64,000 bases of DNA, from NCBI RefSeq assembly GCF_005876985.1, contig NZ_VAHD01000002.1:558001-622000 (forward strand), given 5' to 3'. The notes under the pieces are model-generated. The model ran no database searches, had not been told where the DNA came from, and worked only from the letters and a program-made list of their open reading frames with translations. This document shows positions 1 through 64,000 of this stretch, one piece after another. The first letter of the stretch is position 1; each line of letters begins with the position of its first letter. A program made the position numbers and the translations under genes. This DNA is from Rhodoferax bucti (GTDB lineage: Bacteria; Pseudomonadota; Gammaproteobacteria; Burkholderiales; Burkholderiaceae_C).

Positions 1-1
1 G

Positions 2-118
2 CTGATCGCTTGGTGCATCAGCGGCCACGTGACGGATGCCAAAACGATCGCAGCAGCACTCTGGCTTCAGCACTACCAATCCGGGCGCTGGGCACCTGAT
101 TGGGTGGCTCCGGTTTAA
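2..118 (+). CDS. NUDIX hydrolase, C-terminal fragment (ADP-ribose pyrophosphatase-like)
   Basis: The window opens inside this gene; only the last 38 codons and the TAA stop are present. The peptide contains SGHVTDAKTIAAALW, which resembles the C-terminal segment of NudF-type ADP-ribose pyrophosphatases (a G-x-I-T-D-x-K-T element followed by an aromatic stretch). The NUDIX box itself lies upstream, outside the window, so the assignment rests on this tail alone. The next gene on the same strand starts 24 bases later, suggesting co-transcription with the DUF1178 gene. Confidence 0.55.
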   Translation: MIAWCISGHVTDAKTIAAALWLQHYQSGRWAPDWVAPV

Positions 119-142
119 GGCCTATTGCAGACGGGTCTGTCC

Positions 143-640
143 ATGAAAGTGTTGGATCTTCAGTGTTCGTACGGCCATACCTTTGAAGGCTGGTTTGCTT
201 CTGAGCAAGACTTCGTGTCGCAAAGTGCGCGCGCTTTGGTTGCTTGCCCTGTATGTGGCGATGCCTCTGTTCACAAGAAGCTGAGCGCACCGCGTTTAAA
301 TTTGTCCGGCGCCAAACCCCCTGTTGAGCCTCAGGACCACCAAGCTCCTGGCGCTGCACAGCTCGCTGGCAATGCGCCGGTAGAGCTGCCCCCACTAAGT
401 CCGGAGCTCCAACAAGCGTTGCACCAGGCGTGGGTGCAGGTCGCCAAGCATGTCGTCGCCACTACCGATGATGTGGGAGACCGGTTTGCAGAAGAGGCCC
501 GACGCATCCACTATGGCGAGACAGAAGAGCGTGGTATCCGTGGTCAGGCCACACCGGACGAGGCTCGGGAACTCGTCGAAGAGGGGATTGCCTTGGTAGC
601 GCTCCCCATCCCCGAGCATCTGAAAAAACCGCTGCAGTAA
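143..640 (+). CDS. DUF1178 family protein
   Basis: A 165-residue cytoplasmic protein of the DUF1178 family. It opens MKVLDLQCSYGHTFEGWF, typical of that family, and carries a C-P-V-C pair at about residues 35-38 that, with the early Cys-x-x-x-His, could form a small metal-binding ribbon. An in-frame ATG lies six codons upstream at 125, but 143 is preferred because the family consensus begins there. No biochemical role is established. It follows the NUDIX gene closely. Its last codons overlap a hairpin that appears to serve as the terminator of the convergent glutamate dehydrogenase gene. Confidence 0.85.
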   Translation: MKVLDLQCSYGHTFEGWFASEQDFVSQSARALVACPVCGDASVHKKLSAPRLNLSGAKPPVEPQDHQAPGAAQLAGNAPVELPPLSPELQQALHQAWVQVAKHVVATTDDVGDRFAEEARRIHYGETEERGIRGQATPDEARELVEEGIALVALPIPEHLKKPLQ

Positions 641-656
641 TGATTCACTGCAGCGG
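623..656 (-). terminator. Intrinsic terminator of the glutamate dehydrogenase gene
   Basis: On the minus strand a perfect 10-bp stem (positions 647-656 pairing with 629-638, loop 639-646) is followed by six T residues (complement of 623-628). It lies just downstream of the minus-strand stop at 680. The distal arm and T-run overlap the last codons of the convergent DUF1178 gene. Confidence 0.75.
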
Positions 657-679
657 CAGAGTGCCAGCTGCTGCAGGTA

Positions 680-2008
680 TTACGGGTACAAACCGCGCAA
701 TTCGCGTGCATGCAGTATCCGTTTGCACGCCACGATGAAGGTCGCAGTGCGCAGGCTGACTTTGTGGTCTTGCGCTACTTCCCACACTCCGGCAAACGCT
801 TCTTTCATGATGCGCACTAGGCGGGCATTGATTTCGTCTTCGCTCCAGAAAAAGCTGGAGAAATCCTGCACCCACTCAAAGTAGCTCACGGTGACCCCGC
901 CTGCATTCGCAATCACGTCCGGTACCACCAGAATGTTGCGGTCTTGCAGAATGTCGTCCGCAGCGGGCGTGGTCGGGCCGTTGGCGCCTTCTATGACCAG
1001 CTTGGCCTGAATGCGGTGGGCATTGGCTGCTGTGATCTGCTGCTCCAGCGCCGCTGGAATCAGGATTTCGCAAGGCACGTCCCAGAACGCATTGGCATCC
1101 AAGGGCTCTGCCGCGGCAAAGCCGCCAACGGTGCCATGTCGTGCGACGTGGGTGAGTAAGGCCGGCACATCTAGGCCTGCCTCCCGATAGATAGTGCCGC
1201 CATGGTCTTGCACCGCGACCACCTTGGCCCCTGCTTGCGCAAACAGTTTGGCAGCGATGCCTCCCACGTTGCCAAAACCTTGCACCGCCACCCGCGACTG
1301 GCTGATGTCCAGGCCCAAATGCCGCGCTGCTTCTACCCCCACGGTGTAAACACCACGACCAGTGGCTTCGCGCCGGCCCAGCGAACCACCGAGGTCAATC
1401 GGCTTGCCGGTGACGACGCCGGTGGAGGTGGCACCTTCGTTCATGGAGTAGGTGTCCATCATCCACGCCATGATCTGCTCGTTGGTGTTCACGTCCGGCG
1501 CTGGAATGTCTTTGGTCGGCCCGATGATGATGCCGATCTCGCTGGTGTAGCGGCGCGTCAAACGTTCCAGCTCACCCAGCGACAGCGTTTTGGGGTCGAC
1601 GCGAATGCCACCCTTCGCACCCCCGTAGGGCACATTGACGGCAGCGTTTTTGATAGACATCCAGGCAGAAAGAGCCATCACCTCGGACAAGGTCACGTCC
1701 TGGTGAAAACGCACCCCTCCTTTGCCCGGGCCGCGGGAGGTGTTGTGCTGCACGCGGTAGCCCTCAAAGTGGGCGACGGTACCGTTGTCGAGCTGGATGG
1801 GCACGTCCACGATCAGTGCGCGCTTGGGGCGCTTCAGGGTTTCAGCCCAGCGGGCGAGGTGTCCGAGGTAGGGCGTGACACGGTCCACTTGTTGCAGGTA
1901 AATACCCCACGGGCCGAGGTGATCGGCCTGCAGGTATGAGGGCAGCGCATGGGTGTTGGCTGCGGGGGTCACGGAAGACGCCGTGTGGGCGCCGGGGTGC
2001 TGCGACAT
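680..2008 (-). CDS. gdhA: Glu/Leu/Phe/Val dehydrogenase (glutamate dehydrogenase)
   Basis: A 442-residue amino-acid dehydrogenase that would interconvert glutamate and 2-oxoglutarate plus ammonium in the cytoplasm. The substrate-binding GPGKGG lies at 93-98, the catalytic lysine motif PYGGAKGG at 127-134, the conserved Asp in PTKDIPAPD near 172 and the Rossmann GFGNVGG at 244-250. Length and motif order match the NAD(P)-dependent hexameric class. The ATG at 2008 has a good Shine-Dalgarno (AAGGAG, five bases upstream). Cofactor preference cannot be read safely. The gene is monocistronic, with its own terminator at 623-656. Confidence 0.93.
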
Positions 2009-2110
2009 GAATGCTCCTTGTAGTTGTCGTCAAGGTCCGCAATGTAGGCGCGCGGTGACGACCTGTCCAAGGCCACTTCATTTGCTAACTATGCAAAAAA
2101 ATAATAACGA

Positions 2111-2512
2111 TCAGGCGCTGATGTCGACAATGCGCCCGGTTGCTTGCCCCTGCGTATTGACAAACGGGCGGGCCGCCACGCTGGTTTTCAACGCATTGCC
2201 ACTGGCTGCAAATTTGGACGATGCCGCTGCGTACATGCGTACTAAAAAGTCTTGTGTTGCAGGGGCTACTGCTGATTTGGCAGCCCGCAACTGGCCCACG
2301 TAAGTGCTGTCTTGCAGCGCGGTGCGGCCGGCCAGTTCTTGCACATTCTCGCGTTTGACTTGCAGGTCCTGCTCCGCCTGCTCGGTTTGTTGCTGCAGCG
2401 TCTCTACCTTGATTTGGGCGCTGTCGGCCTCCCGCTTGGCCTGCTCCAGGCGTGCCTTGCTTAAGGTCGCCTGCAGAGACGGTGTGGCGCTGTTGGTGGC
2501 GGCAATGGCCAT
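2111..2512 (-). CDS. Small coiled-coil protein with conserved C-terminal tail
   Basis: A 133-residue protein without signal peptide or membrane segment. Residues about 15-65 are rich in Glu, Gln, Lys and Ala with heptad spacing, predicting a coiled coil. The C-terminus (FVNTQGQATGRIVDISA) closely resembles that of the upstream 65-residue protein. The two genes are 16 bases apart on one strand and are probably co-transcribed. No purine-rich ribosome-binding site precedes this ATG, so translation may depend on the upstream gene. I do not recognise a functional family. Confidence 0.7.
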   Translation of the reverse strand: MAIAATNSATPSLQATLSKARLEQAKREADSAQIKVETLQQQTEQAEQDLQVKRENVQELAGRTALQDSTYVGQLRAAKSAVAPATQDFLVRMYAAASSKFAASGNALKTSVAARPFVNTQGQATGRIVDISA

Positions 2513-2528
2513 GGCGGAGGAGGGCGCG

Positions 2529-2726
2529 TCAGGCGCTCACGTTCAGGCGGGTGCCGATGGTCTGGCCCTGGCCGTTGACGACCGGCTTGCGCTCCGCTTC
2601 TTGTGCTTGGGCTGGTTTTTGTTCTAACGCAGCTTGTTTTTGGACCGCCTCGCGCTGGATGGCCTCGGTCCTTTTCGCGGCTTGCACCTGTTCAGGTTGC
2701 TGCACTTTGGCGCGTGAAATTTCCAT
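2529..2726 (-). CDS. Small Gln/Ala/Lys-rich protein sharing a tail with its neighbour
   Basis: A 65-residue hydrophilic protein with a helical, Gln/Glu/Lys/Ala-rich body and the tail VVNGQGQTIGTRLNVSA. The ATG at 2726 has a strong ribosome-binding site (GGAGG, six bases upstream), so it is very probably translated. It is first in a two-gene operon with the 133-residue protein downstream. Its tail aligns end to end with that of the neighbour, suggesting a shared C-terminal binding or targeting segment, or partial duplication. Function unknown. Confidence 0.7.
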   Translation of the reverse strand: MEISRAKVQQPEQVQAAKRTEAIQREAVQKQAALEQKPAQAQEAERKPVVNGQGQTIGTRLNVSA

Positions 2727-2828
2727 GCGGACCTCCGGGGTGGGGAAAGCCCGATTTTAGGAGGTCTAACCCCCTTTTATCAACCGATTGCGGCGTATTG
2801 AAAACTGATAGGGCGCAATCTGCCCGGC

Positions 2829-4607
2829 TCAGGCGTTGAATTGCAGCGCCGCCAAGCCCGCGTACACCCCGCCGCGCGCCACCAACTCCGCATGCGTGCC
2901 TTGCTCCACCAGCACGCCGTGGTCCAGCACCACGATCAAATCGGCTTTTTGCACTGTGGCCAGGCGGTGGGCTATGACCAGCGTGGTGCGGTTGCGCATG
3001 GCGCTTTCCAGCGCGGCCTGCACCATGCGCTCGCTCTCGGCGTCCAGCGCGCTGGTGGCCTCGTCCAGCAGCAGCAAGGGCGGATTTTTGAGCATGGCGC
3101 GGGCAATGGCGATGCGCTGGCGCTGCCCGCCGGAGAGGCGCACACCGCGTTCACCCAAAAAGGTGTTGTAGCCCTCGGGCAGCGCTTCAATGAACTCGTG
3201 CGCAAAGGCCGCTTGCGCTGCGGCTTTCACCTCCGCATCCGACGCGTCGGGTTTGCCGTAGCGGATGTTTTCCAGCGCGCTGCTCGAGAAAATGACGGCG
3301 TCCTGCGGCACGATGCCTACCCGCCGGCGCAAGGCTTGCAGGGCTTGCTGGCGTGTTTCCACCCCGTCGAGCGCGATGCTGCCGCTCTGCGCGTCGTAGT
3401 AACGCAGCAGCAACTGGAACACCGTGCTCTTGCCCGCGCCGCTGGGGCCCACGATGGCCACGGTCTGCCCAGGTTGTACGTCCAAGCTGAAATTTTGCAG
3501 CGCTTGCTGCTGGGGGCGGGAAGGGTAGTGAAAATTGATTGCTTCAAATTTGATAGCGCTTCCCGCAGAGGGGGCGGGCGCCAGAAGCGGATTTGCAGGT
3601 GAAACGATAGGCGACTGGGTGTTCAGCAACTCCATCAGCCGCTCGGTAGCTCCTGCCGCGCGCAGCAGGTCGCCGTAGACCTCGCCCAGCACCGCAAACG
3701 CGCTGGCCAGAATGATCACATACACCACGGTTTGCCCGAGATGGCCTGCGGTAATGCGCCCCTCCGCCACTGCCTGCGTGCCTTGGTACAAGCCCCAGAG
3801 CAGCGCGGCCGAGGTGGCAATGATGATGAAGGCCACCAGCCCCGAGCGCATCAGGCTGCGCTTGGTGGCGGTGGCAAAGGCGTTGTCAGTCGAGGTCACA
3901 AAGCGCTGGGTCTCGCGCGCCTCGGCGGTGTAGCTTTGCACCACGGGAATGGCGTTCAACACCTCGGCCGCGATGGCGCTGGAGTCTGCCACCCGGTCCT
4001 GCGAGGCCCGCGAGAGCTTGCGCACCCGGCGCCCGAACCACAGGCTGGGCAGCACGATGAGCACCAACACCACCAGCACCTGCAGCATGACTAGCGGGTT
4101 GGTCCACACCAGCACGCCCAAAGCGCCCACGCCCATCACCGCATTGCGCAGCCCCATGCTGAGTGAGGAGCCCACTACCGTTTGCACCAGCGTGGTATCG
4201 GCCGAGAGGCGCGACAACACTTCGCCGGTTTGCGTGGTCTCAAAAAATTCCGGGCTTTGCTGGAGCACATGGCTGTACACCGCGTTGCGCAGGTCGGCCG
4301 TGACCCGCTCGCCCAGCCAGCTCACCATGTAAAAGCGCGCCGCCGAAAACAGGCCCAGCGCCACCGCCACCGCAAACAGGGCGGCAAAGTGGCCGCGCAA
4401 GGCCATCATCTGCGCGCCTTTGTCGGCCTGCACCAGCCCGCCATCAATCAGGCTGCGCAGGGCCACCGGAAAGGCCAGCGTGGCCCCTGCGGCCAGCACC
4501 AGAAACACAAGCGCCATGCCGATGCGTGCCCGGTAAGGCCGCAGAAACGGCAGCAGGCCGGAGAGGGATTGGGGGTTGCTGGATTTGGGACGGTCAGAGG
4601 TGCTCAT
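2829..4607 (-). CDS. ABC exporter with fused membrane and ATPase domains (MsbA-like half-transporter)
   Basis: A 592-residue half-transporter. Residues about 20-300 form a six-helix exporter-type membrane domain and 335-592 the ATPase. Visible are Walker A (GPSGAGKST), the signature LSGGQRQR, Walker B (LLLLDEATSALD) and the switch His (IAHRLATV). Such dimers export lipids, lipopeptides or drugs; the substrate here is not evident. The ATG at 4607 is chosen because the frame upstream (to a TTG at 4688) runs through low-complexity sequence and a 48-bp repeat. Another copy of that repeat lies in frame at residues 341-355, where it codes the linker and the first strand of the ATPase domain. Confidence 0.88.
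   Translation of the reverse strand: MSTSDRPKSSNPQSLSGLLPFLRPYRARIGMALVFLVLAAGATLAFPVALRSLIDGGLVQADKGAQMMALRGHFAALFAVAVALGLFSAARFYMVSWLGERVTADLRNAVYSHVLQQSPEFFETTQTGEVLSRLSADTTLVQTVVGSSLSMGLRNAVMGVGALGVLVWTNPLVMLQVLVVLVLIVLPSLWFGRRVRKLSRASQDRVADSSAIAAEVLNAIPVVQSYTAEARETQRFVTSTDNAFATATKRSLMRSGLVAFIIIATSAALLWGLYQGTQAVAEGRITAGHLGQTVVYVIILASAFAVLGEVYGDLLRAAGATERLMELLNTQSPIVSPANPLLAPAPSAGSAIKFEAINFHYPSRPQQQALQNFSLDVQPGQTVAIVGPSGAGKSTVFQLLLRYYDAQSGSIALDGVETRQQALQALRRRVGIVPQDAVIFSSSALENIRYGKPDASDAEVKAAAQAAFAHEFIEALPEGYNTFLGERGVRLSGGQRQRIAIARAMLKNPPLLLLDEATSALDAESERMVQAALESAMRNRTTLVIAHRLATVQKADLIVVLDHGVLVEQGTHAELVARGGVYAGLAALQFNA
3541..3588 (+). repeat. 48-bp dispersed element, copy 1 (inside the ABC exporter gene)
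   Basis: It begins GCTTCAAATTTGATAGC and ends GGGCGCCAGAAGC, the same layout as the other copies. It is antisense to its host gene, with the codon phase starting at the second base of its complement, and contributes LAPAPSAGSAIKFEA at the start of the ATPase domain. Confidence 0.7.
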
Positions 4608-4672
4608 GGGGGTGCAGGTGGGGGCGGTTCGGCAGGTCGTGGGGGCGGCGCAATAGTGGCAATGGCAAATAC

Positions 4673-4719
4673 GCGCCAGCGCCCGCAAGTATTGCGCAAG
4701 TAGCTATGGCTTTTATAGC
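4673..4719 (-). repeat. 48-bp dispersed element, copy 2 (upstream of the ABC exporter)
   Basis: On the minus strand it reads GCTATAAAAGCCATAGCT, then TTGCGCAATAC, then GCGGGCGCTGGCGC. It lies 66 bases upstream of the exporter ATG and is non-coding in the preferred gene model. It is 47 bp and one of the best-preserved copies. Confidence 0.8.
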
Positions 4720-4795
4720 GCCTGAATTTCGGTTTGTTTCACTTTGTTGCGTGAATGTCGATGTAAGCTAGAAGAAAAAAGTGGAGGAGCTTGTG

Positions 4796-5632
4796 GTGAC
4801 GCAAACTTTGCAGATAGAAGGCATGGAAATCCATGTGGAGGGGAATGGCCCGCGCACGCTGGTCATGCTCCATGGCTGGCCGGACACCCGGCGCGTGTGG
4901 GATGGCACGGTGCGGGCAATGTCCGTCATTCACCGCTGCGTGACGCTCACTTTGCCGGGCTTTGAGGTGGGTAGTACTTCGGGTGCCACGCCGGTGCCTA
5001 CGGTGGACGATATGGTCCGCCGCCTGCAAGCCGTGCTCGATGTGGTGAGCCCGCGCGCACCGGTCACGCTGCTGCTGCACGACTGGGGCTGCATCTTCGG
5101 GTACGAGCTGGCCATGCGCCTGCCGCAGCGCGTAGAAGCGGTGGTGGCGGTGGACATTGGCGACTACAACGCGCGGGCCTACACCAGCGTGCTCACACCG
5201 GGTCAAAAGTTCTCGGTGTTGGGCTACCAGCTCTGGCTGGCGACTGCCTGGGCCGTGGGCCGCTATCTGCATGGCGGTCTGGCCAATCGCATGACCCGCT
5301 GGATGGCGGCCACCCTGCGCTGCCCCATACCTGTCAGCGAGGTGCACTGGCAGATGAACTACCCCTACGCCATGCGCTGGTTCCAACTGCGTGGCGGTTT
5401 GAAAACGCAGCAAGTGCAGCTGCAGTGCCCGGTGCTCTATGTGTTCGGGGAGCGCAAGCCCTTCATGTTCCACTCCCCCCGCTGGGTGCACACCCTGCGC
5501 GCCTCGGAAGACGGTGCCGCCCACGGCTTGCGCTGCGGGCATTGGGTGATGCTGGAGCAGTCTGAGGCCTTTCATGCGCTGGTGCTGCGTTGGCTCGCGG
5601 GGCGCGAGCGCCGCAAGATGGCAAGGCACTAG
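4796..5632 (+). CDS. Alpha/beta-fold hydrolase
   Basis: A 278-residue alpha/beta hydrolase. The oxyanion-hole motif HGWPD is at 26-30. The nucleophile elbow reads LLHDWG with Asp at about 96, the arrangement of epoxide hydrolases and haloalkane dehalogenases rather than Ser esterases. A GHWVMLEQ motif near residue 248 supplies the catalytic His. The cap region (about 125-195) is aromatic-rich. The GTG at 4796 is chosen because GGAGGAG at 4783-4789 sits six bases upstream; the GTG at 4781 would start before that site. The natural substrate is unknown. Confidence 0.85.
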   Translation: MTQTLQIEGMEIHVEGNGPRTLVMLHGWPDTRRVWDGTVRAMSVIHRCVTLTLPGFEVGSTSGATPVPTVDDMVRRLQAVLDVVSPRAPVTLLLHDWGCIFGYELAMRLPQRVEAVVAVDIGDYNARAYTSVLTPGQKFSVLGYQLWLATAWAVGRYLHGGLANRMTRWMAATLRCPIPVSEVHWQMNYPYAMRWFQLRGGLKTQQVQLQCPVLYVFGERKPFMFHSPRWVHTLRASEDGAAHGLRCGHWVMLEQSEAFHALVLRWLAGRERRKMARH

Positions 5633-5658
5633 GCAAACAGCGCTTGAGTGCCAAATTG

Positions 5659-5706
5659 GCCGCTAGCCCTCGTTTTATCTGCGCGAACAGCTCCTGATTT
5701 CATAGC
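5659..5706 (-). repeat. 48-bp dispersed element, copy 3 (intergenic)
   Basis: On the minus strand it reads GCTATGAAATCAGGAGCT, CGCGCAGATAAAACG, then AGGGCTAGCGGC. It lies between the convergent alpha/beta hydrolase and AttH-like genes and is one of two copies wholly outside coding sequence. Confidence 0.85.
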
Positions 5707-5718
5707 AGATAAGTGGGC

Positions 5719-6831
5719 TCAGAGCTGGAGCTTGCTGGCGTAGCCGGTCATCTCCAGGTAGCCCCGGCCGACCAGGCGCTGGTTGCTGTCCCACACCTCG
5801 CACAGGCCTTCCCAGTAGATGGCGCCGGTGGAGTTGCGGCTGTCGAGCTCCTGGTTGTCCAGCACGGCTTTGACGGTGTAGAAGTCCGCCGGTGTGCGCA
5901 CCCGCCACTCCACCGGGTAGCTGGCTTGGCTCAGCGGGCTCGTCCAGCGGCGCAGGGCCTGGAACTGCACCTCGCCCCGGGTGAAAGCGTAGCGCTGGTA
6001 GTGGCCCGGCGTGGCGCCGCTCCGGTAGGAGCCGCCGTCCCACATCGCGCGGCCGTCCTTGTCGCGCAGCTGAAAGGCGGTGAGCGCGCTGCCGTCAAAC
6101 AGGTTGATGCCGATCCAGTCCCAGCCGACAGCTTGCGGGTGCAGCACTTCCTGGCTCCATTCGTGGTCCAGCCAGGCGGTGCTGTCGGCTTGCAGCGTAT
6201 GCGTCTGGCCTTGCAAACGGATGCTGCCCCGGGCTTGCAGCTGGGGCAGGCTGTAGTAGTAGCTGGCCTGCTTGTCCTCCGGCCCTTTGCGGGAGAGGCC
6301 GTCCACCCCTTGTAGCAGCACCGGCTGGCTGGCGTGAAACTGCAGGTCCAGCGCAAAATCGTTGCCCACGATGGTGGCGTGCAAATCCTGGCCCTCGCGC
6401 TGCAAGCGCCAGTCGCGCAGGGTGACAGCGGTGTCGGTGCTGCTGGCATGGGCGGTGTCGGCCGGGTTGCGCCCCGGTGCCTCGCCGGACCAGCGGGCCA
6501 TGCGCTGGTCGTGCCACAGCTTTTTGCCATCCACATCGGTCACCGCCGCGTGGGCAAACACCAGCTGGCGCGCTGCCAGGCGCGATTGCATGCCCTGCGT
6601 GGACGCCACCCGGCTGCGGAAAAAAGTGAGCTGAAAGCCCAACAGGCGCGGTGCCTTGCTCGAGGCCGGCACCTGGGCATAGCCGGTGATGTACCACCAC
6701 TCGGTGTTGAAGTCGTTATGGCTGCCCGCATCGCGCGGAAAGCGCAAGGTGGTGCGGGGCAGGGCGTGCGCCGGTGGTAACACGCCAGCTAGGGCGGGTG
6801 CCAGCAGCAGGTGTCGGCGGTGCAAGCCCAT
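5719..6831 (-). CDS. AttH/CrtC-like lipocalin-domain protein, exported
   Basis: A 370-residue protein of the carotenoid 1,2-hydratase (CrtC)/AttH-like family. An N-terminal export signal (about residues 1-23) is followed by the family hallmark FNTEWWYITGY near 41-51 and a second lipocalin-like half containing WDWIGINLFDG. In this family the genes usually sit beside an FtsX-type permease and a LolD-type ATPase; here those two lie at 14656 and 21794. Its ATG overlaps the M48 protease stop (TGATG at 6833-6829), so it is the third gene of a coupled operon. A carotenoid role is unlikely because no other carotenoid genes are present; a periplasmic lipid-related role is inference. Confidence 0.82.
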   Translation of the reverse strand: MGLHRRHLLLAPALAGVLPPAHALPRTTLRFPRDAGSHNDFNTEWWYITGYAQVPASSKAPRLLGFQLTFFRSRVASTQGMQSRLAARQLVFAHAAVTDVDGKKLWHDQRMARWSGEAPGRNPADTAHASSTDTAVTLRDWRLQREGQDLHATIVGNDFALDLQFHASQPVLLQGVDGLSRKGPEDKQASYYYSLPQLQARGSIRLQGQTHTLQADSTAWLDHEWSQEVLHPQAVGWDWIGINLFDGSALTAFQLRDKDGRAMWDGGSYRSGATPGHYQRYAFTRGEVQFQALRRWTSPLSQASYPVEWRVRTPADFYTVKAVLDNQELDSRNSTGAIYWEGLCEVWDSNQRLVGRGYLEMTGYASKLQL

Positions 6832-7796
6832 CAGCGGCCTACGCCACGCGCCAGCCGTTGGGCAATGGTCAGCGTGGGCTTGCCGGCGTAAGCATCCAGG
6901 CGCTGGCCCATGGCCTGTTCCAGCTGGTCCAGCCGCACTTGCGTGGGCGGGTGGGTGCTGAGCTGCAGGCTGAACATAGGGTTGTCCGGCGCTGCGGTGC
7001 GCAAGCCTTGCAGCACTGCAACCAGCCCGTAGGGGTCAAAGCCGGCGCGGGCGGCCAGGGTCACGCCCACGCGGTCGGCCTCCAGTTCGTCGCTCTGGTC
7101 CAAGCCTATGGCGTAAATGTCTTTGCCCAGCATCAGCAGCTGGCCGTGCAGTGCGCCGTTGGTGCGGTCGCTCAGGCGGGCGGCAATCACGCTGGTCAGC
7201 AGGCCGGCCTGGGCGCTTTTGCGCATGGCCTTGAGGTGGTGCTTGCCCACCACGTGCTGGATTTCGTGCGCCAGGATGCCGGCCAGCTCGGACTCGTCGT
7301 TGAGCGCGTCCAGCAGGCCTTTGGTCACAAACACATAGCCCCCGGGCGCGGCAAAGGCGTTGAAGCCGGCGTCGTCCAGCACGCCAAAGGTCCAGGGCAG
7401 GTCAGGCCGGGCGGATTGCAGCGCAATCCAGCGGCCCAGCCGGTTCACATAACGCTGCAGCGCCGGGTTAGCCAGCAGCGGCTTGGCGCCCAGCAGCACG
7501 GCGGCGAGCTGCTTGCCCATTTCAATTTCTTTGGGCTCGTCGATTTGCTCAATCGACTGGCTCAGCAGGCCCGCCAGGTCCGCAGGCTGGGCGCTGGAGG
7601 CATTCGTGCTCACAGCAGGTGCCGCGCTGCCTTGTTTGAGCAAGTTTTGAAACAGGTTGCCCAGCGCTTTGCCGGGGTCTTGGGCATGGGCGGCGGGCAG
7701 GCAGCAGAGCACGGTGAGCGCTGCGGCGCAGACGGCGCGCAGGACGGCATGGCGTGGGGTGGCGTGGTGGGCCATGGCGTGGAGTTGGTGGCGCAT
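6831..7796 (-). CDS. M48 family metalloprotease, periplasmic (BepA/LoiP-like)
   Basis: A 321-residue exported zinc protease. A signal peptide ending AHAQ (about residue 39) precedes the peptidase domain with HEIQH at 177-181 and the downstream ligand Glu in DELEADRVG near 229. Relatives perform quality control of outer-membrane assembly. No TPR region like that of BepA is present, so it is closer to the short LoiP-type proteases. The ATG at 7796 overlaps the upstream SH3 gene stop as TGATG, and its own stop overlaps the next start in the same way. A TTG one codon upstream is the alternative start. Confidence 0.88.
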   Translation of the reverse strand: MRHQLHAMAHHATPRHAVLRAVCAAALTVLCCLPAAHAQDPGKALGNLFQNLLKQGSAAPAVSTNASSAQPADLAGLLSQSIEQIDEPKEIEMGKQLAAVLLGAKPLLANPALQRYVNRLGRWIALQSARPDLPWTFGVLDDAGFNAFAAPGGYVFVTKGLLDALNDESELAGILAHEIQHVVGKHHLKAMRKSAQAGLLTSVIAARLSDRTNGALHGQLLMLGKDIYAIGLDQSDELEADRVGVTLAARAGFDPYGLVAVLQGLRTAAPDNPMFSLQLSTHPPTQVRLDQLEQAMGQRLDAYAGKPTLTIAQRLARGVGR

Positions 7797-8383
7797 CAAT
7801 TGTTGCTCTCCATGCGGCGGCCGGCCGGCCCGGCGGGTGGGGCCGGGGGCGCGGGGACGGGTAGCGGCTCTACCGTGTGGGCCTGCAAGGCGGCGCTGCT
7901 TGCAAAGCTGCGGGCTTGGGTTGCGTCCTGACGCTGGGCTTCCATTTGCGCCAAAGCGGCGGTGTTGGGCTGGGCGTTGGCAATGTCTTCAGCGCCCAGG
8001 CCACGGATGCCTACGGTGGCGGTGGGCGTGTTGTTGGTGCTGGCGGGGCTGCGGCCAAACAGGCTGCTCAGTCCCCGTAGCGCGCCGGTAGCCGTGGCGG
8101 CCAGGCTGCTTTGTTCGGTGGGGCTGTTCACGTCAAACAGGTGTACCCAGCCGGTGCTGCCATTGGCGAGCTTGACTTGCAGGTAGGGCCCTTGGCGAGC
8201 CGGCAGGCGGGTGAGGGCGGTTTGTGCGGGCAAGGTGGCTAGCGTCCCGGCGGTGTCAGCCGGTGCGTCGCGCAGGGGGCTGGGCCGCTTGGTCACCAGG
8301 GCATCGCTCTGGGCCCAAGCCAGCGGTGCGGCACCCAAGGCCAGTGCCATGACCAGGCTGCGAAAAAATGGGGTGTGGGGCAT
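7796..8383 (-). CDS. Exported SH3-domain protein
   Basis: A 195-residue protein with a signal peptide (residues 1-24, ending LAWAQ) and a bacterial SH3-like domain at about 28-85 (LVTKRPSPLRDAPAD to GSTGWVHLFDV). A Gly/Ala/Pro-rich tail of low complexity follows. Bacterial SH3 domains commonly bind wall or protein partners in the periplasm. It is the first gene of the SH3-protease-AttH operon, joined to the protease by a TGATG overlap. The frame stays open far upstream, but the signal peptide fixes the start at 8383. Confidence 0.82.
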   Translation of the reverse strand: MPHTPFFRSLVMALALGAAPLAWAQSDALVTKRPSPLRDAPADTAGTLATLPAQTALTRLPARQGPYLQVKLANGSTGWVHLFDVNSPTEQSSLAATATGALRGLSSLFGRSPASTNNTPTATVGIRGLGAEDIANAQPNTAALAQMEAQRQDATQARSFASSAALQAHTVEPLPVPAPPAPPAGPAGRRMESNN

Positions 8384-8418
8384 GGCGGCATTGTCCGGCA
8401 AGCAGCGGACCACGGCAA

Positions 8419-9420
8419 TCAGTCCGGATGGGCCTGCGTCTCGGGGTCGGGCACCTCGCCAATCGCCGTGCGGGTGATGGCTGCCTGCGCGAGCAACCAA
8501 TCGCAAAAGGCCTGTATCTCCGGGCGGCCGCTGTTGCGCGCGCCCACCAGCAGCCAGTAGACCATGGGCGTGTCGATGCGCCCGCCGGGCAGCACCTCCA
8601 CCAAGTCCCCGCTGGCCAGGCTGTCGGCCACCAGGGGCATGCGGGCCAGGGCAATGCCCTGGCCGGTGAGGGCGGCTTGGGCAATCTGGTGGGCGTAGTT
8701 GAAATACATCCAGCGCTTGGGTTCCAGGCGCGGTTGCTGGTTGATCTCTAGCCAGCGGCGCCAGGTGAGCCACTCCAGGTTTTGCACGCGGTGGGTGTCG
8801 CTGGCTTCCAGCAGCGCGAAGCGGGCCAAGTCGGCGGCTTTGCGCAAGGGCGCGCCGCTTTTGAGCAGCCAGGGGCTGGCCACCGGCGTGAGCTGCTCGC
8901 CAAACAGGCGCACCGCATCTGTGCTCACATTGCCGGGCTGGGTGTAGCGGATGGCCAAGTCCACATCGCTGGTGTCCAGGTCCACCGGGTTGTCGGTGGC
9001 GTCGATGCGGATGTCGATGTCCGGGTACTCGGCCTGAAAGGCTTCCAGCCGGGGGATCAGCCACATCGAGGCGAACGACGCCCAGGTGGAAATGGCCACA
9101 CTTTTGCGCCCCGCCGTGCGCCGGATTTGTCGCACCGCCGAGTCAATGCGCTCCAGCGAGGGTACCGCCGCACGCAACAATTGCCCGCCCGCCCCGGTGA
9201 GCTCTACCGCGCGGGTGTGGCGCAAAAACAAGGGCACGCCCACCTCTTCCTCCAGTGCCTGAATCTGCCGGCTCACCGCGCTTTGCGTCAAGGCCAGTTC
9301 CTCGGCCGCCGCCCGGAAATTGAGGTGGCGGGCCACCGCCTCCAGCGCACGCAAGTGGCCTACGGCAATCGGGCGGGTGCGCAGACGGATTTCGGTGTTC
9401 GGGGCAATGGCGTCAGACAT
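8419..9420 (-). CDS. LysR family transcriptional regulator
   Basis: A 333-residue regulator: winged helix-turn-helix at about 17-75 (LRALEAVARHLNFRAAAEE then LTQSAVSRQIQALEEEVG) and a periplasmic-binding-like effector domain at about 105-315. It has the general form of the GcvA group. The ATG at 9420 (MSDAIAPN) is preferred over the upstream in-frame codons because normal LysR N-termini are short. It is divergent from a DUF2917 gene 128 bases away, an arrangement common in this family, which suggests that it controls that gene. Confidence 0.88.
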   Translation of the reverse strand: MSDAIAPNTEIRLRTRPIAVGHLRALEAVARHLNFRAAAEELALTQSAVSRQIQALEEEVGVPLFLRHTRAVELTGAGGQLLRAAVPSLERIDSAVRQIRRTAGRKSVAISTWASFASMWLIPRLEAFQAEYPDIDIRIDATDNPVDLDTSDVDLAIRYTQPGNVSTDAVRLFGEQLTPVASPWLLKSGAPLRKAADLARFALLEASDTHRVQNLEWLTWRRWLEINQQPRLEPKRWMYFNYAHQIAQAALTGQGIALARMPLVADSLASGDLVEVLPGGRIDTPMVYWLLVGARNSGRPEIQAFCDWLLAQAAITRTAIGEVPDPETQAHPD

Positions 9421-9548
9421 GGTGCTGGAGCGGGCTAGGGTGATTGATGCGTGATCGGAATGAATAGCATAGCCCGATTTCATTGGACGGTGAAGGGGCA
9501 CCGGGCGGATCATTCGTTGGCCCATCCACACTTTTCAAGGAGTTTTCC

Positions 9549-10013
9549 ATGTCATCGCTAAGCCCATCCACCAGCCCTTTGTCTACTTGGTCCTTGCCGC
9601 AAGGTCAGGCCGTCACGATCAAGCCGCGCACGGCGGGTGTGCTGCGGGTGGTGAGTGGCCGGGCCTGGGCGACGCTGGATGTGTCGCGCCACACCCCGCT
9701 CACCGAGACCGGGGACCACTTTGTGGCCCTGGGCCATGACTTGCGACTGCGCGCCGGGCAGCGCGTGGTGGTGGAGGCGTGGGCGTACAAAGGGCAAGAT
9801 GGCATTCAACTCGAATGGGTGCCGCAGCCCGAGAACTGCATGGCCACGCGCTGGCAGGCCAATGTGGTGCAGCCGCTGCGCGACATTGGCCACGGCTTGG
9901 CCTTGGTGGTGCGCGCCATGGGGCGCTTGCTCGCGGGCTTGGCAGGCTATGCCGAGTTATTGACGGCAGGCCGGGGCAAGGTGCTGCGCGGGTTGGAGTC
10001 CAACGCGCCTTGA
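9549..10013 (+). CDS. DUF2917 domain-containing protein
   Basis: A 154-residue protein with a cupin-like DUF2917 domain at about 15-90 (GQAVTIKPRTAGVLRVVSG then GRAWATLDV) and a more hydrophobic, helical C-terminal part. The start at 9549 is fixed by AAGGAG six bases upstream. It is divergent from the LysR gene and convergent with the LacI-type repressor gene, whose stop is seven bases beyond its own. Function unknown. Confidence 0.8.
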   Translation: MSSLSPSTSPLSTWSLPQGQAVTIKPRTAGVLRVVSGRAWATLDVSRHTPLTETGDHFVALGHDLRLRAGQRVVVEAWAYKGQDGIQLEWVPQPENCMATRWQANVVQPLRDIGHGLALVVRAMGRLLAGLAGYAELLTAGRGKVLRGLESNAP

Positions 10014-10020
10014 TTCTTTT

Positions 10021-11043
10021 TCAGGTGCTCTGCCGCACCTGCAGGGCATAGCCCAGGTTCACGGCGGGCGCAGGAATGCGGTCGCCGTGCATCAATGCAA
10101 TTAGCATCTGCGCGGCCGCATGGCCGATTTCTGCGCGCGGGGTGCGCACCGTGGTCAAGGGCGGCACCATCTGGTCGCTGCCGGTCAGATCATTGAAGCC
10201 CGCAATCGCGACCCGCTCCGGCACGGCCACGCCCATGCGCATGGCGGCCAGCAGGGCGCCTTGCGCGAGGTCGTCATTGCAAAAAAAGATGGCGTCCACC
10301 GGCGGCGTCTGCCCCATGATTTGTTCAAACATGCGGGCACCCAGGCCTAGCGACGAGGGCGCCGGGTTCAGCCACTCCAGCACCTCGTCATGCAGCCCGG
10401 CGTCTTGCAGGGCGCTGCGCCAGCCATCCAACCGCTGCAGGGTGCGCGGGTCCAGCTGGGCTGCGGCAAACGCAATGCGGCGGTAGCCGCGGTCCAGCAG
10501 GTGGCGGGTCATGTCCCGCCCGGCGTCTTTTTGCGAAAAGCCCACGCAGTGGGCGCCTTCGGGGGCGTCGGCCGTCATCAGGTGCACGCAGGGCACGCCG
10601 CTTTGGGCGATGAGCTGGCGGGTGCTGTCATGCCGCTCCAGCCCGGTGACCACCAACCCGGCGGGGCGGTGCAGCAGTTGCTCGCGCAACAGGCTTTCCT
10701 CTTCGCTGGGGTCGTAGTGGGTGATGCCGATCAGGGTTTGAAAACCCGCATGCCGCAGGGATTGTTGCAAGGCCTCCAGCAGATCCACAAACAAGGCGTT
10801 GGACAGCATCGGAATCAGCACCGCCACATGGCTGCTCTGCCCGGAGGCCAGAGCCCGCGCTGCCGGGTTGGGCACGTAGCCCAAGGTGTCGGCCGCTGCA
10901 CGCACTTTGGCCACCAGCTCCGGTGCCACGGCGCGCTCCCCCCGCAGGGCGCGGGACACCGTGATCGGGCTCACGCCCGCCAACTGGGCCACATCGGACA
11001 AGGTGACGCGGCCGGTAGCGCGGGGCCGGAGTGGGTGGTTCAT
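10021..11043 (-). CDS. gntR: LacI family repressor of gluconate genes (GntR-like)
   Basis: A 340-residue LacI-family regulator. The N-terminal helix-turn-helix (TLSDVAQLAGVSPITVSRAL, about 14-33) and hinge (ALASGQSSHVAVL) are followed by a periplasmic-binding-fold effector domain. It is divergent from gluconokinase and TRAP genes, and two palindromic sites of LacI/GntR type lie between them, one 44 bases upstream of its own start. It probably represses both itself and the gntK operon and is released by gluconate or a phosphorylated derivative. The ligand is inferred from the neighbours. Confidence 0.85.
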   Translation of the reverse strand: MNHPLRPRATGRVTLSDVAQLAGVSPITVSRALRGERAVAPELVAKVRAAADTLGYVPNPAARALASGQSSHVAVLIPMLSNALFVDLLEALQQSLRHAGFQTLIGITHYDPSEEESLLREQLLHRPAGLVVTGLERHDSTRQLIAQSGVPCVHLMTADAPEGAHCVGFSQKDAGRDMTRHLLDRGYRRIAFAAAQLDPRTLQRLDGWRSALQDAGLHDEVLEWLNPAPSSLGLGARMFEQIMGQTPPVDAIFFCNDDLAQGALLAAMRMGVAVPERVAIAGFNDLTGSDQMVPPLTTVRTPRAEIGHAAAQMLIALMHGDRIPAPAVNLGYALQVRQST

Positions 11044-11086
11044 GGACTAGGGAAACTACTGAAAGGGTTTTGCAAATCTTCTCATA

Positions 11087-11100
11087 GGATAGCGCTATCC
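11087..11100. promoter_or_regulatory. Palindromic operator O1 for the LacI/GntR-type repressor
   Basis: GGATAGCGCTATCC, a perfect 14-bp palindrome 44 bp upstream of the repressor start. It has the same core as the second site at 11193-11210; the centres are 108 bp apart. Confidence 0.8.
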
Positions 11101-11192
11101 AAAGACGGTGTACCAAGGTACTAACCCGCATCGTCTGACTGCGCTGCATGAAACTGCGTTTGGCGGGCATGCTGCATTTTTTTTGAAATAGT

Positions 11193-11210
11193 TTGGATAG
11201 CGCTATCCAA
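11193..11210. promoter_or_regulatory. Palindromic operator O2 in front of gntK
   Basis: TTGGATAGCGCTATCCAA, a perfect 18-bp palindrome ending ten bases before the gluconokinase ATG, where bound repressor would block the promoter or early transcription. It contains the whole O1 core. Confidence 0.85.
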
Positions 11211-11220
11211 AAAGAAAGCT

Positions 11221-11727
11221 ATGAAATCGATTGTGATCATGGGGGTGGCGGGCTGTGGCAAATCCAGCGTCGGCGCGCGCGTGGCTGAAGCCACCGGCAT
11301 GCCGCTGGTAGAGGGCGATGACCACCACAGCGCCGCCAACCGCAGCAAGATGCAGCAAGGCATTGCCCTGACCGACGCCGACCGCGAGGGCTGGCTGGCC
11401 ACCTTGGGCGAGCAAATCCGCCGGCATCCGCAGGGTGCAGTGGTGACCTGCTCCGCGCTCAAACGCAGTTACCGCGAGCGCCTGCGCACGGCCGAGCCGG
11501 GTTTGCTGTTTGTGTTTTTGGAAATCACCCAGGCCGAGGCCCAGGCGCGCGTTACGGCGCGGGCGGCCAGCCACTTTTTTTCGACCAGCCTGGTGGACAA
11601 CCAGTTCGCCACCTTGCAGCCCCCTGTGGGTGAGGCCGGCGTTCTGACGCTGGATGCCACCCTGCCGCTGGATGCATTGCAAGCCACCATTACCGAATGG
11701 CTGGCGACTTTTGAGGAGACTTTATGA
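11221..11727 (+). CDS. gntK: Gluconokinase
   Basis: A 168-residue kinase phosphorylating gluconate to 6-phosphogluconate with ATP. The P-loop GVAGCGKSS is at 8-16, followed by EGDDHHSAANRSKM, the substrate motif of the GntK family, and CSALKRSYRERLR. Length matches the family. The gene lies directly behind operator O2. Its stop overlaps the start of the TRAP small permease gene as ATGA (11724-11727), so uptake and phosphorylation are translationally coupled. Confidence 0.95.
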   Translation: MKSIVIMGVAGCGKSSVGARVAEATGMPLVEGDDHHSAANRSKMQQGIALTDADREGWLATLGEQIRRHPQGAVVTCSALKRSYRERLRTAEPGLLFVFLEITQAEAQARVTARAASHFFSTSLVDNQFATLQPPVGEAGVLTLDATLPLDALQATITEWLATFEETL

Positions 11728-12245
11728 GCACCCCCCACGCTGCGCCGGACCAATCGGCGCGCACCAGCGGATTTGTCCGCACCACCAATGTGCTGATGGC
11801 GATTTGCCTCGGGGTCATGGCCCTGTCGGTGTTTGTGAATGTGGTGCTGCGCTACGGCTTTGGCAGCGGCGTGGCCGCTAGCGAAGAGCTTTCGCGTTTG
11901 CTGTTCGTCTGGATGGTCTTCATCGGCGCCACGGCGGCCTACCCGGCCGGTGAGCACATGGCGTTTACCAGCCTGGTCGGCTTGTTGCAGCGCCACCCGC
12001 TGGCCTTGACGCTGGTCACCGCGCTCATCCGCGTGCTGGTGTTGCTGGCCTGTGTGCTGCTGGGCCGGGGGGCCTGGCAGCAAATTGTGGTGGGGCTGGA
12101 CAGCTACTCGGTCGTGCTGGCCTATCCCACGGCGCTGTTGCCGCTGCCCGCTTTCTTGTGCTCCTTGTCCATCGGTGCGATGGCCTTGTGGGAGCTGATT
12201 CAACGCGCCCCGCTGGACCTGGGCCATACCGCCGAAGTGGAATAA
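11724..12245 (+). CDS. TRAP transporter small permease (DctQ family)
   Basis: A 173-residue integral membrane protein with four predicted helices, matching the DctQ subunit. It overlaps gntK by four bases and is followed four bases later by the large permease gene. It forms the scaffold that joins the large permease with the binding protein. Given the repressor and kinase alongside, the likely substrate is gluconate or a related sugar acid. Confidence 0.92.
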   Translation: MSTPHAAPDQSARTSGFVRTTNVLMAICLGVMALSVFVNVVLRYGFGSGVAASEELSRLLFVWMVFIGATAAYPAGEHMAFTSLVGLLQRHPLALTLVTALIRVLVLLACVLLGRGAWQQIVVGLDSYSVVLAYPTALLPLPAFLCSLSIGAMALWELIQRAPLDLGHTAEVE

Positions 12246-12249
12246 GACC

Positions 12250-13542
12250 ATGAGCAACGAAGGACTCGCATTCATTGTTTTCTCGTTGGGCATGCTGATC
12301 CTCATGGGCATCGGCATGAACATGGGCCTGGCCCTGGTGCTCACCGGTGCCGGCATGGCCTGGGTGCTGGATTTTTGGGACACCCAGTTGCTGGCCCAAA
12401 ACCTGGTGGCCGGGGTGGACAGCTTCCCGCTGTTGGCCGTGCCCTTTTTCATACTGGCCGGTGAGCTGATGAACAGCGGCGGCATCAGCCGGCGCATCAT
12501 CACCATGGCGCAGGCCTGGGTGGGCCACATCCGTGGCGGGCTGGGCTATGTGGCCATTGGCGCAGCGGTGCTCATGGCGAGCATGAGCGGTTCGGCCCTG
12601 GCGGATACGGCGGCACTGGCCACCATCCTCATGCCCATGATGCGCCAGCAGGGCTACCCCATGCATACCTCGGCCGGCCTGCTGGCCTCGGGTGGCATCA
12701 TCGCGCCCATCATTCCGCCCAGCATGCCGTTTGTGATTTATGGGGTGACCACCAACACGTCCATTTCCGCGCTGTTTCTGTCCGGCATCGTGCCCGGCCT
12801 CATCATGGGCGTGGGCCTGATCGTGGCGTGGAAATACGTGTTGCGCGACATGGACCTGCCCGAAGGCAAGCCTTTGCCCCTGCGTGAGCGTTTGCAAGCT
12901 ACCTTGAAAGCCTTCTGGGCGATGTTGATGCCCATCATCATCATCGGCGGCATGAAAACCGGTGTGTTCACGCCCACCGAAGCGGCTGTGGTTGCCGCGT
13001 TTTACGCCCTGGTGGTAGCCTTGTTTGTGCACCGCGAAATGAAGCTGCCCGAGGTCTATGGCGTGCTGGTGCGGGCTGCCAAAACCACGGCCATCGTCAT
13101 GTTTTTGTGTGCCGGTGCGCAGGTGGCCAGCTACATGATCACGCTGGCCGACTTGCCCAGCACACTTTCCGGCTGGCTGGGCCCTCTGGTAGAAAGCCCG
13201 CGCCTCCTGATGCTGGTGATGATGTTGGTGCTCATTCTGGTGGGCACCGCCTTGGACCTCACGCCCACCATCCTGATTTTTGCGCCGGTGATGCTGCCCA
13301 TTGCCGTCAAGGCGGGCATCGACCCGGTGTACTTCGGCCTGATGTTTGTGCTCAACGGCGCCATCGGCCTCATCACCCCGCCCGTGGGCACGGTGCTCAA
13401 TGTGGTGGCCGGCGTGGGGCGCTTGCCGCTGCACCGGGTGGTGAAGGGGGTGAACCCCTTCCTTATGACCTACACGCTGATCTTGTTCCTCTTCGTGCTT
13501 TTCCCGCAGATCGTGACCGCGCCGGTGGCGTGGATGCGCTGA
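12250..13542 (+). CDS. TRAP transporter large permease (DctM family)
   Basis: A 430-residue membrane protein with about 12 helices, typical of the DctM subunit that carries the substrate pathway. Characteristic segments include GGISRRIITMAQAWVGHIRGG, GSALADTAALATILMP and FGLMFVLNGAIGLITPPVG. It lies between the small permease and the binding-protein gene. Transport would be driven by the Na+ or proton gradient, as for other TRAP systems. Confidence 0.95.
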   Translation: MSNEGLAFIVFSLGMLILMGIGMNMGLALVLTGAGMAWVLDFWDTQLLAQNLVAGVDSFPLLAVPFFILAGELMNSGGISRRIITMAQAWVGHIRGGLGYVAIGAAVLMASMSGSALADTAALATILMPMMRQQGYPMHTSAGLLASGGIIAPIIPPSMPFVIYGVTTNTSISALFLSGIVPGLIMGVGLIVAWKYVLRDMDLPEGKPLPLRERLQATLKAFWAMLMPIIIIGGMKTGVFTPTEAAVVAAFYALVVALFVHREMKLPEVYGVLVRAAKTTAIVMFLCAGAQVASYMITLADLPSTLSGWLGPLVESPRLLMLVMMLVLILVGTALDLTPTILIFAPVMLPIAVKAGIDPVYFGLMFVLNGAIGLITPPVGTVLNVVAGVGRLPLHRVVKGVNPFLMTYTLILFLFVLFPQIVTAPVAWMR

Positions 13543-13587
13543 GCCTCTTTTTCACCTTTCAACCCCACAACGCTTAGGAGACACACC

Positions 13588-14619
13588 ATGAAAGCCTCTA
13601 CCACCCTGATCCGCCGCGCCGTCCTGGCCGTGGCGGGTGCCGCTGTGTTCAGCGCCGCGCTGCCTGCGCTGGCGCAGGACATCAAACCCCGCCTGATCCG
13701 CTTCGGCTACGGCCTCAACGAACAGAGCAACCAGGGCCGCGCGGCCAAGGTGTTTGCCGAGGCGGTGGAAAAAGCCTCCGGCGGCAAGATGAAGGTGCGC
13801 GCCATCGGTGCCGCCGCTTTGGGCCCGGACACGCAAATGCAGCAGTCGCTGATCGGCGGCGCGCAGGAAATGATGGTCGGCTCTACCGCCACGCTGGTCG
13901 GCATTACCAAAGAAATGGCTTTGTGGGACACGCCGTTTTTGATTAGCAACGCCAAGGAAGCCGATGCCCTGCTGGATGGCCCCGTGGGCGACAAAATCCG
14001 CAACAAGCTGCAAGAAAAGGGCTTGGTGGGCTTGGTCTATTGGGAAAACGGCTTCCGCAACCTCACCAACAGCAAGCGCGCCATCAACAAGGTGGAAGAT
14101 CTGGAAGGCATCAAGCTGCGCGTGATGCAGAACAACGTGTTCCTCAACAGCTTCAAGACCCTGGGCGCCAACGCCGTGCCCATGGCCTTCTCGGAGTTGT
14201 TCAGCGCGCTGGAAACCAACACCGTGGACGGGCAGGAAAACCCTTTCAACACCATCTTGTCCAGCAAGTTTTATGAGGTGCAAAAGTACGTGACGGTGAC
14301 CAACCACGTCTACAGCCCCTGGATTGTGCTGGTGAGCAAGAAGTGGTGGGATCAGCTGTCCAAGGATGAGCAAAAGATCTTGAGCGACGCTGCCAAGCTG
14401 AGCCGCGACTTCGAGCGCAAAGACACCCGCGACGAAGCCGCCAAGGCCGTGGCCGATCTCAAGGCCAAGGGCATGCAAATCAACGAGCTTTCACCTGCCG
14501 AATCCACCCGCATGCGCGACAAGCTGACCCGGGTGTATGCCTCGATTGGCGCGGACATCGGCATGGACTTGTGGAACGAAACCCAGGCCGAGCTGAGCAA
14601 AATCCGCGGCAAAAAATAA
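13588..14619 (+). CDS. TRAP transporter solute-binding protein (DctP family)
   Basis: A 343-residue periplasmic receptor. The signal peptide (residues 1-30, cleavage after LPALAQ) is followed by a TRAP receptor domain with the carboxylate-clamp Arg in GIKLRVMQNNVF and the VDGQENPFNTI element. It is the last gene of the gntK-TRAP operon, 45 bases behind the large permease, and delivers the substrate to it. The sugar-acid specificity is inferred from context. Confidence 0.93.
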   Translation: MKASTTLIRRAVLAVAGAAVFSAALPALAQDIKPRLIRFGYGLNEQSNQGRAAKVFAEAVEKASGGKMKVRAIGAAALGPDTQMQQSLIGGAQEMMVGSTATLVGITKEMALWDTPFLISNAKEADALLDGPVGDKIRNKLQEKGLVGLVYWENGFRNLTNSKRAINKVEDLEGIKLRVMQNNVFLNSFKTLGANAVPMAFSELFSALETNTVDGQENPFNTILSSKFYEVQKYVTVTNHVYSPWIVLVSKKWWDQLSKDEQKILSDAAKLSRDFERKDTRDEAAKAVADLKAKGMQINELSPAESTRMRDKLTRVYASIGADIGMDLWNETQAELSKIRGKK

Positions 14620-14655
14620 GTGGCTTGCGGGCGATCGCGGCTGTGAAGGCGGGGC

Positions 14656-17322
14656 TTACCAGTCCTCCTTCACGGCCATCACCGCATCCCGCCCGGCTGC
14701 TGCGCGGCCGGAGAGCCAGGCGGTGAGGGTGCCCGCCGCAATCACCGCTGCGCCCAGGGCCGCAAGGCGCCCCCCGGGCAGGGCCAGCTCCATGGTCCAG
14801 TGAAAGCTCTGCGGGTTCACCACATGCACCAGCACTACCGCCACCGCCAGGCCCAAGGCTACGCCGGCGAGTGCGCCCAGCGTGGTCCAGGCCGCGCCTT
14901 CCAGCGCTACCACCCGCAGTATCTGCCGGCGTGTGAGCCCCAGGTGCACCAGCAGCCCGAACTCCTTGCGCCGCGCCAGCACCTGCGCGCTGAAGCTGGC
15001 GGCCACCCCGAAAAGCCCGATGCCAATGGCCACCGCTTGCAGCCAGTAGGTCACGGCAAAGCTGCGGTCAAAAATCTTGAGGCTGGTGGCCCGTATCTCG
15101 CGCGCCGAGCCGAACTCCAGCAGCCGGCCCGCCTCGCCACCCGGGGTGTTGGCCAGGCGGTCGGCCAAGGCCCGCATCTGGCTTTGCAATGCGGTGGGGC
15201 TGGCGCCGTCTTCCAGCCAGAAGGCCATGTCGTTCACCCGCGTGTCGCGGCTCAGGCGGGCAAAGTCGGCTTGCTCCAGGGTGATGGCGCCGGTTTGGCG
15301 GGCATAGTCGCGCCAGATACCTGCTATGAAAAAAGGAGCTTCTCGCGCTTGTTCTGCGGGCGCTAGAGCCTGATTGGGCTTGAAAATGCGCTCAAGCGCC
15401 GGAAAAGCCTGCCCCACCCGGGCGCCATACAAGTCCACCACCGCCTCGCTCACATAAACGGCAATCGCTCCCTCGGGCACGGGCGCCACCTCGCCGACCA
15501 GCGGCAGGTGGAGCTGGCCACTCTGCGCATCGCGCAGCGGGCGGGCAATCAGCGCCACGGCGGGCTTGGCCGCGTCCAGCGAGACTTGCAGCGTGCGCTG
15601 GGTGGTGGCGCGCGCCACGCCGGGCAGTGCGGCTGCTTGCGCCACGAAGGCGGGGTCGAGGTAGGCGGTGTCCAGCGCGCTGCTGCTGACGGCGGTGCGT
15701 AGGTAGAGGTCGGCCGGCAGCACCTGGTCCAGCCAGTCCATCACCGAGCCGCGAAAGCTGGCCACCATCACCGTGAGTGCCACGGCCAGGCTCAGGGCCG
15801 CGACCACACCGCTCACCGCCACCGCCGCACTCTCGCGCACGCGGCGTGCCCGCTCCACCGCCAGCAGGGGCAGCAAGTGGCGGGTGAGCAGGGGGGCAAC
15901 GCGGTTTAGCACTGCGCCCACCAGCGCAGGCAGGATCAAGATGCCACCCAGCAGCAGGGCCGCCACGCTCAGGTAGGCGGCCAGCGGCATGTCCCACACC
16001 GGGGGCAGCAGGGCCAGCAGGGCGCCCGCCAGCAGCAGTGCGGCGCCGGTGCGCAGCGGCGTGCGGCTACCGCTGTGGTGCCCCAGCCCTTTGAGGGTTT
16101 GGGCCGGTGGTAATTGCTGCGCCAGGCGCGCCGGGCCCCAGGCACCCAGCAGGGCCGCCGCAGTGCCCAGTGCCCCGAAAACCAGCGCGGCCCAGGGGCT
16201 CCATTGCAAAGCCGGTGTGGCGCCGCTGAAATAGCCCCCGCCCAGGTCGCCGCCCAGCAGGCGCAGGGCCAGGGCTGCCAAGGCGGTGCCCAGCAACAGC
16301 CCCAGCGCGCTGCCCAAGGCGCCCAGCACCGTGGCCTCGCACAGCACCAGTTGCAGGCGCTCCCGGCCGGTGAGGCCCAGCACGGCAAGCAGGGCGAATT
16401 GCTGGGAGCGGCGCGTCACGCTCAGGGCCAGCACCGAATACACCAGAAACCCGCCGGTAAACAGTGCCACCAGCGCGAGCACCGTCAGGTTCACCCGGTA
16501 GGCGCGCGAGAGGTTGCTGATGCGGGCCACTGCATCTCCCGGCTCGCGCAGCGTGGCGCCTGCGGGCCAATCGGCGGCGGCTTGCAGGCGCTGCATCAGC
16601 GCTTGGCGGTCTGCGCCCGCGCGCAGCCGCAGGTCCACCCGCGTGATGCGTTCGCCCACGCCAAACAGGTCTTGCGCTGCGGCGATGTCCATCACCGCCA
16701 AGGGCGCGCCACCGGCCTGCACGCTGCCCGCCACCCGCACCGTGCTCAGGCGCAAACCGGTTTGCAGTTGCAGGGTGTTGCCCTTCAAGGCCTGGCGCGC
16801 TGTGGGGTTCAGGAATACCGTGTCGGGTGCGAAGAAGGCCAGCCGTTCACTGCCCGCGCTGGCGTCGGGCCGGGGCAGCAGCTCCGGGGCCACGGCGGCC
16901 ACTTGCACGGGGTCCACCCCCACCACCCGCAGCAGCACGCGCGGGGTATCTTGGGGCGCATCGTGGGGTGTATGGGCACCGGGGGCAGGCAGCGTGGGCA
17001 CCACGTAGGTGCTCAGCTCCAGCACCGGTGCGGCCAGGGCAATGTCCGGGTCCTGCTGCAGCCGGCCCCACAGGGCCAGGGGCACGCCTTCGCTGCTGTT
17101 GGCGCTGCGCAGCTCGAGGTCCGGCTGGCCGCCGACCGAGCGCACCGCTTGCGAAAACTCGTCCAGCGCAGAGGCGTTGATCAGGTGCACCGAGAAGGCC
17201 AGCGCCACTCCCAGCATCACCGACACCACGGCCGCTGCATTGCGCCACGGGTGCTGCCGCAGCTCCTGCCACGAGAAGCTGCCCAGCAGCGGCCAAAGGG
17301 GTTTGCGCAATGACGGGACCAT
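14656..17322 (-). CDS. FtsX-like ABC transporter permease, large two-module form
   Basis: An 888-residue membrane protein with an N-terminal anchor helix, a periplasmic domain (about 60-270), an FtsX core, further helices, a second periplasmic domain (about 550-730) and a C-terminal FtsX core. Such permeases work with LolD/MacB-type ATPases and extract or move lipids or proteins rather than importing solutes. No ATPase is adjacent; the nearest candidate is at 21794. The start ATG at 17322 is chosen because MVPSLRKPLWPLLGSF begins the family. The frame is open for another kilobase upstream but runs antisense through the TPP riboswitch and thiB. A 48-bp element is in frame at about 652-667. Confidence 0.88.
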   Translation of the reverse strand: MVPSLRKPLWPLLGSFSWQELRQHPWRNAAAVVSVMLGVALAFSVHLINASALDEFSQAVRSVGGQPDLELRSANSSEGVPLALWGRLQQDPDIALAAPVLELSTYVVPTLPAPGAHTPHDAPQDTPRVLLRVVGVDPVQVAAVAPELLPRPDASAGSERLAFFAPDTVFLNPTARQALKGNTLQLQTGLRLSTVRVAGSVQAGGAPLAVMDIAAAQDLFGVGERITRVDLRLRAGADRQALMQRLQAAADWPAGATLREPGDAVARISNLSRAYRVNLTVLALVALFTGGFLVYSVLALSVTRRSQQFALLAVLGLTGRERLQLVLCEATVLGALGSALGLLLGTALAALALRLLGGDLGGGYFSGATPALQWSPWAALVFGALGTAAALLGAWGPARLAQQLPPAQTLKGLGHHSGSRTPLRTGAALLLAGALLALLPPVWDMPLAAYLSVAALLLGGILILPALVGAVLNRVAPLLTRHLLPLLAVERARRVRESAAVAVSGVVAALSLAVALTVMVASFRGSVMDWLDQVLPADLYLRTAVSSSALDTAYLDPAFVAQAAALPGVARATTQRTLQVSLDAAKPAVALIARPLRDAQSGQLHLPLVGEVAPVPEGAIAVYVSEAVVDLYGARVGQAFPALERIFKPNQALAPAEQAREAPFFIAGIWRDYARQTGAITLEQADFARLSRDTRVNDMAFWLEDGASPTALQSQMRALADRLANTPGGEAGRLLEFGSAREIRATSLKIFDRSFAVTYWLQAVAIGIGLFGVAASFSAQVLARRKEFGLLVHLGLTRRQILRVVALEGAAWTTLGALAGVALGLAVAVVLVHVVNPQSFHWTMELALPGGRLAALGAAVIAAGTLTAWLSGRAAAGRDAVMAVKEDW
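15323..15370 (+). repeat. 48-bp dispersed element, copy 4 (inside the FtsX-like permease gene)
   Basis: It reads GCTATGAAAAAAGGAGCT, CTCGCGCTTGTTCTG, then CGGGCGCTAGAGCC. Read antisense by the host gene it codes LAPAEQAREAPFFIA, directly before the conserved GIWRDYARQ segment. Confidence 0.9.
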
Positions 17323-17380
17323 GGGGCGATTGTGCGTCCCCCCGGGGCGCTCGGGTGCCGGCGGCCTACAATCACGGCTT

Positions 17381-17456
17381 CCACCGGGGGTGCCCTTCAC
17401 AGGGCTGAGACATACCCCACGAACCTGATCTGGGTCATGCCAGCGTAGGAAGTGTG
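17381..17456 (+). ncRNA. TPP (thiamine pyrophosphate) riboswitch
   Basis: The leader contains the conserved THI-box blocks: GGGGGTGCCC followed by AGGGCTGAGA (CTGAGA at 17405-17410), ATACCC, then GAACCTGATCTGG and GTCATGCCAGCGTAGGAAG. It sits about 75 bases upstream of the thiB ATG and would reduce thiBPQ expression when intracellular TPP is high. No strong terminator hairpin follows, so control of translation initiation is more likely than attenuation. Confidence 0.95.
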
Positions 17457-17529
17457 AGAAGCCTGTTGTCCCCCTGTGGGTGCCGGCTTTTGATGCGGTC
17501 CGCGTTGGCGCATTGAAAGAGAGCACACC

Positions 17530-18573
17530 ATGCAACACGGGATTTTTTCGCACCTGAAAACCACTTTGGCCGCCGCCTTGCTGACCGCAGGCCTGGCTAC
17601 CGCTCACATAGGGGCCCACGCCGCTGACCTGCGCGTGCTCACGCACAGCTCCTTCTCCGTTCCCAAGCCGCTGCTGGCCCAGTTTGAAAAAGACAACGGC
17701 GTGAAACTGCGTATTACCAAAGCCGGTGATGCGGGCGAGATGCTGAACAAGCTCATCCTCACCAAAGCCAACCCGATTGCCGATGTGGTCTACGGCATTG
17801 ACAACGCCCTGGCCCCCAAAGCCCTGGCAGCCGGCGTGCTCGATACCTCCGCTGCCACGGCAGCAGGCCGCAAGCCGGCAGCCGAGTTGCCTGCCCCGCT
17901 GGTGCCGGTGGACTACGGCTACGTGACGCTCAACTACGACAAAGCCTGGTTCGCCAAAAACGGCGTAGCCCTGCCCAAAACCCTGGACGACCTGACCCAA
18001 CCCGCCTACGCCAAATTGCTGGTGGTGCAAAACCCCGCCACCAGCAGCCCCGGCTATGCGTTTTTGCTCTCCACCATCGGCACGCTGGGCGAAGACAAAG
18101 CCTTTGACTTCTGGGCCAAGCTGCGCGCCAACGGCCTGAAAGTGGCCAAGGGCTGGACCGAGGCCTACTACACCGAGTTCAGCCAGAACGGCGGCAAGCA
18201 CCCCTTGGTGGTGAGCTACGCCACCAGCCCGGCGGCCGAGTTGTTTTACAGCAAGACCAAATTGGCCGAGCCGCCAACCGGTTCGCTCAGCCTGCCCGGC
18301 GCTGTGTTCCGCCAGGTCGAAGGTGTGGCTTTGGTCAAAGGCGGCCAAGAGCGTGCACTGGCCGATAAGTTCGTGGACTTTTTGCGCTCCGCCCCCGTGC
18401 AGAGCGGCATGCAGACGGAGATGTGGATGTACCCCGCAGAGGCCGGTGTCGCCAAGGCTGATGCCTTTAAGTTCGCGCCAGAGCCCACCGCGTTCAGCGC
18501 ACCCTCGGATACCGACATCGCCGCCAAGGGCGCTGACTGGGTGGCCCGCTGGACCAAGGTGGTGCTGAAGTAA
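17530..18573 (+). CDS. thiB: Thiamine ABC transporter substrate-binding protein
   Basis: A 347-residue periplasmic protein with a signal peptide (cleavage after AHA, about residue 32) and a type-2 binding fold of the ThiB class (LRVLTHSSFSVPKPLL at the mature start, YGIDNALAPKAL, VDYGYVTLNYD, SYATSPAAELFY). It binds thiamine or its phosphates and passes them to ThiP. It lies just behind a TPP riboswitch and is first of a three-gene thiBPQ operon, which makes the assignment firm. Confidence 0.95.
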   Translation: MQHGIFSHLKTTLAAALLTAGLATAHIGAHAADLRVLTHSSFSVPKPLLAQFEKDNGVKLRITKAGDAGEMLNKLILTKANPIADVVYGIDNALAPKALAAGVLDTSAATAAGRKPAAELPAPLVPVDYGYVTLNYDKAWFAKNGVALPKTLDDLTQPAYAKLLVVQNPATSSPGYAFLLSTIGTLGEDKAFDFWAKLRANGLKVAKGWTEAYYTEFSQNGGKHPLVVSYATSPAAELFYSKTKLAEPPTGSLSLPGAVFRQVEGVALVKGGQERALADKFVDFLRSAPVQSGMQTEMWMYPAEAGVAKADAFKFAPEPTAFSAPSDTDIAAKGADWVARWTKVVLK

Positions 18574-18599
18574 GTTTCAAACGCTGCGGCCTCTGCGGT

Positions 18600-20183
18600 A
18601 TGCGGCACGCCGCACTGCACCCCTCCCGTTGGCAGCGCTGGGCGCTGGCGGCGCTGCCACTGGCCTTTTTGGCGGTGGTGCTGGTGGCGCCTGCGCTGCG
18701 TTTGCTATTGGAGGGCTGGGGGGCAGAGAGCCTGTGGGCGCCGTGGCAAGACGCTTACCTGCGCGGCCGCCTGATCTGGTCATTCGCGCAGGCGGCCATC
18801 ACCTGCGGGGCCACGCTGCTCTTGGGCTTGCCCATGGCCTGGGTGCTGGCACGGCTGGAGTTTCCCGGCCGCCACTGGATGCTGCGCGGGCTCATGCTGC
18901 CTTTTGTGGTGCCCACGCTGGTGGCTGCCATGGGCGTGCTGGCCCTGATGGGGCCGCGGGGCCTCTTGGTGCAGTGGGGCGGGCCGGACTTGCAGGGCAC
19001 GCCGTGGTTGCTGCTCTATGGCAACCTTTTTTTCAATCTGTGTGTGGTGGTGCGCGCCGGGGTGGATGCACTGTCTCAGGTGAGCGCAGCCCGCGTGGCG
19101 GCGGCCCGTAGCCTGGGCGCCACGCCGTGGCGTGCCTTCTGGCGCGTGGAGTGGCCGGCCATTGCGCCGTGGCTGGCGTCTGCCTTGTGCCTCGTGTTTT
19201 TGTATTGCTTTTCGGGTTTCGGGCTGGCCCTGGTGCTGGGCGGGCAAGACTATGCGACTGCCGAGGTCGAGATTTACACCTTGGTGGCGCATGAGCTGCA
19301 ACTGGGGCAGGCCGGCGTGCTGTCCTTGTGGATGCTGGCCCTCACCGGCGTGGTGGCTTGGAGCTATGCCGCCATCGAGCGGCGCATGGCCGCCCCCGCG
19401 CGTGCTGATGCCCTGCCGCGCCGCCGGCCCGCAGGTGCCGCGCAGTGGCTCGCAGTGGTGGCGGTGGTGCTGCTTTGGGTGTTGATTTGCCTGCTACCGC
19501 TCGCCAGTATTGCGCAAGGCGCTATACATTCAGGAGCATCCGTCTGGGAGGTGTTGACCGATGAAGACACGCTGCTCGCTTTGGGCAACACGGCGCAGTT
19601 CTCGGTGCTGGCCTTGGTGCTGGCCACCGGCCTCGGGTTGGCCCACGCGCTGGCGGCGCAGCGGGTGTTGTGGCTGCGCACGCTGGTGTTTTTGCCCTTC
19701 ATCGTCTCGCCGGTGATGGTGGCCTTTGGCTTGCTGCTGCTGTACCCGCAGGCCAGTGGCAGCTTTGGGGTGTTGGTGGCGGCGTATGCGCTCTTAGCCT
19801 ATCCCTTTGTGGCCAAAGCACTGGCCGCGCGGCTGGACAGCCTGCCCGCGCACTACCTGGAGGCCGCACGCAGCCTGGGCGCCAGCCCGTGGCGCTGTTT
19901 CTGGCGGGTGACGCTGCCCTTGCTCGCACCGGCCTTGCGCAGGGGCATGGCCTTTGCGGCCGCCACCGCGGTGGGGGAGTTTGCGGTGAGCCTGTTTTTG
20001 TCGCGCCCGGAGTGGGCCACACTCACCACCCTGATTTACCAGCACCTGGGCAAGCCGGGCGCCGACAATCTGGCCGCCGCGCAGGTGCTCGCCTGTGTGC
20101 TGATGGCGCTGGCCTTGCTGGCCTTTGTGCTCATTGAGTGGCCGGCCGAAGAGATCGATAACGAGGAAGACGCGCGTGCTTGA
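18600..20183 (+). CDS. thiP: Thiamine ABC transporter permease
   Basis: A 527-residue permease with two fused halves of about six helices each. Each half has an EAA loop that contacts the ATPase (AARSLGATPWRAFWRV near 165 and AARSLGASPWRCFWRV near 425). It begins 27 bases behind thiB and overlaps the start of thiQ. A 48-bp repeat is in frame at residues 298-312, where it contributes LPLASIAQGAIHSGA at the first helix of the second half and the loop after it. Confidence 0.93.
   Translation: MRHAALHPSRWQRWALAALPLAFLAVVLVAPALRLLLEGWGAESLWAPWQDAYLRGRLIWSFAQAAITCGATLLLGLPMAWVLARLEFPGRHWMLRGLMLPFVVPTLVAAMGVLALMGPRGLLVQWGGPDLQGTPWLLLYGNLFFNLCVVVRAGVDALSQVSAARVAAARSLGATPWRAFWRVEWPAIAPWLASALCLVFLYCFSGFGLALVLGGQDYATAEVEIYTLVAHELQLGQAGVLSLWMLALTGVVAWSYAAIERRMAAPARADALPRRRPAGAAQWLAVVAVVLLWVLICLLPLASIAQGAIHSGASVWEVLTDEDTLLALGNTAQFSVLALVLATGLGLAHALAAQRVLWLRTLVFLPFIVSPVMVAFGLLLLYPQASGSFGVLVAAYALLAYPFVAKALAARLDSLPAHYLEAARSLGASPWRCFWRVTLPLLAPALRRGMAFAAATAVGEFAVSLFLSRPEWATLTTLIYQHLGKPGADNLAAAQVLACVLMALALLAFVLIEWPAEEIDNEEDARA
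19490..19537 (-). repeat. 48-bp dispersed element, copy 5 (inside thiP)
   Basis: A diverged copy. On the minus strand it keeps TATAGCGCCTTGCGCAATAC and the distal GCGAGCGGTAGCAG, but the first hexamer is changed. The reading phase is the same as in the other antisense copies. Confidence 0.6.
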
Positions 20184-20835
20184 GTTGCAGAACATTTTCA
20201 AACAATGGACACCGCCGCACGGCGCGCCCAAGGCCTTGCTGCAGGGCGCTTCAGTGGCCGTAGCCGCTGGCGACACGGTGGCGTTGCTCGGGCCTAGCGG
20301 CAGTGGCAAAAGCACCTTGCTGCGCATTGCCGCCGGGCTGGAGCAGGCCGATGCCGGCCGGGTGTGCATGGATGGTGCAGATATCTCCGGCCTGCCGCCC
20401 GAGCGGCGCGGTTTCGCGCTCATGTTTCAGGACTTTGCGCTGTTTCCCCACTTGAATGTGCAAGACAACGTGGCCTTTGGCCTGGTGGAGCAGCGTGTGC
20501 CGAAAGCCGCTGCACGCGAGCAGGCGGTGGCCATGCTGGCGCGTTTTGGCCTGTCGGCCTATGCCCACTCCAAGGTCTGGCAACTCTCGGGGGGCGAGCA
20601 GCAGCGGGTGGCCCTGGCGCGGGCCCTCATCACCCGCCCGCGCGCGCTGCTGCTGGACGAGCCCTTTTCGGCGCTGGATGCCGATTTGCGCCTGCAACTG
20701 CGCGACGAGTTCAAGTCCCACATTGCCGAGCACCGCATGGCGACTCTGTGGGTGACCCATGACGAGGCCGAGGCGCGGGCCATGGCGGTGCGTGGTTACC
20801 GCTTGTTGAACGGGGTGCTGGTGCAGCAGTGGTGA
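20176..20835 (+). CDS. thiQ: Thiamine ABC transporter ATP-binding protein
   Basis: A 219-residue ATPase with Walker A GPSGSGKST, Q-loop in MFQDFALFPHLNV, signature LSGGEQQR, Walker B ALLLDEPF and switch His in WVTHDEAEA. It energises ThiP. The GTG at 20176 is chosen because GAGGAAG lies six bases upstream and because it overlaps the thiP stop by eight bases; earlier in-frame codons lie inside thiP. It is the last gene of the riboswitch-controlled operon. Confidence 0.93.
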   Translation: MLELQNIFKQWTPPHGAPKALLQGASVAVAAGDTVALLGPSGSGKSTLLRIAAGLEQADAGRVCMDGADISGLPPERRGFALMFQDFALFPHLNVQDNVAFGLVEQRVPKAAAREQAVAMLARFGLSAYAHSKVWQLSGGEQQRVALARALITRPRALLLDEPFSALDADLRLQLRDEFKSHIAEHRMATLWVTHDEAEARAMAVRGYRLLNGVLVQQW

Positions 20836-20868
20836 TATGGCCCTGCCGCACGGGGCGGGCGCCTGCGC

Positions 20869-21717
20869 TCAGGGCTGGGGGCGGTCCAGCGGCTTGATGC
20901 TGTCTTTGAGCACTTGCACTGGATAGTAAGAGGCAAAGCCTTTGTGCACCGTGCCGCTCTGGGCCGCACGCTGCATGGCGGCCAGCAGGTATTTGAAGAG
21001 GCCGGGCTCCATCGCCTTGGCAAGGTACACGCCGCTTTCGCCCCAGACCAGGTTGTCCAGCGGTTCGATGCGCAGCTTGTCGAGCTGGTCGCGCAGGCGG
21101 GGGTCTTCCTGCATGGCACCATACAAAATGGTGGGCACCATGATGGTCACATCGCCGGGGTTGGACTTGAGCAGTCGGCCCACGGCTTGCGGGTCGACCT
21201 CAAAGACCACGCGGTTGTCATGGCTCAGGGTGTCGATCAGATCCTGGTAGCCACTGCCGTAGTCGTAGCCCCGCACCACCACCAGGCGGGCCTCTTTGTG
21301 GTCGACCAGTTCCTGAAAGTTTTTGAAGGGCGCGCGCTGTGCATCGTCCAGGGAAATCAGGGTGGCGCGGCTGCGCACCATGGGCACAAACACGCCAAAT
21401 TCATCGCGGTGGGTCGAGCGCTGCGCGGCCACGATCATGTCGGCCTTGCCGGTTTCAAACAGTTTCTCCAGACGGGCGCGTGGAACCGGCGTCATGGCAA
21501 AACGGCAATTTTCCTTGTCGGAAATGCTCTTGAGCATCTCGGGGTAAATACCGCGCACCGACTGCCCCTCGATCACCACGCTGTACCCGGTGGCCGACAC
21601 CGGTACCTGTACAGCGCGGCTACAGTGCGCCGCACTGGCGCCAGCCCAAACCATGAGCGATACGGTCACAACGGCGCTGCGAATAGCAGGGTGGATCACT
21701 TGCACTTGCATTTGCAT
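20869..21717 (-). CDS. Periplasmic substrate-binding-domain protein (SBP family 3-like), orphan
   Basis: A 282-residue exported protein: signal peptide about 1-29, then an extracellular solute-binding family 3 fold (GIYPEMLKSISDKENCRF, ARLEKLFETGKADMIVA, LVVVRGYDYGSGYQD). Two nearby Cys residues in the mature part may form a disulfide. No permease or ATPase accompanies it, and it is convergent with thiQ. Orphan members of this type often act as sensors or in amino-acid binding; the ligand is unknown. Confidence 0.8.
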   Translation of the reverse strand: MQMQVQVIHPAIRSAVVTVSLMVWAGASAAHCSRAVQVPVSATGYSVVIEGQSVRGIYPEMLKSISDKENCRFAMTPVPRARLEKLFETGKADMIVAAQRSTHRDEFGVFVPMVRSRATLISLDDAQRAPFKNFQELVDHKEARLVVVRGYDYGSGYQDLIDTLSHDNRVVFEVDPQAVGRLLKSNPGDVTIMVPTILYGAMQEDPRLRDQLDKLRIEPLDNLVWGESGVYLAKAMEPGLFKYLLAAMQRAAQSGTVHKGFASYYPVQVLKDSIKPLDRPQP

Positions 21718-21793
21718 CTGCGCTTGGAGTTGGGGCGGGTTGCGCCGGGTGGAGGAGGGCTGCGTTTCAGTCTAGCGCAGCGCACCGGTTTTG

Positions 21794-22450
21794 TCAGCCG
21801 GGCACCGGGGCGATGCCGTCGCTGCGCAAATGCAGCACCCGGTCGGCCTGTTCAGTGGCAGCCAGCGAGTGGGTCACCAGCACTAGCGCACTGCCGTGCA
21901 GGCGGGTCTGGCTGACCAGTGCCGCCATGACTTTGGCGGCAGTGGTGGGGTCCAGGTTGCCGGTGGGCTCGTCCGCCAGGATGAGCGCGGGCTGGTGCAC
22001 CAGTGCACGGGCAATCGCCACCCGCTGCAACTGGCCGCCACTGAGTTGTTGCGGCAGGCGTGCCCCCAGGCCGCCCAGGCCCACGGCGTGCAGCAAGGCG
22101 TCGACCCGCTCTGGCTCGTTGCGGCCCAGCAGCAGCAAAGGCAGGGCGACGTTTTGCGCCACATCGAGGTGCGGCAGCACATGGAAGGCCTGAAACACAA
22201 AGCCCACTTTTTCACGCCGCAGCAGGGCGCGCTGGTCGTCGTTCAGGTCGCCCAGGTCGTGCCCGGCGAGGTGCACGCGGCCGGTGTCCCAGCTGTCCAG
22301 CCCGGCCATGCAGTTGAGCAGGGTGGATTTGCCCACGCCCGACTCCCCCACGATGGCCACGAACTCGCCCGGCGCCACGTTGAGCGAAACGTTGGCAAAC
22401 ACCGGTGTGCTGCCGTAGTGCTTGCCCAGGGCGTGGAGTTGCAAGGTCAT
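21794..22450 (-). CDS. LolD-like ABC transporter ATP-binding protein
   Basis: A 218-residue ATPase of the LolD/MacB/FtsE class: Walker [22 protein letters not shown], signature LSGGQLQR, Walker [13 protein letters not shown] and switch His VTHSLAA. This class pairs with FtsX-type permeases. None is adjacent, but a large one without an ATPase lies 4.5 kb away on the same strand (14656-17322). The start overlaps the miaA stop as ATGA (22450-22447), making it third in a MATE-miaA-ATPase operon. Confidence 0.9.
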
Positions 22451-23430
22451 GGGGCGCTGCGCTTGTGGTGGGTGTGGATGAGGGGGCGCACGGCGTGCAG
22501 CAAGGCGTTTTGCGCGCCCGGCTGGTCTGCGACCACCACTTGGCGCTGCGGCATGGAGCGCAGCCAGGTGATTTGTCGTTTGGCGAGCTGGCGGGTGGCG
22601 GCAATGCCTTTGTCGCGCAGCTCTGCCATGGGGCTGGTGCCGGCCAGTGCTTCCCAGGCCTGGCGGTAGCCCACGCAGCGCATGCTGGGCAGGTCGGGGT
22701 GCAGGTCGCCACGGGCCATGAGCGCTCGCACTTCGTCCAAAAAACCGCCTTGCAGCATCAGGTCAAAGCGCTGGGCGATGCGGCCATGCAGCCAGGCCCG
22801 ATCGGCAGGTTCCAAGGAAAACAGGGCGCTAGCGCCCGTAGCATCTGCGCGAGCAGCTTCTTTTTTTATAGCACTTTGCTGGGCGTGAAACGCAGAAAGC
22901 GGCTGGCCGGACACCCGGTACACCTCCAGCGCACGCTGGATGCGCTGGCTGTCCGCCGGGGCCAAGCGGGCCGCCGTGACAGGGTCTACCACCGCCAACT
23001 GCGCATGCATGGCGGGCCAGCCCAGCGCTGCTGCTTCGGCCTCCAGCGCGGCGCGCACCTCGGGGCTGGCGGCGGGCATGTCGTCCAGCCCGTCAAACAG
23101 GGCTTTGAAGTAGAGCATGGTGCCGCCCACCAGCAGGGGCAGCTTGCCGCGGGCGTGGATGTCGGTGATCAGCGCTTGTGCGTCTTTGACGAACTCGGCC
23201 GCGCTGTAGGCGTCCAGCGGGTCGCGGATGTTGATCAGGTGGTGGGGCACGGCGGCCAGCTCGTGCGGCTCGGGTTTGGCGGTGCCGATGTCCATGCCAC
23301 GGTAGACCAAGGCCGAGTCGACGCTGATGATTTCGCCGTCATGCTCCGCCGCGATGGCCAGCGCCGCCGCCGTTTTGCCGGCTGCCGTAGGGCCGGCCAG
23401 GCAGAGGTAAAAAGGCAGGGCGGTCGTCAT
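22447..23430 (-). CDS. miaA: tRNA dimethylallyltransferase
   Basis: A 327-residue enzyme that isopentenylates A37 of tRNAs reading UNN codons. The P-loop GPTAAGKT lies near 13-20, with [40 protein letters not shown] and [10 protein letters not shown] following in the family order. The ATG at 23430 overlaps the MATE gene stop as ATGA. A 48-bp repeat is in frame at residues 187-202, in the variable stretch between the substrate-tunnel region and LEPADR, making this part longer than in E. coli MiaA as I recall it. Confidence 0.95.
22825..22872 (-). repeat. 48-bp dispersed element, copy 6 (inside miaA)
   Basis: On the minus strand it reads GCTATAAAAAAAGAAGCT, GCTCGCGCAGATGCTA, then CGGGCGCTAGCGCC. 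It is in the sense orientation and codes [16 protein letters not shown]. Confidence 0.92.
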
Positions 23431-24848
23431 GGTGTGGTGTGGTGTGGTGCGTGTTGGGTGGTGAGGTGGGCGCGAGTGACCCGGCGCAGCAACAGCAGCA
23501 AGCCGGTAGCTGCTACGGTCAAGCCCACCACCAGCGCAATCCAGAAGCCCTGTGCGCCCATGGCCTGCACCGGGCGCCAGGGCAGCCACTCGGGTGCCAG
23601 GCCCAGCACACAACCCAGTGGCAGCGAGAAGCCCCAGAACGCGGTGAGGTGAATCACCATGGGGCTGCGGGTGACCTTGTAGCCGCGAATGGCGCAGCTG
23701 ATGACCACCTGCGCCGAGTCGGACATCTGAAACACCGCCGCCAAAAACAGCAGCTGCGCGGCCAGCGTGGCCACGGTGGCGTCATTGGTGTAGGCCCAGG
23801 CAATCTGGTGGGCCATGGCCGCCATGCCCAGGGCAGACAACACCCCGAAGCCCAGACCCGCTTTGACCCCCACCCAGGCTCGGAAGCGGGCTGCCACCGG
23901 GTCGCCCGCGCCCAGGCTCTGGCCCACGCGGGTGAGCAAGGCGGTGCCCATGCTGAGCGGCACCATGAAAATCAGCGAGGTGAAGTTGAGGGCAATCTGG
24001 TGCGCGGCGACCTCGCGGCTGCCGAATTCGGCAATCAGCAGCGCAATCAGACCGAAGGCGCTGGTCTCGGCAAAGTAGGTCACCCCGATGGGAAAGCCCA
24101 GCTTCCACAAGGCCGCCAGCTTCTCGGGGTGCGGCCACTCCCAGTGCGCGAACGGCCAGGTGCTGCGGTAGGCGGGGGACAGGCGCATCCACACCAGCAG
24201 GCCGATCAGGTTGAACCACACGCACAAGAGCGTGGCCCAGGCACAACCCAGCCCGCCCAGGCGCGGGAAGGGCCCTACGCCAAACACCAGCAGCCAGTTC
24301 ACCAGCACGTTGAGCAGCAGCGCGCCCAGCGACATCACCATCAAGGGCTTGGTCTGGTTGAGGCTGGCGCTGTAGCCGTAGAGCACGCGGTAGCAGGCGA
24401 AGGCGGGCAGGGCAAAGCTGATGATCTGCACAAAGCCTGTGGCCACCTCATGCACATGGGGTTCTATGTCCATGTGGTCAAACACGCGGGCCGAGAGCTG
24501 GGCCAGCACCAGCGCCACTAGGCCCACGCCCAGTGCCTTCCAGAGGCCCTGGCGCACCAGGTGGGGCACCTTGTCAAACTCCCGGGCACCCACATGGTGG
24601 GCCACCAGGGGGGCGACCGACATCATCAACCCCATGAGGGTGATGATGATGATGTTCCAGATGGACACCCCCAGCGAGATGCCGGCCAGGTCATGCGCCG
24701 ATGCGTGGCCGGCCATGGCCACATCGACCACCGACATGCCCACATTGGCCAGTTGACCGATCAGGATGGGCCAGGCCAGCTGCCACAGGGCCGCAAATTC
24801 GGTACGGGTGGACAGCGGCGGGTGGGAGGGGGCGGGGCGTGCGGTCAT
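23427..24848 (-). CDS. MATE family efflux transporter
   Basis: A 473-residue membrane protein with twelve predicted helices and the MATE repeat pattern ([22 protein letters not shown] at the start of the first half; [25 protein letters not shown] in the second). It would export drugs or cationic metabolites against Na+ or H+. The last eight codons (HAPHHTTP) are encoded by a GGTGT pentamer array. The stop overlaps the miaA start as ATGA. The substrate is not predictable. Confidence 0.9.
23431..23450. repeat. GGTGT pentanucleotide tandem array
   Basis: Three exact GGTGT units plus a GGTGC unit lie at the very 3' end of the MATE gene, directly beside the miaA start. Slippage would alter only the MATE C-terminus and its coupling to miaA. 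Confidence 0.6.
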
Positions 24849-24890
24849 CAGCCGGCCATTTTACGGGCCTGCCCGCGCTGGTCCGGGCAT

Positions 24891-24918
24891 AAAAAAACAG
24901 CGCTGCAGCGCTGTTTTT
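24891..24918 (-). terminator. Intrinsic terminator behind glpQ
   Basis: ACAGCGCTGCAGCGCTGT (24897-24914) is a perfect palindrome flanked by seven A on one side and five T on the other. On the minus strand it follows the glpQ stop at 24939 and ends in a T-run. The symmetry means it could also work on the plus strand. Confidence 0.85.
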
Positions 24919-24938
24919 GCAGGGAGCACCTGAGGTGC

Positions 24939-26114
24939 TTACTTGCCGTCGCGCACCGCCACGGCGGTGTCGGGGAAGTCGCTGAACAAGCCGTCCACAC
25001 CGAGCGCGAAGAAGCGCTTGTACTCGGCCTTGGGGTCGCCCTTGTAGTCGGACAGCAGGCCGGGGGCTTCGCTGCGGAAGGTGTAGGCGTGCACAAACAG
25101 GCCGGCGGCGTGGGCGTTTTTCACCACATCGGTGGGGGGCAGGGCGACGCGGTCGTTGTCGGTGATCTTGCCGTCACCGTTCAGGTCACGCGGCTTGCCG
25201 TCGGCACCCAGCACTTGGGCGGCGCTGGCCAGATAGGGCTTCCAGGGGCCGATGCCGTCAGCGTAGGTTTTGACTTCGGCCAGACCCTTGGGGGTCAGCA
25301 GGTCGGGGAAGGTGCGGCTGTCTTTGGCCACAGCAAAGTCATAAGGCTTGTCGAAAGGCGCGACCAGGGTCACGTTGCCCTTGGCGTCCACATCGTCGGC
25401 GTCCACCAGCTGTACCAGGCGCACCTGGGTCAACTTGCGCAAGGCTTTGAGGTTGGACACTTCAAACGACTGGATGATGACCGGAGAGTCTTTCTTGGTG
25501 TAGCCATACTCAGCCAGCATGGCCAGTAAGCGTGGCTCGATGGGCAGACCCGCATCCACGTGGTAAGTGGGGTGCTTGGTTTCGGGGTACACGCCGATGG
25601 TGCGGCCGGTGCGGGCCGACTCGGTTTTGGCGAGCTCCAGAATTTCGCGGAAGGTGGGGATTTGGAACTGGCCGTCGAACGACTTGTCGCGTGCGGCGTT
25701 GGGTTGCTTGGCGCGCAGGGTGCGCAGCTCGGCCAGGGTGAAGTCGGTGACGAACCAGCCGGTTTCGTTCACGCCGTCCACCTTGCGGGTGGTTTTGCGG
25801 CTGGCGAACTCGGCGCGGACCGACACATCGGTGGTGGCGGTGATGTTGGGTTCGTGGCGGGCTACCAGCTCGCCGTCTTTGGTGACCACCAGATCGGGCT
25901 CGATGAAATCGGCACCCATTTCAATCGCCTTTTTGTAGGAGGCCAGAGTGTGCTCGGGCAGGTAGCCGCTGGCGCCGCGGTGGCCGATGACCAGCGGCTT
26001 GGCGCCGTTCAGGGTGGGGTAGGCGGAGGTTTGCACGCCGTTGGTTGCGCAGGCCGCCAGCAAGGCGGCAACAGACATGGCAACGGCACTTGCCGTGAAG
26101 CGGATGGAGGTCAT
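24939..26114 (-). CDS. glpQ: Glycerophosphodiester phosphodiesterase, lipoprotein
   Basis: A 391-residue enzyme hydrolysing glycerophosphodiesters to glycerol 3-phosphate and an alcohol. An N-terminal signal with lipobox LAAC (Cys22) predicts a lipoprotein. The GDPD domain shows [12 protein letters not shown] (45-56), [19 protein letters not shown] (72-90) and the long-form features of periplasmic GlpQ. Residues 310-321 ([12 protein letters not shown]) form a textbook EF-hand-like calcium loop, consistent with calcium dependence. The ATG at 26114 is preferred to the TTG two codons upstream. Confidence 0.93.
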
Positions 26115-26190
26115 AAACAAAGAGTCCCTAGTAGTGAAAACAGTCAGCGGCGGATGATGGTGGCGCCGCGTGACCGTTCCGTGACAAGCG

Positions 26191-27084
26191 CTAGGGCTTG
26201 GCGTCTACCAGGTCCAGCCAGCGCTGCAGGGGGTTGAAGCCGGTAATGAGCGCACTGGCCAGCAGCACCAAGCCCCCGCCCAGCAGCAGGCCATGGCCCA
26301 GCTGCTCGCCCAGAAACACATGGCCCCACAGCACGCCGAACACCGGCACCATGAAGATGGGGCTCATGGCCGCCACTGGGGTGACGTGCTGCATGATGCG
26401 CAGGTGGGCCCAGTAGGCGAGGCCCGAGGTCACCACCCCCATGACCGCCACCGCCAGCAAGGCGGACACCGAAAACCCGGCTTGCGGCAGGCTGTAGGCC
26501 GCACCCGGCAACAGCATGAGCCACGATAGGGCGTGGATGCCGGCCGCAATCTGCAGGGGCTGCATTTGGCCGACAGCGCGTTTGGTAATCGGGGTGGAAA
26601 AACCGTAGCAGGCCGATGCCGCCACGCACGCCAGCACGGCCATCACCACCTTGAAGGAGGGCTCCACGGGCCCCAGGCTCACGATTAGGGCGACGCCCCC
26701 GAAGCCGCAGGCGCAGCCCAGCAGTTTTTTGAGGGTGATGGTGTCTTCCCCCATGCGGGCCGAGGCAAACATGCCGAAGATGACGGCGGTGGAGTTGAGC
26801 AAGGCGCTATAGCCGGCCGGCAGTTGCAAACCGGCCCACGCGAATAGCAAAAAAGGCGCAGCCACCGACAGCAGGCCGATGACGGCCAGGGTGCGCCACT
26901 GCTGCCAGGCCCAGGGTTGGCGCATCAGGCGCATGAGCAGTGCCAGCGTGAGAGTGGCCATGCTGACCCGCAACAGGGCTAGCAGGTTGGGGCCGAATAC
27001 CGGGCTGGCGATGCGGATGAAGAGGAAGGAGGCGCCCCATAAGGACGATAGCGCCACCAGCTGGACAAAGTATTTGGTTTTCAT
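26191..27084 (-). CDS. EamA/DMT superfamily transporter
   Basis: A 297-residue membrane protein with ten predicted helices in two EamA repeats ([19 protein letters not shown] at the first, [21 protein letters not shown] in the second). Members export amino acids or other small metabolites. Alternative starts lie at 27096 (ATG) and 27102 (GTG); none has a clear ribosome-binding site, and 27084 is chosen because the first helix begins just after MKTKYFVQ. Specificity unknown. Confidence 0.85.
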
Positions 27085-27128
27085 GGGCCCGGCCATTGTC
27101 ACGCAGTGGCACGGACCCTTGAAAACAC

Positions 27129-27971
27129 TCAGCCTTCGTAGTGCAGCGTAGAGATGGCGCGCAGTTCGTCGGCGGTGGTGCTGGGGAAGCCGAAATATTC
27201 CAGATAGGCCGGAATCTGCTCAAACAGCATGTCCGAGCCGATCTGGAAGCGGCAGCCGCGCGCGCGGGCGGCTTCCAAAAATGCGGTCATCTCGGACTTC
27301 ATCACCACCTCACCCACAAAGGTGCTGGCGGCAATGCGGCTCACGTCCATGGGCATGGGGTCGCCCACGTTCATGCCCATGGGGGTGGCGTTGACCACAA
27401 TGTCGAAGCCGGCCGGGTCGTTGCTGCCGGTGCTCACCTGCAGCGCTGGGTAGTGCTTTTGCAGGCGCGAGGCCAGCCCTTGCTGGGAGGCATCCATGGG
27501 GTCAAACAGGGCGATCGCCGCCACGCCGGCGGCCGCGAGGGAGGCGGCAATCGCCGAGCCCACACCCCCACAACCCACCACCAGCGCGCGGGCACCCTGG
27601 AGCACGCAGCCTTTGCGCTTTACGCCGCGCACAAAGCCTTCGCCATCGAACATGTCGCCTTGCAGCTTTCCGTCGGCGCTCAGGCGCACGGCATTGCAGG
27701 CCCCGGCAATCGAGGCGGTGGGCGATACCTCGTCCAGCAGGCCCACGGTGGTGACCTTGTGTGGCATGGTGATCAGCGCGCCCCGGATGTTGCTCAGGCG
27801 GAAAACGTTGCGCAAAAAGGCGGGGTAGTCCTCAGGCTTGCAGCCCATGGGCACGACCACCGCGTTGGCGCCGCATTTTTCAAACCAGGGGTTGTAAATC
27901 ATCGGCGCCTTGAAGGCGTGGGTAGGGAAGCCGATGTGAGCGACGAGCTCGGTGTTACCGGTAATACGCAT
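27129..27971 (-). CDS. Shikimate/quinate dehydrogenase-like NAD(P) oxidoreductase
   Basis: A 280-residue protein of the AroE superfamily: substrate domain (1-110), Rossmann domain with VVGCGGVGSAIAASLA near 127-142, and the family C-terminal helix. The usual shikimate-contact motif SxS is replaced (GFPTHAFKAPMIYN) and NTDG becomes MFDG, while the catalytic Lys in TMPHK and an Asp are kept. This points to a paralogue with another hydroxyacid substrate rather than the biosynthetic AroE. It lies two bases behind the MHS transporter gene, in a cluster with an IclR regulator, so a catabolic role is likely. Confidence 0.82.
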   Translation of the reverse strand: MRITGNTELVAHIGFPTHAFKAPMIYNPWFEKCGANAVVVPMGCKPEDYPAFLRNVFRLSNIRGALITMPHKVTTVGLLDEVSPTASIAGACNAVRLSADGKLQGDMFDGEGFVRGVKRKGCVLQGARALVVGCGGVGSAIAASLAAAGVAAIALFDPMDASQQGLASRLQKHYPALQVSTGSNDPAGFDIVVNATPMGMNVGDPMPMDVSRIAASTFVGEVVMKSEMTAFLEAARARGCRFQIGSDMLFEQIPAYLEYFGFPSTTADELRAISTLHYEG

Positions 27972-27973
27972 GG

Positions 27974-29368
27974 TTAAGCTGCCTTTGCGGAGTCAATGGC
28001 TTGTTGCCGTTGGGCCAAGTATGCCGATTCTTCTACCGGCATGGCGTTCGGGTTACCCAGGTCCTGCAGCCGGATGCGCGAGTTCTCGCGGGCCGTCCAG
28101 GCAGCTGTTGCGGCAATGGCCGTGATGGCCAGGGCAATCGAGCCCACAGTCAGCGGGATGTTGGCCGAGCCGGGGGGCGCCACGGTAGCAAACAAGGCTG
28201 GCAGCAAGGCGGTGATCATGGTGCCCACGTTTTGCGAAATGGCCATGGCGGTCACACGGGTGCGGGCCGGGAACATTTCAGGGAAGAAGCTGGGGAACAC
28301 GGCGTTGTAGCCCTGGTACACCACACCCCACATCAGGATGGACATGCCCACGGCCAGCGGCACGTTTTTGACGCTGATGGCGTACAGGTAGCCGAAGGAC
28401 AGCAAGCCCGCGCCCAGTGCACCCACCACCACCGGCAGACGGCGGCCGATGCGGTCAGACAGGTTGCCCACCATGGGAATCACCACCACGGCCACGCAGT
28501 TGCCGATGACGGGAATCCAGAGGTACACGCTCTTGTCAAAGCCGATGCCGTAGCCTGCCTGCACCGCATAGGCGGCACCGAAGATGGTGGTCACCACCGG
28601 AATCACGTTCATCAGCGCCATGCAGGACACGCGCAGCATGTCGCGCCAGCATTCGGTGAAGGCTTGCACGATGGGGGCGCGGGGTACCACGCCCTGGGCT
28701 TGTTCTTCCGCGAAGATGGGCGTTTCTTCCACTTCCTTGCGGATGTAGAAGCCCACAATGATCACCACAAAGCTCAGCAGGAAGGGAATGCGCCAGCCCC
28801 AGCTGTTAAAGGCTTCGTTGGGCAAAAAGTAGGCCAGGGGCAAGAAGATGGCGGCCGCCAAAATCTGGCCGGCCTGCACACCTTGCAGGGTGTAGCTGGC
28901 GTAGTAGCCCCGGCGGCCGAACGGTGCGTGCTCCATGATCATGGAGCTGGCCCCCGAGATTTCACCGGCCACGGCAAAGCCCTGCATCAGGCGCAACACC
29001 ACCAACAAGGCAGGCGCCCAAAGGCCGACCTGTGCATAGGTGGGCAGCAAGCCCACGGCCAGGGTGGAGAAGCCCATCAGGAACATGCACAGAATCAACA
29101 CCTGCTTGCGGCCATGCGTGTCGCCCCAGTGGCCCAAAAAGAACGCGCCGATGGGCCGTGCCACGTACCCCACGCCATAGGTCGCCAGCGAGGCGATGAT
29201 GGCCATTTGCGGGTCGGTAGAGGGGAAGAACAGCTGCGGAAAAATCAGCGACGCAGCCGTGGCGTAGATGAAGAAGTCGTAATACTCCAGCACGGAGCCG
29301 ATCCAACCGCTGGCGGTTGCTTTTTTGGTTTGGCCGCTGTCGTGCGGCACACCGGTAGAACTTGACAT
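27974..29368 (-). CDS. MFS transporter, metabolite:H+ symporter (ShiA/MHS-like)
   Basis: A 464-residue, twelve-helix transporter of the MHS family that includes the shikimate carrier ShiA and the alpha-ketoglutarate carrier KgtP. Seen are GWIGSVLEYYDFFIYATAA in helix 1, the loop 2-3 motif GHWGDTHGRKQVL and FGRRGYYASYTLQGVQAG. The ATG at 29368 (MSSSTGVPHDS) is chosen; the frame continues upstream without homology. It is first of a transporter-dehydrogenase pair and divergent from an IclR-type regulator, so uptake of a shikimate-like or other carboxylic acid is plausible. Confidence 0.88.
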   Translation of the reverse strand: MSSSTGVPHDSGQTKKATASGWIGSVLEYYDFFIYATAASLIFPQLFFPSTDPQMAIIASLATYGVGYVARPIGAFFLGHWGDTHGRKQVLILCMFLMGFSTLAVGLLPTYAQVGLWAPALLVVLRLMQGFAVAGEISGASSMIMEHAPFGRRGYYASYTLQGVQAGQILAAAIFLPLAYFLPNEAFNSWGWRIPFLLSFVVIIVGFYIRKEVEETPIFAEEQAQGVVPRAPIVQAFTECWRDMLRVSCMALMNVIPVVTTIFGAAYAVQAGYGIGFDKSVYLWIPVIGNCVAVVVIPMVGNLSDRIGRRLPVVVGALGAGLLSFGYLYAISVKNVPLAVGMSILMWGVVYQGYNAVFPSFFPEMFPARTRVTAMAISQNVGTMITALLPALFATVAPPGSANIPLTVGSIALAITAIAATAAWTARENSRIRLQDLGNPNAMPVEESAYLAQRQQAIDSAKAA

Positions 29369-29543
29369 GTACGCTCCAAAATGAAATGCCCCACGCGCAG
29401 CGCGCCTCAGTGGCAAGAGCGGTGAATGTAGTGGTCTGTTCGGGTAAATACGAGGTCTGCGATGTGTGCTGCGTACAATCATCGATCGCGCGTGCGCTTT
29501 GAATGATCGCAATAAGGGTTTCACCCTAGACTCACACACCACC

Positions 29544-30308
29544 ATGTCGACAGAAATAGATCCGAAGTTGTTGATTGAATGCCTGGGCAAGGGCCTGCGG
29601 GTGATCGAGTCGTTTTCTGACGAGCGCCCCCGGCTCACCGCCACCGAAACCGGTGCGCTGGCCGGCCTGACCCGCACGGCTGCGCGCCGCTACCTGCTGA
29701 GCCTGGTGCATTTCGGCTACGCCGGCACCGACGGCAAGTACTACTGGCTGCTGCCCAGCATCTTGCGCCTGGGGCAGAGCTACCTGGACTCGGCTCGCCT
29801 GCCGCGCCTGGTGCAACCGTTTTTGCAGCGCATGTCCATGCAGACGGGAGAAACCGCCAACCTCAGCGTGCTCGACGGGCAGGACGTGGTGTACCTGCTG
29901 CGCAGCAATGCACCACGGGTCTTGTCCATCGGCTACCACACCGGGGCGCGCATTCCGGCCCACTGCGTGTCGGCGGGCTTTGCCATTTTGTCGACCTACA
30001 CCCGCCCCGAGCTGGAGCGCTGGGTGGAGGGGCACGATTTCAGCCGCTTCACGCCGCAAACCATTACCAAGCCCGATGCCTTTATGGAGCTGGTGGAGTC
30101 CGCCCGCAATCTGGGCTACTGGATGACCGACCAGTTCATCAACGTGGGCATGTCCGGGGTGGCGGTGCCGCTGCTGGACCGCAAGGGCCACTGCCACGGT
30201 GCCCTCAGCATGACCTACCAGCGGGAGATTTACCCTCCCGAAGCGGCACAAAAAAAGCTGCTGCCGGCGCTGCAAGACACGGCGGAAGTCCTGCGCAGCA
30301 TCATTTGA
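29544..30308 (+). CDS. IclR family transcriptional regulator (PcaU/PobR group)
   Basis: A 254-residue regulator with an N-terminal winged helix (GLRVIESFSDERPRLTATE, then AGLTRTAARRYLLSLVHFGY) and a C-terminal ligand domain containing GARIPAHCVSAGFAIL. The group controls aromatic or hydroaromatic acid catabolism (pca, pob, qui genes). It is divergent from the MHS transporter and dehydrogenase genes and probably activates them with their substrate as inducer. The ATG at 29544 (MSTEIDPK) is preferred over 29466. The 175-bp divergent region should hold the operator; I saw no unambiguous palindrome there. Confidence 0.87.
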   Translation: MSTEIDPKLLIECLGKGLRVIESFSDERPRLTATETGALAGLTRTAARRYLLSLVHFGYAGTDGKYYWLLPSILRLGQSYLDSARLPRLVQPFLQRMSMQTGETANLSVLDGQDVVYLLRSNAPRVLSIGYHTGARIPAHCVSAGFAILSTYTRPELERWVEGHDFSRFTPQTITKPDAFMELVESARNLGYWMTDQFINVGMSGVAVPLLDRKGHCHGALSMTYQREIYPPEAAQKKLLPALQDTAEVLRSII

Positions 30309-30383
30309 GGCGCGTGCGGTTTTCTTGATGCCGGTCAATGTTTGCGCCGGCCCGGAGAAGGGTGCGGCCTGGATAATTTGAGC

Positions 30384-31796
30384 ATGACTTCTGCTGCCCC
30401 TTCTAGCCCTTTGCGCTCCTCCCTCCGCACCCCTGAATTGCTCGCCCCTGCCGGCTCGCTGGCCATGTTGCAAACGGCCTTGGCCTTCGGCGCCACGGCG
30501 GTGTACGCGGGCCAGCCGCGTTACAGCTTGCGCGTGCGCAACAACGACTTTGGCAGCCTCGATGTGCTGCGCGCCGGCATTGAGTACACGCACGCGCAGG
30601 GCAAGAAGTTTTATCTGGTGTCCAACATCTTCCCGCATGGCAACAAGACGCAGAGCTACGTGAAAAACATGCAGCCGGTGATCGACCTCAAGCCCGACGC
30701 GATGATCATGTCCGACCCCGGCCTCATCATGCTGGCGCGCGAGGCCTGGCCGGAGATGGAGATTCACCTCTCGGTGCAGGCCAATACGGTGAATGCGGCA
30801 GCGGTGAAGTTCTGGAGCAAGGTGGGCATCAGCCGCGTCATCCTCTCGCGCGAGTTGTCGCTGGACCAGGTGGCGCAAATCCGCCAGGACTGCCCGGACA
30901 CCGAGCTGGAGGTGTTTGTGCACGGCGCGCTGTGCATTGCTTACTCAGGCCGCTGCCTGCTCTCGGGCTACTTCAACCACCGCGATGCCAACCAGGGCAG
31001 CTGCACCAACTCTTGCCGCTGGGACTACAAGACACATGCGGCCCAAGTCGATGCGAGTGGTGATGTGCTGAGCCCTCAGCGCAGCGGCCACGCCTGCGGA
31101 CAGGGCAGCACGGTGCCCATCGAGGCGCACCAAAGCATTGCTTATTTGCTGGAAGAGAGCCAGCGCCCCGGTGACTACATGCCCATCGAGGAAGACGAGC
31201 ACGGCACCTACGTGATGAATTCCAAAGACTTGCGCGCCATCGAGCATGTGCAGCGCTTGGTGGAAATCGGCGTCGACTCGCTCAAGATTGAAGGCCGCAC
31301 CAAGAGCCCGTATTACGTGGCCCGCACTGCGCAGGCTTACCGTGCCGCGATTGACGACGCGGTGGCAGGCCGTGCGCTCAACCCCGAGCTGCTGGGCCAG
31401 CTCGAAGGCCTGGCCAACCGGGGCTACACCAGCGGCTTCTTCCAGCGCCACACGCCTGAGGCCACCCAAAACTACCTGCGCGGCTACTCCGAGAGCGGGC
31501 GCAGCCTGTATGTGGGCGATGTGCTGGCGTTTGATACAGAGCGCGGCCTGGCGCAGGTGAATGTGCGCAACAAGTTTGCGGTGGGCGACCGGCTGGAAAT
31601 CATCCACCCCGCCGGCAATGTGGATGCCACCCTGACCCGCATGGAAAACGCCGAGGGACAAGCCATGGACTTGGCGCCCGGCAGCGGGCACACGGTGTGG
31701 GTGGACTTGCCGCAGCAGGCGGTGGGCGCGTTTGTGGCCCGCTATGTACAGCCGGAAGCACCGGCAGTGGCCGAACCAGTCGTTGCTATGGTTTAA
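30384..31796 (+). CDS. trhP: Peptidase U32 family protein, tRNA U34 hydroxylation protein TrhP-like
   Basis: A 470-residue U32-family protein of the YegQ/TrhP type, which acts in prephenate-dependent formation of 5-hydroxyuridine at tRNA position 34. It has PELLAPAGSLAML at the start and the U32 signature EVFVHGALCIAYSGRCLLSGY with a following Cys pair (GSCTNSCRW) that probably binds an iron-sulfur cluster. The ATG at 30384 is chosen because the frame upstream lacks homology. Its last three residues (AMV) and the TAA stop come from a 48-bp dispersed repeat. Confidence 0.9.
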   Translation: MTSAAPSSPLRSSLRTPELLAPAGSLAMLQTALAFGATAVYAGQPRYSLRVRNNDFGSLDVLRAGIEYTHAQGKKFYLVSNIFPHGNKTQSYVKNMQPVIDLKPDAMIMSDPGLIMLAREAWPEMEIHLSVQANTVNAAAVKFWSKVGISRVILSRELSLDQVAQIRQDCPDTELEVFVHGALCIAYSGRCLLSGYFNHRDANQGSCTNSCRWDYKTHAAQVDASGDVLSPQRSGHACGQGSTVPIEAHQSIAYLLEESQRPGDYMPIEEDEHGTYVMNSKDLRAIEHVQRLVEIGVDSLKIEGRTKSPYYVARTAQAYRAAIDDAVAGRALNPELLGQLEGLANRGYTSGFFQRHTPEATQNYLRGYSESGRSLYVGDVLAFDTERGLAQVNVRNKFAVGDRLEIIHPAGNVDATLTRMENAEGQAMDLAPGSGHTVWVDLPQQAVGAFVARYVQPEAPAVAEPVVAMV

Positions 31797-31832
31797 GGAG
31801 CTACTCGCGCAAGCTGCACAAGCGCTGAAGGC
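31785..31832 (+). repeat. 48-bp dispersed element, copy 7 (supplies the trhP stop codon)
   Basis: It reads GCTATGGTTTAAGGAGCT, ACTCGCGCAAGCTGCA, then AAGCGCTGAAGGC. It starts in frame inside trhP (Ala-Met-Val) and its fourth codon is the TAA stop; the remainder is intergenic. Confidence 0.85.
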
Positions 31833-31849
31833 CGATTTGGCTTGATGTG

Positions 31850-32596
31850 TCAGCGCTCGAACCGGCCTTGTAGCAGGGCTTGGCGGGTGGTGGCATCGAA
31901 CTTCTCAATCGCGTAACGCAGCGTGGTGCGGGGTAGGGCGGCGTAGTGGGTGCGCAAGAAATCCAGCAGCCGCGCCTCGTCGCGCTTGCCCAGTTCGCGC
32001 AGCATCCAGCCGCAGGCCTTGTGCATAAGGTCGTGCGGGTCGCCCAGCAGCTGGGCGTAAAGCCTGAGCGCGTCGTCAAAGTCGCCTGCGCGAATGAAGG
32101 CAAAAGTGCTGAGCACGGCGATGCGCCGGTCCCACAGCACGGGCGATTCGGCCAGTTGCCAGATCACACTGCGATCACGCTGGAGCAGGTAGGGGCCGCT
32201 GATGTAGGGGGCCGAGCCGTCCACCAGGTTCCAGTTGTTGATGCGCGCGCGCTGCGCCATGAAGCAGTCGTACACCGCCGTCTGCGTCGCCTCGTCGCCT
32301 TTGGCAAAGCGCCGCACCATCACATCTAGCGCCAGCAAGCGCACTTCGTTGTAGGGGGACTGCAGCAGGGCGGCGCAGTCGGCGAGCATGAGGGTGTTGA
32401 ACTGGCGTGCGGTCTCGCGGATGAGTGGCACGCGGATGCCCAGGAAGCGGTCGCCCTCGCCGTATTGCCCCGGGCCGCTTTGGAAGTAGCGCGCAGCCGT
32501 TTGGGCTTTGCCGGCATCCGCCCATGCGAACAGCGCACTTTCGGCTGCGCGGGCCTCGGGGCTAACTTTGACTGTTGTATCAGTTGCGAAAAACAT
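31850..32596 (-). CDS. DNA alkylation repair protein (AlkD-like)
   Basis: A 248-residue all-helical HEAT-like protein of the AlkD family, DNA glycosylases that excise N3/N7-alkylated purines. The typical NNWNLVDGSAPYISG and LMHKACGWMLRELGKRD segments are present. The ATG at 32596 (MFFATDTT) is chosen; a TTG at 32641 would overlap the upstream nuclease gene. It lies 11 bases behind that low-GC gene on the same strand but returns to normal base composition. Confidence 0.87.
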   Translation of the reverse strand: MFFATDTTVKVSPEARAAESALFAWADAGKAQTAARYFQSGPGQYGEGDRFLGIRVPLIRETARQFNTLMLADCAALLQSPYNEVRLLALDVMVRRFAKGDEATQTAVYDCFMAQRARINNWNLVDGSAPYISGPYLLQRDRSVIWQLAESPVLWDRRIAVLSTFAFIRAGDFDDALRLYAQLLGDPHDLMHKACGWMLRELGKRDEARLLDFLRTHYAALPRTTLRYAIEKFDATTRQALLQGRFER

Positions 32597-32607
32597 CACT
32601 TTCGGAG

Positions 32608-33732
32608 CTAACGGTTGCCGTGTGGAAACATTCGCGTCCAATCAGTTGGTCCGATCTTTATGGCGAAAAACTTGTTCCTAAGCTGTTTTAGTACTCCTAG
32701 CGTTTCAAGGTGCTTGAGATACTTCCAAAGCGCAATGCTGTCTCCGTTAGGGACTTGCGGTTTCACTTCAAAAGCTAAGCGAAGCCAAGCGAGGCAATCT
32801 TCATGTTCGAAATCGATGCAAAGGAATTCTTCAGGACCAAATTTTTCCACTCTGGCGATATAAACCAACACCGCTGATTGCCACACTTCACGTGGAGTAC
32901 TGAATGAGAGTTCCCAAGGTACAAATGTGCTGAATTTTTTCATTTGACCTTCTGTTAGCCCAAGCTGACGAATATTTCGTTCCAGCTTGTCGAGAGGGGG
33001 CATGTTTCTGTAGCGGCGAAATTTTTCAGCCCTTTCTAGAGCACGTTGAACCCTTCTCGATTCGATCCGTTGAAATTCAATTTTGGCCTGTCTCTCAATC
33101 TCTCTTTGACGATTTGATTCCAATGTATGGAGTTGCTGTGCCTCAGCAGTCATTGCCTCGATATGCTCATTAAAAATCCATATCGCTGGGTACGGAGAAC
33201 TGAAGAGCGTTCTCTCCAGTGCTGTGAAAGTAAAGCAATCTTTAAGAGACTTTAGATTCACTTCAAATGCAGGAATTCTTAGTTCTCGAATCTTGGCATT
33301 TTTTTCCTCATCTACAAAATGAGTGACTGCAATTTCGACCAGATAGCGCTCATCTCCGGCTTTTACCCAAATGTCCGGGCGAATATTGCTCATCCAAACT
33401 TCAAGTTCCACTTCATCTAAGCGTAGCAGCCGTTCTGCGGTGTGTACTTTTGATGGTGCGTATTGCAGTGTGCTTTGGTATTCCACAATCGGCAGACGAA
33501 CCTCTTTGCGCTCTGCAATGATTTGTTTGGCCGCTAGATGGACTGCGGTTTCAAAGCCCCGAGCGCAATCTTCGCCGGGCGCGTGTGCAAAGTGCGGCGT
33601 GGCAGCGCCTTGTCTGGCGATTAGTGGCCTTTTGCACGCAGGACAAACACATCCGCAGGCCTTCCCATTCGGTACGCCATTCGGCTCATAAAGTGTCGAT
33701 TCTTTGAGCCCGAACGGTACGCGCAAGGACAT
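32608..33732 (-). CDS. CoiA-like putative nuclease, low-GC gene
   Basis: A 374-residue protein resembling the competence CoiA-like family. A Cys/His cluster (CVCPACKRP at 28-36, HFAHAPGEDC at 47-56) probably binds zinc. A restriction-type fold is suggested by RPDIWVKAGDERYLVEIAVTHFVDEEK (Asp120, Glu133, Lys144), after which comes a long charged helical region (about 200-260). The catalytic pattern is D-x(n)-E-x-A rather than the canonical ExK, so activity is uncertain. GC in sampled lines is about 45 percent against roughly 65 percent around it, which suggests transfer. Role in DNA uptake, repair or defence unknown. Confidence 0.72.
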   Translation of the reverse strand: MSLRVPFGLKESTLYEPNGVPNGKACGCVCPACKRPLIARQGAATPHFAHAPGEDCARGFETAVHLAAKQIIAERKEVRLPIVEYQSTLQYAPSKVHTAERLLRLDEVELEVWMSNIRPDIWVKAGDERYLVEIAVTHFVDEEKNAKIRELRIPAFEVNLKSLKDCFTFTALERTLFSSPYPAIWIFNEHIEAMTAEAQQLHTLESNRQREIERQAKIEFQRIESRRVQRALERAEKFRRYRNMPPLDKLERNIRQLGLTEGQMKKFSTFVPWELSFSTPREVWQSAVLVYIARVEKFGPEEFLCIDFEHEDCLAWLRLAFEVKPQVPNGDSIALWKYLKHLETLGVLKQLRNKFFAIKIGPTDWTRMFPHGNR

Positions 33733-33740
33733 ATTCGACG

Positions 33741-35816
33741 TCAGCGCCCGCGCAAAAACAAGCTGTCCAGCTCCTTGAGTGTGAGCTGGCGCCAGGTGGG
33801 GCGGCCATGGTTGCATTGGTCGCTGCGCTCGGTGGCTTCCATGTCGCGCAAGAGCGCGTTCATTTCTTCCAGCGTGAGCTTGCGGTTGGCGCGCACCGCG
33901 CCGTGACAGGCCATGGTGCCCAGAATCTCGTTTTGGGCGCGCTGGATGACGGTGCTGGCGTCGTGTTGCGCCAACTCGGCCAGCACGCTGCGAGCCAGCT
34001 CTACCGCATCGCCTTGGGCCAGGGTGGTGGGCACGGCGCGCACGGCCAGGGTTTTGGGCGAGAAGGGGCTGATCTCCAGGCCCAGCGTGTTGAGCGTGGC
34101 TACATGTGCCTCGGCGGTGGCCACTTCATCCGGCGTGGCGGCGAAGGTGGCGGGGATCAGCAGGGGCTGGCTGGCTAGCGGGTGCACGCTGCCGTCGGGG
34201 GCGGTGAGGCTGATTTGTGTTTTCAGCCGCTCGTAGACGATGCGTTCGTGGGCAGCGTGCATGTCTACGATGACCAGGCCTTGGTTGTTTTCGGCCAGGA
34301 TGTAGACGCCTTGCAGTTGGGCAATCGCGCGGCCCAAGTGCCAAGCGTTTTCGTTGCCATCGCGGCCGAGGGGCCACGCCTCTTCGCTTGCGAGACGGCT
34401 GGGGGGCTGCGGGCTCTGCTCCGTGTCCCCCGCCCGCTTGGCGGGCTCCTCCTTGACCTGCGCAGAGCCCGCAGCCCCCCAGCCTTCTTGGGTCGTAGCG
34501 TTGCGCTGCCAGAGCAGGCTGAGGTCGTTGACGCGGTGGCCGATCAAACCTTCTTCTGTTTCAAATTTGATAGCGGGTTGCGCACTGTACATGGGCGCTA
34601 CCGGCTTGTTCGGCACATAACTTCCCGGTGCGGGCAGGGCGTTGGCGTCACCCGTGTTGCCGAACAGGCTGGGTGCCTGGGGCTGGCCGGCGGTAGTGCC
34701 AGCCGCGGCTGCAGCGCGTGGGGCGGCCAAGGTATCTTCCACCGCATGGCGCACGGCCTGGTGCACTTCGCGGCTGTCGCGGAAGCGCACTTCGATTTTG
34801 GTGGGGTGCACGTTCACGTCCACCCGCGTCGGGTCCATGGCCACGTAGAGGGCGTAGACCGGTTGGCGGTTGCCGTGCAGCACGTCTTCATAGGCGCTGC
34901 GGGCTGCGTGGGTAAGCACTTTGTCGCGCACAAAGCGGCCGTTCACGTAGCAAAACTGCTGGTCGCCGCGCGAGCGGGCGGCGTCGGGCACGCCGGCGCG
35001 GCCCCAGACCCGAAGGGGCTGCTGTCCATCCCGGCGCAGGGCGGGTTGGCCGAATTCGTTGGCTTGGCTGCTGTGCCAGTCCACCCGCACGCTTTGGGCC
35101 AGGAACTCGGGGCCCAGTACGTCAGACAAGCGCTGGTCCAGCGCGGCGAGTGCAGCGTCGATCGGGGCATCGGCCAGCGGCACATCCAAGCAGCGGCGCC
35201 ACTGCTCGATCAGTTTGCCTTCGTGCCAGATGGCAAAGCCCACATCAGGGCGGGCGAGGGCGTGGCGGCGTACGGATTCGATGCAATGTGCCAGTTCGGT
35301 GGCGTCGGTTTTCAAAAATTTGCGGCGTGCCGGGGTGCTGTAAAACAGCTCTTTGACTTCGACGGTGGTGCCCTGGCTGCGTGCCACCGGGCGTAGCTCG
35401 CCGGTGCGGCCATCGAGCAGATAGGCATCATTCAGGCCGCTAGCCCTCGACAAGATTGCGCAGTCAGCTATGGAATTGATAGCGGCCAGCGCCTCGCCGC
35501 GAAACCCCATGGTCGCCACGCTCTCCAGATCGCGCAGATTGCCGATTTTGCTCGTGGCGTGGCGCTTGAAGGCGATGGGCAACTCGTCGCGCAGGATGCC
35601 CTGGCCGTCGTCTTCCACGCTGATCAGGCGCACGCCGCCGGCCAGCAGGCGCAGGGTGACTTGGGTGGCGCCGGCGTCCAGCGCGTTGTCCACCAACTCG
35701 CGCACCACGCTGGCGGGGCGCTCCACCACTTCACCGGCCGCAATCTGGCTGATGAGTTCGTCGGGCAGTTCGCGGATAGGGCGGCGGAGAGGGGGAGTAA
35801 GCGGTGCATTCACCAA
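33741..35816 (-). CDS. mutL: DNA mismatch repair protein MutL, endonuclease type
   Basis: A 691-residue MutL. The GHKL ATPase shows ELVDNALDAGA (Mg-ATP), DDGQG and GFRGEAL motifs. The C-terminal domain has DMHAAHERIVYE, a DQHA(x2)E(x4)E endonuclease motif with Met for Gln, plus a terminal QCNHGRPT. It therefore probably nicks DNA itself, as in bacteria lacking MutH. Three repeats lie in the frame: a 48-bp element at residues 112-127 beside GFRGEAL, another at 405-419 in the linker, and an 88-bp inverted-repeat element at about 445-474. The gene is nine bases upstream of the CoiA-like gene. Confidence 0.95.
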   Translation of the reverse strand: MVNAPLTPPLRRPIRELPDELISQIAAGEVVERPASVVRELVDNALDAGATQVTLRLLAGGVRLISVEDDGQGILRDELPIAFKRHATSKIGNLRDLESVATMGFRGEALAAINSIADCAILSRASGLNDAYLLDGRTGELRPVARSQGTTVEVKELFYSTPARRKFLKTDATELAHCIESVRRHALARPDVGFAIWHEGKLIEQWRRCLDVPLADAPIDAALAALDQRLSDVLGPEFLAQSVRVDWHSSQANEFGQPALRRDGQQPLRVWGRAGVPDAARSRGDQQFCYVNGRFVRDKVLTHAARSAYEDVLHGNRQPVYALYVAMDPTRVDVNVHPTKIEVRFRDSREVHQAVRHAVEDTLAAPRAAAAAGTTAGQPQAPSLFGNTGDANALPAPGSYVPNKPVAPMYSAQPAIKFETEEGLIGHRVNDLSLLWQRNATTQEGWGAAGSAQVKEEPAKRAGDTEQSPQPPSRLASEEAWPLGRDGNENAWHLGRAIAQLQGVYILAENNQGLVIVDMHAAHERIVYERLKTQISLTAPDGSVHPLASQPLLIPATFAATPDEVATAEAHVATLNTLGLEISPFSPKTLAVRAVPTTLAQGDAVELARSVLAELAQHDASTVIQRAQNEILGTMACHGAVRANRKLTLEEMNALLRDMEATERSDQCNHGRPTWRQLTLKELDSLFLRGR
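34397..34484. repeat. 88-bp inverted-repeat element inside the mutL linker
   Basis: The arms at 34397-34419 and 34462-34484 are perfect 23-bp inverted repeats (starting GGCTGGGGGGCTGCGGG). The 42-bp loop contains a smaller hairpin, CCCGC TTG GCGGG-like. It is in frame and codes a Ser/Pro/Lys/Glu-rich stretch at about residues 445-474 of MutL. It is distinct in sequence from the 48-bp family. Confidence 0.88.
34558..34605 (+). repeat. 48-bp dispersed element, copy 8 (inside the mutL linker)
   Basis: It begins GTTTCAAATTTGATAGC and ends GGGCGCTACCGGC, closest to copy 1 at its 5' end. Antisense to mutL, it codes VAPMYSAQPAIKFET. Confidence 0.72.
35436..35483 (-). repeat. 48-bp dispersed element, copy 9 (inside the mutL ATPase domain)
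   Basis: On the minus strand it reads GCTATCAATTCCATAGCT, ACTGCGCAATCTTG, then CGAGGGCTAGCGGC. In the sense direction it codes AINSIADCAILSRASG, directly behind the conserved GFRGEALA motif. Confidence 0.85.
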
Positions 35817-35869
35817 AGCATTTTAGGGTGGTGGCTGAATGTCGCAGGGCACAGCCATAATCAGCGCCC

Positions 35870-36511
35870 ATGGAACTTATCACCTCGCTTTTTGACTTCA
35901 TTCTCCACGTCGACAAGTACCTGGAAGCCTTTGTGCAGACTTATGGCGTGTGGGTGTATGCCCTGCTGTTTGCGATTATTTTTGTGGAAACCGGCGTGGT
36001 GGTCATGCCGTTTTTGCCCGGCGACTCGCTCTTGTTTGTTGTAGGCGCCATGTGCGGTGCGGGGCTGATGAGCTACCCGCTCGCCGTGGGCCTGCTGCTG
36101 GCGGCGGCCGTTCTGGGCGACCAGTGCAACTACAGCATAGGCCGCTACTTCGGCCCCAAGGTGTTTCAGTGGGAGCAGAGCCGGTTTTTCAACAAGGGGG
36201 CGTTCGACAAGGCGCACACGTTTTACGAAACCTATGGCGGCTTCACCATCATCGCCGCGCGCTTCATGCCTTTTTTGCGCACCTTTGTGCCCTTTGTGGG
36301 CGGCGTGGCGCAGATGAGCCGGACGAAGTTCACGCTGTTCAACGTGATCGGGGCTTGCCTGTGGGTGGTGGGCATTTGCACGGCGGGTTACTTTTTGGGC
36401 AGCTTCCCGTGGGTGAAGGCCAATTTGGACAAGATCATCTGGGCGATGATTCTGGTGCCTGGTTTGCTGGTTGTGGTGGGCGCTTTGCGTTCGCGCAAAG
36501 CGGTAGCCTGA
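35870..36511 (+). CDS. DedA family membrane protein
   Basis: A 213-residue integral membrane protein of the DedA/SNARE-associated (PF09335) family, with EtgvvvmPFLPGDSLLF-type and RFMPFLRTFVPFVGGVAQMS segments containing the conserved Glu, Asp and Arg residues. Homologues are undecaprenyl-phosphate or phospholipid flippases needed for envelope integrity. It is inserted on the opposite strand between amiC and mutL, genes that are adjacent in many proteobacteria. Confidence 0.92.
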   Translation: MELITSLFDFILHVDKYLEAFVQTYGVWVYALLFAIIFVETGVVVMPFLPGDSLLFVVGAMCGAGLMSYPLAVGLLLAAAVLGDQCNYSIGRYFGPKVFQWEQSRFFNKGAFDKAHTFYETYGGFTIIAARFMPFLRTFVPFVGGVAQMSRTKFTLFNVIGACLWVVGICTAGYFLGSFPWVKANLDKIIWAMILVPGLLVVVGALRSRKAVA

Positions 36512-36554
36512 GCCGCGCAGCCTTCCGCTGGTAGCGCCTGCTGCCGGCAATCCC

Positions 36555-37952
36555 TCAGCTGGTAGTGCGCACCCGCGCCAGCGGCGGGTTCTTGGCGAAG
36601 TAGGCCTCGATGCCGCGCATCAGCGCATCGGCCAGTTGGTTCTGGTAGTCCTCGCTGTTGAGCTTGGTTTCTTCGGTGGGGTTGCTGATGAAGGCGGCCT
36701 CCACCAGCACGCTCGGAATGTCCGGCGCCTTGAGCACCGCGAACGAGGCCTGCTCCACCCGGGGCTTGTGCAGCTTGCCCACCCGTTTGATTTCGCCCAG
36801 CAGGTTGCTGCCGAGTTTGAGGCTGTCGTTGATCTGGGCGGTGGTGCTCATGTCGAGCAGGGCGCGCTGCACGGTAGCGTCTTTTGCCTTGACGTTGAGG
36901 CCGCCAATCAAATCTGCCTTGTTTTCCTTGGCCGCCATCCAGCGCGCTGCGCTGCTCGATGCACCGCCCTGGCTCAGGGCAAACACGCTGGCGCCCTGCG
37001 GGTCGGGGGTGAAAAACGCATCCGCATGCAGGCTCACAAACAGGTCGGCCTGCACCCGGCGGGCTTTTTGCACGCGTGTGCCTAGGGGCACAAAAAAGTC
37101 GGCATCGCGCGTGAGGTAGGCGCGCATGGCGTTGCCGTTTACCGTGGCGTTGTTGATGCGCTCGCGCAGCAGGTGGGCCAGTTTGAGCACCACGTCTTTT
37201 TCCTTGGTGCCGGCCGGGCCGATGGCACCGGGGTCCTCCCCGCCGTGGCCGGGGTCCAGTGCGATGATGATGAGGCGGTCGGTCGCGCCTACGCCGGTGC
37301 TTGCAGCATCTTTTGGGCTGCTAGCGCCCGCAGTGTCTGCGCGAGTAGCTCCTGTTTTGATAGCGTCGGTGTTCTTTGGAGGCAGCGCGGCCACGGTGGT
37401 ACCCGAGGCTGCCGGCGCGGGGCGCTGGCTGTGCTGGGCAATCAGGGCTTCCAGCGGGTCTTGCGCTGCCGCTTTGGCGGCTTGCGCAGCTTTGCTCTCT
37501 ACCGCGCGGTCGGTAATTAGGGCCTCCAGCGGGTCTACCTCGGCCACCGGGTACAGGTCCAGCACCAGCCGGTGTTGGTAGGCCGCCACGGGGGCGAGGC
37601 TGAATACCTGGGGGCGTATGGGGTGCTTCAAGTCCACCACCAGGCGCACGATGTCGGGGGTGAACTGGCCTACGCGGATGCCGGCGATGTTGGGGTCATC
37701 CGCTTTCACCTTGGCTACCAGCTCCTTGAGCGCCGGGTTCAGGGTGATGCCCTGGATGTCCACCGCCAGGCGCGGTGGGTTGGGCACAAAGGTTTGCTTA
37801 GCCGACAGCGCTGCGTCCGACTCGATGGTGACGCGCGAATACTCCGGTGCCGGCCAGACCCGCACCGTCATGATGCCGGCCCCGCGGGCGAAGGCGGTGG
37901 CCCCCAAGCTGAGCACCACGCTGCCTGCCTGGAGCAGGGTGCGGCGTTTCAT
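36555..37952 (-). CDS. amiC: N-acetylmuramoyl-L-alanine amidase, AMIN domain type
   Basis: A 465-residue exported amidase that cleaves peptide from glycan in septal murein. A twin-arginine-like N-terminus (MKRRTLLQAG, hydrophobic stretch to about 25) is followed by an AMIN domain (about 30-140), a low-complexity linker (145-225, with DPLEALI twice) and an amidase_3 catalytic domain with zinc ligands in LDPGHGGEDPGA, SLHADA and VEAAFISNP. The start overlaps the tsaE stop by four bases. A 48-bp repeat is in frame at 197-212 within the linker. Confidence 0.93.
   Translation of the reverse strand: MKRRTLLQAGSVVLSLGATAFARGAGIMTVRVWPAPEYSRVTIESDAALSAKQTFVPNPPRLAVDIQGITLNPALKELVAKVKADDPNIAGIRVGQFTPDIVRLVVDLKHPIRPQVFSLAPVAAYQHRLVLDLYPVAEVDPLEALITDRAVESKAAQAAKAAAQDPLEALIAQHSQRPAPAASGTTVAALPPKNTDAIKTGATRADTAGASSPKDAASTGVGATDRLIIIALDPGHGGEDPGAIGPAGTKEKDVVLKLAHLLRERINNATVNGNAMRAYLTRDADFFVPLGTRVQKARRVQADLFVSLHADAFFTPDPQGASVFALSQGGASSSAARWMAAKENKADLIGGLNVKAKDATVQRALLDMSTTAQINDSLKLGSNLLGEIKRVGKLHKPRVEQASFAVLKAPDIPSVLVEAAFISNPTEETKLNSEDYQNQLADALMRGIEAYFAKNPPLARVRTTS
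37317..37364 (-). repeat. 48-bp dispersed element, copy 10 (inside amiC)
   Basis: On the minus strand it reads GCTATCAAAACAGGAGCT, ACTCGCGCAGACACTG, then CGGGCGCTAGCAGC. In the sense direction it codes AIKTGATRADTAGASS in the inter-domain linker. Confidence 0.93.
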
Positions 37953-38467
37953 GCAGCGGCTCCGTCACAGGCGCGCAGCAAGGCTTCGCCGCGCGGGGTG
38001 CCCGCTACCAGCGTGACCTGGCGGGTGGTGTCGGGTTGGGTGTGCAGGTGCAGCGCCACGTCAGCCATCGGCAGCATGCCGGCGGCCTTGTCGGGCCACT
38101 CGGCCAGCTTGAGGCCGGGGCTGGCAAAAATGTCGCGAAAGCCGGCCTCTTCCCACTCTTCAGGGTCGTTGAAGCGGTAAAAGTCAAAGTGCCATATGTT
38201 CAGGGCGGGCAGCTCGTACGGTTCGACGACCGCATACGTCGGGCTTTTGATGCGGCCCGTCACGCCCAGGGCCTGCAGCAAGTGCCGCACCAGCGTGGTC
38301 TTGCCGGCACCCAGGTCGCCATGCAAGGCAATAAAAGCATTCGCCAGCTCGGCTTGCTGCGCCCAGCGCGTGGCAAAGGCGGCGGTAGCCGCTTCATCCG
38401 GCCACAGCAGCACCCGGCGGGAGGGTGCGCTTTCTACAATGGGGAGGTGACGATCAACAGCACTCAA
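37949..38467 (-). CDS. tsaE: tRNA threonylcarbamoyladenosine biosynthesis ATPase TsaE
   Basis: An ATPase of the t6A37 tRNA-modification complex. Visible are WPDEAATAAFA, the P-loop GDLGAGKTT, SPTYAVVEPY and the Trp-His-Phe-Asp-x-Tyr-Arg segment. No ATG exists upstream of the conserved part. Candidate starts are TTG at 38467 (172 residues), GTG at 38413 (154 residues, close to E. coli length) or a rare ATT at 38440; the first is given, with low certainty. It overlaps amiC by four bases and is divergent from queG. Confidence 0.85.
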   Translation of the reverse strand: MSAVDRHLPIVESAPSRRVLLWPDEAATAAFATRWAQQAELANAFIALHGDLGAGKTTLVRHLLQALGVTGRIKSPTYAVVEPYELPALNIWHFDFYRFNDPEEWEEAGFRDIFASPGLKLAEWPDKAAGMLPMADVALHLHTQPDTTRQVTLVAGTPRGEALLRACDGAAA

Positions 38468-39571
38468 ATCAAGGCTCAATTCGATGGCGACCAATTGGTC
38501 GCCCTGATGCAGGGCTGGGCCCGGGAACTCGGATTCTCCCAAATTGGCGTGGCCGGTGTGGATTTGTCGTCTGCAGAGGCCGGTTTATTGGCCTGGTTGT
38601 CGCAAGGTTTCCACGGTGACATGGCCTACATGGCCCACCACGGCCTCAAACGGGCCCGCCCCGCCGAGCTGGTGCCGGGCACGGTGAGCGTGGTTACGGT
38701 GCGCATGGACTACCTGCCCCGCGCCACGCCCGAGGACTGGACGGAGCAGGAGCTGGCCCGCCTGCAGCGCCCGCAGGAAGGCATTGTGTCCCTCTACGCC
38801 CGTGGGCGGGACTACCACAAGGTGTTGCGCAACCGCCTGCAAAAGCTGGCCGACCGCATGGCCGTCGAGATAGGCCCTTTGGGCTACCGCGTGTTCACCG
38901 ACAGCGCCCCGGTGCTGGAGGCCGAGCTGGCCTCCCGCAGCGGGCAGGGCTGGCGCGGCAAGCACACACTGCTGCTCAACCGCGAGGCCGGCTCCCTGTT
39001 TTTCTTGGGCGAAATCTATGTGGATGTGGCCCTGCCTGCCACCGCGCCGGTGGAGGCGCACTGCGGCAGTTGCAGTGCGTGTATTGCCGCCTGCCCCACG
39101 CAAGCCATTCTTGCGCCCCACCGCCTGGATGCGCGGCGCTGCATTTCGTACCTCACGATTGAGCACGATGGCCCGATTCCTTTGGAGATGCGCCCGCTCA
39201 TCGGCAACCGCATCTACGGTTGCGACGATTGCCAGCTGGTCTGCCCGTGGAACAAGTTTGCCAAGCGCAGCAGCCTGCCCGACTTTGATGCCCGCGAGGG
39301 CCTGGCCGGTGCGCAACTGGCCACGCTGCTGGACTGGACCGAAGACACCTTTTTGAAACACACTGAGGGCAGCCCCATACGCCGCATCGGCCACGCACGC
39401 TGGCTGCGCAATGTGGCAGTGGCCATGGGCAATGCGCTGCGCCAGCCCACATTGCTGCCGGCGCACCGCGAGGCGATGGCCCGCTCCTTGCAGCGCCGGC
39501 TGGCACACCCGGACCCGCTGGTGCAAGAGCATGTGCAGTGGGCGCTTTTATTCACACACACCGTTAGCTGA
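38447..39571 (+). CDS. queG: Epoxyqueuosine reductase
   Basis: A 374-residue cobalamin-dependent iron-sulfur enzyme that reduces epoxyqueuosine to queuosine in tRNA. Two 4Fe-4S motifs are seen, CGSCSACIAACP and CDDCQLVCPW, with the family's LGRDYHKVLRNRL-like and YRVFTDSAPVLE segments. The GTG at 38447 is preferred because it gives the usual N-terminus; the frame upstream is antisense to tsaE. A TACAAT box lies at 38434-38439, close to the start. queG beside tsaE is a common proteobacterial arrangement. Confidence 0.93.
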   Translation: MTINSTQIKAQFDGDQLVALMQGWARELGFSQIGVAGVDLSSAEAGLLAWLSQGFHGDMAYMAHHGLKRARPAELVPGTVSVVTVRMDYLPRATPEDWTEQELARLQRPQEGIVSLYARGRDYHKVLRNRLQKLADRMAVEIGPLGYRVFTDSAPVLEAELASRSGQGWRGKHTLLLNREAGSLFFLGEIYVDVALPATAPVEAHCGSCSACIAACPTQAILAPHRLDARRCISYLTIEHDGPIPLEMRPLIGNRIYGCDDCQLVCPWNKFAKRSSLPDFDAREGLAGAQLATLLDWTEDTFLKHTEGSPIRRIGHARWLRNVAVAMGNALRQPTLLPAHREAMARSLQRRLAHPDPLVQEHVQWALLFTHTVS

Positions 39572-39584
39572 CGAGGGATTTGCC

Positions 39585-40385
39585 ATGCGCATGTACGACT
39601 TGCTGATCATCGACCCCCAAAACGATTTTCTGGATGTGGCCGGGGCGGCCCTGCCGGTGCCTGGTGCGCAGGCGGACATGGACCGCCTTGCCCATTGGCT
39701 TGCCGTCCACCCCGCACAGGTGCGCAACCTGACGGTGACGCTGGATTCCCACGCCAGCGTGGGCGTGGAGCGCACCACCTTCTGGCTGCAGGCCGATGCC
39801 AGCCCGGTGGCACCGTTTACCGTGATCACCGCGGCCCAGCTGGAGCAGGGCGTTTACCGGCCTCGCCACGCGGCGCTGCACGACGAGGTGCTGGCGTATC
39901 TGCGTGCTTTAGAGGCTAGCGGCCAGCGGCAGCTGGTGGTGTGGCCGGTGCATTGCGTGGTGGGCACCTGGGGCCACAACATTCACCCCGCCTTGAGCGA
40001 GGCGATTGCCGCCTGGGAGCTGCACACCGGCCGCACCTGCCGCAAGGTACTCAAAGGCCAACACCCGCTCACTGAGCAGTACAGCGCTTTCAAAGCCGAG
40101 GTGCCGCGCGCGGATGACGCGAGTACCATGCTCAATAAGCCTCTAGTGCACGATCTGTCTGCGCAAGGTGCTACGCTTTTAATAGCGGGTGAGGCTTTGA
40201 GCCACTGCGTGGCCGCGTCTGTGACCGACCTGATGCGGGAGTTGCCTGCAGCTGCCTTGCAACGCATGGTTTTGCTGACCGACGCCATGAGCCCGGTGCC
40301 CGGCTTTGAGGCAGCGGGCGAGGCCTTTTTGGCGGAAGCCCGCGCGGCCGGCCTGCAAACCGGCGCGATGGCGTCGCTGGACTGA
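39585..40385 (+). CDS. Isochorismatase/nicotinamidase-like cysteine hydrolase
   Basis: A 266-residue protein of the cysteine hydrolase family. It begins MRMYDLLIIDPQNDFLD, with the catalytic Asp of the family, has VWPVHCVVGTWGHNIHP (a nicotinamidase-like metal and substrate region) and ends with the nucleophile segment GEALSHCVAAS. GAGGG lies seven bases upstream of the ATG. It is 13 bases behind queG and may be co-transcribed. A 48-bp repeat is in frame at residues 186-200, just before GEALSHCV. The substrate (nicotinamide or another amide) is not certain. Confidence 0.85.
   Translation: MRMYDLLIIDPQNDFLDVAGAALPVPGAQADMDRLAHWLAVHPAQVRNLTVTLDSHASVGVERTTFWLQADASPVAPFTVITAAQLEQGVYRPRHAALHDEVLAYLRALEASGQRQLVVWPVHCVVGTWGHNIHPALSEAIAAWELHTGRTCRKVLKGQHPLTEQYSAFKAEVPRADDASTMLNKPLVHDLSAQGATLLIAGEALSHCVAASVTDLMRELPAAALQRMVLLTDAMSPVPGFEAAGEAFLAEARAAGLQTGAMASLD
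40139..40186 (-). repeat. 48-bp dispersed element, copy 11 (inside the isochorismatase-like gene)
   Basis: On the minus strand it reads GCTATTAAAAGCGTAGC, CCTTGCGCAGACAGA, then CGTGCACTAGAGGC. Antisense to the gene, it codes PLVHDLSAQGATLLIA, leading straight into the nucleophile motif. Confidence 0.85.
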
Positions 40386-40386
40386 C

Positions 40387-41388
40387 TTAGCGCTTCAGGC
40401 CGGCAAACACGTCCATCGCCGTCCAGCCTATGGGCAGGCGGATGTCTACGCCATCCTTGGCCCCCTGCGCCTGCAAAAAGGCCATGGACGCATCAAAGTC
40501 GTCCAGCGGGCGCGGCATGGGCTGCATGGGCAGGGTGGAGGGAATCCAGAAATCGTCCCAATGTATGGGAATCATGCGTCGCGCGCCCACCGTGGTCACC
40601 GCCTCGTGCCAATACGCCTGCTTGTACTCCAGGCTGCGGGGCCCCATGGCGCCTATGCCCAGCATCACCACATCCGCCTGCTGGCCTTGCAGCGCGCCGG
40701 GCACAAAGCCGGCCGTGCCGGTAATGAGCAGGCGGCGCCCGTTGTGGGTGACGAGCGCGATATAGCTTTGGCCCTCTTTGTAGGCGCTGGCGCGCACGGG
40801 CGGTTGGAGCGGCTCGCTGATGACGCCACCGGTAAAGCCGGTGGGTGTGTGCACCGCAGGAAACAGGGTGACGGTAAAGCGCCCGAAGGTGTAGGGCTTG
40901 CCCAGCTCTGCCACCTGTATCTGGCGCTCGGGCAGCCCCCAGCCGCGCCCGACCATGGCCGTGGAGCTGGAGCCCAGCAGCAGGGCACCGGTGCGCCGCG
41001 CGACCTCGGGGGCGTCCATGGCATGGTCGTAGTGCGAATGCAGGGGAATGACAGCAGCCAGCTTGCTGTGGCTGCTACTGATACCGGAGCGCTGCAGCCC
41101 TTGGGTAATGGCTTGCAGGTCGGGCTCCACTTTTTTCAGAAAGGTGGTGAGCTTGTCGGGCCGGGAGAAAAAGCCGTCGGTGAGCAGCGAGGTTTCACCG
41201 TCGTCGAGCAGCACGGTGGCCACACCCAGAAAGCTCACCTTTAGCGTCGGGTCCGGTGGGGTGCTGGTGGACCAGAAGAGGGGCCGCACGCTGTCGAGTG
41301 CGGGTGGGTGCTCCAGCAACCAAGCCACGCTGGCCAGGCCGGCCAACAGGGCGGCTGCGATGCCCCACAGCAAATATTTGATGCGCAT
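40387..41388 (-). CDS. MBL-fold metallo-hydrolase, membrane-anchored (NAPE-PLD/UlaG-like)
   Basis: A 333-residue protein with an N-terminal anchor or signal helix (YLLWGIAAALLAGLASVAWLL) and a metallo-beta-lactamase-fold domain. HSHYDHAMD is the zinc motif, with later ligands in FPAVHTPTGF, LITGTAG and IPIHWDDFW. This resembles UlaG/NAPE-PLD-type hydrolases rather than beta-lactamases. The ATG at 41388 is preferred over a GTG two codons upstream. It lies downstream of two tiny coupled ORFs on the same strand. Substrate unknown. Confidence 0.85.
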   Translation of the reverse strand: MRIKYLLWGIAAALLAGLASVAWLLEHPPALDSVRPLFWSTSTPPDPTLKVSFLGVATVLLDDGETSLLTDGFFSRPDKLTTFLKKVEPDLQAITQGLQRSGISSSHSKLAAVIPLHSHYDHAMDAPEVARRTGALLLGSSSTAMVGRGWGLPERQIQVAELGKPYTFGRFTVTLFPAVHTPTGFTGGVISEPLQPPVRASAYKEGQSYIALVTHNGRRLLITGTAGFVPGALQGQQADVVMLGIGAMGPRSLEYKQAYWHEAVTTVGARRMIPIHWDDFWIPSTLPMQPMPRPLDDFDASMAFLQAQGAKDGVDIRLPIGWTAMDVFAGLKR

Positions 41389-41423
41389 GCGCACAGTCTA
41401 CGTGCCTGGCGCGGCGCGGCCGT

Positions 41424-41540
41424 TCAGCGCTGCTTGCGCTGCAAGGCAAAGAGTTCGGAGGCCCCTTGCAGCATGGCCAATGTGAGGGCCAACCAGGTTT
41501 TGGCACTGCGGCGGGCGCGGTGTTTGGGGGCGAATTTCAT
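41424..41540 (-). CDS. Predicted 38-aa basic peptide
   Basis: It begins MKFAPKHRARRSAK, continues with a hydrophobic helix (WLALTLAMLQGASELFAL) and ends QRKQR. Its ATG overlaps the stop of the upstream 29-aa ORF as ATGA (41540-41537), the same coupling used by established genes in this window. A positively charged head and a short apolar helix suggest membrane association. I know no homologue. Confidence 0.5.
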   Translation of the reverse strand: MKFAPKHRARRSAKTWLALTLAMLQGASELFALQRKQR

Positions 41541-41626
41541 ACTTCAATCAACGCAATGGGGTCTAGCCATTCGTCGTCAAAGAGTTCATCCAACAGTCGT
41601 TGCAAGCCCAGCAGTTTGAGGATCAT
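41537..41626 (-). CDS. Predicted 29-aa acidic peptide
   Basis: It begins MILKLLGLQRLLDELFDDE and ends LDPIALIEV. The ATG at 41626 has GGGAG about six bases upstream, and the stop overlaps the next start as ATGA. With the 38-aa ORF and the MBL-fold gene it could form a small operon. The evidence is only start signal and coupling; conservation is untested. The rest of the gap (41627-41765) holds the start signals of this ORF and of the M14 gene and nothing else I can identify. Confidence 0.5.
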   Translation of the reverse strand: MILKLLGLQRLLDELFDDEWLDPIALIEV

Positions 41627-41765
41627 GACAGCTCCCGGTTACGTTTTGCTGAAACGAATTTATGCCCTTTGTGTGACGCTTTGATGGCACTGTGGTGTAT
41701 CGGTTGCAAGGCTTTGCAAGCGGTGTGGCGGGCGCTAAGCTCGTCGGCTTCTCGGGAGATTTTTC

Positions 41766-42779
41766 GTGCTTCAACCCCCTTTGGCGGCGCTGTCTGAACT
41801 GGAGCGCATTCTTCAACTCGCGGGAGATCGCGTGGATGTGCGAGTGGCTTGCGATGTGGCTGCCGATGGGGCGTCGCTGCCGGTGTATGTTGTCACGATG
41901 GGCAACCCGTCGCCCTCGGTGCCGGCCATTGGCTTTTTTGGTGGGGTGCACGGGCTGGAGCGCATTGGCTCGGAGGTGGTGCTGGCGTTTCTCAACAGCC
42001 TGGTCATGCGCATGGGGTGGGACCACACCTTGCACCAGCAACTGGAGTCCATGCGCATGGTGTTCATGCCGGTGGTCAACCCCGGCGGTATGCAGCTGGG
42101 CACCCGTGCCAACCCCGCCGGCGTGGATTTGATGCGCAATGCCCCGCTGGATGCGGTGGAGCCGGTGCCAGCCTGGGTAGGCGGCCAGCGTTTCAGCCCC
42201 CGGCTGCCGTGGTACCGCGGGGTGGAGGGCGAGCCCATGCAACCCGAGGCGCAGGCCTTGTGCGAGGTGGTGGAGCGCGAGCTCACCAGCCGGGCGTTCA
42301 GCATGTCGGTGGATTGCCATTCGGGCTTCGGGGTGCGGGATCGCTTGTGGTTTCCGTACGCGCATACCCGCCAGCCCATGGCGCATTTGGCCGAGATGTA
42401 TGTGCTGCAGCGCATCTACCGCCAAAGCTACAACCAGCACCCCTATGTGTTTGAACCGCAGAGCCTGCAGTACCTGACCCACGGCGATTTGTGGGACCAC
42501 CTGCATGCCCAGTTGCCCGATACCGAGGCCCAGGTGTTTTTACCGCTCACGCTGGAGATGGGCTCCTGGCTGTGGATCAAAAAGAACCCGCGCCAGCTCT
42601 TCAGCCGCTTGGGCATTTTTAACCCGCTGATCGGGCATCGCCAGCAGCGGGTGCTGCGCAGGCATTTGGCGTTTCTGGACTTTATTGCCCGGGCGGCCTG
42701 CAGTGCGTCGAGTTGGCTGCCCCAGGGCAGCTACCGCCACGCTATGCACGCCGAAGCCTTGCAGCTCTGGTACGACTAA
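41766..42779 (+). CDS. M14 family zinc carboxypeptidase-like protein
   Basis: A 337-residue M14-type peptidase. GGVHGLERIGSE contains the His-x-x-Glu zinc pair, PVVNPGGMQLGTRANPAGVDLMRN the conserved Asn/Arg region, DCHSGFG the third zinc His and LEMGSW the putative catalytic Glu. The GTG at 41766 follows GGGAGA by six bases. No signal peptide is present, so it is probably cytoplasmic. Members of this subfamily hydrolyse peptides or modified amino acids; the substrate is unknown. Confidence 0.87.
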   Translation: MLQPPLAALSELERILQLAGDRVDVRVACDVAADGASLPVYVVTMGNPSPSVPAIGFFGGVHGLERIGSEVVLAFLNSLVMRMGWDHTLHQQLESMRMVFMPVVNPGGMQLGTRANPAGVDLMRNAPLDAVEPVPAWVGGQRFSPRLPWYRGVEGEPMQPEAQALCEVVERELTSRAFSMSVDCHSGFGVRDRLWFPYAHTRQPMAHLAEMYVLQRIYRQSYNQHPYVFEPQSLQYLTHGDLWDHLHAQLPDTEAQVFLPLTLEMGSWLWIKKNPRQLFSRLGIFNPLIGHRQQRVLRRHLAFLDFIARAACSASSWLPQGSYRHAMHAEALQLWYD

Positions 42780-42788
42780 GCGTCGCGC

Positions 42789-43700
42789 TTAAAGCGCTCG
42801 CAGCACGCCCAGTGCAAACGGCAGGCTGACCACGCCCAGCAGGGTGGACAGCGTGACCAAGCCGGCCACATACGCGCCGTCATAACCCATGCGGGCGGCC
42901 AGCACATAGCAGCTCGATGCGGTGGGCAAGGCCGAGAAGGCGAGCAGCATGGTGGTCTGGGTAGCGTCCAAGCCCAGCATGCGGGCCACTACCCACGCAA
43001 TCATGGGCGTAATCAGGTGGCGAATGGCCAGCACCGACACGGCCAGAGTCTTGGCACGTGCCAATGCGCCGATCTGCATGCCGGCCCCTGCCGCCATCAG
43101 GCCCAGCGCCAGGGAGGCCGCGCCCAGCCGGGTGACCGTGGGCTCCAGCCACACGGGCAGTCGAAAGCCCGCCAGGTTGCACACCAGGCCCAACACGGTG
43201 GCGATGATGAGCGGGTTGCGGATCAGCTCTTTGGCAAAACCTTTTTGCGCATGCCGCGCCATGGGCCAGACCGCTGCCACGTTGAACAGAGGCACGCACA
43301 CACCGATCAGCACCGCAATCAGCTGCAGCCCTTGCGGGCCCGCCAGCCGATCAGCAATCGCCAAGCCGATAAAGGAGTTGAAGCGGAACGCAATCTGCGC
43401 GCTGGCAGCATGGTCGGGGCCGGGCATGTGCCGCCCCAGCACCGGCAAGCGGGGGAGGGCGTAGGCCAGTGCGATGCCAGCGAGTCCGGTAGCCCAGCCA
43501 GCGGCCATCAGCCTGGAGGCCACACTCAAGTCCAGCGGGCTTTTGATGATGGAGTGAAACAACAGCACCGGAAACAGCAGGTAGTACACCAGGGCCTCGA
43601 CCTGCTCCCACAAGGGGCGATTGAGTTGGGTGTAGCGGCAGACCAGGTAGCCGAAAAAGATGAGCGAAAAGTCGGGGAAAAGGAGCTGGGCGTAATTCAC
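42789..43700 (-). CDS. AEC family transporter (auxin efflux carrier-like)
   Basis: A 303-residue membrane protein with ten predicted helices of the AEC family (VYYLLFPVLLFHSIIKSP in the first half, LLAFSALPTASSCYVLAARMG near the end). Bacterial relatives move malate or other carboxylates. The GTG at 43700 (VNYAQLLFPDFSLIF) is the likely start; the frame upstream is not homologous. It is convergent with the M14 gene and divergent from the Bug receptor. Confidence 0.87.
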   Translation of the reverse strand: MNYAQLLFPDFSLIFFGYLVCRYTQLNRPLWEQVEALVYYLLFPVLLFHSIIKSPLDLSVASRLMAAGWATGLAGIALAYALPRLPVLGRHMPGPDHAASAQIAFRFNSFIGLAIADRLAGPQGLQLIAVLIGVCVPLFNVAAVWPMARHAQKGFAKELIRNPLIIATVLGLVCNLAGFRLPVWLEPTVTRLGAASLALGLMAAGAGMQIGALARAKTLAVSVLAIRHLITPMIAWVVARMLGLDATQTTMLLAFSALPTASSCYVLAARMGYDGAYVAGLVTLSTLLGVVSLPFALGVLRAL

Positions 43701-43826
43701 GCGGTGAGGATACCAGCCGCCTCGGGTTCCACCGCATAGACCGGCCGGCGAGCGCGGCATTACTATCGTGACATTGCATGCCGGCCGGTATGTAAAACGT
43801 GCAGATTCAAAGAGGAGTTCAAGCGT

Positions 43827-44789
43827 ATGTATCGTAGTATTTTGTGGACCGTGGGGCTGGTTACCGTTGCGTGTGCGAGCTGGGCCCAAACGTATCCGAA
43901 CAAGGTCATCAAGCTGCAGGTGCCCTTTGCGCCCGGTGGTACCACGGACATCGTGGCACGCATCATTGCCGATCCTCTGGGCAAGGTGTTGGGCCAGCCC
44001 GTGGTGGTTGAAAACAAGGCCGGCGGCGGTGGCGTGATCGGTGCGAACGAGACTGCTAAGTCGGCGCCTGACGGCTATTCTTTGGGCGTGGCTACCGTGT
44101 CTACGGTCGCGGCCAACCCGGCCATCAATCCGAAAACGCCTTACAACCCGCTCACAGACTTCACGCCCATCATCAACGTGGCGGCAACCCCCAATGTGAT
44201 TGCGGTGCACCCGAGCTTTCCGGCCAAGGACTACAAAGCCTTTTTGGCGGAAATCAAAAAGAACCCCGGCAAATACTCGTACTCATCGTCTGGCACGGGT
44301 GGCATCGGGCATATGCAAACCGAGTTGTTCAAGAACTTGACCGGCGTTTTTATCACCCACATCCCCTACCGGGGTGCCGGCCCGGCGCTGAATGACACGG
44401 TGGCCGGTCAGGTCCCCATGATTTTTGACAACCTGCCTTCTGCGCTGCCATTTATCAATGCCAACAAGCTGGTACCCATCGTGATTGCCGCACCGCAGCG
44501 CTTGAGCCAGTTGCCCAATGTGCCGACTTTTAAGGAAGTGGGTCTGGAGCCCGTGAACCGCATGGCGTTTTACGGCATTTATGGCCCCAAGGGCTTGCCC
44601 AAAGACGTGGTGGACAAGATCAATGCCGGCGTGCGCAAGGTGCTGGAAGACCCCGCCGTGCGCAAGCGCATTGAAGATACCGGTTCGCTGGTGGTGGGCA
44701 ATAGCCCAGAGCAGTTTGCTGCCCAGATCAAGGCGGAGTTTGAGGTGTACAAAAAAGTGGTGGATACCGCAAAGTTGAGCCTGGAGTAA
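43827..44789 (+). CDS. Bug/TctC family tripartite tricarboxylate transporter substrate-binding protein
   Basis: A 320-residue periplasmic receptor with signal peptide (1-20, ending ASWAQ) and Bug-family signature blocks: [46 protein letters not shown] and [10 protein letters not shown]. The ATG follows AGAGGAG by about nine bases. No tctA or tctB genes are near, which is the usual condition for these highly duplicated betaproteobacterial receptors. Ligand unknown. Confidence 0.93.
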
Positions 44790-44798
44790 GGTTGGGGT

Positions 44799-45695
44799 AT
44801 GGAGACAGACACGGCATCGGTGGATGCGTTCATTGATGCCTTGTGGCTGGAGGAAGGGCTGTCCAAAAACACCCTCCAAGCCTACCGGCGGGATTTGACT
44901 TTGTTCGCAGAGTTTCTGGTGGGCAGGCCGTTGACAGATGCCCAAGAGGCAGACTTGCAGGCCTACTTTGCAGCCCGGCATGCCAGCACCAAAGCCACTA
45001 CGGCGAACCGGCGCCTGACGGTGTTCAAGCGTTTTTACCGCTGGGCCTTGCGGGAGCGACAGATTGTGCAGGACCCGACGCTTAAGTTGCAGGCGGCCAA
45101 GCAGGCGCTGCGGGTGCCCAAGACCTTGACGGAGGCGCAGGTCGAAGCATTGCTGAATGCACCGCATACCCAGGAGGCGCTCGGCGTGCGGGACAAAACC
45201 ATGCTGGAGCTGATGTACGCCAGTGGCTTGCGGGTGAGCGAGCTGGTGAGCTTGCGCATGGTCCACCTGGGGCTCAATGAGGGCGTTTTACGGGTCATGG
45301 GTAAAGGCAGCAAAGAGCGGCTGGTTCCCTTTGGTCAAGTGGCGGCGCTCTGGCTGCAGCGCTATCTGCAGGGGCCCCGGGCCGATTTGCTGGCAGGACG
45401 CCAGTCTTCTGATGTGTTTGTGACAGTGCGTGGCGCGACAGCCGGAAGTGCGATGTCCCGCGTGATGTTTTGGTCACTGGTGAAGCGTTATGCCGCCCAG
45501 GCAGGTATCCGGGTTCCTTTGTCGCCTCATACCCTGCGGCACGCGTTTGCCACCCATCTGCTGAACCATGGTGCCGATTTGCGTTCGGTGCAGATGCTGC
45601 TTGGCCACGCCGATATTTCAACCACCACGATTTATACCCATATAGCGCGCGACCGCTTGGCGGCGCTGCACGCCCAGCACCATCCCCGGGGGTAA
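44799..45695 (+). CDS. xerD: Site-specific tyrosine recombinase XerD
   Basis: A 298-residue tyrosine recombinase that resolves chromosome dimers at dif together with XerC. The SAM-like N-terminal domain (WLEEGLSKNTLQAYRRDL) precedes a catalytic domain with Arg in ASGLRVSELVSL, the HTLRHAFATHLL box, LLGHADISTT and the nucleophile Tyr in IYTHI. Length and N-terminus fit XerD rather than an integrase. It starts ten bases after the Bug receptor gene. Confidence 0.95.
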   Translation: METDTASVDAFIDALWLEEGLSKNTLQAYRRDLTLFAEFLVGRPLTDAQEADLQAYFAARHASTKATTANRRLTVFKRFYRWALRERQIVQDPTLKLQAAKQALRVPKTLTEAQVEALLNAPHTQEALGVRDKTMLELMYASGLRVSELVSLRMVHLGLNEGVLRVMGKGSKERLVPFGQVAALWLQRYLQGPRADLLAGRQSSDVFVTVRGATAGSAMSRVMFWSLVKRYAAQAGIRVPLSPHTLRHAFATHLLNHGADLRSVQMLLGHADISTTTIYTHIARDRLAALHAQHHPRG

Positions 45696-45709
45696 GCCGC
45701 AGGGCGGTG

Positions 45710-46960
45710 CTATTCCTGCCCCAGGGTCTCGGCCCAAGCCAGGGCTTGCAGGTGTGCCCAGTTGATTTGTTTTTCGGTCAGCTGAAGTGCCTTGGCACTC
45801 GCTGCAAAGGCGTGGTCGTCGCCGCTCTCACATGCCAGGGTGAGGTTCAGGTACTCCGCCAAGGGGCCTGTGCGTTGCAGCAGGGCGTGGGTGACACTGT
45901 CCGGCAAGGAGAGGCTGGCCAAGGCGGTTTCCAGCGAAATGCCCAGCAAGCTGTCCAGCAGCGAAAAAATGCCCACCACAAACGCGTGGTCGCACTCTTC
46001 CGGGGGCAGGGCTTCGGCTGCCAGCAACTCCATGAGCCGGCCGCGCACCACGGCTGTGGTGCCCAAGGCAGGCACCACACCGCCGGCGGATGACGTGGTC
46101 AGCAACAAGGCGGCCCATTTGAAGAGCTTTTTCAACCCCAGCAGCATGACCGCGTGTTTGAACGAGGTCACCTCGGTGCGCAGCCCGAAGCCTGCAGAGT
46201 TGATAAAGCGCAGCAGGTTGAACGACAGGGTGGGGTCGCGCTTGAGGACTTCTTCAATCTCGGCGGTGCTGGCTTGTTTACGGACCAGGTTGATCAGTTG
46301 CAGGGTGGCCGCTTGCGAAGGCCGCAGCATATGCCCTTCGATCAGGGTGGGCTTGGCAAACCAGTAGCCCTGGAAGTAATCCACGCCCAGCGCCTGCAGC
46401 ATGTTGAATTGCGATTCGTTTTCTACCTTTTCTGCAACCAGCTTGGCCCGGGTCTTGGTCTTCGCCAGTTGCACAAACGAGGTCAGGGATTGGGGCCGCA
46501 GGATGCTGACATCGAACTTGATGAATGAGGCCAGTGGCAGCCATTCTTCATAGGAATGGGTCAGTACCGAGTAGTCAAATGCCAAGCGAAATCCCCGGGT
46601 ATGGATGGCCTGCAGTGTGGGCAGGCGCAACGCAATCTGTTCCAGCTGTGCGGTGGGAATGGACGGAATTTCCAGCACTACATGTTCGGGGGCTACCAGC
46701 TCCAGGTGTCCGCCGGCCAAGCTGTCGTGGGTGCAGTTGACGAAGAGATTTGTTTTACCGACCAGTGTCTCGCCTTCGGAGATGGACAGCAGGTGAAACA
46801 GCATCTGGGCATCGCTGGAGGCGGTGTGTGCATCGACGGACACACTGCGGTTGAATAGCTCGTAACCCATGATGGCGCCCTTTCCACTCACGATGGCTTG
46901 TCGTGCCATGGTGATGGAGGGTGGCGCGGGCGGTGTAGTGGCGTTTTCTGGGTGAGGCAT
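45710..46960 (-). CDS. EAL/HDOD domain signalling protein (YuxH-like)
   Basis: A 416-residue protein: a degenerate EAL-type domain (about 15-200; MGYELFNR in place of an EAL motif, FIKFDVSIL, YFQGYWFAKP) and an HDOD domain (about 205-400; LINLVRKQASTAEIEEVLKRD, FINSAGFG, SFKHAVMLLGL). Loss of the catalytic Glu argues against c-di-GMP hydrolysis; a regulatory scaffold role is more likely. It is convergent with xerD. Confidence 0.87.
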   Translation of the reverse strand: MPHPENATTPPAPPSITMARQAIVSGKGAIMGYELFNRSVSVDAHTASSDAQMLFHLLSISEGETLVGKTNLFVNCTHDSLAGGHLELVAPEHVVLEIPSIPTAQLEQIALRLPTLQAIHTRGFRLAFDYSVLTHSYEEWLPLASFIKFDVSILRPQSLTSFVQLAKTKTRAKLVAEKVENESQFNMLQALGVDYFQGYWFAKPTLIEGHMLRPSQAATLQLINLVRKQASTAEIEEVLKRDPTLSFNLLRFINSAGFGLRTEVTSFKHAVMLLGLKKLFKWAALLLTTSSAGGVVPALGTTAVVRGRLMELLAAEALPPEECDHAFVVGIFSLLDSLLGISLETALASLSLPDSVTHALLQRTGPLAEYLNLTLACESGDDHAFAASAKALQLTEKQINWAHLQALAWAETLGQE

Positions 46961-46993
46961 TGCGTTGCCGGGTAGGTTGGGCGTCAGGCCATT

Positions 46994-47833
46994 CTAGGTC
47001 GCGCCCAACAGTTCGGCGGGCACGTCGGGGGGTAAACCGGCACTCCGGTTCAGGTTTTCCAGTTCTGCCTGGGTGAAGCCGGCTGCTCGCCGGGCGCTGT
47101 AGTTAAAAGGGGGCTTGGGCCGGGGCGCGGCATGTTGCAGTGCTGCTTGGGCGTAGTAGGCGCCGGCATCCAAGTGCGCTCGTTCGCACAACCAGTGGTA
47201 CCAGCGGTTGCCTGTGGCCACGTGACTTACCTCTTCATCTAGGATGATTTGCAAAATGCCAATGGCCTCGTGGGCTGCGGGGCCGGCCACCTTGGCCAGT
47301 TTGGCCTGTATCAAGGGGGTGGCATCCAAACCGCGCGCTTCCAGGGTGCGCGGAACCAGCGCCATGCGGGCCACGATATCGTGCGCAGTGTTTTCGCACA
47401 TGGTCCATAGCCCGGTGTGGGCCGGAAAATCGCCATAGAGAAAACCTAGTGCATGCAGGTGTGCTTGCAGCAGGCTGAAGTGTTTTGCCTCCTCCGCAGC
47501 GATGGCGGCCCAGTCCCGGTAAAACGCTTCTGGCATGTCCGTGAACCGCCATATGCAGTCCAGTGCCAGGTCAATGGCATTGAATTCGATATGGGCAATG
47601 CTGTGCATCAGCGCTGCATGGCCTTGCACGGTGTACGGCGAGCGCCGGGGAACATCTTTAGGCTCTACCAAGGCAGGCTTTGGGGGGCGCCCTGGCTTGT
47701 CCAGTGGCGCGAAGTTGCGGCCAATATCCAGTGCGCAGGCCATTGCTTCCCGCCCCAATGCGAGCGCTCCCTCCACTTTGGCTTGGGGGGAGGATGATTC
47801 AAAAACCGCATAGGCGTGTTGACGGAGTTCCAT
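46994..47833 (-). CDS. DUF455 family ferritin-like protein
   Basis: A 279-residue helical protein of the DUF455 family. The putative metal ligands of a ferritin-like diiron site appear in [27 protein letters not shown] and [11 protein letters not shown]. The reaction is unknown. The ATG at 47833 is only 34 bases from the divergent carbonic anhydrase start; the short spacer contains TACAAT (47837-47842), so the promoters must overlap. Confidence 0.87.
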
Positions 47834-47867
47834 CCTTACAATTCTAAATTTTAGGCAGCGGGGTTCT

Positions 47868-48392
47868 ATGGCACTTTACGAATTGGACGGCGTGGCGCCC
47901 CGGGTTGCAGATGGCGCGTGGATTGCCGATAGCGCGGAAGTTATGGGTGCGGTTGAAATTGGAGCCGATGCCAGCATATGGTTCGGTGCGGTGGTGCGTG
48001 GGGACACGGAAACCATCCGCATCGGGGCGGGAAGCAATATCCAGGATGCCAGCGTGCTGCATGCCGATATCGGCAAGCCTCTGACCATTGGCGAGAACGT
48101 CACGGTCGGGCACCAGGTCATGTTGCACGGCTGCACCATTGGCGACGGCTCGTTGATCGGCATTGGTGCGGTAGTGCTGAATGGCGCCCGTATCGGCAAA
48201 GGCTGCTTGGTCGGTGCGGGTGCCTTGGTCACCGAGGGCAAAGAGTTTCCCGACGGCAGCATGATTTTGGGCAGCCCAGCCAAAGCCGTGCGAGGGCTTT
48301 CGGAAGAGCAAAAGCAGGGTCTGCTGGCGAGTGCCCGTCACTACATAGCCAATGCGCAGCGATTTCGTTCTGGTTTGAAGAAGATCGCCTAG
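47868..48392 (+). CDS. Gamma-carbonic anhydrase family protein (left-handed beta-helix)
   Basis: A 174-residue protein built of hexapeptide repeats (for example [42 protein letters not shown]). The three zinc-ligand His positions of the gamma-CA/YrdA family are seen (His in [14 protein letters not shown]). Members of this subgroup often have weak or no carbonic anhydrase activity. It is followed by a strong terminator at 48399-48423. Confidence 0.92.
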
Positions 48393-48398
48393 TTTTTC

Positions 48399-48423
48399 GC
48401 CCCGTAAGGGGCCTATTTTTTTT
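48399..48423 (+). terminator. Intrinsic terminator after the gamma-CA gene
   Basis: Stem GCCCC/GGGGC (48399-48403 with 48408-48412) with a GTAA tetraloop and then a TA followed by nine or more T residues up to the hslO ribosome-binding region. Confidence 0.9.
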
Positions 48424-48433
48424 GGAGTGGTGC

Positions 48434-49423
48434 ATGTCTGAACTGCACAAATTTTTATTCGATGGCTTGCCGGTGCGGGGAGCGATTGTCCGCTTGACGG
48501 ACTCTTGGCAGGAAATTTTGCGCCGCCGCGCATCTAACACGGAGCATGGCGCCTACCCGGCGGAAGTGCGGTCGTTGCTGGGCGAGATCACTGCAGCGGC
48601 GGCATTGATGCAGTCCAACATCAAATTTGATGGCGCGCTGGTGCTGCAGATTTTCGGCGATGGCCCCGTAAAGTTGGCCGTGACGGAGGTGCAACCTGAC
48701 TTCAGCCTGCGCTCCACGGCCACCGTCGTCGGCGACGTTGCGCCCGGGATGCCGCTGAGCCAGATGGTAAATGCCACGAACCAAGGCCGTTGCGCGATTA
48801 CCCTGGACCCCAAGACCAAGTTCCCCGGGCAACAACCTTACCAAGGCGTCGTACCGCTCTTTGATGATGCTGGCCTGCCACTGGAGCGCATGAGCGAAGT
48901 GCTGGAGCATTACATGCTGCAAAGCGAGCAGCTCGACACCACACTGGTGTTGGCCGCAGATGACAAAGTGGCTGCCGGCTTGCTGATTCAACGCCTGCCC
49001 CTGGAGGGGGTTGGCAATTTGGCCGGCAGCATGGTGTCGCGTGAAAACGAGGACGCTATTGGCCTCAACGAACACTACAACCGCATTTCCATCCTCGCCA
49101 AGAGTTTGAAGGCGGAGGAGCTATTGCAGCTGGATGTGGACACGGTATTGCGTCGGCTGTATTGGGAAGAGCCTGTCACGCGGTTTGAGCCTTTGCTTGG
49201 TGAGACAGCTCCGCGCTTTGCCTGCACCTGCAGCCGCGAACGCGTTGCGAAAATGATTGTGAACCTTGGGCGTGACGAGGCGGAGAGCATCCTGTCCGAG
49301 CGGAGCGACATTGAGGTGGGTTGCGAGTTCTGCGGCGTGCAATACCGGTTTGACCCGGTGGACGCCGCCCAGCTGTTTACCGATGCAGTGCAGCTGCAGC
49401 AGGGGGCCGCAGGGACGCACTAA
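48434..49423 (+). CDS. hslO: Redox-regulated chaperone Hsp33
   Basis: A 329-residue Hsp33, a holdase switched on by oxidation. The N-terminal substrate domain (VRGAIVRLTDSWQEIL) and the C-terminal zinc switch with CTCSRERV (C-x-C) and CEFCG (C-x-x-C) are present in the right order. GGAG lies upstream of the ATG at 48434. Its stop overlaps the stop of the convergent NadR-like gene by four bases (49420-49423). Confidence 0.95.
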   Translation: MSELHKFLFDGLPVRGAIVRLTDSWQEILRRRASNTEHGAYPAEVRSLLGEITAAAALMQSNIKFDGALVLQIFGDGPVKLAVTEVQPDFSLRSTATVVGDVAPGMPLSQMVNATNQGRCAITLDPKTKFPGQQPYQGVVPLFDDAGLPLERMSEVLEHYMLQSEQLDTTLVLAADDKVAAGLLIQRLPLEGVGNLAGSMVSRENEDAIGLNEHYNRISILAKSLKAEELLQLDVDTVLRRLYWEEPVTRFEPLLGETAPRFACTCSRERVAKMIVNLGRDEAESILSERSDIEVGCEFCGVQYRFDPVDAAQLFTDAVQLQQGAAGTH

Positions 49424-50043
49424 GCGTTGCTGATGTCTTGAAACACGCGGTGCTCGCAGGCCGCGTCGGAGCATTTTTCGCACCGTGCCATCCAGCGGCG
49501 GTAGGTCTGGAGCTCCTCTGCCGAGTTGGTGGAGGATGGCTGGACAATGGCGAGCGCGGCTTGTAGACGTTGCGCATCGCGCCCGTACACCATCGAGTAC
49601 GCCACGCCGTGGTCTCGCAGCACTTCTTGCAAACGCTGATGGATGGCTTGTTGGCTTATGGGGCTGTCCCGCAAATAACTGTCGGCAACCCAAGGCAAGT
49701 CGGTGGCGGTGACCAATACATGCTGAAACTGCTGCAGGTCTCTCAAGGCAAGGGGGTAAAGCGTCGTGTCCGCAAACAGCACATCGCTGTAGACCGCCGT
49801 CATCAGGGCGGTGGTGTCGGCGACGATCGTGGCCGCTGAAAGCGCATGGATACGCCGTGATTGCTCTTGGGCAATGGCGGCTTGTTCTTCAGGTCGGGGT
49901 GTGCGCTGTGCAGAGAGGCACCATTTGCGCAGATATTCGTCTACCACCACAGCTGGATTACCAGCCGAGTGCAGAGCCTTGGCCAATGCGTGGCACAGGG
50001 TGCTCTTGCCGGTGGATTCCGCACCCAGAACCGCGATTTTCAT
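49420..50043 (-). CDS. NadR-like AAA-type nucleotide kinase
   Basis: A 207-residue P-loop protein with GAESTGKSTL at 7-16, VVDEYLRKW, VADTTALMTAVY and LRDSP (lid Arg). It resembles the ribosylnicotinamide kinase domain of NadR but lacks the adenylyltransferase and DNA-binding parts. The C-terminus ends in a Cys-containing segment (ARCEKCSDAAC) that may bind metal. It lies 15 bases behind ftsB on the same strand. Whether it phosphorylates nicotinamide riboside is not shown. Confidence 0.82.
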   Translation of the reverse strand: MKIAVLGAESTGKSTLCHALAKALHSAGNPAVVVDEYLRKWCLSAQRTPRPEEQAAIAQEQSRRIHALSAATIVADTTALMTAVYSDVLFADTTLYPLALRDLQQFQHVLVTATDLPWVADSYLRDSPISQQAIHQRLQEVLRDHGVAYSMVYGRDAQRLQAALAIVQPSSTNSAEELQTYRRWMARCEKCSDAACEHRVFQDISNA

Positions 50044-50058
50044 CAGAGACGCGTGATG

Positions 50059-50334
50059 TTAGCGGGCGATTTGAACGTAAATTTCGTTCGCTTTCACCAT
50101 GCCCAGCTCGGAGCGGGCCTTTTCTTCCACGATTTCCAAACCTTCTTTGAGGTCATGGATTTCGGCTTCCAGACGCTCGTTGGCCTGGAGCGCTTGCGCG
50201 TTGTGTTGCTTTTGCTCTTCCAGTTGCCGGGAAAGTTTGGCAACGTTAGGAATGCTTCCACGACCGAACCACAGCTGTCCGTGCAGGATCAGCAGCAGGG
50301 CGATTAACACGGCAGGGACCCAGCGGTTACCCAT
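50059..50334 (-). CDS. ftsB: Cell division protein FtsB
   Basis: A 91-residue bitopic protein: N-terminal membrane helix (VPAVLIALLLILHGQLWFG), then a coiled coil (VAKLSRQLEEQKQHNAQAL to EEKARSELGMVKANEIYVQ), including the conserved ARSELGMVK of FtsB. It bridges FtsL and FtsQ in the divisome. Its place directly behind eno is the classical one. Confidence 0.95.
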   Translation of the reverse strand: MGNRWVPAVLIALLLILHGQLWFGRGSIPNVAKLSRQLEEQKQHNAQALQANERLEAEIHDLKEGLEIVEEKARSELGMVKANEIYVQIAR

Positions 50335-50360
50335 AGCAGTGGTTCGGTCTGTGGATGCGT

Positions 50361-51653
<1,293 letters not shown>

Positions 51654-51705
51654 TCAAGTTCAAAAACACACAAACAAAAAATGTCACGTTCCATCATGCT
51701 GCCGT

Positions 51706-52559
51706 TCAGTGGAAATCAGTTTCCAGGAGCGGAGTTTTTTTGGTTACGGAATCCAGTGCGACCAGGGTCTCGAGTAGGGCTTTCATGTGCTTGAGGGGCA
51801 CAGCGTTGGGGCCATCGGACCAAGCTTCTGCGGGGCGGGGATGGGTCTCCATAAAGAGGCCTGCTACGCCAGCGGCAACGCCGGCACGAGCCAACACAGG
51901 TACCATTTCGCGGGCGCCACCACTGCTGCCACCCAAGCCACCCGGCTTTTGTACCGAGTGGGTCACGTCAAACACCACCGGTGCGCCTGATTTGCGCATT
52001 TCGGCCAAGCTGGTCATGTCTGCCACGAGGTTGTTGTAGCCGAAGCTCACGCCCCGCTCGCAGGCCAGAAAACGGTCTGCTGAAAGCCCCACTTCTTCGG
52101 CAGCAGCACGGGCCTTGTCGATCACGTTTTTCATGTCCCAAGGCGCGAGGAACTGGCCTTTTTTGATGTTCACCGGCTTGCCGGATTGGGCTACTGCGCG
52201 GATGAAATCGGTCTGGCGGCACAAAAAGGCGGGTGTTTGCATCACATCAACCACGCTGGCGACTTCGGCGACGTGAGACTCGTCGTGCACGTCCGTCAGG
52301 ATGGGCAATTGCAACTGACGGCGGACTTCGTCCAGAATTTTCAAACCTGCGTCTATGCCCACACCGCGCTTGCTGGTGCCGGAAGACCGGTTGGCCTTGT
52401 CGAACGAGCCCTTGTAAATCAGGGGAATGTCCAGCGCCGTACAAGCTTCCTTCAATCGGCCCGCCACCTCGATGGACATCTCCAGACCTTCGATGGAGCA
52501 GGTGCCCGCGATCAGGAAAAAGCGGTGCTCCAAGCCAACGTCAAAACCGCACAATTTCA

Positions 52560-52560
<1 letters not shown>
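51706..52560 (-). CDS. kdsA: 3-deoxy-8-phosphooctulonate synthase (KDO8P synthase)
   Basis: A 284-residue aldolase that condenses arabinose 5-phosphate with PEP for lipopolysaccharide [48 protein letters not shown] and [12 protein letters not shown] are conserved family elements. The ATG at 52560 overlaps the pyrG stop as TGATG, so synthesis is coupled to pyrG. The frame upstream is antisense-free pyrG sequence and not part of the gene. Confidence 0.97.
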
Positions 52561-54311
<1,751 letters not shown>

Positions 54312-54345
54312 TCAGTGCGCACCGCCATCACGAAATGAGTACGAC

Positions 54346-55560
54346 ATGGACCTTTCCGGTAAGCATATTGTTCTGGGTTTGACAGGCGGCATCGCCTGCT
54401 ACAAGGCGGCCGAGCTCTGCAGGGCGCTCATCAAGCAAGGAGCCACGGTGCAGGTGGTCATGACGGAGGCGGCGGCACAGTTCATCACGCCCGTGACCAT
54501 GCAGGCCTTGAGTAATCGCACGGTGTATGACTCGCAATGGGATGCGCGTGAGCGCAACAACATGCCGCACATAAATCTGAGCCGGGAGGCGGATGCGATT
54601 TTGATTGCCCCCTGCAGCGCCGACTTCATGGCCAAGTTGCTGCACGGGCGTGCCGACGACTTGCTCAGCCTGATGTGCTTGGCGCGCCCCATCGATACCG
54701 TGCCGCTGTTGATTGCACCTGCCATGAACCGCGAGATGTGGGCTCACCCCGCGACCCAGCGCAATCTGGCGCAATTGCGCGCGGATGGCACCCATGTGCT
54801 GGGCGTAGGCAATGGGGACCAAGCCTGTGGCGAGACCGGCGACGGGCGCATGCTGGAGCCCGAGGAATTGCTGCACGAAGTCATCGCATTTTTCCAGCCC
54901 AAGCTGTTGGCCGGGCAGAAGGTCGTGGTGACTGCGGGCCCTACGTTTGAAGCCATAGATCCTGTGCGCGGCATCACCAACCTCTCTAGCGGAAAGATGG
55001 GCTTCGCGATTGCGCGGGCCGCGCAGGAGGCGGGCGCCGAGGTGACCCTGATTGCCGGGCCGGTGTCTTTGCCCACGCCTCGCGGTGTGGCCCGTGTGGA
55101 CGTGAAATCAGCATTAAATATGCATGTAGCGGCCGTGGATTTTGCGCGAGCAGCTACTGTTTTTATAGCAACTGCGGCAGTGGCCGACTGGCGCCCGGCA
55201 ACGGCGGCAGATCAAAAACTCAAAAAGGATGGTAGCGGCGCGACTCCGCGGCTGGAGTTCGTGGAGAACCCGGACATCCTGGCAGAGGTGGCGTCCAGTC
55301 CGCGTGCGGCGGACGGGCGCTTGTATTGCGTGGGTTTCGCGGCCGAGAGTCATGACCTGTTGGCCCACGCTACGGCCAAGCGGCTGCGTAAAAAAGTGCC
55401 CCTGCTGGTGGGTAACATCGGGCCCGCGACTTTTGGGCAAGACGACAATGCCCTACTGCTGGTGGACGCCCAAGGCGCCACCGAACTCCCCCGCAATACC
55501 AAGCTTCAACTCGCGCGCCAATTGGTGGCCGAGATCGCCAAGCGCTTGCATTCCCATTGA
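54346..55560 (+). CDS. coaBC: Bifunctional phosphopantothenoylcysteine decarboxylase/phosphopantothenate-cysteine ligase
   Basis: A 404-residue CoA-biosynthesis enzyme. The CoaC flavodecarboxylase part shows [34 protein letters not shown] (active His) and APAMNREMW. The CoaB part shows [25 protein letters not shown] and FAAESHD. The start ATG at 54346 ([10 protein letters not shown]) is chosen because the upstream extension is unrelated. Residues 260-274 come from a 48-bp dispersed repeat. From memory, this stretch aligns without gaps with other CoaBC proteins, so the element seems to have replaced native sequence rather than lengthened the protein. Confidence 0.95.
55122..55169 (-). repeat. 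48-bp dispersed element, copy 12 (inside coaBC)
   Basis: On the minus strand it reads GCTATAAAAACAGTAGCT, GCTCGCGCAAAATCCA, then CGGCCGCTACATGC. Antisense to coaBC, it codes [16 protein letters not shown], next to the conserved AAVADW. Confidence 0.85.
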
Positions 55561-55569
55561 AAGAATTCC

Positions 55570-56016
55570 ATGAAAATCGACGTCAAGATAATTGATCCCC
55601 GCCTGACCAACAATCTGCCCACCTACGCCACACCGGGCAGCGCCGGGCTGGACTTGCGCGCTTGCCTGGATACGCCGCTCACCCTGGCGCCCAATGCGTG
55701 GCAACTGGTGCCCACTGGCATGGCGATCTACCTCGAAGACCCGGCCTATGCAGCCTTGATCCTGCCGCGCTCCGGTTTAGGGCACAAACATGGGATCGTG
55801 TTGGGTAATCTGGTGGGCTTGATTGACAGCGATTACCAAGGGCAGCTCATGGTGAGCGCGTGGAACCGCAGTGAAGTTCCGTTTACGATCGAACCTATGG
55901 AGCGGATTGCCCAGCTGGTGATCGTTCCCGTGGTCCAAGCCCAATTCAATATTGTCACCGAGTTCCCCGCGTCACAACGCGGGGAGGGGGGCTATGGCTC
56001 TACCGGAAAAGCTTGA
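55570..56016 (+). CDS. dut: dUTP diphosphatase
   Basis: A 148-residue trimeric dUTPase hydrolysing dUTP to dUMP and pyrophosphate. The five motifs are in order: [11 protein letters not shown] (1), [10 protein letters not shown] (2), [11 protein letters not shown] (3), [10 protein letters not shown] (4) and a C-terminal [10 protein letters not shown] (5). It starts nine bases behind coaBC, the usual neighbour (dfp-dut). Confidence 0.98.
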
Positions 56017-56021
56017 TCAGC

Positions 56022-56555
56022 TCAGTGCAGGTGTTCGTTTCCGGGCCCTTGCTCGTGCAGGGGCTGGATGCGGAAAAAACCGGTACCCAAGGTGCCTGCG
56101 CCAATTTCTTCCTCGGTCGCTTCGCGCACGGACTCCACCTTCATCTGAATGCGGATGGCAATGCCTGCCAGTGGGTGGTTGCCATCCAGCACGACGTGCT
56201 CGGGGTAAATGTCGGTGATGGCGTAGAGCGCATCTTTGGGCGCATCCGGGTTGCAGCCTTCGGGCAAGGCATAGCCCTCCATGGTCAAGCCTTCCTGGAG
56301 CTCGGCAGGAAACAGGGTACGCGGCTCCAAAAAGATCAGCTGGTCATTGAAGTCGCCAAAAGCTTGATCCGGCTCGATCTGCAGTTGCACTTTGTCTCCG
56401 GCAGCGTGGCCTTGCAATGCCGCTTCAATCGAAGGCAGCAAATCGCTACCGCCCAGCAAAAACTCGACCGGCTCGTCCAAAACGTCCAGTTCTTCGCCCA
56501 AAGTGTCTTTCAGCGTCCAGGTCAGGGCAACGACGCATTGTGTGGTGATTTCCAT
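56022..56555 (-). CDS. FKBP-type peptidyl-prolyl isomerase (SlyD-like)
   Basis: A 177-residue FKBP of the SlyD/FkpB-like type with an insert-in-flap domain. LTWTLKDTLGEELDVLDEP, FLLGGSDLLPSIEAALQGHAAGD and PDQAFGDFNDQL are seen, followed by VVLDGNHPLAGIAIRIQMKV. It lacks the long His/Cys-rich metal-binding tail of E. coli SlyD. The ATG at 56555 is chosen because MEITTQCVV starts the domain. It is convergent with dut and divergent from roxA, 16 bases apart. Confidence 0.9.
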   Translation of the reverse strand: MEITTQCVVALTWTLKDTLGEELDVLDEPVEFLLGGSDLLPSIEAALQGHAAGDKVQLQIEPDQAFGDFNDQLIFLEPRTLFPAELQEGLTMEGYALPEGCNPDAPKDALYAITDIYPEHVVLDGNHPLAGIAIRIQMKVESVREATEEEIGAGTLGTGFFRIQPLHEQGPGNEHLH

Positions 56556-56571
56556 AGGGCAGAATTGTCCC

Positions 56572-57702
56572 ATGAACATTGAAACTCCCCTCCAGCTGCT
56601 GGGCGGCATCAGCCCGGAAACCTTCATGCAACGCTATTGGCACAAAAAGCCTTTGGTGATCCGGCAGGCCATCCCCGGCTTTGCGCCCCTGTTGGAGCGT
56701 ATTGAGTTGCTGGAGTTGGCAGCGCAGGAGGAAGTGGAGTCGCGTCTGGTAGTGCAAGACGTGTCGGGCAAAGCCGCAGGATGGAAGCTCAAGCACGGGC
56801 CCTTTGCTCGCAAGAGTCTGCCTCCTTTCAAGCAAGCCGGTTGGACCTTGTTGGTGCAGGGGGTGGACACGCATGATGAACGGGTACACAGCCTGATCAA
56901 CCAATTCCGTTTCGTGCCGGATGCGCGTTTGGATGATTTGATGATCAGTTACGCCACCGACCAAGGCGGTGTCGGCCCCCACTTTGACAGCTACGACGTA
57001 TTTTTGCTGCAGGCGCATGGCCGGCGCCGTTGGCGTATCGGGCGCCAGAAGGACTTGTCTTTGCAGCCGGACGTGCCGCTCAAAATTCTGTCGAACTTTG
57101 AGCCGGAAGAAGAGTTTGTGTTGGAGCCCGGGGACATGTTGTACCTCCCGCCCAAGTACGCCCATGACGGCATTGCTGAGGGGGAATGCATGACCTATTC
57201 GATCGGTTTTCGCTCCCCGTCACAGTCGGAGCTCGCGCAGGAAGTGTTGCAGCGCTTGGCGGAAAACGCTGCAGACGATCTTCCGAGCACGCTGTACACC
57301 GACCCCAAGCAGCCTGCGGTGGATGCCCATGCGGCGCTGCCGGATGCCATGGTGGAATTTGCACAAGCTGCCTTGCAGGCTGCACTCAAAGACCCCAAAG
57401 CGGTGGCGCGCGCCTTGGGCGAATACCTGAGTGAACCCAAAGCCAACGTCTGGTTTGACGGTGAGGGGCAGGATGTGGAAGGTGCCATTCGTTTGGACCG
57501 CCGCACTCGCATGCTCTATGACGCACACCATGTGTTTATCAACGGTGAGAGTTTCAACGCTGCGGGGCGGGATGCACAGCTGATCAAGCGGCTTGCAGAT
57601 CAACGATACCTCGATGCCAAAGAAGTGCAGCGCCTGAGCGAGGGAGCCTTGGAGCTAGTGCAGGACTGGTGCGATGCCGGGTGGTTGCATGTCGACCAAT
57701 GA
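56572..57702 (+). CDS. roxA: Ribosomal protein uL16 3-hydroxylase (JmjC/cupin, RoxA/YcfD-like)
   Basis: A 376-residue 2-oxoglutarate/Fe(II) oxygenase. RYWHKKPLVIRQAIPGF is the family start. The iron ligands lie in GPHFDSYDVFLLQAHG (His-x-Asp) and YLPPKYAHDGIAEG (His). A winged-helix dimerisation tail follows. It would hydroxylate an arginine of ribosomal protein L16. The stop overlaps the next gene start by 14 bases. Confidence 0.9.
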   Translation: MNIETPLQLLGGISPETFMQRYWHKKPLVIRQAIPGFAPLLERIELLELAAQEEVESRLVVQDVSGKAAGWKLKHGPFARKSLPPFKQAGWTLLVQGVDTHDERVHSLINQFRFVPDARLDDLMISYATDQGGVGPHFDSYDVFLLQAHGRRRWRIGRQKDLSLQPDVPLKILSNFEPEEEFVLEPGDMLYLPPKYAHDGIAEGECMTYSIGFRSPSQSELAQEVLQRLAENAADDLPSTLYTDPKQPAVDAHAALPDAMVEFAQAALQAALKDPKAVARALGEYLSEPKANVWFDGEGQDVEGAIRLDRRTRMLYDAHHVFINGESFNAAGRDAQLIKRLADQRYLDAKEVQRLSEGALELVQDWCDAGWLHVDQ

Positions 57703-58189
57703 GCCGGTCTCGTTGGTTGCCGGCGGATTCGCGGGCCTCGGCGAGTTTGCCCAGCACGTGCGGGACATGATTCAGGTGGCGGCACAACAGCAGTGGCCGC
57801 GCATGGTGTGGAGCGATGTGAATTTTGAAGATTGGCCTCTGCGCGAGAAAGCCGTGGTCTACGCACTGAATGCATGGGCGGGTCCAGGGCGCCAGCTCAT
57901 CATGCTTGCGAAGCGATACAACCAGGTGCCGCTGTTGCATCCGCGTTTTGCCCAATGGCGGGGCACGTGGAGTCACTTGGTGGACTGCCGTGTCGTCAAG
58001 CATCTCGACGATAGCGAAATTCCGAGCGCGATGTTGGGGCCGGAGTGGTTCATCCATCGGCGGGATATGGCGCGTTCGGTGGGTATTTGTAGTCAAGAGG
58101 TGCGCAGCCGCATCGAATTGACTGAATTATTAGAGGAGTGCCGGCGGCAGAGTTCACCGGGGTTTCCCGCCACCACATTGGGCTTGTAG
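57689..58189 (+). CDS. Conserved hypothetical protein downstream of roxA
   Basis: A 166-residue soluble protein (MSTNEPVSLVAGGFAGLGEF). It contains WSDVNFEDWPLREKAVVYAL, then RQLIMLAKRYNQVPLLHPRFAQWRGTW and DCRVVKHLDDSEIPSAMLGP. It resembles a conserved betaproteobacterial family that I associate with the DUF7931 type, but that name is uncertain. The start overlaps the roxA end, so the two are translated together. No catalytic motif is evident. Confidence 0.7.
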   Translation: MSTNEPVSLVAGGFAGLGEFAQHVRDMIQVAAQQQWPRMVWSDVNFEDWPLREKAVVYALNAWAGPGRQLIMLAKRYNQVPLLHPRFAQWRGTWSHLVDCRVVKHLDDSEIPSAMLGPEWFIHRRDMARSVGICSQEVRSRIELTELLEECRRQSSPGFPATTLGL

Positions 58190-58231
58190 TGCCTCAAGAG
58201 GGTTTACCCGCATGCACTGTTTTGGGTCTTG

Positions 58232-58237
58232 TATAAT
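58232..58237 (+). promoter_or_regulatory. Candidate -10 box of the small lipoprotein gene
   Basis: A perfect TATAAT about 108 bases upstream of the ATG at 58345. No good -35 hexamer is placed at 17 bp, so the call rests on the -10 alone and on the absence of another promoter-like match in this 155-base gap. Confidence 0.5.
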
Positions 58238-58299
58238 TTCAAGCTCTGGTGGAAAGAGACCGAATGCTTTTCGTCAGGGCTGGGTGGCTTGCTGCTCAG

Positions 58300-58317
58300 A
58301 CAATTTCCGGAAATTGT
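58300..58317. promoter_or_regulatory. 18-bp perfect palindrome in the lipoprotein leader
   Basis: ACAATTTCCGGAAATTGT lies between the candidate promoter and the ATG of the small lipoprotein gene. With no loop it is better suited to a dimeric DNA-binding protein than to an RNA hairpin. Confidence 0.6.
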
Positions 58318-58344
58318 TTCGTTAACTCACTAAAGTCTTTAAAA

Positions 58345-58542
58345 ATGAACAAGTCTCTCGTTTTGGCAGCTTTGATCGCTGCTGCTGCTTTGGCTGCTTG
58401 CGGTAAAAAAGAAGAAGCTCCTGCTGCTCCCGCTCCAGCTGTTGAAGCTCCTGCTGCTCCCGCTGCTGCTGCTTCCGCTCCTGCTGCCGAAGCTCCTGCT
58501 GCTGCTCCCGCAGCTGCAGCTTCCGAGCCAGCTAAGCAGTAA
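58345..58542 (+). CDS. Small Ala/Pro-rich lipoprotein
   Basis: A 65-residue predicted lipoprotein: a short signal with lipobox LAAC (Cys19), then GKKEEAPAAPAP and an Ala/Pro/Glu repeat region to the end. After processing about 47 residues remain, like a flexible periplasmic tether. It has its own long leader (candidate TATAAT, 18-bp palindrome) and a strong terminator, suggesting a well-expressed single gene. Function unknown. Confidence 0.8.
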   Translation: MNKSLVLAALIAAAALAACGKKEEAPAAPAPAVEAPAAPAAAASAPAAEAPAAAPAAAASEPAKQ

Positions 58543-58556
58543 TCTGCTTGCAGCCG

Positions 58557-58585
58557 AAAAAAACCACCGAAAGGTGGTTTTTTTT
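58557..58585. terminator. Bidirectional intrinsic terminator
   Basis: Stem AAACCACC/GGTGGTTT (58561-58568 with 58573-58580), GAAA loop, A-run before and T-run after. It serves the small lipoprotein gene on the plus strand and bamC (stop at 58623) on the minus strand. Confidence 0.9.
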
Positions 58586-58622
58586 CGTCCCTGCATCCCC
58601 CGAAGGGAATGCAAAAAGAGCC

Positions 58623-59705
58623 TTACTTGATGTCGTCTGCAATGACTTTCACGATCCGCTGCGCGGTGGCAGAGGACTCGGGGTTGCCATCCGTATCCAG
58701 CACGCTCACCGTAGATTTTTCGCCCTCACTGCGCACAGAGATGCGGTACTTGGTGGCTTCGTTGGCCTTCTTGGAGCCGCTGAACAGCTTGCTGAAGAAA
58801 CCGGGTTCCGAGTTTTCGGAGGTCAGGTTCTGGTAGCGCACAAAGTAGATACCCTGCTTGCGATCCCGGTCTTCCACAGTGAAGCCGGTGCGGTCCAAGG
58901 CCAAGCCAGTACGGCGCCATGCGCGGTCAAAACCTTCTTCGAGTTGCACCACGGGTTGGCCATTGACGTTGCCAACGACGGCCACTTGTTTGGGCGCACT
59001 GTTGGCCACCAGAGCTTTGGATTGCTCCTGTGAGATGCCCAGCTTGACCATTAAGCGGCGCAAAAACTCGGCTTCCAGCTCCGGGTCCGCAGCGCGGGGT
59101 TGCCACACGGTTTCGTTGGTCCGGTCGGCGGTGTACACCTCGACCATGCCACGGTGGCTGATGAAGATTTCCGTGTTGCCATTGGCGTCCCGCTCCAAGC
59201 GGGTGCGGAACTTGTCACGCTCGGGGGTAGAGTAGAAAGAGTCCAGCAGTTTGCCGAGTGAGGCACGCAGAAAGTCTTGCGGAATCTTGGCGCGGTTCTC
59301 TGCCCAGTCGGTTTCCATGATGCCGAGCTTGTCCTGGTCCATGGCCAGCAAAAAGCCGTTTTCTTGCCAGAAGTCTTTGACAGGCTCCCACAGCTTTTCG
59401 GCGGGGCGGTTGACGACCAGCCAGCGCTGGTTGCCGGCCCGCTCAATGCGCACATCGCCCACCGATGTGGCCGCAATCGCGGTTTTGGAGGTCTCTACTT
59501 GCCCTGCTTTGGAGGCATTGGCCGATACGGCCCCACCCACTACGGTGTAGCGGGTGTCTTTGGACAGTTGGGTCAGATCGGGCGGAATGTCCAGCGTTGG
59601 AGCCTTGGCTGCAGAGCGGTAATCCACTTTGTCAGTTTCGAGGGCGGAACATGCCCCCAGGGCAAGGGTCGTGCCGATCAAAATAACTTTGGAAATGGAA
59701 TTCAC
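58623..59705 (-). CDS. bamC: Outer membrane assembly lipoprotein BamC
   Basis: A 360-residue lipoprotein with lipobox LGAC (Cys19) followed by the BamC unstructured N-terminal segment (VDYRSAAKAPTLDIPPDLTQL) that binds BamD, then two helix-grip domains (about 85-200 and 240-350; RPAEKLWEPVKDFWQENGF and EGFDRAWRRTGLALDR). It belongs to the beta-barrel assembly machinery. The start is 25 bases behind dapA, the classical dapA-bamC pair. Confidence 0.93.
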   Translation of the reverse strand: MNSISKVILIGTTLALGACSALETDKVDYRSAAKAPTLDIPPDLTQLSKDTRYTVVGGAVSANASKAGQVETSKTAIAATSVGDVRIERAGNQRWLVVNRPAEKLWEPVKDFWQENGFLLAMDQDKLGIMETDWAENRAKIPQDFLRASLGKLLDSFYSTPERDKFRTRLERDANGNTEIFISHRGMVEVYTADRTNETVWQPRAADPELEAEFLRRLMVKLGISQEQSKALVANSAPKQVAVVGNVNGQPVVQLEEGFDRAWRRTGLALDRTGFTVEDRDRKQGIYFVRYQNLTSENSEPGFFSKLFSGSKKANEATKYRISVRSEGEKSTVSVLDTDGNPESSATAQRIVKVIADDIK

Positions 59706-59730
59706 AGAGATCCTTAAAAAGGTCGTGCGC

Positions 59731-60627
59731 TCAAATCAGTCCGGCGGACTGCAGGGCGCGCTCAACTACCGGTTGGTTGGCCTCAGTCAAGGGAGTCAGG
59801 GGCAAGCGCAATGCGGGCTTGCTGAGCCCCATGCGCGATACGGCCCACTTCACCGGAATCGGGTTTGATTCAATAAATAGAGCCTTGTGCACAGGCAAAA
59901 GTTTCAATTGAATTTCCATGGCGCGTGCCACATTGCCAGCAATCGCGGCCATGCAAAGCTCGTGCATGAGGCGAGGTGCCACGTTGGCCGTGACGCTCAC
60001 GTTGCCATGGCCACCGCACAGCATCAAAGCCACAGCAGTTGGATCATCGCCGCTGTAAATGGAAAATTCCTTGGGCGCATCCTTGATCAGCCATTGCGCA
60101 CGCTCAATATTGCCAGTGGCTTCCTTGATGCCGACGATGCCGGGCACTTGGGTCAGGCGCAATACCGTGTCGTGCGCCATATCGGCCACGGAGCGTCCGG
60201 GCACGTTGTACAGCACGATAGGCAGGTCGCCAGTGGCCTCTGCAATAGCTTTGAAGTGCTGGAACTGGCCCTCTTGGGTCGGCTTGTTGTAGTAAGGCAC
60301 GACTTGCAGTTGGCAGTCGGCACCTACTTGCTTGGCGAACTTGGCCAAGGCGATCGCCTCGCGGGTGGAGTTGCCTCCGCAACCGGCCATGATTGGCACA
60401 CGGCCAGCGGATTGCTCCACCGACACGCGAATGATTTCGCAATGCTCTTCCACGCTGACGGTGGGGGACTCACCGGTGGTACCCACCACGCCGATGCAAT
60501 CGGTGCCCTCGGCGATGTGCCAATCGATCAGCTTGCGAAGGGCGGGGTAATCGACGGAGCCGTCGTCAAGCATCGGAGTGATGAGGGCTACGATGCTGCC
60601 CCGGATTGGACCTGTAGAAGCGTTCAT
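59731..60627 (-). CDS. dapA: 4-hydroxy-tetrahydrodipicolinate synthase
   Basis: A 298-residue class-I aldolase joining pyruvate and aspartate semialdehyde in lysine and diaminopimelate synthesis. GTTGESPTV, the catalytic Tyr in [12 protein letters not shown] and the Schiff-base Lys in VGIKEATGN are present. The ATG at 60627 ([15 protein letters not shown]) is chosen over an in-frame codon eight residues upstream. First gene of the dapA-bamC operon. Confidence 0.97.
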
Positions 60628-60660
60628 GGCTAGTGTTGAATCAGTAAACAAACATTTTAA

Positions 60661-61248
60661 CTAGAGTGCATAACGCGTCGGAACGCCTTTGTGTGCACCG
60701 GGGGTAAAGATTTTGGTGGCAACTACGCGCTGCACGAAGCGCTCTGGCGGCGCCAAAAACCCGTTTTCATAGGCCACGATGTGCATATCGCCGCCCAAGC
60801 GCAGCAGCTCGCCGGCTTGCAGCAAGAAGTCGGGCCGGGCCGGGCGGCCTACAGTTTCGTTGCCGGCCGCAAAGGTTTCGTACAGTAATACTCCGCCGGG
60901 GGCGATGCTGTCCAGCAGGGTTGCCATGAGTGGCCGCCACAAATAATTGGTAACCACCACCGCCCCAAATTGCTCAGGCCGGCCGGTACCGGGGTCTACC
61001 AGGGGCCAAGGGGCGTTTTCTATGTCCGCCTGCACCAGCCGTGCTGCTGGCACCTGGCTCTGTGCGGTACCAATATCAATATCCACCCCCGTTACCTGGC
61101 AACCGCGCGCTGCAAACCAGTCGAGGTGGCGGCCACTGCCGCAGGCTACATCCAGCACCGAGGTGCCTTGCTGCACAAGGTGGCTCCATTGCTGTATCCA
61201 GGCAGATGGTGCAGACAGCGCGCTGTGCGCCGTCAAAAGCAGGCCCAT
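60661..61248 (-). CDS. Class I SAM-dependent methyltransferase
   Basis: A 195-residue methyltransferase. Motif I is VLDVACGSGRHLDWFAARG, with the acidic motif II Asp in VTGVDID; VVVTNYLWRPL and GGVLLYETFAAGNE follow. This resembles tellurite-resistance TehB-like and other small-molecule methyltransferases. The start (61248) overlaps the end of the 44-aa ORF upstream. It is the third gene of an MFS, small peptide, methyltransferase operon. Substrate unknown. Confidence 0.85.
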   Translation of the reverse strand: MGLLLTAHSALSAPSAWIQQWSHLVQQGTSVLDVACGSGRHLDWFAARGCQVTGVDIDIGTAQSQVPAARLVQADIENAPWPLVDPGTGRPEQFGAVVVTNYLWRPLMATLLDSIAPGGVLLYETFAAGNETVGRPARPDFLLQAGELLRLGGDMHIVAYENGFLAPPERFVQRVVATKIFTPGAHKGVPTRYAL

Positions 61249-61367
61249 ACTTGATTGGCCACTTGCACCATGAAGTCGGGCTGCACATAGAGCGCAAATA
61301 CGCCGGTCAGCAGCAGGCAAGCGGCCAGCCCGATCGCTGTTTTTTTGAGCAGAGGCGCTGTTTTCAT
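61233..61367 (-). CDS. 44-aa single-pass membrane peptide
   Basis: It begins MKTAPLLKKTAIGLA, has one hydrophobic helix (AACLLLTGVFALYVQ) and ends VQVANQVWACF. The ATG overlaps the MFS stop as ATGA (61367-61364), and its end overlaps the methyltransferase start by 16 bases. The tight overlaps on both sides argue that it is a real gene. It is probably anchored in the inner membrane; the function is unknown. Confidence 0.75.
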   Translation of the reverse strand: MKTAPLLKKTAIGLAACLLLTGVFALYVQPDFMVQVANQVWACF

Positions 61368-62578
61368 GCCGCTTGCGGTGTGCGGGCAATCGGCGCCTCG
61401 CGCACCGGCAGGTTTACCAAGGCTGCGGCAACGCCCAGCGCGATGGCGATGTACCAGACGATGTCGTAGCTACCCGTGCGGTCATACAGGTAGCCCCCTA
61501 GCCATACGCCCATGAAAGAACCAATCTGGTGGCTGAAGAACACAAACCCGCCGAGCATGGACAAGTGCGCCACGCCAAATATCTGCGCAATGGTGGCGTT
61601 GGTCGGTGGCACGGTAGAGAGCCACAAAAAGCCCATAACCGCTGAGAACACATACACGCTGGCGGGTGTGAGCTGCACGATCAAAAACACACTGATGGCT
61701 ACTGCGCGCGAGAAATAGATAAAGGAGAGGATGTGCTTCTTGGGTATTTTTTGCCCCAGCACGCCGGCGGCGTAGGTGCCGAACACATTGAAAAGGCCAA
61801 TCAAAGCCAGCGCATAGCTGGCTACTTGGGGCGATAGCCCCTTGTCTTTCAGGTAACTCGGCATGTGCACCCCAATGAACACCACCTGAAAGCCGCACAC
61901 AAAATAACCCGCCATCAGTAACTGGAAGCTGGGGTACTTGAAGGCCTCGCGCAGTGCCTGGGCAATGCTTTGCTCCCGCACGGGGGGCGCATTGCCCGCG
62001 AAGCCGGGCTCTTTCAGGCCGCGAGCCAGAGGAATCATCAGCAGTGCGGCGACCGACAATACCAGCAAGGCCTCTTGCCAGCCGAAGTGGCTGATCAAAA
62101 AGCCTTCGGTAGGAACCATCAAAAACTGGCCGAACGAGCCCGCTGCTGCGGCCACGCCCATGGCCCAGGAGCGTTTTTCTGCGGGCACATTGCGTCCGAT
62201 CACGCCATAAATCACGGCGTAGGTGGTGCCGGCCTGCGCCATGCCGATCAGTATGCCCGTGGCGAGGGTGAACATCAGGGGCGAGGTCGTCAGTGCCATG
62301 CCGCACAGGCCTAGGGCATACAGCAGGGCGCCAATGATGATGACCCGGAAGGCCCCGAAGTGGTCGGCCGCCATGCCCGCAAATATCCCGCTCAAGCCCC
62401 AGGCCAGGTTCTGAATGGCGAGTGCAAAGGCAAAGGTTTCGCGCGTCCACCCTTGGGCTTGGGTGATCGGTTGCAGCCACAGGCCGAAGCCGTGGCGTAT
62501 GCCCATGGACAGCGTCACGATGGTGGCGCCGCACACCAGCACCTGGGACATGGAGAGGGTTTTGGGGGAAGAGCTCAT
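61364..62578 (-). CDS. MFS transporter
   Basis: A 404-residue, twelve-helix major facilitator (MGIRHGFGLWLQPITQAQGW in helix 1, FAGMAADHFGAFRVI as loop 2-3, QAGTTYAVIYGVIGRNVPAEKR). The form resembles the oxalate/formate antiporter and monocarboxylate-type MFS groups. The stop is coupled to the 44-aa gene. It is divergent from parE over a 136-bp spacer. Substrate unknown. Confidence 0.87.
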   Translation of the reverse strand: MSSSPKTLSMSQVLVCGATIVTLSMGIRHGFGLWLQPITQAQGWTRETFAFALAIQNLAWGLSGIFAGMAADHFGAFRVIIIGALLYALGLCGMALTTSPLMFTLATGILIGMAQAGTTYAVIYGVIGRNVPAEKRSWAMGVAAAAGSFGQFLMVPTEGFLISHFGWQEALLVLSVAALLMIPLARGLKEPGFAGNAPPVREQSIAQALREAFKYPSFQLLMAGYFVCGFQVVFIGVHMPSYLKDKGLSPQVASYALALIGLFNVFGTYAAGVLGQKIPKKHILSFIYFSRAVAISVFLIVQLTPASVYVFSAVMGFLWLSTVPPTNATIAQIFGVAHLSMLGGFVFFSHQIGSFMGVWLGGYLYDRTGSYDIVWYIAIALGVAAALVNLPVREAPIARTPQAA

Positions 62579-62665
62579 CCTGCAAATGTAGCCAGTTTCG
62601 GCGGATCGTTTGCTGCGGGCGGGACACAGAGCGCCCCTGTCTCGGGTCTAAGAATTGGTATTTGT

Positions 62666-62681
62666 ATGTATGCATATACAG
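62666..62681. promoter_or_regulatory. LexA-like box (one mismatch) between the MFS gene and parE
   Basis: ATGTATGCATATACAG fits CTGT-N8-ACAG except at the first base. It lies in the divergent spacer, 34 bases before the parE ATG and 88 bases from the MFS start. The call rests on similarity to the consensus only. Confidence 0.35.
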
Positions 62682-62714
62682 TGGATTGCCGCAGTTCCCC
62701 TACAATCCGCCGCT

Positions 62715-64000
62715 ATGGCTGTCAAACCCACCCCCGAATATTCTGAATCGTCGATCCGCGTGCTCAAGGGCCTGGAGCCCGTCAAACAGCGCCCGGGCAT
62801 GTACACCCGCACCGACAACCCCCTGCACATCATCCAGGAAGTGCTGGACAACGCTGCCGACGAAGCCTTGGCCGGCCACGGCAAGAAAATCAAAGTCACC
62901 CTGCACGCCGACGGCTCCGTCAGCGTGGAAGACGATGGCCGCGGCATTCCCTTCGGCATGCACCCGGAGGAAAACGCCCCGGTGATCGAGCTGGTGTTCA
63001 CCCGCCTGCACGCGGGCGGTAAGTTCGACAAAGGCAAGGGTGGCGCTTACAGCTTTTCCGGCGGCCTGCACGGCGTCGGTGTGTCAGTGACTAACGCGCT
63101 TGGGAAGCGCCTGGAAGCCACCAGCTACCGCGAAGGCTCCGTCGCTCATCTGGTGTTTGAAGGCGGCGACGTGACCGAGGCCCTGCAAGTGCGCAAGGCC
63201 GGTGACGGCGACCGCAAGCAAGGCACCACCGTGCGGGTGTGGCCGGATGCCAAGTATTTTGAATCCGCCGTCCTGCCCATGGGCGAGCTGACCCACCTGC
63301 TGCGCAGCAAAGCGGTGCTGATGCCGGGCGTCAGCGTGACGCTGGTGAATGAAAAGACCAAGGAAAGCCAGAACTGGCTCTACAAGGGCGGCCTGAAAGA
63401 CTACCTGGGTCAGACTCTGAGCGCAGACCCCGTCATCCCCATGTTTGATGGTGAAGGCTTTGCCGATGGCAACAACGACACCTTTGCCGAAGGTGAGGGC
63501 GCAACCTGGTGCGTGGCCTTTACCGAAGATGGCGCTCCGGTGCGCGAAAGCTATGTGAACCTGATTCCCACCAGCGCGGGCGGCACGCACGAAAGCGGCT
63601 TGCGCGATGGCTTGTTCCAAGCCGTCAAAAGCTTTATCGAGTTCCACAGCCTGCTGCCCAAGGGCGTCAAGCTCATGCCCGAAGACGTGTTCGCCCGCGC
63701 CAGCTATGTGCTGAGCGCCAAGGTGCTGGACCCGCAGTTCCAAGGTCAGATCAAAGAGCGCCTCAATTCGCGCGACGCGGTGCGCCTGGTCAGCAGCTTT
63801 GTGCGTCCCGCGCTGGAGCTGTGGCTGAACCAGCATGTGGACTACGGCAAAAAGCTGGCCGAACTGGCCATCAAAGCCGCGCAGACCCGCCAGAAGGCCG
63901 GCCAGAAGGTCGAAAAGCGCAAGAGCAGCGGTGTGGCCGTGCTGCCCGGCAAGCTCACCGACTGCGAGAGCCGCGACATTGCCTACAACGAGGTGTTCCT
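62715..64000 (+). CDS. parE: DNA topoisomerase IV subunit B (5' part, cut by the window end)
   Basis: The first 428 codons of ParE. EVLDNAADEALAG, VEDDGRGIPFGMHPE, GGKFDKGKGGAYSFSGGLHGVGVSVTNAL and GTTVRVWPDAKYF mark the GHKL ATPase and transducer domains; LVSSFVRPALELWLNQ leads into the TOPRIM domain, starting near LTDCESRD. In its GGLHGVGVSVTNAL region it is closer to ParE than to GyrB. TACAAT at 62701-62706 ends only eight bases before the ATG, so the message may have a very short leader. The gene continues beyond the window. Confidence 0.93.
   Translation, partial: MAVKPTPEYSESSIRVLKGLEPVKQRPGMYTRTDNPLHIIQEVLDNAADEALAGHGKKIKVTLHADGSVSVEDDGRGIPFGMHPEENAPVIELVFTRLHAGGKFDKGKGGAYSFSGGLHGVGVSVTNALGKRLEATSYREGSVAHLVFEGGDVTEALQVRKAGDGDRKQGTTVRVWPDAKYFESAVLPMGELTHLLRSKAVLMPGVSVTLVNEKTKESQNWLYKGGLKDYLGQTLSADPVIPMFDGEGFADGNNDTFAEGEGATWCVAFTEDGAPVRESYVNLIPTSAGGTHESGLRDGLFQAVKSFIEFHSLLPKGVKLMPEDVFARASYVLSAKVLDPQFQGQIKERLNSRDAVRLVSSFVRPALELWLNQHVDYGKKLAELAIKAAQTRQKAGQKVEKRKSSGVAVLPGKLTDCESRDIAYNEVF

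What the first reader, a model, noticed from the sequence alone, without database searches (positions are those of the whole stretch)
32608..33732. Low-GC CoiA-like nuclease gene inserted beside mutL
The gene has a clearly lower GC than both neighbours and encodes a Cys/His zinc cluster plus a putative restriction-like core (Asp120, Glu133, Lys144 in an EIAVTHFVDEEK context). It sits between an AlkD-like gene and mutL, so it may be a transferred DNA-processing or defence gene that settled in a repair cluster. The catalytic residues differ from the canonical pattern.
Basis: partly seen in the sequence, partly recalled or inferred. Interest (0 to 1): 0.55.

Follow-up and report, generated by a model that had tools for sequence, protein, structure and literature searches.

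The report
Acquired CoiA-type nuclease behind mutL
A bacterium carries, wedged directly behind its DNA-repair gene mutL, a single foreign gene for a probable DNA-cutting enzyme related to the competence protein CoiA; most relatives searched lack it, which suggests a small travelling defence or DNA-processing gene.

Summary
The gene is real (32608-33732, minus strand, 374 aa) and is the lowest-GC kilobase of the window. It was acquired: 2 of 103 genus genomes gave a strong match, and in ten close relatives mutL runs straight into alkD. It encodes a CoiA_N zinc domain, a PD-(D/E)XK nuclease core modelled with high confidence, a long helix and an unresolved C-terminal domain. D120, E133, K144 and E157 are invariant in 23 aligned relatives; the site is D...ExA...K, not CoiA's published D...ExQ. 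The other genus carrier (G330) also has it 8 nt behind mutL, followed by a second copy of the mutL 3' end and a decayed alkD. A 49%-identical copy in another order is again a lone low-GC gene, missing in a sister species. More distant relatives occur on plasmids, in phage recombination regions and near defence genes. Best reading: a lone, spreading CoiA-family nuclease, most likely acting on incoming DNA (defence), expressed by read-through from mutL; recombination helper and homing-type gene are rivals. No activity was tested.

The parts
32608..33732 (-). CoiA-family nuclease gene, 374 aa
   Evidence: ORF and translation; Pfam CoiA_N 27.2 bits, cut-off 26.3; GC 0.471, GC3 0.433
33565..33657 (-). 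CoiA_N zinc-type domain, residues 26-56 (C26, C28, C30, C33, H47, H50, C56)
   Evidence: Pfam residues 28-57; C26, C28, C30, C33 and H50 in 23 of 23, H47 and C56 in 22 of 23 aligned relatives; zinc binding itself is inferred
33157..33561 (-). PD-(D/E)XK nuclease core, residues 58-192; putative active site D120 (33373-33375), E133 (33334-33336), K144 (33301-33303), also E157
   Evidence: AlphaFold model, blocks covering residues 101-160 at pLDDT 92-94; VIA-align rows over 58-192; D120, E133, K144, E157 in 23 of 23
33007..33168 (-). long helix, residues 189-242, probable linker
   Evidence: model
32611..33006 (-). C-terminal domain, residues 243-374, fold unresolved; winged-helix is a guess from sequence only
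   Evidence: pLDDT about 50 or lower in nearly all 10-residue blocks; mean 47 when residues 240-374 are folded alone
33733..33740 (-). 8-nt leader between mutL stop and ATG, CGTCGAAT; G330 has CGTCGAAC
32564..32607 (-). right junction: stretch that takes the place of the usual start of alkD; homology to relatives resumes at about 32563; a remnant of a mutL 3' end is not demonstrable
   Evidence: alignment with relatives; 1550 of 5000 shuffles score as high against the G330 remnant
33741..35816 (-). mutL, upstream neighbour, full set of domains
   Evidence: Pfam
31850..32596 (-). alkD-like gene, downstream neighbour (ATG start inferred; the ORF opens at TTG 32641)
   Evidence: Pfam DNA_alkylation; ORF list and alignments

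Best explanation
A horizontally acquired, lone gene for a CoiA-family, probably metal-dependent DNA nuclease. Shown: acquisition, domain build, invariant active-site residues, a predicted nuclease core, purifying selection. Inferred: it is transcribed with mutL by read-through (same strand, 8-nt gap), its zinc domain and C-terminal domain hold DNA, and D120/E133/K144 with a divalent metal cut it; its most likely job is to destroy or process incoming phage or plasmid DNA (defence).
For: Strong match in 2 of 103 genus genomes. mutL is followed directly by alkD in 11 of 71 distinct genus loci compared, ten of them in the window's 14-row mutL clade. GC3 0.433 against 0.80 for the adjacent mutL. 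Nuclease core in the model; of the 50 VIA-align rows listed (Z 5.2-7.2) most are, by their titles and recall, PD-(D/E)XK proteins. D120, E133, K144, E157 in 23 of 23 relatives aligned. dN 0.108, dS 1.09 over codons 1-190 between the two genus copies. Relatives: one directly before an anti-phage dCTP deaminase (PADLOC 4.4e-166), one within 2-6 kb of HsdM/HsdS and one within 2 kb of Wadjet JetA; matches in 57 plasmid records. A CoiA domain has been found in an E. coli anti-phage system (PMC9519451, passages).
Against: No good match to a defence model: PADLOC gave only PD-Lambda-1 at 0.024 (residues 183-237, the helix) and DruB1 at 0.026 (residues 28-58, the zinc domain). The defence neighbours are contexts I picked, not a counted enrichment against controls. 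Phage-contig relatives beside RecT and in regions with YqaJ point to recombination instead. The gene itself has no defence neighbour among the genes examined beside it here. All fold Z are under 8. NCBIfam gave no hit. No activity, metal, substrate or expression was tested.
Confidence: 0.5

Rival explanations
1. A recombination helper: the nuclease trims incoming or replicating DNA so that it can be annealed or recombined, as proposed for CoiA in competence and as phage neighbours suggest.
For: Relatives sit directly beside RecT in phage contigs L122 and L125, and RecT lies within 5 kb in L147 (Pfam). YqaJ recombinase domains lie about 4-5 kb away in L164 and L124 (the L124 relative has lost the nuclease residues), DnaB directly after in L121, and a PD-(D/E)XK nuclease about 3 kb away in L126. 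CoiA itself is tied to uptake and recombination (PMC1189080, passages).
Against: The two genus copies and the G948 copy are lone genes without a recombinase beside them, and they are sporadic; competence genes are usually conserved (recalled).
Confidence: 0.25
2. A homing-type selfish gene: the nuclease cuts gene ends that lack it and is copied in during repair, so the gene spreads alone and lands behind stop codons.
For: Three lone copies behind the stop codon of a resident gene in two orders. G330 has a second mutL 3' end after the gene (0 of 1000 shuffles as good in six of ten comparisons; 2, 2, 4 and 36 in the other four) plus alkD sequence, as co-conversion could leave. The VIA-align list includes the catalytic domain of a homing endonuclease, I-Bth0305I (Z 6.0, rmsd 4.0, 81 aligned).
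Against: The duplicated end is seen in one genome, a 75% complete MAG; the window's right junction shows no significant remnant; the G948 target is a different gene; the fold match is generic; relatives on plasmids and phages were not seen as inserts in conserved genes.
Confidence: 0.13
3. A functional partner of MutL in mismatch repair.
For: Same strand, 8-nt gap, in both genus carriers.
Against: 97 of 100 genus genomes searched have a mutL match, but only 2 of 103 this gene; the G948 relative lies behind another gene.
Confidence: 0.04
4. An old vertically inherited gene lost in most relatives.
For: Same site and nearly the same leader in two members of the genus.
Against: The carriers are isolated tips in the mutL tree. 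GC3 is near 0.44 in both while 4-fold sites of the second half are saturated (identity 8 of 33) and mutL GC4 is 0.87.
Confidence: 0.04

Closest known systems
CoiA competence protein family (COG4469, PF06054; N-terminal domain PF25164)
   Same: CoiA_N domain just above the Pfam cut-off followed by a PD-(D/E)XK-type core; several plasmid relatives are annotated 'competence protein CoiA family protein'
   Different: Active site D...ExA...K with a TH motif instead of the published D...ExQ; no Pfam match over the nuclease core; lone acquired gene, no competence context seen
COG4636/DUF820 predicted nucleases
   Same: Same kind of fold (3ot2 Z 5.6, rmsd 3.4, 90 aligned; 1wdj Z 5.3, rmsd 3.8, 91 aligned) and, by the 2005 paper, a migrated active-site lysine (passages)
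   Different: 13% identity over the aligned part; a zinc domain is not part of that family as far as I recall
CoiA-domain anti-phage system of Vassallo et al. 2022 (PMC9519451)
   Same: A CoiA domain in a tested defence locus (passages)
   Different: Which protein it is, and how similar to this one, could not be compared here
SpyCIM1-type islands in mutL (PMC4689407, PMC3430984; starts of abstracts in a listing)
   Same: mutL as a site that receives foreign DNA
   Different: They enter the 5' end as phage-like islands by site-specific recombination; this is one gene behind the 3' end, with no recombinase beside it

Membership tests
CoiA family | CoiA N-terminal domain (PF25164) | tested here: met
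   27.2 bits against a cut-off of 26.3; 11 of 11 members of alignment A4 match at E up to 1
CoiA family | D...ExQ active site (PD-ExQ variant) | tested here: not met
   E133-I-A135; position 135 is A in 14 of 23 and Q in none; the variant is taken from PMC1189080, passages
CoiA family | Role in natural transformation | not testable with these tools
   -
PD-(D/E)XK superfamily | Core fold | tested here: met
   Model residues 58-192 and the VIA-align list; best Z only 7.2 and best Foldseek PDB E-value 0.012, so the support rests on the list as a whole
PD-(D/E)XK superfamily | Conserved acidic pair and lysine | tested here: met
   D120, E133, K144 in 23 of 23; lost in two phage-contig relatives, L123 and L124, which were left out of that count
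Known anti-phage systems | Match to a defence model | tested here: not met
   PADLOC best E 0.024 for the window protein; none at E up to 1 for the L145 and L002 copies
Free-standing homing endonuclease | Cuts the uninterrupted allele of its own insertion site | not testable with these tools
   -
Free-standing homing endonuclease | Inserted at a site that is uninterrupted in relatives | tested here: met
   Uninterrupted mutL-alkD junctions and the G837 site; shared by any acquired gene

The most novel reading that the evidence does not exclude
A one-gene mobile unit in bacterial chromosomes: a CoiA-type nuclease of the PD-(D/E)XK fold that spreads by homing-like gene conversion into the space behind stop codons of housekeeping genes, duplicating the gene end as it goes in, with mutL as a repeated target.
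Probability: 0.12. Interest if true: 0.78.

Novelty: new variant of a known kind. Interest (0 to 1): 0.42.

Why it matters
CoiA-family proteins turn up on plasmids and phages, yet the searches made here found little testing of them outside competence. This lone acquired copy, with uninterrupted sites in close relatives and a precise set of putative catalytic residues, is a simple system in which to ask whether these nucleases defend, recombine or spread themselves.

Tried and rejected
A mutL-end remnant at the window's own right junction: 1550 of 5000 shuffles score as high against the G330 remnant, and 11 to 317 of 1000 against ten mutL ends (the 11 is uncorrected for ten tries); not claimed. 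Close relatives on known plasmids or phages: 57 plasmid records, all under 60% identity, best-ranked row 33% over 95% of the protein; 1 weak phage record. Viral contigs with the single protein as query: none confirmed. Direct repeats round the window and G948 copies: only short or diverged families that I took for chance; that tool did not list the G330 mutL-end repeat either, which I found by alignment. C-terminal domain folded alone: mean pLDDT 47, not searched further. Foldseek against PDB: no match under 0.001; the VIA-align second look has Z under 8 throughout, which its note says can be a common arrangement, and its top row is a mitoribosomal protein. An integron-cassette reading was considered from GTTAGC at about 32561 and 32607 and dropped: the G948 copy leaves only 9 nt after its stop; no attC model and no Rfam search were run.

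Literature: 'CoiA-like'+'defense' gave 2 papers, 'CoiA'+'nuclease'+'competence' 26 (20 listed), 'CoiA'+'anti-phage' 8, 'competence protein CoiA'+'plasmid'+'hypothetical' 6. I read passages of three: PMC9519451 (a CoiA domain in a defence locus), PMC1189080, and PMC11481870, where the word is only an author's name. The rest I saw as listings. On these searches I saw no report of this gene. Searches on homing endonucleases were seen as listings only and gave nothing that I used.

Dropped before counts: before the 23-sequence count I left out L065, L123, L124 and 11 long or partial relatives. The genus census at E up to 0.001 listed 5 of 100 genomes; three of those (G299, G325, G374) match only part of other proteins and fall out at 1e-10.

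Full report
What is there. A 374-aa gene lies on the minus strand at 32608-33732 between mutL and an alkD-like gene. Its GC is 0.471 in a 0.627 window; among 1125-nt stretches starting outside 31400-34900 none falls below 0.554. Pfam finds one domain, CoiA_N, just above its cut-off (27.2 against 26.3 bits); NCBIfam finds nothing, PADLOC and PHROGs only weak partial matches.

Acquired. In the genus, 2 of 103 genomes match at E up to 1e-10: the window's genome and G330, a 75% complete assembly; among the 51 genomes that are at least 90% complete and at most 5% contaminated it is 1. G330's contig has the same length and match position as MAG KLAP5, locus L002. At E up to 0.001 three more of 100 genomes appear, each matching only part of another protein. 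More widely, relatives of any length were found in 18 of 299 family genomes (E up to 0.001), 8 of 300 order genomes and 10 of 369 class genomes (E up to 1e-8; the samples overlap). I compared the region behind mutL in 71 distinct genus loci, the window and L002 included; the downstream DNA held ran from 21 nt to 8 kb, for most loci 1.5 to 3 kb. In 11 of them alkD follows mutL directly; in one a 401-aa gene lies between; elsewhere EamA or other genes follow. The window's mutL sits in a supported 10-row clade (97/88) whose other members lack the gene; G330 lies outside the supported 20-row clade (96/86).

Same site twice. In both genus carriers the gene starts 8 nt after the mutL stop, with a leader of CGTCGAAT or CGTCGAAC. 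In G330 the gene's stop codon is followed by a second copy of about the last 43 nt of mutL, then the start and, read by eye, the end of a decayed alkD, then the EamA gene that follows mutL in many relatives. Of ten mutL ends compared with that remnant, six gave 0 of 1000 shuffles as good, the others 2, 4, 2 and 36. Among the stretches held, an alkD close behind mutL was seen only within the window's wider clade, so the G330 block was probably brought in from there; an ancestral alkD lost in G330's own relatives is not excluded. The same test on the window's own right junction was not significant.

Not long-term residents together. The two copies differ at 40% of third positions in codons 1-190 and 63% beyond, yet both keep GC3 of 0.43-0.44 beside mutL genes of 0.80-0.81. 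At shared 4-fold sites identity is 46 of 75 in the first half and 8 of 33 in the second (Fisher p 0.0007), so the gene looks mosaic: the end next to mutL was exchanged more recently. Two readings stay open: separate entries at one site, or one entry followed by exchange of alleles.

A third lone copy. Among 369 genomes of the class, G948, of another order, carries a relative 49% identical over residues 2-368. It too is a lone low-GC gene (0.476; 3-kb flanks 0.655 and 0.691), 51 nt after the stop of a 279-aa gene and 9 nt from the end of an ABC1/UbiB-type kinase gene. In its family 1 of 7 genomes has it; the sister species G837, 94-95% identical in the flanks, has an intergenic stretch without it. 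The three copies form one supported clade (100/99).

Nuclease. With an 11-sequence alignment the first 240 residues are mostly modelled at pLDDT 80-94, with dips at 21-30, 81-100 and 231-240. VIA-align rows over residues 58-192 are, by title and recall, largely PD-(D/E)XK proteins: SSO0001 (a Cas4, recalled; Z 7.0), Hjc resolvase (6.6), AddAB, EndoMS, VRR_NUC, SfsA, DUF820, McrBC. All Z are below 8, the top row is a mitoribosomal protein and two rows are helix matches, so the fold call rests on the consistency of the list and on the motif. In the viral library the best match is EsV-1-12 (1.5e-8) and the fourth a phage 'competence protein'. Across 23 relatives C26, C28, C30, C33, H50, H65, D120, E133, K144 and E157 never change. 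Published CoiA is a D...ExQ enzyme with a conserved Arg where another family has its swapped Lys (PMC1189080, passages); here the Q is replaced and a Lys is fixed. dN 0.108 against dS 1.09 in codons 1-190 says that this part is kept under selection; beyond codon 190 dS could not be computed.

Company of relatives. Of 57 plasmid records with a match, 12 are predicted conjugative, 5 mobilizable and 40 non-mobilizable. Of nine IMG/VR loci whose gene was read in full, seven keep the core and two (L123, L124) have lost its residues; a tenth, L166, is cut off. Two lie directly beside RecT; one directly before DnaB; YqaJ or another PD-(D/E)XK nuclease lies 3-5 kb away in others. Among chromosomal relatives, one (L062) lies directly before an anti-phage dCTP deaminase, one (L064) within 2-6 kb of HsdM and HsdS, and one (L067) within 2 kb of JetA. 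These are contexts I looked at, not a controlled enrichment.

How it most likely works. Shown: foreign gene, N-terminal part under selection, conserved nuclease site, predicted fold. Inferred: expression by read-through from mutL, since by eye no ribosome-binding motif shows in the 33 upstream bases and the gap is 8 nt; metal-dependent cutting of incoming DNA. A CoiA domain has been reported in one tested anti-phage locus (PMC9519451, passages). I put defence at about 0.5, recombination helper 0.25, homing-type gene 0.13.

Verdict. A new variant of a known kind of protein, in an instructive setting. The transfer is well supported; the function is open.

Noticed in passing
L107, L105, L081, L083, roughly 70-900 nt behind mutL: In another clade of the genus a low-GC stretch (minima 0.19-0.35 in 150-nt windows) with a small recurring ORF on the opposite strand lies behind mutL; a second kind of insert near the same spot.
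   Followed up: partly
L114, L115, L111, behind mutL: Genes of 1104, 750 and 401 aa of ordinary GC take the place right after mutL in three relatives, so this spot changes often.
   Followed up: partly
L123:5989-7101 and L124:5986-7098: Two phage-contig relatives keep the CoiA_N cysteines but have lost the D, E and K of the nuclease core.
   Followed up: no
L011, L014-L019, L054, L065: Proteins with open frames of about 670-765 aa hold a similar E-(V/I)-x-VTH...K core in their middle behind a zinc-type N-terminus: a larger branch of the family.
   Followed up: no
L062:478-3014 and L064:6025-9035: A CoiA-type gene is followed by a dCTP deaminase-like gene in two genomes of different genera: a possible two-gene unit. 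PADLOC was run on the L062 deaminase only; the L064 one has a similar sequence.
   Followed up: partly
L153, the empty site of G837: The intergenic site holds a GC-rich repeated stretch that the occupied G948 site lacks.
   Followed up: no
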